Part shown: positions 1 through 25,676 of the stretch, one piece after another | Numbering within the stretch: position 1 is the stretch's first letter | Layout of the letters: each line of letters opens with the position of its first letter | IMG/VR virus record: IMGVR_UViG_3300022591_000779 | Location: 1 to 25,676 of that record | Strand: one strand, 5' to 3' | DNA: 25,676 nucleotides | Source of the DNA: a virus | Program-made: the position numbers and the translations under genes | Notes under the pieces: model-generated | Databases searched by the model: none | What the model saw: the letters and a program-made list of their open reading frames with translations, nothing else | Told to the model about the DNA's origin: nothing

Positions 1-1218
1 TCCCACGTTGTACGTGCCCACAAGCGTTCCAGGCACCCCATTCATTCCCGTGTTCTCGGTCAACCCGCTCAGTGTGTTCAGCATCCCACTGCCGTTGGTC
101 AGTGAGGGCAGCAGTGTGCCGTTGGCGGGGAATGGCAGTGGTGTGTAGTTGACCTTCACGTCATTGATCCACACGCTCGGTCTGCCTGCCACGACACCCA
201 TGATGACGTTGTTGGTGCCTGCTGGGATTGCGTTCGGTCCCATGTCCAGCATGTTGATCAGTCCGTCCGAGCCACTGACGGCTGCGTAGCGTCCAGACAG
301 CCACGCATTGTTGGTGGAGCCTGCCGTGCCCAAGCCGAAGAGGTAGTCGTTGCCCGTGAGGGCGGTTGATTTGTAGACCGTGACACCCTTGTACCACTGG
401 GCTGGGTTCTTCAGGGTGCTATTGCCGCCCAGTACATCCGCGCTCGCCGAGAAAGCCGAGCCGGCCGTGGCGTTGAACTGCTCGGCGATCGGGGCCGCCA
501 AAGTCGCATTCGACATGCCGTTGTCCGCGCAGAATGCCGCGCAGCCGCCGCTCGCGGATTTCACGACGCTGATTCCCGCGTCGCCAGCCGTAGCGTCCGA
601 ATAGAAGGTGGGCGTTGCCGTGAGCGCGATTACGCGAGCGTGGGCGTTGGCGTTGTCCGCGAGCGTCACATTGCACGCGCTGCCGCCCACCGCATACGAG
701 AGCCAGATCCCGCGCGCAGTGCCAGTGGCGTAGGCTTGGCGGATTCCGTCACCGTTGGCGTCTGGCGTGACGAGCGCCATGAGCGGGTTCGGCGAGATCG
801 GCCCAGCCAGGCAACTGGCCGAGGCCGCGCCAACCGTGGTCGTTCCGTCCACCGTCCAGTGCGTACTCGTGACCGTCGAATAGGTGAGCCCGTTGGACAG
901 CGCCGCCGCGGACATGACGCGCACGCCCTGAACTGAGATGACGGGGAAGTTGGCCGCCTTGGTCGTACATCCCCCTGTTCCCGAAACAGGGTCCGAGGCG
1001 CATTGCGTCCCGCCCGAGCCGGTGTAGGTCTGGCTTGTTCCGGCCGGTTTCACATTGGCGAGGCAGGCCGCCGCCGGAGTGCAAGACGGATTTTCCCATT
1101 CGGAAATTCCTGAAGCCTGCGGTGGCTGCTTCTGGCCGACGCCTTGGAATCCTGGCGCAGGGACAGGTTGAGGGAGCTGCGCCAGCGCAAGGGCAAGGGC
1201 AATGTGGACTAGCAACAC
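1..1218 (-). CDS. Secreted or surface phage protein, partial (C-terminus beyond left edge)
   Basis: An open frame of 406 codons runs from a GTG at 1218 to the left edge with no stop; I checked every codon. A good Shine-Dalgarno, GGAGG at 1225-1229, sits 6 nt before the GTG. The protein starts with an uncharged hydrophobic stretch (MLLVHIALALALAQLP) followed by a Pro-rich spacer, which looks like a short Sec signal peptide or hydrophobic anchor. The rest is Gly/Ser/Thr/Ala-rich and beta-like, with at least eight cysteines in the visible part (for example NPSC, ACLAN, CAAFC). The segment near residues 290-380 (ending around PSVWINDVKVNYT) resembles a concanavalin-A/LamG-like fold, but only loosely. 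It is the last gene seen in the virion operon, where fibre or receptor-binding genes are common. The role is inferred; being a real gene is well supported. Confidence 0.75.
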   Translation of the reverse strand, partial: MLLVHIALALALAQLPQPVPAPGFQGVGQKQPPQASGISEWENPSCTPAAACLANVKPAGTSQTYTGSGGTQCASDPVSGTGGCTTKAANFPVISVQGVRVMSAAALSNGLTYSTVTSTHWTVDGTTTVGAASASCLAGPISPNPLMALVTPDANGDGIRQAYATGTARGIWLSYAVGGSACNVTLADNANAHARVIALTATPTFYSDATAGDAGISVVKSASGGCAAFCADNGMSNATLAAPIAEQFNATAGSAFSASADVLGGNSTLKNPAQWYKGVTVYKSTALTGNDYLFGLGTAGSTNNAWLSGRYAAVSGSDGLINMLDMGPNAIPAGTNNVIMGVVAGRPSVWINDVKVNYTPLPFPANGTLLPSLTNGSGMLNTLSGLTENTGMNGVPGTLVGTYNVG

Positions 1219-1328
1219 GAGGCGCCTCCGTGGTAATATGCTCTTGGAGGATAGGGTGCGCACCCGACAAGAGCGGCTCCTGTCCGCTTTTCCTCCGTCC
1301 AGCCAACAGGGTGACCACAGGAGGTCAC
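1219..1328 (+). promoter_or_regulatory. Gap upstream of the HNH gene with palindrome and hairpin
   Basis: This 110-bp gap separates the divergently read left-edge gene and the HNH gene. It holds a perfect 12-bp palindrome (GGGTGCGCACCC, 1254-1265). Next to it, at 1269-1291, is a hairpin with 8-bp arms (AAGAGCGG / CCGCTTTT, one G-U pair) whose 3' arm is T-rich in the plus direction, like a weak terminator or attenuator. The Shine-Dalgarno sequences of both flanking genes lie at its ends (GGAGG minus strand at 1225-1229, AGGAGG plus strand at 1319-1324). I could not identify a convincing -35/-10 pair. Function is unknown. Confidence 0.3.
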
Positions 1329-1895
1329 ATGGCTCCGAGAAGAGTCCGCACTCGCTGTATTTCTAAGTGCTTTAGTTTCACTCTCGACAACGGAGTGGCG
1401 GTCCCGACTCTCAATCGAATTGAGAGGCGCGATGATGGTTGCCTCGACGTTCACATGGGTAAAGGCACATGCGCCGTCATAGACGCCCGATATCTCCCCG
1501 TGATCGTAGGACTCAGATGGAGCGCTACTCGCCACGTCAACGGCTGGTACGCCCATGCCTCTCTTGGCCACAGGAAGATCTACATGCACAAGCTCATCGC
1601 CGCTGAGTTGGTCCAAGAGGTAGATCACCGGGACCGGGATACTCTCAACAACCGGCGTGGCAATCTCAGGCGAGGGAGCCACAGCCAAAATTGTTTCAAC
1701 AGGCGCGCCCAGTCGAACAATCACAGTGGGTTCAAAGGTGTGTCCTTTGATCGCTCGCGCAACAAGTGGGCCGCTGAAATCCAGACCAACGGTCATCGTG
1801 TGCGCCTTGGCCGCTTCCCCACGCGCGAAGCCGCCGCAGCCGCCTACGCAGAGGCAGCCAAGAAGTACCACGGCGAGTTCGCGCGGACGGAGTAG
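1329..1895 (+). CDS. Free-standing HNH homing endonuclease with AP2 DNA-binding domain
   Basis: A 188-residue protein. It is the only plus-strand gene in an otherwise minus-strand operon. The ATG at 1329 follows AGGAGG at 1319-1324. Residues about 45-90 carry the lead-in typical of this family (a VIDARYLP segment, then MHKLI). The HNH motif follows at about 95-124: VDHRD with His100, then LNNRRGNLR and HSQNCFNRR. An AP2-type domain covers about 133-184 (SGFKGVSFDRSRNKWAAEI, RVRLGRFPTREAAAAAY). Such proteins nick or cut DNA at conserved sites to spread their own gene. The gene occupies the space between the stop of the Cys-rich secreted protein (1909) and the start of the left-edge gene (1218), so it disrupts no visible reading frame. 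All family motifs are intact, so it is probably active. Codon use looks less GC-biased than the neighbours, fitting acquisition. Confidence 0.9.
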   Translation: MAPRRVRTRCISKCFSFTLDNGVAVPTLNRIERRDDGCLDVHMGKGTCAVIDARYLPVIVGLRWSATRHVNGWYAHASLGHRKIYMHKLIAAELVQEVDHRDRDTLNNRRGNLRRGSHSQNCFNRRAQSNNHSGFKGVSFDRSRNKWAAEIQTNGHRVRLGRFPTREAAAAAYAEAAKKYHGEFARTE

Positions 1896-1908
1896 CACGG
1901 CGCCTCGC

Positions 1909-2652
1909 TCAGAAGCATGGGACCTGCGGACAGAGCGTCACGGTCAGCGGCGTCGTGAGGATGCTGTAGAAGTAGAGCGTCGTGGTCGGGGCCGGTCCCG
2001 CGTCCACGCTCGCGAGCGGGGCGTAGGCGCGGAAGTGAACGCCCGACTGGAACTTGCCCTTGCCGTAGCAGGAGCCGCCCGCATCAACCACGCACCCGGC
2101 GTCGCTCGCGCCGCACGTGAGGAGCGTCGGGATCAGCGAGGTGGCGTGGCATTCGACATCGCCCAGATTGCCGTTGGGGTCGGAGACATCGATCGAATAC
2201 CACGTGTTGGACGTGAGCGTGGCGCTGGAGGCGGCGGCGCCGAGCGCGGTCATGTCCACCTCAAGGCAGGTCGTGCCGAAACACATCCCGTCATGGGTCA
2301 CGCGATTCACGCCGCCCGCCGTCCCCTGCCCGAGCACCATGCTGCCCGAGGGCGCCTGCACCATGTTCTCTGTCGCCATCGGGTACGTGGTGCTGCTCCC
2401 GGGCGAGCCGGTGGCGGGGGTAGTCGTGCAAGTCGTCTGCTGCACCCATCCGCCATTTACGAACACGCCTGCGGCCGGCACGGGCACCCGACAGGAATAC
2501 GTTCCGCCGTCCGGCCCGATGCACGTCGTTTGCAGCCCGTAGGGGTCCATCGGCTGAACCTGACCGCCTGTCTCTTCGCTCGGCCCGGCGGCTGCGGCGA
2601 GGGCCACGATCAGAGCGGCTGCGAAGATTGCGATTGCGATGTTCTTTTTCAT
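1909..2652 (-). CDS. Secreted cysteine-rich protein, function unknown
   Basis: A 247-residue protein from the ATG at 2652, preceded by AGGAAAAGG. A GTG at 2667 in the same frame would overlap the upstream stop as GTGA and add MRKRT; both are possible. The N-terminus is a classical Sec signal peptide: basic MKKN, hydrophobic IAIAIFAAALIVALAAAA, then GPSEE at a plausible Ala-X-Ala cleavage site. The mature part has 11 cysteines, several in close pairs (CFGTTC, CGASDAGC, CPQVPC), and is Gly/Thr/Ser-rich and beta-like. That suggests a disulfide-bonded extracytoplasmic protein. I do not recognise a family. It follows the small coiled-coil gene and is followed by the opposite-strand HNH gene. It could be a surface, adhesion or exclusion protein; nothing decides between these. 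Confidence 0.7.
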   Translation of the reverse strand: MKKNIAIAIFAAALIVALAAAAGPSEETGGQVQPMDPYGLQTTCIGPDGGTYSCRVPVPAAGVFVNGGWVQQTTCTTTPATGSPGSSTTYPMATENMVQAPSGSMVLGQGTAGGVNRVTHDGMCFGTTCLEVDMTALGAAASSATLTSNTWYSIDVSDPNGNLGDVECHATSLIPTLLTCGASDAGCVVDAGGSCYGKGKFQSGVHFRAYAPLASVDAGPAPTTTLYFYSILTTPLTVTLCPQVPCF

Positions 2653-2663
2653 GGTCCTTTTCC

Positions 2664-2819
2664 TCACGGGTTCTGCAACTTCGTGATCTGCGACTGGAGC
2701 GATTGGAGCGCGGCGATCAGTTCGTTGATCTTCGACACGAGCGCGTTTTGGATTCGGTTGATGTCCGCGTCCTTGACGTGGATTGCTGCGAGCGGCGCGA
2801 TGGGTTTCGTGTTAGCCAA
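2664..2819 (-). CDS. Small coiled-coil (leucine-zipper-like) protein, 51 aa
   Basis: A 51-codon frame fills the gap between the 139-residue protein and the Cys-rich secreted gene. The only suitable start is TTG at 2819-2817, overlapping the upstream TAA (2814-2812); the stop TGA is at 2666-2664. The first 19 residues (ending AAIHVKDAD) are followed by an uninterrupted heptad repeat. Position a is Ile20, Leu27, Leu34, Leu41, Leu48; position d is Gln24, Ile31, Leu38, Ile45. This predicts a parallel coiled coil of about four heptads, dimeric or trimeric. Such short coiled coils can trimerise fibres or act as chaperones; this is inference. The frame, perfect heptads and tight fit between neighbours support a real gene, although the Shine-Dalgarno is weak and the start non-ATG. 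Confidence 0.7.
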   Translation of the reverse strand: MANTKPIAPLAAIHVKDADINRIQNALVSKINELIAALQSLQSQITKLQNP

Positions 2820-3231
2820 AGTTCACCACGCCCTTGGCGAAGGTGCCGAACAGCGTGACCGTCACGGGCACGCCCACCGAGTCGGGCAGCCAGACGAGGT
2901 TGCCCAGGTGCGCTGGGATCTTGCTCGTCCAGCACTGCGAGGCCACGCCCGCGGCCACATTGAGGTCCATGTCCGGGACCCGAATCCACGCCGAGAGGTA
3001 GGGCAGATAGAGGTACGCACGAAGATTCCCAGCCGCGAAGAAATCGCCGGTGGATGCGTTCGTGGCCTGGAGTGAGATAACGATAGCAGCCACGCCCTCC
3101 AGCGGAAGACCTACGATCCCGACTGCCGGATTCTCGACCGTGGTCTCGGTCCCAGTGGTGCAGGCGGCAATCGCGATGATCGCGTTGTTCTTGATGGTGT
3201 CGCGGCGATCGGTGGTGTGCGTGACAGACAT
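2812..3231 (-). CDS. Putative virion protein, 139 aa, function unknown
   Basis: A 139-residue protein starting at ATG 3231, with AAGGAG six nucleotides upstream. It has no signal peptide. The sequence is rich in Val, Ala, Thr and aromatic residues, with alternating hydrophobic stretches (GIVGLPLEGVAAIVISLQA, LRAYLYLPYLSAWIRVPD, VPVTVTLFGTF), suggesting a compact beta-sandwich typical of small virion surface or fibre-base proteins. It lies 29 nt after the last ejection-type gene, and its stop codon overlaps the TTG start of the 51-residue coiled-coil gene, so the two may be translationally coupled and act together. I do not recognise the family. The position at the end of the tail/ejection block suggests a minor structural or decoration role, but this is inference only. 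Confidence 0.6.
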   Translation of the reverse strand: MSVTHTTDRRDTIKNNAIIAIAACTTGTETTVENPAVGIVGLPLEGVAAIVISLQATNASTGDFFAAGNLRAYLYLPYLSAWIRVPDMDLNVAAGVASQCWTSKIPAHLGNLVWLPDSVGVPVTVTLFGTFAKGVVNFG

Positions 3232-3260
3232 GGCAGCTCCTTGTGGCGCGGTACTCTACA

Positions 3261-5867
3261 TCATTTCTCGTAGTCCTGCTTCAACGAAACACGCTGCGCT
3301 GCTTTCGACTCGATCTTGCGGGCCGGCTTCCCAGATGGGGCCGGCTGTGCGGGCGGCCCGGAGGCAACAGCGTAGAGCGCCTGCTGCGCCTGTGCCGTGG
3401 TGTCTCCGCGAGCGCGCAGCGGCATCCCCAGGATGCGCTCGACACCGTTTCGGGCCTGCGGCGGGACCTCGCCCTTGGCCTTGGTCACGGCCGCCAGAAG
3501 GTTTTTCTGGTGCTCGGCGTAGGTGGCGGGGAACGCCTGCTGTACCGCGTCGATTGCCGCGGGGCTGGCATGCCCCTGCGCCACCCGATGCAGCAGCCGC
3601 TCCGGGTTCTTAACCGCATAGTAGACCGTCTGGAACCGCTGGATGTCCTGGTTGGTCGGGGTTGGCTCGGGATCGGCGAGTCCGCGGGGCGCGACCGGGG
3701 GCAGGGTTGCGGCCAACACGCCGAGCGCTGCCGAGCTGGTGCCCATCGCGGTTGCCGTCACGCCCGGGGCGTGCTGTGACAAATGCTCAAGATTGCCCAG
3801 CCGCTCTTGCTGGACCTGCGGATTGGACGCCGCGCGAATCTGCTCGGCGAGCTTCGTGTACTGCTCCGGGGACATCGGGGTCATCAGCTTTTCTTCCGCG
3901 GCTCCCCGGATGACCGGCTCGGCCGCGGTCACCATCTTGGCGCCGAACGCAGACGCCTTGCCGATCTTCTGCGCTGCGGCCTGGATGCGAGACAGCCACG
4001 CTACTTTGGCGGGAACGTTCCCTGCAAGCGAGAGCGCGTTCTTGCCGGCCTGGAGTCCCGCGAGCGCCCATCCCAGCGCCGGAACGCCCATGGCAGATCC
4101 GAGCAGTCCCAACCCGCCCGCGCCCTCGGCGAGTCCGCCGATACCTCCGGGCGCGAGATCCTTGCCCGTTAACGGGACCATTGAGCGGAAATTCTGCGTT
4201 GCCGACGCTTTGCGCTGTGCGTCCTCAAGCAGTTGCGAATTGCGGTCGATCAGCGAGCGCGCGCCGGCCGCGTCGAAGTTGGACGTGGGTAAATTCTTGC
4301 CCGCTTCGTCCAACACGTCGATCACGCGCTGGGCCGATTCGTGCCAGTCCCTGACCGCCTCGTAGCGAACATCTCCACGGATGTCCCCGGCCTGATTCAG
4401 CCACGTCTTGATCTTCTTCGCGTCCGGGATCACTTCCTGGCTGATCTTGTCGAAGCGCCCGAGTCCGCCCGCCGGCAATCCCGGGTTGCCCTTGCCAATG
4501 AAGCGATCGGTGGCGCGCTTGTAGTTCGTCCATGCGTCATCGAATGCAGCCTTGCTCGAGCCGGCCGCTCCCCACACCGTGTCGTCGTGCAATCCGTCCG
4601 CGATGGACGATCGCAGGCGCTTGAATACATCTTGCGAGTTTCGCGCGGCACCGGGGGCCAGTGGCGGCCCACCGAAGGAAATGTCTTCTTCGACCAAGTG
4701 GCGGAACTCCACCAACTTGTCCATTGCCTCGGCGGGCGGAAGCGTCCCATCGGCCACGGCGCCGGCCAACCCCTCAAGATGATCGCGCAGTTTCCCGCCA
4801 AGGCGCGCGGTGTAGTAGGGATCGTAGAGAGCCGGCTCCGCTTTCATCGCGGCGACCTTCTGATCGATCTGCGCCACGAAGTCGCGAAGCTGCCCAGTCA
4901 CGGCGGCCGGATTGGTGCTCGCGTTCAGTGCATCCTGTGACGCCCGGAAGGTGTTTCCGCCCTCGCGAATCGCCTGCTTGATCCCCTTCGCGGTCTCCTC
5001 GACTCCGTCGCTGATCTGTTCGGCCAGCGCATTCTGGGACGCAGGGGTGAGTACGTCGCCAGCCTGCACGTCGCGGAACGCGCGCACCGCGGCGTCCGGG
5101 TCCTCGGCTCCGACGCCCACCAACTTCTCGGCGAGTCCGCCCGGCTTTGAGAAGACGTTCCACGATCCATCCAGTGCGCTCTGCGCCCGCTCGAGGCCCG
5201 CCGCCACGCCCGAGACGCCCAGGTGGAGGCCGCCGCCGATCCCCGCGCCGAGGAGCGCGGAGAGCCCCGCCCGTTGCGCGATGGCATCGGCCGAGAGCGG
5301 GTGCAGTTGGTCTTCGTCCCCAATGTCCGATGCCGCGGACATGATGCCGGTCTCGATGCCGCCCTGCGCCGCGGTCCCGGCCACCCCGGAGAGTAGTTTT
5401 GCGATCCTCGAGCCGCCTGCCAGTCCCTCGATGCCCTCGGACACCGCGGGTGCGATTCCGGCCGTCAGCGCCGAGGGCGCAAACTCGGCCGCCTCGGCTG
5501 CCGCTCCTGTGCCGCCGGTGAGCGCCACCGGGGCCAGCATGCCGGCCACCTGGGCGCCGCCGTGGACGTAGGGGTGCGCCTCCGCGCGCGCCATGCGCTC
5601 GGCCTGATTATTGAGCAGGGCGTTTTCTGCCACGTCGCTCAGATTGAGGGTCGCGCCCTCTGCCAGTCCCTCGCTTGCGGTCTTCGCGTAGGACAGCGGC
5701 GAGTTCAGTTCGTCATTGCGCGCCTGCTCGGCTTGCCAGCGCGAGATCTCATCCGGCGCTACCTGCCGGTATCCCAGAGACAGCAGACCGGAGACATCGC
5801 CCGGATCGACCTGCTCGAGGTCGCCGGTCGGATTCGCCAGCACGGTCTGCTCGCCGTTGACCATCAT
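3261..5867 (-). CDS. Large internal virion / DNA-ejection-type protein
   Basis: An 868-residue protein starting at ATG 5867, overlapping the upstream stop as ATGA. The N-terminal 60 residues look globular, with an acidic patch (QVDPGDVSGLLSLGYRQVAP). Residues about 105-225 form a long Ala/Gly-rich low-complexity helical region. Residues about 275-560 are charged and helical. A second Gly/Ala-rich hydrophobic segment at about 573-605 could insert into a membrane. The C-terminus (about 735-835) has a compact helical domain beginning PTPTNQDIQRFQTVYYAVK, then a Lys-rich tail. Size, Ala/Gln richness and the last-of-three position after the tail hub match the large ejection protein of short-tailed phages (compare T7 gp16, P22 gp16/gp20). 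No lytic transglycosylase or peptidase motif was seen. Function is by context and composition, not by a diagnostic motif. Confidence 0.7.
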   Translation of the reverse strand: MMVNGEQTVLANPTGDLEQVDPGDVSGLLSLGYRQVAPDEISRWQAEQARNDELNSPLSYAKTASEGLAEGATLNLSDVAENALLNNQAERMARAEAHPYVHGGAQVAGMLAPVALTGGTGAAAEAAEFAPSALTAGIAPAVSEGIEGLAGGSRIAKLLSGVAGTAAQGGIETGIMSAASDIGDEDQLHPLSADAIAQRAGLSALLGAGIGGGLHLGVSGVAAGLERAQSALDGSWNVFSKPGGLAEKLVGVGAEDPDAAVRAFRDVQAGDVLTPASQNALAEQISDGVEETAKGIKQAIREGGNTFRASQDALNASTNPAAVTGQLRDFVAQIDQKVAAMKAEPALYDPYYTARLGGKLRDHLEGLAGAVADGTLPPAEAMDKLVEFRHLVEEDISFGGPPLAPGAARNSQDVFKRLRSSIADGLHDDTVWGAAGSSKAAFDDAWTNYKRATDRFIGKGNPGLPAGGLGRFDKISQEVIPDAKKIKTWLNQAGDIRGDVRYEAVRDWHESAQRVIDVLDEAGKNLPTSNFDAAGARSLIDRNSQLLEDAQRKASATQNFRSMVPLTGKDLAPGGIGGLAEGAGGLGLLGSAMGVPALGWALAGLQAGKNALSLAGNVPAKVAWLSRIQAAAQKIGKASAFGAKMVTAAEPVIRGAAEEKLMTPMSPEQYTKLAEQIRAASNPQVQQERLGNLEHLSQHAPGVTATAMGTSSAALGVLAATLPPVAPRGLADPEPTPTNQDIQRFQTVYYAVKNPERLLHRVAQGHASPAAIDAVQQAFPATYAEHQKNLLAAVTKAKGEVPPQARNGVERILGMPLRARGDTTAQAQQALYAVASGPPAQPAPSGKPARKIESKAAQRVSLKQDYEK

Positions 5868-7636
5868 TCCTCTTCTTCGCCCTCGACGTTCACACCCGCG
5901 CCCGAACCCCGTTTCCCCGTGAGCGCCTTGACGCGGTTCATCTTGTTCTGCTGCACGATGGCGTTGCCGAGACTCTTGACCTTGGTTACGTTCGAGTCGG
6001 AGAGCCCCATGCTCTTCATTTTTTTCAGATCCGCGAAGATATCCTTGAGTGCGCGGTTGCCCTTGAATGCCTCGCCGGCTGCCAGTTTCAGCCGGTCAAG
6101 CGAGGCAGACCACTGCGCCTCGCCCTCACCAGCGTCCAGAACCTCGCCCGGGGCGCTGCGGTTGGTTGCCGCGTTCACGGCCTGCCTGACAGCCTGGTTG
6201 ACTCCAGCGTCCACCGCGTCGAATTGATAATTGGTCGCCCCAGCGAGGCGCTGCTGCATTCCCGTCTGAGCCTGGAGCGCCCCCGCATGAACCTGCGCGA
6301 GCCGGGTCTGCGCCTGCTTCTCGGCGAGGTCCGCGTTGGTCTTGGCCGCTTGCTGCTGCAACGACAAGATCGCCGGGGCCAGATTGTTCTTCGCGGTCTC
6401 GCTCCCGCTCTGATCGGCCAACTGCTGGAGTTTGGCCGCAGCCACGATTTGCAGATCCGCCTCGCGCCCCTTCGCCCAGTCGTCCAGGTCGAGGCCCTTC
6501 TGCCGAAGCACGCCCAAGCCCCACTGGCTCTTGGCAATGTTCGCCTTCTGCGCGTCCACGTCGAGCGCGATGTTCCGGTTGAGTTGCTCTTGAGCGAGAT
6601 TCGCGCCGCCCCCGATGCCGCTCCCGAGGGCACCGAACATCACGCCCACCGCGGACATGATCTGCGAGCTCGCCGACTTGCTCGAGGTGTACCGACTCGG
6701 GTCGATGTCGTTCGACATGACCTGCTGGAGCATTGCCTGTTGTCGGTCCTGCGATTGCTGGAAGATTTGATCGCGGTAGTCGCGCGCCTTCTGGAGATCG
6801 GCGACGCTCTGCCCGGTCTGGGCAGCCTTGGCCGCGGCGAGGTCGCTCTGATTCTGCGCCTCGGCCGCCAGAGACTTCGCGGCCTCGGTCACTGCATCTG
6901 GAGCAGCGGGAGCGGTTGCGCTGGCCACCGGCGCGGCGCCCGCCGGTTGAGCGGTCTGCGGAGTTGACGCGGACGCGCCAGCCGGCATCTCGGCAGGAGT
7001 CTCGCTCCAATCGTTCACGCCACCGGGGCCACCGCCTGTCGGCTCGGCAACGACGGGAGACTGCGGTGCCGCTGTCGGCTGGGCGGCGATCCTTTCCAGC
7101 GCAAGAGCAGCAGGAGATCCCGGCACCATCTCGGTTTGCGCCCTGCCCGCGAGCCCCGCCGCGAACTTGCCCAGCAGGTTCTGCCCTGGAGCCAACCCCA
7201 ACGCCATCCGAGTCTGTTCCTTGGGATCGTCCATCCGGGCGCCGAGCGCGAGCAGTTCCTCCGGGGTCGGAACGCCTGGCGGAACAGGTTCCGGTGCTTC
7301 TTCCGGGATGCTCTGCTTCGGTTCGTCCGGGGCGATCACCGGCCCCGCCGTGGCCATCTTGATCAGCGCGCCGCCGCGGGCCAGTGCCTGTATCCGCTTG
7401 TTGGTCGCCGGGGAAAGCCCGTTCTTGGCCACCCTGAACCGCGAGCCGTCCGCATTCTCGATCACGTAGTGGGTCGGGTGCTCCTCGGCAACGCGCACCT
7501 CGCCGCCCGCTGCCCGCTTCTCGCCCGCTTCGTGGTAGGCGATTGCCGCGGCTTGCGCGGGGTCCTTCCCGGCGCGGATTTCCGTGCCGATGTTCTTGCT
7601 AATCGCAGTCTTCGACTTGCCTTGGACGAGTGGCAT
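5864..7636 (-). CDS. Internal virion / ejection-type protein with N-terminal MPLxxGKSK module
   Basis: A 590-residue protein starting at ATG 7636, three nucleotides after the stop of the previous gene. Residues 1-40 (MPLVQGKSKTAISKNIGTEI and on to the AIAYHEAGEKR segment) match a short module I know mainly as a stand-alone small phage protein; here it is fused to a long chain. A Pro/Ala-rich linker spans about 100-250. A helical Ala/Gln-rich part covers about 250-470, with a Gly-rich hydrophobic stretch at 325-347 (MFGALGSGIGGGANLA). A basic helical segment lies at about 525-575, and the acidic end is EGEEEE. It is the middle of three co-ordered genes and overlaps the next as ATGA. It probably sits inside the capsid and is ejected with the DNA (compare T7 gp15). 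This is supported by context and composition. Confidence 0.7.
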   Translation of the reverse strand: MPLVQGKSKTAISKNIGTEIRAGKDPAQAAAIAYHEAGEKRAAGGEVRVAEEHPTHYVIENADGSRFRVAKNGLSPATNKRIQALARGGALIKMATAGPVIAPDEPKQSIPEEAPEPVPPGVPTPEELLALGARMDDPKEQTRMALGLAPGQNLLGKFAAGLAGRAQTEMVPGSPAALALERIAAQPTAAPQSPVVAEPTGGGPGGVNDWSETPAEMPAGASASTPQTAQPAGAAPVASATAPAAPDAVTEAAKSLAAEAQNQSDLAAAKAAQTGQSVADLQKARDYRDQIFQQSQDRQQAMLQQVMSNDIDPSRYTSSKSASSQIMSAVGVMFGALGSGIGGGANLAQEQLNRNIALDVDAQKANIAKSQWGLGVLRQKGLDLDDWAKGREADLQIVAAAKLQQLADQSGSETAKNNLAPAILSLQQQAAKTNADLAEKQAQTRLAQVHAGALQAQTGMQQRLAGATNYQFDAVDAGVNQAVRQAVNAATNRSAPGEVLDAGEGEAQWSASLDRLKLAAGEAFKGNRALKDIFADLKKMKSMGLSDSNVTKVKSLGNAIVQQNKMNRVKALTGKRGSGAGVNVEGEEEE

Positions 7637-7639
7637 GGT

Positions 7640-9274
7640 TCACCTGTTCGCCAGCAGGATGCGGAGCACGGAGGTCAACTCTTCATTGCTGAGCCCGCCC
7701 CTGCCCTTGGCGATGTTGGCCGCGGCCTTGGGGTTCTTGCCGGCCTTGATCGCGGCAATGAACGCAGCGGACTCGGCCGGGCTGTCCTTGGCCGTGGCGA
7801 TCGTCTTGGGGATCATGATCTCGCCGCTCGTGCCCAACACCGGAATCACGTCGTTGCGCGCGGAATCGGGGCCGGGCGGAATGCTGCCTGGCACTCGGCC
7901 TCCGGTGTCCAGCATCGAGACGAGACTACCGAGCTCAGAACCCTCCGCGGAGCCCACCGCGTCTTCCTGCGCGCTGTATTGTTTCTGACTCGGATCCTGG
8001 ATCGAGTCGGGCGCGGTGTAGTAGTCCGGCACGCCGCCCGAAAGTGATCCTTCGCCGCCCAGCGAACCCGTGCCATCGGCGAGCTTGACGGCCCCGCCCC
8101 GGGCCTGTCCTTGTGGCGCGGGAATCGGGTTGCGCGGGATGAACGGCCTCTTGTTGGCCGCCACCATGCCCAGGCCGAGCAGCACCGAGAGCGCGCTCTT
8201 GATTGGTCCCAGGTACTGCTGCCTCTGTTTCGCGGCTTGGCTGTCCTGGAGTTGCTGGATCTGCATCTCTCGGATCTGCTGGTCGAGCGACTTGGTGGGG
8301 GTCGCCACCGGAGGAACGGCGATGGTCGGCGCCCCGGCGGGATTGGTGGCCGTGGCGCTCGCGTTCGGAGCATCCCCTGCGTCCACGGCCGCGCCCATGG
8401 CGTCGATCTGCTCGGGCGTGTACGGAAGCGTGCCCGCGTCGGCCGCGCTGGGCGTCTGCGGAACGTCGGCCGGCGCAGTGACACCCTCGGGCTGTTCCGC
8501 AAGGTCGCTGGGCGCGATGTCGGAGAGCGAGCCGAGTGAGGTGTCCGGCACATCGCCGCCGCCGAGTGAGGTGTCCGGCACATCGCCGCCGTCGTCCATC
8601 TTCCAGATCGGGCCGCCTCGAGCCGCGCTCTGCATCGCGGTCCCCATGCCGCCCCAGCCCGCGCCGGCCGCTTGGTTCGCACCCTGGACGTTCTGTGCGC
8701 CGATGCCCGCGGCCAACTGCTGCGCCCCGAGTTGCCCCGTGGTGGTGGCCGCGTTCAGGTTGCTGATGCCCTGGACATTCGCCCCGAACATCTGATTCGC
8801 GCCCTGCTGTTGCTGCGCGAGCACCTGGCCGAGTTGTTCCTGCGCGGTCCTTTGCTCCTGGAGCCGCTGTAATCCGGCCTGTCCGGCCGCCTGCTGGCGG
8901 GTCGCCGCCTCGTTTTGCATGGCAAGCCGCTGCGCCATCGCCGGGTTCATGCCGCGCGCGGACGCCGCCGCACCGGCCGCGCCCTGGATGTTCTGGGCGG
9001 TCGCCTGCTGGAGTTGGAGTCCTGCCAGAGACGGCCCCTTGCCGGCCGTTTGTGCCTCCAACTCGTTCGCCAATTGGCTTTGCCCCGCGTTTGCCGCCGC
9101 CTGCTGTTGCGTTCCGGCGTTCATCCCCGAGGTGTAATCGTATCCGTTGATCGCGGGCGCGTAGGGTTGGAAGGTGTTCTGCGCGGGAGCGAACAGCGCC
9201 GACAGGGTGCCGCCGAAGTCTTTCTTGACTCCACCGCGCTTGGCCAGGATCTTCAGGGCGTCGATGAGCTTCAT
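7640..9274 (-). CDS. Internal virion / ejection-type protein, Gln/Ala-rich
   Basis: A 544-residue protein starting at ATG 9274, with GAGAGG upstream, 11 nt after the hub gene stop. Residues 50-205 are strongly Ala/Gln-rich and helical. A direct peptide duplication (GGDVPDTSLG twice) sits at about residues 229-248 and reflects a 30-bp DNA repeat. The linker is Pro/Ala/Asp-rich to about 325. A short hydrophobic helix lies at about 357-374 (PIKSALSVLLGLGMVAA). Near the C-terminus is a motif familiar from phage ejection and tape-measure proteins (GGRVPG, then PDSARNDVIPVLGTSGEIMIPK, residues 458-490). It is first of three co-transcribed genes with the same character, in the position of T7 gp14. 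No enzymatic motif is seen. A role in DNA ejection is inferred from order and composition. Confidence 0.7.
   Translation of the reverse strand: MKLIDALKILAKRGGVKKDFGGTLSALFAPAQNTFQPYAPAINGYDYTSGMNAGTQQQAAANAGQSQLANELEAQTAGKGPSLAGLQLQQATAQNIQGAAGAAASARGMNPAMAQRLAMQNEAATRQQAAGQAGLQRLQEQRTAQEQLGQVLAQQQQGANQMFGANVQGISNLNAATTTGQLGAQQLAAGIGAQNVQGANQAAGAGWGGMGTAMQSAARGGPIWKMDDGGDVPDTSLGGGDVPDTSLGSLSDIAPSDLAEQPEGVTAPADVPQTPSAADAGTLPYTPEQIDAMGAAVDAGDAPNASATATNPAGAPTIAVPPVATPTKSLDQQIREMQIQQLQDSQAAKQRQQYLGPIKSALSVLLGLGMVAANKRPFIPRNPIPAPQGQARGGAVKLADGTGSLGGEGSLSGGVPDYYTAPDSIQDPSQKQYSAQEDAVGSAEGSELGSLVSMLDTGGRVPGSIPPGPDSARNDVIPVLGTSGEIMIPKTIATAKDSPAESAAFIAAIKAGKNPKAAANIAKGRGGLSNEELTSVLRILLANR
8531..8590. 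repeat. Tandem duplication, two 30-bp copies
   Basis: Two identical 30-bp units lie head to tail at 8531-8560 and 8561-8590 (each begins GCCGAGTGAGGTGTCCGGCA). They are in frame inside the Gln/Ala-rich ejection-type gene and encode the peptide GGDVPDTSLG twice. An exact copy at DNA level suggests a recent slippage duplication in a linker that tolerates length change. Confidence 0.95.
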
Positions 9275-9285
9275 GTGATCGCCTC

Positions 9286-12200
9286 TCAGTATTTGTTACT
9301 CGCCGGAAGTTTTCGCATCCCCTTCATCAGCCCCACCTCGAACGACAGGCCGCTGTAGGTCGGAAGATCCCCGCCAGTGTACGCGCCAGAGTCGGAAAAT
9401 TCCACCTGAACCGCGGGGCCTTTCTGATCGGTCAGGTGGATCTGAGCCTCCAGCGGCCCCGCCGTCCCCGCTGAATCCCAGTCGCTCGTGTTCATCGTCG
9501 CCAACTGCGCGTCTGGATCGCTGTCCTTGAAGTTGTTTCGGATGGTAGCGTTGAGCGTGAAATCCCCCACGCCCTTCTGGCCCAGGATGTCAATGCGGCG
9601 AGTGCGCTGCCAGTGCGCCACACCCGAGAGCCTGATCCATGCCGATTTCCAGCCGAGCGGAATCCAGTTGCCATCGTCGGTCGGCGTGCCCTCGCCCTCT
9701 TGGTACAGCTTCCCATCGCCCCCGAGAAGTGTGTAGCTCGATCCAAGATATGCGGCGCCGAAGTTGTTCGCCCGCGTGGTCCACGTCGCCCACTGACCGA
9801 TCAGCCAATCGTAGACAATGACCGTGGAACTGCTGGTCAGCACAAAGCGCACCTGGTGCTTGGCTTCAGCAAGGTGAGCCGCCGTCACGGTTTGCCCGGA
9901 CAGCAACGGCTCAATCTCGGCGCCGATGTAGTTGAGAGTCAATCCACGATCGAGCAGGTAGATTCCTCGCTCGGAACGGAAGAAGGTCCCCGCCATCGAG
10001 GACACCACCGAGCCCGGATCGATGCAGCCGGTGTTTCCCGGCAGTGGGGCGAGATCGATGTAATTGTCGCCAGTGGTTCCAGTCGGATCGAGACCTTGGC
10101 TCGCAGTGGTCCAGATCCGATTCGACATGAAGATGATCAGCCGATCGTCCATCGACCCCAGCGCCACAATGTCGCCGTCCCGCGGGTCCATGATGATCTG
10201 GAGCGAATCGGAGAACTCGACCGGAACCGATGACGTTGGCGCACCGGAGACCTGAAGCGGCTTGCTGTACCAGATGACGTTGCGATCGATGGAGTCGATC
10301 ACGAACAATCGACCGCGGTGCTCGATCGGGGCCACGCACGCGGGTGGGTAGATGTTCTCAAGCACGCCGCCCGTGGTGTAGAGCCTCGGCAGCCCGGACA
10401 GATCGGAATCAGGGATCGCGTCCTCGTATGTGCTGGTATCCGATCCTGGCACATTCGCCACCTGAGCGATCTTGTAGAGCACCCCGGTCGCGTTCTGCGA
10501 GCGGTAGATGCCGACCCGGACTCCCGCCTTGTCGGTGAGTCGGAGGTTGGGATAGGTCAGCGTGATCGGGTTGGTCGCGTCCACCGCCAGCAATGGGCGA
10601 ACGATGAATTGAGGAGTCGGCGCCGAGTGGTGGACGTTGCCAAATCCGTCTGTCCACTCGTAGACGAAAGCGTACTGGTACGAATATCCGGTGGACGTTG
10701 TGCCGTCGCTTGTCTCGGGCGCGGTCTGCTCGTCGCCTATCGCGGTTGCCCCCTGATCGGTGTAGGTGACAATCTCGTCGTGGAACTGGAGCGCCCGCGC
10801 GGGCCCTTCGCTCGTGCCGTTGACCGGGATCGCGATTGTGTTGTCAATCGACTTCTCGGTGCCCGACAGGATTCCTCGATAGACCACGTAGCCAGTGGCG
10901 CCGACCACTCGGGGCCAAGAGAGCAATACGCCGCCCTCCAGTGTCAGCACGATGCTGACCTCGTTGCTCGGCAGCCCGATGCCGAAGGCGGTGCAGGCTG
11001 CGACCTTGTAGAATAGTTTCTGTCCGGCTGGCAGCACGCCGCCGATTTCGCTGGCCTCCGGTGGCGTGACGTTGATGTCGGGAGACCATGTCCCGGTGTC
11101 GAAGAACTGCACGGCCTGCCATGGAGTGGACTGAGGCACGTCGGAGATCCATCCGTGAACCCCAGTGGCACCAGTGCGCCGATAGACCCGGTACATGCAG
11201 CCCGGGGCCACGTTGTCGAAGATCACGAAGGCGCAACTGTTGACCGATACGCTCACCGAAATGGATGCGCTCGGCGCGGTCTCCCCGTAGATGGTCGAGG
11301 TCGTGATCTCGTATGCCTTGCTCCCGGCCGGCAACAAACACTGGCCAGCGCTGAGCGTGTACGTATTCGGATTGTGAGTGTCTGTCGGGTCGGTACTCTT
11401 CGCGGTGATGTCGAAGTGGTCCCCTGGATGCCAAGGATTGACCAGGGCGGTTATTGTGTCCTGGCAGAACCACGTCACGTTGTCGGTGCTGATCCAGTAT
11501 TCGTAGTACCCTGCCCCGATAACCGGAGCATTGTTCTGCGTCACCGTTATGCAGTGCGCTCCATCCATCACTATAGACCAAACGTCGCTCCACGGTCCAT
11601 TGACCGAGAAGGTCATGTCGTCGATCGTTCCGAATACTGCGCGCTCCTTGATGTAATAGGTTGCCGCCGGCAGGTTCCCGCTGTTGCTTCCGCTGAGGGT
11701 GAGATCGCCGGTCGGGATCTGTGCGATCGTCCCGACACGGTGGATGGCGGTTTGCGTTCCACCATTCGATTGTGTGGCAGCGGCCAGTGCCGGCTGTGTC
11801 AACGGCAGCGCATACGTCCCGGCGGTGGTATCGGTCGTCGGCGCAGGGACAGTTGGATCTTGAACCTGGGCTCCGTCATCCACCCAGCGGAGCTGGTCAA
11901 TAATCTTTCCATCCTGCAACACCTGAGCGTCAAGGTAGGCAAGAAAGAAAAAGCTGGGCGAGGTCCCAGAGTAGACTTTGTATCCCAGAGCGCCCGAGAT
12001 GGCCGCCCAACTGAGCGCCACAGAGCCATGGTCCAATGCCGATGTCGTGACCGAGACAGCGTTTGACGCAGGGGTTTCCCCAATGGCGTTGACCGCGGTC
12101 ATCACGTAGCCATGCGCACCATCGGCCAGCGATCCGCATACAGTGTCCGCGATGCCCGCCAGGGTCGGAACGGTCAGGGCGGTGCCCCCATACTGCACAT

Positions 12201-13725
12201 CGGACGTGATCCCCTCCGGGTAGAGGTTGAAGCCAAGTTCGCTGAGCGTCTGACCGTCCCAGAGCCGTGGTACGCCGCCAGAGAAGATGGTGGCCCGCGC
12301 GAATGACTCCGCGGTCGGAACGGTCGGGGCCAGGGTCAGAAGCGATACTCCCGTGGTGCTCTTGAATACCGCACTCCCGCTTTCGGCGACCGACGTGACA
12401 CTTGAAACATCCAGCGCCGCCAGAACAATCGCGCTGCCGATGGCGTTGGTGTTCGGCAGGTAGAGCCCATGGATTCCGCCCGCGGTCCCGGGGAGCAGAC
12501 GCGAGACCACTTCGGCGCCAGAGGACCGAACCCATCGCATCACGAAGAAGGTGTCTTGCAGAACCGCGTCGTTGTTCTGCGCGTCTGGGTTTGATTGGTG
12601 CAATGCAAGAAAGAGACAATTCCCAGAGCCGTCAAACCACGGCCGACCGGCAATGCCAACGACCGGAAACGCCGCGACAGTGGAAGGAGTCACCAGCGTC
12701 GTGCTGTCATAGGCCACGCCCGCCCCCGCCGGGTCGTGAACCGTGAAGGCGAAGAAAAACCCGGAGCCAACGTTTCCGACGAAGTAGTTGCAGGTCAATG
12801 AGACCAGATTCGGCTGTGCTGCGCCATAGTCCGCGGACTTTCCGAATGTGCTGGCGCCGGGGGCGTAGCTGTTGTAACTGACAACGCCGCTAGAATGATT
12901 CCAGTAGCAGAACCAGAGCGAGTTTGCCTGATCCCAGCAAATCGAGGAGACACACACCCCGGACGTGCTGGCGACCGATACGGGCGTACCGACCACCAAC
13001 GAGGCATTGATCGGGATGAGTTTCAAGTTGCCCGCGGTGCTCGACAGGGTGCAGATCCAGACTTGCGCGGTTCCGAACCGGCACACATCATAGTTCCCGG
13101 TAGCTGGGAAACCATCAGCAAACAAGACGGAAACAGGAGTCGGGGTCCCGGTCGGGTTCGTGCAATCGACAGGCGCGAAATAGAGCCGATTCCCCTGCAC
13201 GTAGAAGATGAGCAGGTAATGCCCGAAGGCCAGCACCCGGGGCCGCTGCGCCGCTATGTTCAGCAGCACGTTGAACACCAGGATCGGGCCGCCCACCTCC
13301 TGGACCTGATAGCGCACGCCGCCCGAGCTGTCCTGCCAGGCCGTGCAAATCAGCTTCCCATCCAGGCTGATCGCGCTGTCCGGGTACGATTGGCTGTTGG
13401 TGTTAGAGATGATCTCCTGAAGCCTGGGCTCCAGAATGGCCATGTCTCCGTGCGGCATCCACTCGCCCATTGTCTGCGAGTAGCCGAGCAACTGCTGCGA
13501 AGTGTGGCCGAGCACTTCGCCGTGAGCATCGAAGAGCGCATCAAGTCCCGCGAGGGCCGCGAAGTTGGTCGAGGTCAAGCCATTGCGCCGGCCGATCTCG
13601 CCCGGGTGATCGAACTGGCCATTAACCAGTTTGAGCAACTTCGTTGAGGCGACTCGCTTCGGGTCATCTCGGAGCGAGAGACCGCCGGCAAACGCAACCT
13701 CAACGATATCGGTCTGAAGCGCCAT
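9286..13725 (-). CDS. Giant tail hub / stopper-like protein with FN3-like repeats
   Basis: A 1479-residue protein starting at ATG 13725, three nucleotides after the connector stop. The N-terminus (residues 1-60: VEVAFAGGLSLRDDP, HPGEIGRRNGL) and the C-terminal third (about 1120-1370: RGRLFVIDSIDRNVIWYSKP, DDRLIIFMSNRIWTT, CIDPGSVVSSMAGTFFRSER, GIYLLDRGL) resemble phage hub proteins such as P22 gp10 and T7 gp12, with beta-propeller-like repeats. Between them lie at least four fibronectin-III-like units, with pairs such as VNAIGETPASNAVSV and GALGYKVYSG (about 530-625), STIYGETAPSA and CMYRVYRRTG (795-885), TAFGIGLPSNEVSI and ATGYVVYRG (895-990), and WTDGFGNVHHSAP and GVRVGIYRSQ (1010-1105). 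P22 gp10 is about 470 residues and T7 gp12 about 794, so this protein is much enlarged. It probably closes the tail under the connector and may also display binding modules. Confidence 0.75.
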   Translation of the reverse strand: MALQTDIVEVAFAGGLSLRDDPKRVASTKLLKLVNGQFDHPGEIGRRNGLTSTNFAALAGLDALFDAHGEVLGHTSQQLLGYSQTMGEWMPHGDMAILEPRLQEIISNTNSQSYPDSAISLDGKLICTAWQDSSGGVRYQVQEVGGPILVFNVLLNIAAQRPRVLAFGHYLLIFYVQGNRLYFAPVDCTNPTGTPTPVSVLFADGFPATGNYDVCRFGTAQVWICTLSSTAGNLKLIPINASLVVGTPVSVASTSGVCVSSICWDQANSLWFCYWNHSSGVVSYNSYAPGASTFGKSADYGAAQPNLVSLTCNYFVGNVGSGFFFAFTVHDPAGAGVAYDSTTLVTPSTVAAFPVVGIAGRPWFDGSGNCLFLALHQSNPDAQNNDAVLQDTFFVMRWVRSSGAEVVSRLLPGTAGGIHGLYLPNTNAIGSAIVLAALDVSSVTSVAESGSAVFKSTTGVSLLTLAPTVPTAESFARATIFSGGVPRLWDGQTLSELGFNLYPEGITSDVQYGGTALTVPTLAGIADTVCGSLADGAHGYVMTAVNAIGETPASNAVSVTTSALDHGSVALSWAAISGALGYKVYSGTSPSFFFLAYLDAQVLQDGKIIDQLRWVDDGAQVQDPTVPAPTTDTTAGTYALPLTQPALAAATQSNGGTQTAIHRVGTIAQIPTGDLTLSGSNSGNLPAATYYIKERAVFGTIDDMTFSVNGPWSDVWSIVMDGAHCITVTQNNAPVIGAGYYEYWISTDNVTWFCQDTITALVNPWHPGDHFDITAKSTDPTDTHNPNTYTLSAGQCLLPAGSKAYEITTSTIYGETAPSASISVSVSVNSCAFVIFDNVAPGCMYRVYRRTGATGVHGWISDVPQSTPWQAVQFFDTGTWSPDINVTPPEASEIGGVLPAGQKLFYKVAACTAFGIGLPSNEVSIVLTLEGGVLLSWPRVVGATGYVVYRGILSGTEKSIDNTIAIPVNGTSEGPARALQFHDEIVTYTDQGATAIGDEQTAPETSDGTTSTGYSYQYAFVYEWTDGFGNVHHSAPTPQFIVRPLLAVDATNPITLTYPNLRLTDKAGVRVGIYRSQNATGVLYKIAQVANVPGSDTSTYEDAIPDSDLSGLPRLYTTGGVLENIYPPACVAPIEHRGRLFVIDSIDRNVIWYSKPLQVSGAPTSSVPVEFSDSLQIIMDPRDGDIVALGSMDDRLIIFMSNRIWTTASQGLDPTGTTGDNYIDLAPLPGNTGCIDPGSVVSSMAGTFFRSERGIYLLDRGLTLNYIGAEIEPLLSGQTVTAAHLAEAKHQVRFVLTSSSTVIVYDWLIGQWATWTTRANNFGAAYLGSSYTLLGGDGKLYQEGEGTPTDDGNWIPLGWKSAWIRLSGVAHWQRTRRIDILGQKGVGDFTLNATIRNNFKDSDPDAQLATMNTSDWDSAGTAGPLEAQIHLTDQKGPAVQVEFSDSGAYTGGDLPTYSGLSFEVGLMKGMRKLPASNKY

Positions 13726-13728
13726 GGT

Positions 13729-15069
13729 TCAACGGGACCACCCAGGGTAAAGTCCGCCCCACCAAGAGTTCGAGTTGTTCGTGTCTGCGACGTGCGCCGG
13801 CTCGCCCGGGTTGCGCTGCCACGTCGCTCGGCGAATGCGCTCCTCGAGCTTTTCGAGCATGCTTGCCTCAAGCGTCACATCCACTTCTTCCTTGTTCTTC
13901 ATCCACATTGCGGCCTTAAGAACCGCGTACTCAAGCCAGCCGTTGTGGTCATCGACCCGGGACGCCCAGACCTTGAATGAGGGCGTCAGCGTGAACCCGT
14001 TGGAACTCATCCACACCACAGACGGGGTTCCGACTTGCTTCAGCGTCACCACCTGACCGGAGATAGATGTCCTGATGTTCGAGTCGGCAGTGGCAATGGC
14101 GCCAGCGAGGTTGCTTGCCAGCGCACCGCCATCCATGGCCACAGGGATGGCACCGGAGACAACCGGGGGTGCGCCACTCGACTGGACTTCGTAGAGGCAG
14201 GCGTTGAGCGCCAGCATTTCACCGGGTTGAGCGTTGGTAACATCGATGGTCGCAGAGTCACAAAGCGTCGGGGCGATCGGGAAGTAATCGAGCCGCAGCG
14301 TGATTCCAGACTGAGGAGGCGGGGACAACCTGATCTGCGTTCCGATGATCTCATAGTAGAGAGCCCATCTGTACCCGCTCAGCATCGGGAATCCAAACGG
14401 CCCCTGAACGCGGTGCCGTTCCGCCCACGCAATCCGCTTGATCGGCAGCCAATACGTCGGGTAGCTTCCGCTCCCGCCGATCCACGGCGTTTCGAGCGAG
14501 AGGAACTGCGAGAAGTCGGCAGGGAGATCGTAATACTCTGCGGCCCCCGTGGTGACGAAGGTGTAAGTGCTGTGCGTGTATTTCGACCCGCTCGCCTGCT
14601 TGATCAAGTCGTCGAGATCCTTGATCCCGCTCTGTAGATACTCCGTGACCTCGGCGTCGGTGCAGAAATTCCCCTTTTGCTGATTGGCCCGAGCCCTCGC
14701 CTGCCGAATGAGCGTCGTGCAGTCAACCGTGGCACTGCGAAGTTGTATCGGCTGCGGCGTGGACGTGGCCAGCGCGACGGTCCCGGGAGTGACCACTGGC
14801 GCCACATAGGGCGAGTCGTACTCGACGTAGCGAGGGAACGACGTGGCGCCGAAGTCCACCACGCCAACGAATCGGCAGCCGACGGTGTTGACCAGCGGGA
14901 TGTCATACACCCCATTGCCAAGATCGCTAATAGCCGGCGGCGTGGGGGACGTGTTTCCGATGACCTCTTTGAAAAAGGGCCAGGTCGCGCCGGTGGCCAA
15001 GCCCGGCAAGGGGTTTCCGTTGCTGTCGTAAAGCGTGAAGATGAGATCGCTGAGAGCAGCCATGGTCAT
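13729..15069 (-). CDS. Head-to-tail connector / adaptor protein (T7 gp11-like)
   Basis: A 446-residue protein. ATG 15069 overlaps the LamG gene stop (ATGA); a second ATG at 15063 gives MAALS. Residues 115-220 show the pattern of podovirus connector proteins: LIRQARARANQQKGNFCTDA, then EVTEYLQSGIKDLDDLI, a Tyr-rich beta strand, EYYDLPADFSQFLSLE and IKRIAWAERHR. After LRLDYFPIAP the C-terminal helices resume at 371-428 (NGWLEYAVLKAAMWMKNKEE, then LEKLEERIRRATWQR). The core is interrupted by an extra beta-type module at about 272-370 (VTNAQPGEMLALNA, LAGAIATADSNIRTSISGQV), a kind often seen in phage structural proteins. Residues 1-105 form another extra Ig-like domain (DLIFTLYDSNGNPLPGLATG). The protein should sit between portal and hub; its position directly before the hub gene agrees. 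Confidence 0.75.
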   Translation of the reverse strand: MTMAALSDLIFTLYDSNGNPLPGLATGATWPFFKEVIGNTSPTPPAISDLGNGVYDIPLVNTVGCRFVGVVDFGATSFPRYVEYDSPYVAPVVTPGTVALATSTPQPIQLRSATVDCTTLIRQARARANQQKGNFCTDAEVTEYLQSGIKDLDDLIKQASGSKYTHSTYTFVTTGAAEYYDLPADFSQFLSLETPWIGGSGSYPTYWLPIKRIAWAERHRVQGPFGFPMLSGYRWALYYEIIGTQIRLSPPPQSGITLRLDYFPIAPTLCDSATIDVTNAQPGEMLALNACLYEVQSSGAPPVVSGAIPVAMDGGALASNLAGAIATADSNIRTSISGQVVTLKQVGTPSVVWMSSNGFTLTPSFKVWASRVDDHNGWLEYAVLKAAMWMKNKEEVDVTLEASMLEKLEERIRRATWQRNPGEPAHVADTNNSNSWWGGLYPGWSR

Positions 15070-16118
15070 TGCCCCGCGATCCCTGCGCCCGGGTACGCCG
15101 AGCGGTAGCGCGTGCGCCAGTGGGCGTCGCCGTAAGGAGCGCCAGGAAATTCATCGTACTCGAAATAGGCATAATCGGCTGGGTGACTAACCCAAATTCC
15201 CCAGGTGCCGCCCGCCCCTTGATTCCCGGCAAGGCATATCCGCGCCATCGTCAACCCGGTCAACTGCACGTCGCAAACCGAATACAGGTACTCGTGCAGC
15301 TTGTAGCCGTCTAGAAAGACCCGCATGGTCTTGGTCGCGGCGTCCCAAGTGAGCGCAACGTGCGACCATACCCCTACCGACCACGGCGCTTGATTCTGCG
15401 AGGCGCTGTAGAGGACTCCGTCCTGCGGGAACGTAGTGTCGTAGATCCCGTTGACACACTGCACTTCGTGGAACCAAGTCCCGGTGACGCCAATCGCAAA
15501 CACCTCTTTCGCAGTCGGATCCCAAACCATGAACAGATTTTCCGGCCCGCCCACGAAAAAGAGCGACGTGCGCTTCACCCATACCGAGAGCGCGAAAGAT
15601 CCGTTGGGAGCCACTGCTCCCGGAGGTGTGCACCAGCCCTCCCGGTAAGCATAGGACCGCTGGGCGAAACCGACTGCATTCCCGTAGGGTCCAGAATGCC
15701 CGCGAACTGTCGTGGTCCCGTTGGTCCCGGGCTGCTCACACAACCCCATTTGGCACGCACCGCCGTCGCACCCAGTCGAGATGCCAGAGCCGAGGTTCGG
15801 GTAGCAGATCGGGCCATAGATCGTGTCGTAGGGAACTCCAGCGTCGGGATTTTCACGCAGCGTCCAGAGCCCAACCGCGGCAGGGTCCGCGGCGGGCTCG
15901 GCGATCCCGCTGCCGCTAACTGTCGCGCACACCCATCCGCCGTCCTGGGCGACCAGTATCTGACCGTTGGGACAGGCAGTGAGTTTGATGTTTGGGGCGA
16001 GGCCGCCTGAGGACGAGAGCGGCGAGGTGGCAGTCACCTTGGTGACGCCCATGGGGCCCGGAGTGATCGCGGGCCCCGAACCGAGTGCCAGCAGAAACGC
16101 CAGCGAGAGAACGAGCAC
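15066..16118 (-). CDS. LamG / concanavalin-A-like domain protein with signal peptide
   Basis: A 350-residue protein starting at GTG 16118 behind a strong AGGAGGT placed six nucleotides upstream. Residues 1-14 are uncharged and hydrophobic (MLVLSLAFLLALGS), resembling a short signal peptide or anchor, followed by PAITPGPMG. Residues 26-65 show a collar-like pattern common in phage and bacterial fibre proteins (VTATSPLSSSGGLAPNI, CPNGQILVAQDGGWVC). A LamG/concanavalin-A-like domain covers about 82-330, with the diagnostic strand pair WSHVALTWDAATKTMRVFLD followed by GYKLHE (251-276). The chain has ten cysteines. LamG domains bind glycans or proteins; here it may mediate adhesion to the host surface or decorate the virion. 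It sits between capsid-adjacent genes and the connector and overlaps the connector start. The domain call is good; the place of action is inferred. Confidence 0.75.
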   Translation of the reverse strand: MLVLSLAFLLALGSGPAITPGPMGVTKVTATSPLSSSGGLAPNIKLTACPNGQILVAQDGGWVCATVSGSGIAEPAADPAAVGLWTLRENPDAGVPYDTIYGPICYPNLGSGISTGCDGGACQMGLCEQPGTNGTTTVRGHSGPYGNAVGFAQRSYAYREGWCTPPGAVAPNGSFALSVWVKRTSLFFVGGPENLFMVWDPTAKEVFAIGVTGTWFHEVQCVNGIYDTTFPQDGVLYSASQNQAPWSVGVWSHVALTWDAATKTMRVFLDGYKLHEYLYSVCDVQLTGLTMARICLAGNQGAGGTWGIWVSHPADYAYFEYDEFPGAPYGDAHWRTRYRSAYPGAGIAGQ

Positions 16119-16141
16119 GACAGACCTCCTATCACCGGGGC

Positions 16142-16381
16142 CTAGTCGTGCGGGCCCTCGCTGTGCGGCTCCGCGTCGAGGATGGCGAAGGCGTTCTTGA
16201 GCGCCGCCGCCACCCCCGACTTGTCTCCCTTCCCGATCGCGTCGATCAGGTCCTGAGCCGCCGCTTCCACGCCCGCGTTGTCTCCGCCGTCGTCATCCGG
16301 CGGCTCTCCGGGCGCGTTGTGCCCGACGGCGATCATCAGGCTCGGCACGTGCTTCTTCATCTCATCGCTGAGCTTGCCCAT
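16142..16381 (-). CDS. Small acidic protein, 79 aa, head region
   Basis: A 79-residue protein starting at ATG 16381, with GAGGAGAGG upstream, 14 nt after the stop of the Cys-rich virion gene. The N-terminus is basic-amphipathic (MGKLSDEMKKHVPSLMIAVG). The middle is an acidic, Gly/Pro-rich linker (EPPDDDGGDNAG). The C-terminal half is a predicted helix pair (AAQDLIDAIGKGDKSGVAAA, LKNAFAILDA). Short acidic proteins with this linker plus a DLxDAxxxGDxxxxxxAL helix are common beside capsid genes in phages of this kind, but I know of no established function. The frame stays open upstream to 17410, yet the Shine-Dalgarno and domain limits clearly choose 16381. Confidence 0.75.
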   Translation of the reverse strand: MGKLSDEMKKHVPSLMIAVGHNAPGEPPDDDGGDNAGVEAAAQDLIDAIGKGDKSGVAAALKNAFAILDAEPHSEGPHD

Positions 16382-16395
16382 GGTCTCGCCTCTCC

Positions 16396-17460
16396 TCACG
16401 GGCTGTTCGAGGAGTTCTCGAGCGCCAGGTGGATGCGGTAGTTGTCGCCGGTGGCGGGGATGGTCGGCGCGGCGCCGGCCAGGAACGCCATCACCCAGCC
16501 CGGCGGCATCACGCTGTACACGTCCACGGTGTTGGCCGCGCTCGTGACGATCAGCTCGGCCGTCTGCGAGTGGCTGCAAATCTGCCAGCCGGGCTCGGTG
16601 GTGCTGAAGCCGACGCAGGCGCCCGCATTGTACGCCGTGATCGGCAGGTTGTTGAGCGCGACGCAGCCGCCGTTTGTGGTGCCGTCCGCGACCGAGCCGG
16701 CCGCGGCCTGGTTGATCAGGTTGGCGAACGCCGTCGCGCTGTCCGCGTTGATCGTGCCGCCCGTGCCGACCACCCACTGGCTGTCCACCGGGCTCCCAGC
16801 GTTGGTGAGCGCGGTCAGGGTCAGGTAGGCGTACTTCACCGTGTACGTGCATGGCGTGGTGGCCTCGGCGACCCCGTTCGCGTTGGTGTACGCGATGGCC
16901 CCAGTCGACGCCGTGACCCCGGTGATCGGGAACGTCCCATTGTTGGCGGCATTCGTGGCCCCGGTGATCACGATGTTCTGTCCGACACAGCCCGCCTGCG
17001 CGAGCCTGGTCGTCCCCGAGGTCAGCGTCATGGACGGAGCGGTACCGCTGATGGCGTCGCTTGAACTGCACGTCCCGGAGGCGCTGAACCCAGCGGGCCG
17101 GATCAGCCGGATGTAGTGCGTGTTGGCCGGCGAGGTCATCAGGATCGCCGCGACCCCGCCGCCCGCCGCATGCGCCGGGAGCCAGAAGTTGTCGCACGCC
17201 GGCGCCTGCTTGATCTTGGTCAAGTAGCCGTCGATCGTTCGCACGTACTGATCCTCGAGCCCGAGCACGTAGACCTCGCCGCCCGCTGCCGCCGCGGCGC
17301 TGTCCTTGACGTGCGTGAAGCTCAGGATCCCCTGGTTGTGCGAGGCGTCCTTGACCAGCGCGACCGCCGCGCCGTTCGTCGTGATCGCCACCTCGGCCTG
17401 AAGATCCCACGGCATGCTCGCAAGCGAAAAACGCCTGCTGTTAGCAAAACGCTGACTCAC
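16396..17460 (-). CDS. Cys-rich virion protein following the capsid gene
   Basis: A 354-residue protein starting at GTG 17460, with GGAAGG placed to serve it; an internal ATG at 17415 (MPWDLQAEV) is a weaker alternative. Residues 15-110 look globular (LQAEVAITTNGAAVALVKDA, then a KQAPACDNFWLPAHAAGGG segment). From about 125 the chain is beta-rich and Gly/Thr/Asn/Ala-rich with seven cysteines (for example GTCSSS, AGCVGQ, NGGCVAL, GACVGF). Around 165-185 is an Ig-like signature (NIVITGATNAANNGTFPITG) and at about 240-258 a helix seen in phage beta modules (INADSATAFANLINQAA). There is no signal peptide. As the first gene after the major capsid protein it may be a head-decoration, head-fibre or minor capsid protein. 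I do not recognise the family with certainty. Confidence 0.65.
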   Translation of the reverse strand: MSQRFANSRRFSLASMPWDLQAEVAITTNGAAVALVKDASHNQGILSFTHVKDSAAAAAGGEVYVLGLEDQYVRTIDGYLTKIKQAPACDNFWLPAHAAGGGVAAILMTSPANTHYIRLIRPAGFSASGTCSSSDAISGTAPSMTLTSGTTRLAQAGCVGQNIVITGATNAANNGTFPITGVTASTGAIAYTNANGVAEATTPCTYTVKYAYLTLTALTNAGSPVDSQWVVGTGGTINADSATAFANLINQAAAGSVADGTTNGGCVALNNLPITAYNAGACVGFSTTEPGWQICSHSQTAELIVTSAANTVDVYSVMPPGWVMAFLAGAAPTIPATGDNYRIHLALENSSNSP

Positions 17461-17571
17461 GGTACACCTTCCTTTTCAGTCTGCGAATCGGATCTATATA
17501 TGTGCCTATCGCAGGTTCATGAGAGCGAAATTGCCCTCAGGTCTTGCCGTGCAGACGGAGATGCTCTGCGG
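17461..17571 (-). promoter_or_regulatory. Post-capsid gap with two hairpins and an AT-rich box
   Basis: This 111-bp gap separates the capsid stop from the next start. On the transcribed strand it holds a hairpin right after the capsid stop (arms GCAGA / TCTGC plus a CC/GG base) and a second with arms TGAGGGC / GCTCTCA around a 6-nt loop. Closer to the next gene is the only clearly AT-rich patch here (ACATATATAGAT, -10-like), then the GGAAGG ribosome site. Neither hairpin has a T-run, so a classical terminator is not supported. A promoter or mRNA-processing site is possible but unproven. Confidence 0.3.
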
Positions 17572-18819
17572 TCAATACGCGAGACTCGCGCAGCCGAAGT
17601 GGACCGGCGCGTCCACGCCGATCTGGGCAAAGCAAGTGAGTCTCAACTCCACTTGGCTCGCGGTGGGCACGCGCAGGAAGGGCACGCCGTCGGCGTCGAA
17701 GACGCTCGGGGCGTCGCCGATGGAGTACAGCTTGATGTGCCCGCTGTGGATGGCGAACGCGGTGGCCGCGGGGCAGGTCCAGTCGGCGACGATCTTGATG
17801 GTGCCGCCGACGTGGCGGAAGACGATCGCCTCGCAGGAGAAGTCGAGGACGCCCGACTTGACCTCCTGGAAGTTGACGACGGCCTTCTGGGACATCTCGT
17901 TGATGAGCCCCTGGTACGAGAGCGGGTTCATGTAGACGTAGTCCGGGTGGCCGCCCACGAAGCTGATGCGGGTGAGCCAGTTGGACAGCGCCTCGGAGAT
18001 GAGCCGCTTGGACCCGTCGTAGTACGTGCCCGCGATGCGCTCGAGCATGTAGTTCGTGCGGACGATGCCCATGAACGGGGTCGCGCCGGGCGCGTTGGTC
18101 AGCCAGTCGAGCAGGCCGTACTGGAAGAGGCCGACGCCGCCCGAGACGCAGAGCTGATCGTTGACCACCCAGAGGTTGGGCGAGGCCGGGGCGCCGCCGT
18201 AGGTCGCGCCCACGGAGATGGTGCCGGCCGAGACGGAGGCGGCGACCACGAAGCCCTTGGCGGCGCGCGCATTGACGCCGTCGGGCGATGCCTGGAGCAC
18301 CTCGCCGATCTCGAAGTTCACCACGTCGGAGGCGTTGGTCAGGGTGAACACGCCGGTCGAGCCGATGCTCTGGATCGTGCCCTTGGTGCCGGTGCTGTGG
18401 CGCCAGAGCGAGAGGGCCAGCGTCTTGACCGCGCCCTCGATGGCGGTGTCGGTCGCGAACTGCACGGCCTGGATGAAGCCCTGGCGATCGTTCTTCGCGC
18501 CCTGCATCGTCTTCACGTCGATGTACGCGCTGCCGAAGATGTCGCTCGTGGTCAACATGAACTCGCCGGGGATGCCCGGAGCCGAGTTGCCCTGCGCCTC
18601 GCTGAACGTCGGCGACGCGCCGACCGCGGGGCTCGCGACGAAAGGCAGCGGGTAGGGCCGCATACCGAGGTCGGTCTTGCGGTCCAGCATCGCAAGGAAG
18701 GGGTATTCCTTCTCGAACAGCTCCTGCGGCTTCTGGCCGTCGTAGAGCTCCTTGAGAACGGTGTAGAGGGTGCCGGTGTTGGCGGTGGTGCCGGTGCCGG
18801 AGAGAGTGACGGCGGTCAT
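17572..18819 (-). CDS. Major capsid protein
   Basis: A 415-residue protein starting at ATG 18819, with GGAG as a moderate Shine-Dalgarno. Order (after portal and scaffold), size and sequence style all fit a HK97-fold major head protein. The N-terminal arm contains LYTVLKELYDGQKPQELFEK and EYPFLAMLDRKTDLG. The FVASPAVGASPTFSEAQGN stretch and the region about 85-110 (a DIFGSAYIDVKTMQGAKNDR segment) fit the E-loop and spine-helix area. An inserted beta part lies at about 145-225. A helical and strand-rich C-terminal half follows (TPFMGIVRTNYMLERIAGTY, HPDYVYMNPLSYQGLINEM, VPTASQVELRLTCFAQIG). It is preceded by a structured 166-bp gap and followed by a 111-bp gap, unlike the tight spacing elsewhere, suggesting separate control of the most abundant virion protein. 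No catalytic residues are expected. Assigned by context plus general fold features. Confidence 0.85.
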   Translation of the reverse strand: MTAVTLSGTGTTANTGTLYTVLKELYDGQKPQELFEKEYPFLAMLDRKTDLGMRPYPLPFVASPAVGASPTFSEAQGNSAPGIPGEFMLTTSDIFGSAYIDVKTMQGAKNDRQGFIQAVQFATDTAIEGAVKTLALSLWRHSTGTKGTIQSIGSTGVFTLTNASDVVNFEIGEVLQASPDGVNARAAKGFVVAASVSAGTISVGATYGGAPASPNLWVVNDQLCVSGGVGLFQYGLLDWLTNAPGATPFMGIVRTNYMLERIAGTYYDGSKRLISEALSNWLTRISFVGGHPDYVYMNPLSYQGLINEMSQKAVVNFQEVKSGVLDFSCEAIVFRHVGGTIKIVADWTCPAATAFAIHSGHIKLYSIGDAPSVFDADGVPFLRVPTASQVELRLTCFAQIGVDAPVHFGCASLAY

Positions 18820-18830
18820 GTGGGGAGGCT

Positions 18831-18928
18831 CCGTTGCTGATGCTACGCGGCTCGACTGCGCGCCGATGGCGGCAGGAGCGCTGGGTTGGAAAACGTCAAC
18901 CAGCAGGGGATCGCGTAATCAGCAACGG
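18831..18928 (-). promoter_or_regulatory. Predicted three-way-junction RNA structure before the capsid gene
   Basis: On the transcribed (minus) strand the gap between scaffold and capsid genes can fold into three helices. The closing helix pairs 18831-18849 with 18912-18928: 17 base pairs with a 2-nt bulge (CCGTTGCTGAT and TACGCG on one arm, exact complements on the other). Inside are two hairpins: 18856-18875 (CTGC and CGCC paired with GGCG and GCAG, one bulge, 3-nt loop) and 18880-18904 (GCTG and GTTG arms with one bulge, 8-nt loop). The arm nearest the capsid start ends in CAACGG next to the AG of the only Shine-Dalgarno-like GGAG, so folding could affect capsid translation. I read this directly from the sequence; no known RNA family was recognised. 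Confidence 0.5.
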
Positions 18929-18985
18929 CTTGGTTCTACGATGCTGCGTCAATCGTGCAACGGTCCGGCAGGTAATGTCAAGCGA

Positions 18986-19873
18986 TCAGGCATCCTTGCG
19001 CTCGAACGCGGCCAAGGCCCGCTTCTGGGCCGCCTCGCGGTCATAGGGCTTCTTCGGCTGGTGGCTGCCGGCGGCGGGCGCGGCGGCCGTCGAGATGGTC
19101 TTCGGTCCCTTGGCGGCAGCGGCAGGCGCAGGTTCCGGGGCGGGGGCAGCAGCCATCAGCTTCTTGCCGAACGGGCTGGACTTCGCCCTCGGCTCGAGCT
19201 TCTTCTCGAGGTACTGCGCCGCCTGCTCCCAGGTACACGGCTCGCCCGTCTCTTGGAAATACTCGGCGATGATCATGGGCACGCGCGACGCATCGCCCTC
19301 GAAGTGGTTCACGAGCGGATACTTGTCGGCCGCCGCCGCAACCTGCGCCACGGTGTCGGCCGCGAACCGCTCCCACGTCGCCTTGGCCACCTTGCGATCC
19401 TGCTCGGCCGCGAAGGCGGCCATCTTCTCGTCGAGGATCTTCGTTACCTCTGCGACAGGATCGGGCTTCACGTCCTTGCCGAGACGAGCGGCCGTGAGTT
19501 CATCGTAGGTCAGACCACCCGCGGCGAGGTAGGCGTCCGCATCGGTCTTCGCCTTCGCTCGGATCTGCTCGAACTTCTGCGCCTCGGCCAGTTTCACGTC
19601 GGCCTCGGCCTTGAGTCGTTCGACCTCCTGGCGCTGCCGGTGCAACTTCTTCTGCTCGCGCACCGCGGCAGCGAACGGATCGGAGGCCGGTGGCTTTGGC
19701 GCTTCGGCCGGCACACCCTGCTCGGTTCCGGGCTTGGCTGCCTCTTCTCCGGGCTTGGCTGCGTCTCCGGTCGGCTTCTTCGCCTCTCCCTGCTTCGCTT
19801 GCGCTGCTTCGGCTGGCGCTGCGGCTGCGGTCGGCTTCGCGGGTTCGGCGGCTGCTGGGGCTGCGACTGCCAT
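18986..19873 (-). CDS. Capsid scaffolding protein
   Basis: A 295-residue protein starting at ATG 19873; the Shine-Dalgarno AGGAGGG overlaps the portal TAG. Residues 1-65 are a disordered Ala/Pro/Lys/Glu-rich stretch. Residues 70-115 form a charged coiled coil (REQKKLHRQRQEVERLKAEA, DVKLAEAQKFEQIRAKAK). Then comes DELTAARLGKDVKPDPVAEV and a helical segment (KILDEKMAAFAAEQDRKVAK). The region about 190-235 is more globular (YPLVNHFEGDASRVPMIIAE, ETGEPCTWEQAAQYLEKKLE). The C-terminal tail is Ala/Pro-rich, then basic (KKPYDREAAQKRALAAFERK), as expected for the capsid-binding end of a scaffold. Position between portal and capsid and the helical, low-complexity make-up match podovirus scaffolds such as T7 gp9. 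Scaffold sequences diverge fast, so this rests on order and composition. Confidence 0.8.
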   Translation of the reverse strand: MAVAAPAAAEPAKPTAAAAPAEAAQAKQGEAKKPTGDAAKPGEEAAKPGTEQGVPAEAPKPPASDPFAAAVREQKKLHRQRQEVERLKAEADVKLAEAQKFEQIRAKAKTDADAYLAAGGLTYDELTAARLGKDVKPDPVAEVTKILDEKMAAFAAEQDRKVAKATWERFAADTVAQVAAAADKYPLVNHFEGDASRVPMIIAEYFQETGEPCTWEQAAQYLEKKLEPRAKSSPFGKKLMAAAPAPEPAPAAAAKGPKTISTAAAPAAGSHQPKKPYDREAAQKRALAAFERKDA

Positions 19874-19885
19874 GGTGGTGCCCTC

Positions 19886-21757
19886 CTACGCGGGTTGAGG
19901 GGTTGCGGTCGGCATCGGGAGCAGCGAAGACGTGGGCGGCTTCACGGGCACACCGAGCGGGGCAGCGGCACCGGGCGCTCCCGCCCCGGGGGCCATCGGC
20001 GGCGGCGCGGCGAGCGCGCCTTGCAGCGCCACCGCCTCGTCCATCGCCTGCCGCAGCAGCTTGATCTTCTCCTCCTCGAGCTCGCCCGCCTTCGCGCTCT
20101 GAATCTCCTTGTTCAGCATCGAGATCCACAGCGGCAAGTTGTCCTCTTTCGCGGGCGGGACATACTCACCCTCCTCGGTCATCCGCTCGATGCAGCACTC
20201 GATCCACGTCTCGTCAGCGCCGTCGCGCCGCTGGAGTGCTTCGAGGTCCGGCCGGTTGAGCATCTGTTTGCCAGTCTTCTGGTCGCACCATCCGCCCTCA
20301 ACCAGCTCGTTGACCTCTGCCAGTTGTCCTTCGGGTTCGATTGGCAGGCTGGAGCTTGGCCACGCCTGCAACTCGAACATATCCGCGGCGAAGTCGAGAT
20401 CCTTCCACTTCACGATCTGCAACCGCTTGCCGCCGATCGTGCGGACCTCGTAGTCGGTGATCTCCTTCGACTCGACCGCATGCTTGATCAACTCGATTGC
20501 CATCCGGTTGATCTCGAGGTGGAAGTCGGAGTACGCCTCGCTCAGAGTCGCGAACCGATCGTCGTTCACCTGGAGCACGGTACGAATCGCCGCCCCGCTC
20601 GCATTCGGCCCGAGGTCATTGCGCCCGCTACTCTGCATCTCGGTGATCCCCGCTTGCGCGTAGATCAACTGGAGCAACCGATCCCGCTCGGTGTAGAGCT
20701 CAGGCGCCACCGCGGGCGGCGTCATCCACGACGGCGGCGTGTGCCGGAACGGGAGGATCGGCCCGAGTTGCCCGTCCATTGCATCGGGCGCAATGGTCGA
20801 ATCCTCCTCAATGCACATCTTGAACGTTCCGCACACGCGCTGCGCGTTCGCGATCTGGATCAATACGTAGTTGAGCTGCGTCTGTAGCGACTCGAGGTTC
20901 TCCACGAGCCCGCGGCCGAAGAAACCGAGTTGCGGCTCGGAGTAGTTCAACCGCGCAAACGGGAACCACTCGAACGGCCACTTCTCGTCAACCAGCGTCG
21001 TGTCCTCTATCGTGATGACGTGGCGCCCGGGGTTCTTCGGCCCATCGGCCAGCCGGTACGAGTCCACTACCAGAATCAACTCGGCGATACTCGGCTGCGC
21101 GGTGCTCTTCCCGTCCGCCGACACGATGCCGGTCTTGAGGATGTCGTCCTTGTGGTCCGGCCAGATTGCGGCGGCAGTGCCGCGGTCAAGCGGCTGGGTG
21201 TAGTGCAGCGATCGGGGCGTACCCCAGAGCGACTCTTGTTTGTCAACCCAGAGGTTCGACTCCATCACGCGCTCGACGCGAATGCGCCAGTCCTGCATGA
21301 ACACGTGCGCGACGCCGGTGCCGGTGATAGCCGAGTCCCTCGCGCACAGTCGCCCCTTCCGCTGCACCTTCTGCTCAAGCATCAGGCCGTCGCTGAACTT
21401 GGTGAGTTGGTCGGCCACGCGGTTGAGGTGGTACGAGTTCGATCCCTTCGGCAGCCACCATGCGCGAGGCTTCACGCGGGACGCGATGCGCGCCTGGATG
21501 GTGTCCACGCACGAGCCAGTGGCGTTCACTCGCAACTGGCTCGGATCGTTCTTGGCCGTCGAGGTGTCGAGCGGAGAGAACGTGATCCCGAACGGCGTGA
21601 CCGTGGCAACGCTGCCGTAGAGCCGCATGAACCAGCAGGCGTTGCGAACCCGCTGCTCTTGGAAATGCGCGATGAGCGAAAGGCTCTGATTCACCCCCCG
21701 CGCGACCGCATGCGGATTGCCCTCTTCCCACCAGCGCGCATTGCCTTTGATGCTCAC
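19886..21757 (-). CDS. Portal (head-tail connector) protein
   Basis: A 623-residue protein starting at GTG 21757, with GAGGTGG upstream. It shows the podovirus portal pattern. An N-terminal helical part (NQSLSLIAHFQEQRVRNACW) leads into VNATGSCVDTIQARIASRVK. Residues 259-310 carry the core WPFEWFPFARLNYSEPQLGF, then FGRGLVENLESLQTQLNYVL and IANAQR. The stem and tunnel-loop area follows (ERDRLLQLIYAQAGITEMQS, SGRNDLGPNASGAAIRTVLQ). The crown region (FELQAWPSSSLPIEPEGQLA, DQKTGKQMLNRPDLEAL) ends in helices and a Pro/Ala-rich tail of about 40 residues. The portal forms the dodecameric DNA channel at one capsid vertex and docks the terminase. Its place upstream of scaffold and capsid is canonical. 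The gene is intact and of normal length. Confidence 0.9.
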   Translation of the reverse strand: MSIKGNARWWEEGNPHAVARGVNQSLSLIAHFQEQRVRNACWFMRLYGSVATVTPFGITFSPLDTSTAKNDPSQLRVNATGSCVDTIQARIASRVKPRAWWLPKGSNSYHLNRVADQLTKFSDGLMLEQKVQRKGRLCARDSAITGTGVAHVFMQDWRIRVERVMESNLWVDKQESLWGTPRSLHYTQPLDRGTAAAIWPDHKDDILKTGIVSADGKSTAQPSIAELILVVDSYRLADGPKNPGRHVITIEDTTLVDEKWPFEWFPFARLNYSEPQLGFFGRGLVENLESLQTQLNYVLIQIANAQRVCGTFKMCIEEDSTIAPDAMDGQLGPILPFRHTPPSWMTPPAVAPELYTERDRLLQLIYAQAGITEMQSSGRNDLGPNASGAAIRTVLQVNDDRFATLSEAYSDFHLEINRMAIELIKHAVESKEITDYEVRTIGGKRLQIVKWKDLDFAADMFELQAWPSSSLPIEPEGQLAEVNELVEGGWCDQKTGKQMLNRPDLEALQRRDGADETWIECCIERMTEEGEYVPPAKEDNLPLWISMLNKEIQSAKAGELEEEKIKLLRQAMDEAVALQGALAAPPPMAPGAGAPGAAAPLGVPVKPPTSSLLPMPTATPQPA

Positions 21758-21769
21758 GGGCCACCTCGG

Positions 21770-22027
21770 CTACTTCTTCGGAATCGGCTCCTCGCGGGCC
21801 GGCGAGCTGTGCATTGTGACTTGCTCGTGCGTCAGTTGGTCGAGCGGGATCACGCCGAGCCGGCGAAGCATCTCGGGCGGCACGGCAACCGTGGTGCGGC
21901 GCTCGGGCGCGGGGGTTGGCTCGGGCGTGGCGTGCAGTTCGATCTCCACATCGCCGTCGTGAAACGACTTGGCGCCGTACTCCCGGAGCAACCTCAGGCG
22001 CGCTTCGAGCTCCTGGATCGTCAACAC
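21770..22027 (-). CDS. Small packaging-region protein, 85 aa, unknown function
   Basis: An 85-residue protein from GTG 22027, which overlaps the upstream stop by 7 nt and has GGAG eight nucleotides before it. The next codon, TTG at 22024, overlaps that stop as TTGA and is an alternative start. The N-terminus is a helix with LTIQELEARLRLLREYG. Then comes AKSFHDGDVEIELHAT, which resembles the short LRxxGVxSYxDGDxxxxL proteins that often sit just before portal genes in podovirus-like genomes. A Pro-rich linker (PEPTPAPERR) and a second short helix (VPPEMLRRLGVIPLDQL) follow. No function is established for such proteins; tight linkage to the portal suggests a portal- or packaging-associated role. 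Confidence 0.7.
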   Translation of the reverse strand: MLTIQELEARLRLLREYGAKSFHDGDVEIELHATPEPTPAPERRTTVAVPPEMLRRLGVIPLDQLTHEQVTMHSSPAREEPIPKK

Positions 22028-22284
22028 AGCTTCGACTCCTCGGGCGGCACGGTCCCGCGCTTCAGCGTGATCGTCACCGACTCCATGCCGTTCTTGGTGG
22101 TCTCCATGCCGCAGCGGAAGGCTTCCTCGACCTCGGCCTTCGTCGCCGTGAATGTGCCACCGAGCCGGATCAGCATCGTGGTCATGGTCAACTGCATCTC
22201 CACGATCTTCAGCTTGAGTGCGTTGAGGCTCTGCGCCTTCTTTGTCTCGTGCCCCGGCTGGTAGATGCGCGGGCCGCCGCTCAC
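22021..22284 (-). CDS. Small packaging-region protein, 87 aa, unknown function
   Basis: An 87-residue protein starting at GTG 22284, overlapping the upstream stop as GTGA. The start is chosen by this overlap; the frame is open further upstream but changes character there. The core has a long amphipathic helix (SLNALKLKIVEMQLTMTTML), then IRLGGTFTATKAEVEEAFR, and ends in a strand-like segment (MESVTITLKRGTVPPEE). The last codons (KLC) overlap the next gene. I do not recognise the family. The gene lies in a chain of five small genes between terminase and portal with overlapping start and stop codons, so it is probably translated by coupling. Confidence 0.65.
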   Translation of the reverse strand: MSGGPRIYQPGHETKKAQSLNALKLKIVEMQLTMTTMLIRLGGTFTATKAEVEEAFRCGMETTKNGMESVTITLKRGTVPPEESKLC

Positions 22285-22541
22285 GGCGCGACCTCGATCG
22301 CGTTGATGAGCGCGTTGAACAGGATGATCCGCCGGTCCCTCAGGATGACATCGACGCCGCGCGGGTGCCACTCGACCGCGAGCCCGGCTTTCTTGTCCGG
22401 GACCACGCAGGACGTGGTGCCCCAGTTGCCGAGGCTGGCCGCCTGGCGCAGCTGCACGCTCACGATCTCGGGGTACGGGTTGCGACCGGACTCAGCTCCG
22501 GGCTTGTTGCCGGTCTGCTGTTTGCCGTCGTTCGTGGCCAT
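22281..22541 (-). CDS. Small packaging-region protein, 86 aa, unknown function
   Basis: An 86-residue protein starting at ATG 22541; the A is shared with the upstream TGA (TGATG), and GGAG lies about nine nucleotides before it. The N-terminal 22 residues are polar and probably disordered (MATNDGKQQTGNKPGAESGR). The rest looks like a small beta-fold (PEIVSVQLRQAASLGNWGTT, VPDKKAGLAVEWHPRGVDVI) with a C-terminal helix (IILFNALINAIEVAP). The family is not recognised. Its stop overlaps the next GTG. Membership of the packaging cluster is the only functional hint. Confidence 0.65.
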   Translation of the reverse strand: MATNDGKQQTGNKPGAESGRNPYPEIVSVQLRQAASLGNWGTTSCVVPDKKAGLAVEWHPRGVDVILRDRRIILFNALINAIEVAP

Positions 22542-22771
22542 CAGAGTTTCTCCTCGCGAATGGCCCGAGCGATCTCGGCCGTGGTCTTCTCGCCCCACCC
22601 CCAATCGCATGCTCTCCTCACTGCGTTGGCGATCTTGCGCCGCTCGGTCAGCGCATTGGACTCCATGAGATGGATTGTTTGTTCGGCCACGGCCAGGAAC
22701 CCGCCGGTCTTTTCGAGTTTGGCCAGCTCATCCGCCAGTGCAGCGCGCATCATGTCCCGCTTCTTGCTCAT
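22541..22771 (-). CDS. Small packaging-region protein, 76 aa, helical, unknown function
   Basis: A 76-residue protein starting at ATG 22771, overlapping the GNAT gene stop as ATGA, with GAGAGAGAG as a purine-rich ribosome site. It is helical and charged: MSKKRDMMRAALADELAKLE, then AVAEQTIHLMESNALTERR, IANAVRRACDWGWGEKTTAE and AIREEKL. The frame is open upstream to 22849, but that stretch is antisense-like and inside the GNAT gene, so the overlap start is preferred. The composition is compatible with a small DNA- or protein-binding helical protein; I do not recognise it. Confidence 0.65.
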   Translation of the reverse strand: MSKKRDMMRAALADELAKLEKTGGFLAVAEQTIHLMESNALTERRKIANAVRRACDWGWGEKTTAEIARAIREEKL

Positions 22772-23193
22772 CGTGTCTCTCTCTCTAGCGAAAACCGCAA
22801 CCGCTTGGTGGTGAGGATCGCACGCGCAACAGGCGTCAGGATAGCGCACCGAATCGGGGGCTTGTCAAGCGCCGCCCGTTGGAGTAGGGCGCGCGCGATG
22901 CCGTGGCGGCGCAGGTCGCGCTTGCAGTAGACCATCTGCACGATGCCCGAGTGCGAGGCCACGAGGTAGCCCAGCACCACGTCGCGCTCGTCCGCTGGGC
23001 AGCACACCAGCACCCGCGTCCCCTCGGCCTCGAGCACCCGCTCGGCCGCCCGATGGTGCCGCGCGAACCACTCGGCGCCTGGCGAAAACCGATCGTGCCG
23101 GCTCGACGCACGCACGGAGAGCAGCCACGTCGAGTAGATGACCTCGACATCGGCCGGCTGCGCGGCGCGAATGGTCAGCGAGGCGTCCGTCAG
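22768..23193 (-). CDS. GNAT-like acetyltransferase-fold protein, probable CTG start
   Basis: A 141-residue protein. The best start is CTG at 23193, which overlaps the terminase stop as CTGA and has GGAGG six nucleotides upstream (23200-23204); no ATG, GTG or TTG is nearby in frame. The only in-frame standard start upstream, at 23304, would add 37 residues encoded inside the terminase gene that read like shadow sequence. The chain begins TDASLTIRAAQPADVEVIY, as GNAT proteins do. It continues with YSTWLLSVRASSRHDRF, the beta4-like VVLGYLVASHSGIVQMVYCK and the acetyl-CoA loop motif RRHGIARALLQ (RxxGxA). It is a short, phage-type GNAT of the kind seen near packaging genes; the substrate is unknown and it may have lost catalysis. 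It overlaps the next gene as ATGA. Confidence 0.75.
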   Translation of the reverse strand: MTDASLTIRAAQPADVEVIYSTWLLSVRASSRHDRFSPGAEWFARHHRAAERVLEAEGTRVLVCCPADERDVVLGYLVASHSGIVQMVYCKRDLRRHGIARALLQRAALDKPPIRCAILTPVARAILTTKRLRFSLERETR

Positions 23194-25607
23194 AACCCTC
23201 CTCCGAAGTTCGGCCGCTTGAGCCCGAAGGCGAACGGGTCCTTCCTCCGCTCCACGCCCTGCGCCGCGTGCCGTTTGGCCTCCAGCGCTTGTGCGCGATC
23301 CCACTCGGGCGTGCCGGGTTCCGGCGCAGCCTCCAACGCCCTCTCCTTGGCGTGCGGCGCGAGGTAGTCCCAGGCCGCGACCGCCGCGTCCACCTGGTCA
23401 TCGTGGTCATCCGAGACGCCCGTGAACGAGCACACCTCGGCCAGGAAGTCATCGAGCCACGGCGCCGACTCGGGCACGAGCACCGCGCCGCGGTTCCACG
23501 CCGCCGAGAATCCTTGAGCGCGAACGAAGTGGTCCCCGCTCGCCTGCTCGATTCGCACAGGCAGCGGGTCGGGTTCGCGTCGCAGGAAATCGCCCACGCC
23601 CTTCTCGGGTCCGTAGGCGTACCACGAGAGCGCAGGCCTGCCGTGCGATAACCACGCCGCCCGGATGTGCATCTTGAACTCGGGCGCTTTGAGCTGTTTG
23701 CGGATCACGTCCACCACGTAGGCGAGCCCATCATGCAACAGCATCACCACGCACACGCTCCAGTCGCTCGCGGTGCGCTCGGAATACGCGAGATCAAGTC
23801 CGATCGAGCGGAGCACGCCGCTCGTAGGCAGCCGCTCATACGTGCGTGGATCTCCGAACAGCGCACCGCCGCGCGGTCTCGGCTCGCCCTGGAACAACGA
23901 CGCCCACGTGTACTCTCCGACGCGCGCGCGCCGCTCGTTGAGCAACGACAGCGGCCACCGTTCCGGCCACAGCGCCTCGCCGCGCTCGTTGATCGCCGGC
24001 ATTCGGATCGCGGTCCACTTGTCGCCCTCGTCCGCCAACAGGCGCCCGACGAGATCGTCCGGGTGCCAGCGAGTGTTGTGGCTTAACAAACCGTCTGCAA
24101 GAAAGCATTCCGACCGTTCGATCTGGACATCAAAGACCTGCTCTCGACCGGCACCAATCACGGATCTCACAGTGGCTAGTCGGAAAGGAGCATTAACTAT
24201 ATCAGGCTGCCAATGGATCTGATGCTGCTCTGCAATAAACGGCTTCGGGCTATGGGGTGGATGCGCGAGGTGCCGCTGAGATGTGATGTTTGTTGGAGAC
24301 ATGCCTAAGCCGCGAACAATGGCTTGTATATCCGACACCAGGCCTCGGTTACAGCTCGTGACTGTGCGCCGCTCACGTTTACCGATCCATCCATCGGCCT
24401 CAACGAACCCTTCCAGAAAGGCAGAACGAACATCTATCGGTTGGCCGAACATCCACGATGGAACACGCTTGGTTTTTGCCTTCCCGATTAACCCATGTTC
24501 GAGGAACCACCGCCCCACGCGAGCCACTTCGGTGCGCAGATACCCAAAAGCAGTTTCCTTGGGCTCTACATTGAAACAGTCCCTGAACGCGAAACGCACA
24601 CGCGCGTTCGACTCGTCATGCTTGCTGAGAGCAGCGCAAGTAACAAATGACCTAGTAGGCGAAAGAGCACCGTTGGCTTTTTTGTTTAGTTTGTTGTTTA
24701 TGGTCACCCAACCATCACCGAACATGAAACCTAATAGCCAAGCCTCCGATACAGATATCCGAGATTCGGACCGTGATGGCTCCAGGCCGGATGCCACGAG
24801 CCGATCTCCCTTCTTTATGTCGCCGAGTCTCCTCCACTCCGTGGTTCCATCGGGCAGAGAAACCAAAAACGGGTGCCTCGCGTTTGCCCTGATTCGATGA
24901 TTTCCAGTGCGCAACTCAAGAACGTCGTCTTCCCCCTGCGGAATATATGCCAGTACGCGACGTATTACTCGACATCCCTTTTCCCAAGACAGCACCAAGT
25001 CTCCGACGCGAAGTTCATCGAGTCTCTCTCTGTGTCCGTCCGACATAGTAACGGGCGTGTCGCCAGTCATGCACATGTTCACGACCACGGTCCCGCCCGG
25101 CTCGATGCGTGTGCAGACGGCATCGCCGAATTGCTCCCACACGCGGCGCCGATAAACGCTCGATTCGGCCTCGAGCCGGTTCTTGATCGGGTCATCCACG
25201 ATCGCCACGTCAACCCCGTGCCCGGTCCACGTGCCCATGATGCCGGCGGACAAACACCCGCCGCCCTCGGTGGTGCGCCATTCGTTCACGTTCTCGGTTA
25301 CCAGCCGCACGCCGGCCCGTTTCGCCAGCGCCATCGCCTTGCGACTCTTCGATGTGGCCAGGGTGTCGTTGTACGTGATGAAGCCAAAGGTCAGTTCCGG
25401 GCGCCGTTGCAGCCCGTAGGCGATTGCGTGGACCAGCGTCTCGGTCTTCCCGTGCCGCGGCGGTACGCTCGAGATGATTTGCATCGTGCCAGTGTCGGCG
25501 CCGCCCGCGCGCACGATAGCCTGCTCGAGCGCGGTCGCCAGCCTGGCGAGGTGCCGCGGTGACTGGTAGCTCGGGCTGATCCGCGGAATCCAATCGCAGA
25601 GGCCCAC
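23190..25607 (-). CDS. Terminase large subunit with intein
   Basis: An 805-residue precursor; after splicing about 472 residues, normal for a terminase. It is the ATP-driven DNA-packaging motor and headful or site nuclease. The N-terminus reads WIPRISPSYQSPRHLARLA. Walker A is SVPPRHGKTET (residues 47-57, Lys54). Walker B is VDVAIVDDP (132-140). The coupling motif TRWHPDDL (512-519) lies right after the intein. The C-terminal RNase-H-like nuclease shows SIGLDLAYSE (Asp605) and DDHDDQVDAA (733-742). Residues 179-511 are an intein (separate entry). The GTG at 25607 follows an upstream TAG by one nucleotide, but the frame is open to the right edge and the Shine-Dalgarno is weak, so the true start could lie outside the window. 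The stop overlaps the CTG start of the GNAT gene. Confidence 0.95.
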   Translation of the reverse strand: MGLCDWIPRISPSYQSPRHLARLATALEQAIVRAGGADTGTMQIISSVPPRHGKTETLVHAIAYGLQRRPELTFGFITYNDTLATSKSRKAMALAKRAGVRLVTENVNEWRTTEGGGCLSAGIMGTWTGHGVDVAIVDDPIKNRLEAESSVYRRRVWEQFGDAVCTRIEPGGTVVVNMCMTGDTPVTMSDGHRERLDELRVGDLVLSWEKGCRVIRRVLAYIPQGEDDVLELRTGNHRIRANARHPFLVSLPDGTTEWRRLGDIKKGDRLVASGLEPSRSESRISVSEAWLLGFMFGDGWVTINNKLNKKANGALSPTRSFVTCAALSKHDESNARVRFAFRDCFNVEPKETAFGYLRTEVARVGRWFLEHGLIGKAKTKRVPSWMFGQPIDVRSAFLEGFVEADGWIGKRERRTVTSCNRGLVSDIQAIVRGLGMSPTNITSQRHLAHPPHSPKPFIAEQHQIHWQPDIVNAPFRLATVRSVIGAGREQVFDVQIERSECFLADGLLSHNTRWHPDDLVGRLLADEGDKWTAIRMPAINERGEALWPERWPLSLLNERRARVGEYTWASLFQGEPRPRGGALFGDPRTYERLPTSGVLRSIGLDLAYSERTASDWSVCVVMLLHDGLAYVVDVIRKQLKAPEFKMHIRAAWLSHGRPALSWYAYGPEKGVGDFLRREPDPLPVRIEQASGDHFVRAQGFSAAWNRGAVLVPESAPWLDDFLAEVCSFTGVSDDHDDQVDAAVAAWDYLAPHAKERALEAAPEPGTPEWDRAQALEAKRHAAQGVERRKDPFAFGLKRPNFGGGF
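24075..25073 (-). mobile_element. Intein with LAGLIDADG homing endonuclase, in terminase
   Basis: The insert is 333 codons, in frame, between VVVNM and TRWHPDDL. All splicing landmarks are visible. Cys1 (residue 179) opens block A, CMTGDTPVTMSDG. Block B is NHRIRANARHPFLV with His245; Asn242 stands where Thr is usual. Block F is VFDVQIERSECFLADG. Block G is LLSHN, with penultimate His510 and terminal Asn511. Thr512 is the +1 nucleophile. The endonuclease part has both LAGLIDADG helices: LLGFMFGDGW (291-300, Asp298) and FLEGFVEADGW (397-407, Asp405). With both aspartates present it should be able to cut intein-less terminase alleles. The DNA is visibly more A/T-rich than the flanking exteins (for example around 24670-24710), supporting recent horizontal entry. 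Confidence 0.93.
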
Positions 25608-25608
25608 G

Positions 25609-25676
25609 CTATTCGCCGTCGCCGTCTTCCTCGCCGTCCTCGCCGTCGCTTCCGCCTCTTCCAGCTTCTCCAGTAG
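25609..25676 (-). CDS. C-terminal end of an upstream gene (partial), acidic tail
   Basis: A reading frame enters from the right edge and ends at TAG 25611-25609, two nucleotides before the terminase GTG. The visible end is acidic and Gly-rich (GEAGRGGSDGEDGEEDGDGE). Gene order and acidic tails make a terminase small subunit or another packaging protein possible, but 21 codons do not prove a family. A competing frame over the same bases, continuous with the terminase (LLEKLEEAEATARTARK), could instead be a longer terminase N-terminus. Confidence 0.4.
   Translation of the reverse strand, partial: TGEAGRGGSDGEDGEEDGDGE

Follow-up and report, generated by a model that had tools for sequence, protein, structure and literature searches.

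The gap between the putative scaffold gene and the major capsid protein gene contains a 98-nt RNA element that folds into a three-way junction, the closing helix of which ends within the capsid Shine-Dalgarno sequence. The fold is probably genuine and serves to switch or stabilise the production of capsid. The element is found in an IMG/VR virus record of 25,676 nt, the whole of which was analysed and is referred to here as the window. Coordinates of the features of the locus, and of a comparable leader in related phages, are given in Table 1.

The scaffold-capsid locus

The main genes of the window are on the minus strand, with further structural genes 3' of the capsid gene. The window capsid protein itself has no family match. 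Of the 8 aligned capsid relatives, 6 match the PHROG 'major head protein', and the terminase-portal-scaffold-capsid gene order is a second support for the capsid label. The scaffold label is putative, being based on position and on a weak similarity to the syntenic protein of the related locus L004 (IMGVR_UViG_3300046701_000008). An AlphaFold model of the capsid protein has a pLDDT of 41 and was left unused.

The final 109 nt of the gap are made up of the element together with the capsid ribosome-binding site (RBS). In a preliminary description of this DNA the element had been placed between the scaffold and capsid genes, and its position, strand, coordinates and length are exact. Most other gene junctions had been described as a few bases long. 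This is the case for the main genes, where the junctions are mostly 12 nt or less or the genes overlap, but it does not extend to the junction between the capsid and the next gene (17571-17461, minus strand), which is long at 111 nt and has a structure that is not unusual (z -1.3).

Table 1. Features of the window and of the clade E leaders.
Feature	Position	Strand	Evidence
Terminase large subunit	25607-23190	-	
Portal	21757-19886	-	
Putative scaffold gene, 295 aa	18986..19873	-	Position between portal and capsid; weak match to syntenic L004 ORF
Scaffold-capsid intergenic gap, 166 nt	18820..18985	-	ORF ends and starts; fold
Lead-in, 57 nt, weakly structured	18985-18929	-	Fold
Three-way-junction RNA, 98 nt	18831..18928	-	Minimum free energy (MFE) against shuffles; strand-wide window scan
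Closing helix 5' arm, CCGUUGCUGAU+UACGCG, 17 bp	18912..18928	-	MFE and centroid; RBS-upstream duplex p = 0.01 (1,000 shuffles)
Hairpin 1, GCUGGUUG-ACGUUUUC-CAACCCAGC, 8 bp, one bulge	18880..18904	-	Fold
Hairpin 2, GCUC-CUGC-CGCC-AUC-GGCG-C-GCAG-UC-GAGC, 12 bp, two bulges	18850..18879	-	Fold
Closing helix 3' arm, CGCGUA-(GC bulge)-AUCAGCAACGG	18831..18849	-	Fold
Capsid Shine-Dalgarno GGAG; first two G are the closing-helix end	18829..18832	-	Sequence; partition function
Major capsid protein gene, 415 aa	17572..18819	-	Relatives match PHROG major head protein; capsid alignment
Clade E leader RNA, ~130 nt	L299 1880-2006; L306 1869-2000; L313 1872-2000; L314 1872-2000; L317 1859-1994		Compensatory changes

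Structure of the element

The three-armed fold is thermodynamically real. In the comparison with shuffled controls that had been proposed for it, the 98-nt element has an MFE of -51.6 kcal/mol against a dinucleotide-shuffle mean of -29.4 +/- 3.1 (z -7.2, 0 of 200 shuffles), and the whole 166-nt gap has an MFE of -61.0 (z -3.6, again 0 of 200). Positions 18831-18930 rank first for over-stability among 1,022 overlapping 100-nt windows of the minus strand. The opposite strand of the element also folds and is less over-stable (z -5.0).

The closing helix, of 17 bp and with a bulge of 2 nt, is exactly as first described. The enclosed arms had been given as two 8-bp bulged hairpins, which is correct for hairpin 1, with its single bulge, but not for hairpin 2, in which the pairs are arranged as 4+4+4 bp separated by bulges of 1 and 2 nt. 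The structure does not have the form of an intrinsic terminator, a GC-rich hairpin with a run of U after it; the helix is followed by AGCCUCCCCAC and a terminator scan finds none on the same strand.

Overlap and pairing with the capsid ribosome-binding site

The statement that the last arm abuts the capsid Shine-Dalgarno slightly understates the contact, since the last two bases of the helix are the GG of the GGAG (18832-18829) that sits 9 nt before the ATG at 18819. In partition function calculations these two bases have an unpaired probability of 0.01 or less in every context that holds the helix, while the A is open and the pairing of the last G varies with context. Judged by the pairing of its bases in the ensemble, the Shine-Dalgarno is sequestered in part, through GG only. 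Leaders that sequester the Shine-Dalgarno, such as translational operators, thermometers and riboswitch expression platforms, likewise place a long-range helix onto part of the RBS. The window element differs from these in the restriction of its pairing to GG and in its lack of an Rfam match, and no ligand, protein or temperature response is known for it.

Pairing between the RBS and the upstream part of the gap was assessed in 52 long-gap leaders. The 27 nt ahead of the start codon were matched with the part of the gap lying more than 45 nt upstream, and the best duplex was compared with those obtained from 1,000 dinucleotide shuffles of that part. The duplex of the window leader has a p value of 0.010. 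Calling of leaders and start codons was automatic in this test, which had itself been prompted by viewing some of the same folds. Of the 52 leaders, 16 reach p <= 0.05 and 20 reach p <= 0.1, where 5 are expected (binomial 5e-8). There is no excess in short-gap relatives (6 of 57 at p <= 0.1), in which the upstream sequence is scaffold coding sequence, and control segments inside the capsid coding region give 6 and 3 out of 52. When one leader is drawn per capsid clade, ~6.6 of 17 have p <= 0.1 compared to 1.7 expected. The absence of an excess in the controls, together with the per-clade draw, indicates that the pairing is specific to the RBS and goes beyond shared ancestry alone. An earlier partition-function test of long-range Shine-Dalgarno pairing gave little excess, with 7 of 43 long gaps against 3 of 67 at p <= 0.1.

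Searches for families and homologues

Rfam 15 has no match in the window and none in 18700-19100 at E <= 5, which agrees with the earlier remark that no described RNA family has this layout. The tRNA scan produced nothing usable. No described capsid leader of this kind was found in the literature, and the capsid is absent from the main text of two large structured-RNA surveys (PMC2864571, PMC8040213).

No close homologue was found in scans of IMG/VR, isolate phages and prokaryotes represented by one genome per species. In the isolate phages neither the DNA nor the capsid protein was matched, and the capsids of the relatives were also without a match. Genome-contig scans by capsid recovered no relative, and IMG/VR scans by portal and adaptor found nothing. 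The nearest relative by terminase is L004, at 64% over the exteins, the capsid of which is only ~35% identical. Identity to the remaining capsid relatives does not exceed 39%, and in the capsid tree the window forms a long branch, with a length of 2.6.

Scaffold-capsid gaps in relatives

Gaps were extracted from 233 loci, giving 144 distinct gaps. The median length is 46 nt, and 59 gaps are at least 75 nt, many of these in clades with conserved leaders. Many relatives have a gap of less than 60 nt without such a leader, which counts against a leader function for the window element. Taken together, the long gaps have only a slight excess of stability over coding sequence (p 0.04).

The leaders of clades A and E appear to be structured-RNA families absent from Rfam. 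In the GC-rich clade A (14 sequences) the leader has two hairpins with 94.3% of cells paired, 11 out of 15 pairs changed on both sides and a covariation score of 0.419 against 0.185 when shuffled, while the sliding controls collapse. Clade E (n = 5: L299, L306, L313, L314 and L317) has a 5' hairpin with the loop AUACC and exchanged stems. A closing helix follows, GUUAUCC/GGAUAAC; the capsid Shine-Dalgarno is part of this helix, and two hairpins lie inside it. In this clade 94.8% of cells are paired and 8 out of 20 pairs are compensated, with sliding controls at 45% or less; the comparison with sliding controls somewhat favours the structures of both clades because these were derived from the same sequences. 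The compensation is mostly in the hairpins of clade E, the closing helix itself having one compensated pair. Further upstream, the clade E gap (to ~230 nt) holds another hairpin. A helix closing onto the capsid RBS is also present, in unrelated sequences, in L316, L304, L253, L224/L235, L240, L230 and L212.

Other long gaps contain repeated or conserved features. Those of clade C (L194, L200, L210, L217, L220 and L234) are 185-210 nt; in several of the leaders GAUAGUUAC-type loops recur in two hairpins (one with exchanged stems) and a small hairpin holds the capsid Shine-Dalgarno. The gaps of L177, L179 and L185 share a conserved element, GTCC..CTGAGTATGAGATCAG..GAAAACAGG, in which both sides of a four-base stem change, from CTGA/TCAG to TCGA/TCGA. 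In L025, on the same contig as L254 and L318, the ORF just before the capsid resembles by eye an HNH-type endonuclease. This suggests that mobile genes, too, insert at the junction.

The window element resembles the clade leaders in topology and position. The clade E leader lies at the same position and its closing helix, which includes the Shine-Dalgarno and surrounds two hairpins, has the topology of the window, yet it is AT-richer, has the additional 5' hairpin and shows no match to the window by sequence or model. Covariance models built from the clade E leader (R1) and the clade A leader (R2) both recover their own members. With filters off, R1 leaves the window gap unmatched and makes two chance-level matches elsewhere, and R2 has no match at 18820-18985. 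The window element can therefore not be filed as a member of either family, and shared descent is unproven. R1 also has a weak match at the capsid leader of L193 (18.8 bits, E 0.15).

At the same junction, the L004 leader has an 8-bp closing helix around two hairpins, with the Shine-Dalgarno as its 3' arm. It differs from that of the window in being a 66-nt structure with other junction spacings and no alignable sequence, and its fold has a z of only -1.5 to -3.3, such a layout being found in ~9% of its shuffles. That the window leader belongs, after strong divergence, to a superfamily of capsid-leader RNAs is an unlikely extension of these likenesses. Such a superfamily, absent from Rfam and belonging to a large group of uncultivated phages, would close a helix on the capsid RBS and be read by a phage assembly protein, tuning capsid synthesis to the state of the scaffold or of assembly.

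Proposed role of the element

With moderate confidence, the element is interpreted as a structured leader that acts in cis on the capsid cistron and either gates or stabilises its translation. Such a role in capsid expression had been suggested previously; the overlap with the Shine-Dalgarno and the RBS-pairing leaders of relatives favour it, but it is unproven, with no close homologue found and neither R1 nor R2 matching the window. The stable fold, the overlap and the repeated occurrence of RBS-closing leaders in relatives are shown by the calculations; the effect on translation, its trigger and the role in stability are what we infer. The leader RNA would be made within a late polycistronic mRNA. 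When the helix is closed, the capsid start would be half-occluded and capsid translation would be separated from the ribosomes finishing the scaffold. Opening or trimming of the helix by a bound phage protein, by a double-strand nuclease such as RNase III or by breathing may then permit more capsid initiation. The same fold would probably also protect the 5' side of the capsid message. Related phages reach this arrangement by other sequences. Phages need capsid and scaffold in set proportions, and post-transcriptional setting of this ratio is rarely known in DNA phages. A recurring leader that closes onto the start of the capsid gene would provide a compact control point, and would be of wider interest if the leaders across this group of phages turn out to form a single family of regulatory RNAs.

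The near-perfect 17-bp helix with its stacked hairpins could also be primarily an mRNA processing or stability element, either an RNase III-type cut site or a 5' protective cap, with control of initiation being secondary. The gap directly precedes the most highly needed product, and no sigma70-type promoter was found in 17400-20000, which would mean that the capsid message comes from a longer transcript. Phage T7 makes stable mRNA via RNase III sites around its late genes, and the interval from its scaffold gene (gene 9) to its capsid gene (gene 10) is likewise structured in front of the capsid RBS. The likeness to T7 is one of location and of a possible role in late-gene expression and stability. 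The T7 gene 10 leader has its own promoter, a small stem-loop and an open Shine-Dalgarno, whereas in the window the Shine-Dalgarno is overlapped by a three-way junction of 98 nt, and a promoter was not recognised. Processing or stability alone would leave the RBS-specific upstream pairing of the relatives unexplained, and as the main function it is a possibility of rather low probability.

Inverted repeats fold on both strands, as is the case here, and a DNA-level feature (a mobile-element relic or a recombination or packaging site) or a chance inverted repeat would account for this. It is improbable, given that the transcribed strand is the more over-stable one and that relatives show RNA-type compensatory changes at the same junction. 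The isolate phages are without a match, and a mobile element was rejected, the record having a single copy with no target duplication seen. Somewhat more improbable is a protein-binding operator, at which the capsid, scaffold or another late protein would bind for autogenous control of the capsid. The GAUAGUUAC loop repeated in two hairpins in clade C would fit such an operator, as would the hairpins with AGUUAC/AGUGAC loops and changing stems in clades C and E, L193, L232, L245 and L253 (GGUAAC), but a hairpin of this type was not found in the window gap. The helix removes 98 of the 166 nt between the scaffold stop and the capsid start, and might by bringing these together aid the restart of terminating ribosomes. 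The 57-nt lead-in is still left after the scaffold stop, however, and pairing of the Shine-Dalgarno GG should hinder restart, so that this role is very improbable.

Other features of the window

The terminase large subunit contains, at residues ~180-470, an in-frame intein with a LAGLIDADG homing endonuclease (Pfam Intein_splicing, Hom_end and LAGLIDADG_3). It is inserted before TRWHPDD and is missing from the aligned relatives. Two genes past the capsid is a small ORF (16381-16142, minus strand, start approximate) with the sequence MGKLSDEMKKHVPSLMIAVGHNAPGEPP...ILDAEPHSEGPHD. Identity to loci of clade A and its neighbours is 45-64% over the C-terminal 40 aa, which are better conserved than the capsid. 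A long interrupted hairpin at 16200-16060 on the minus strand extends over a gene boundary, from the last part of the first gene into the beginning of the second. AGGAGG is present in its loop region, and its z is -1.8 over 141 nt and -4.6 in one 100-nt scan window.
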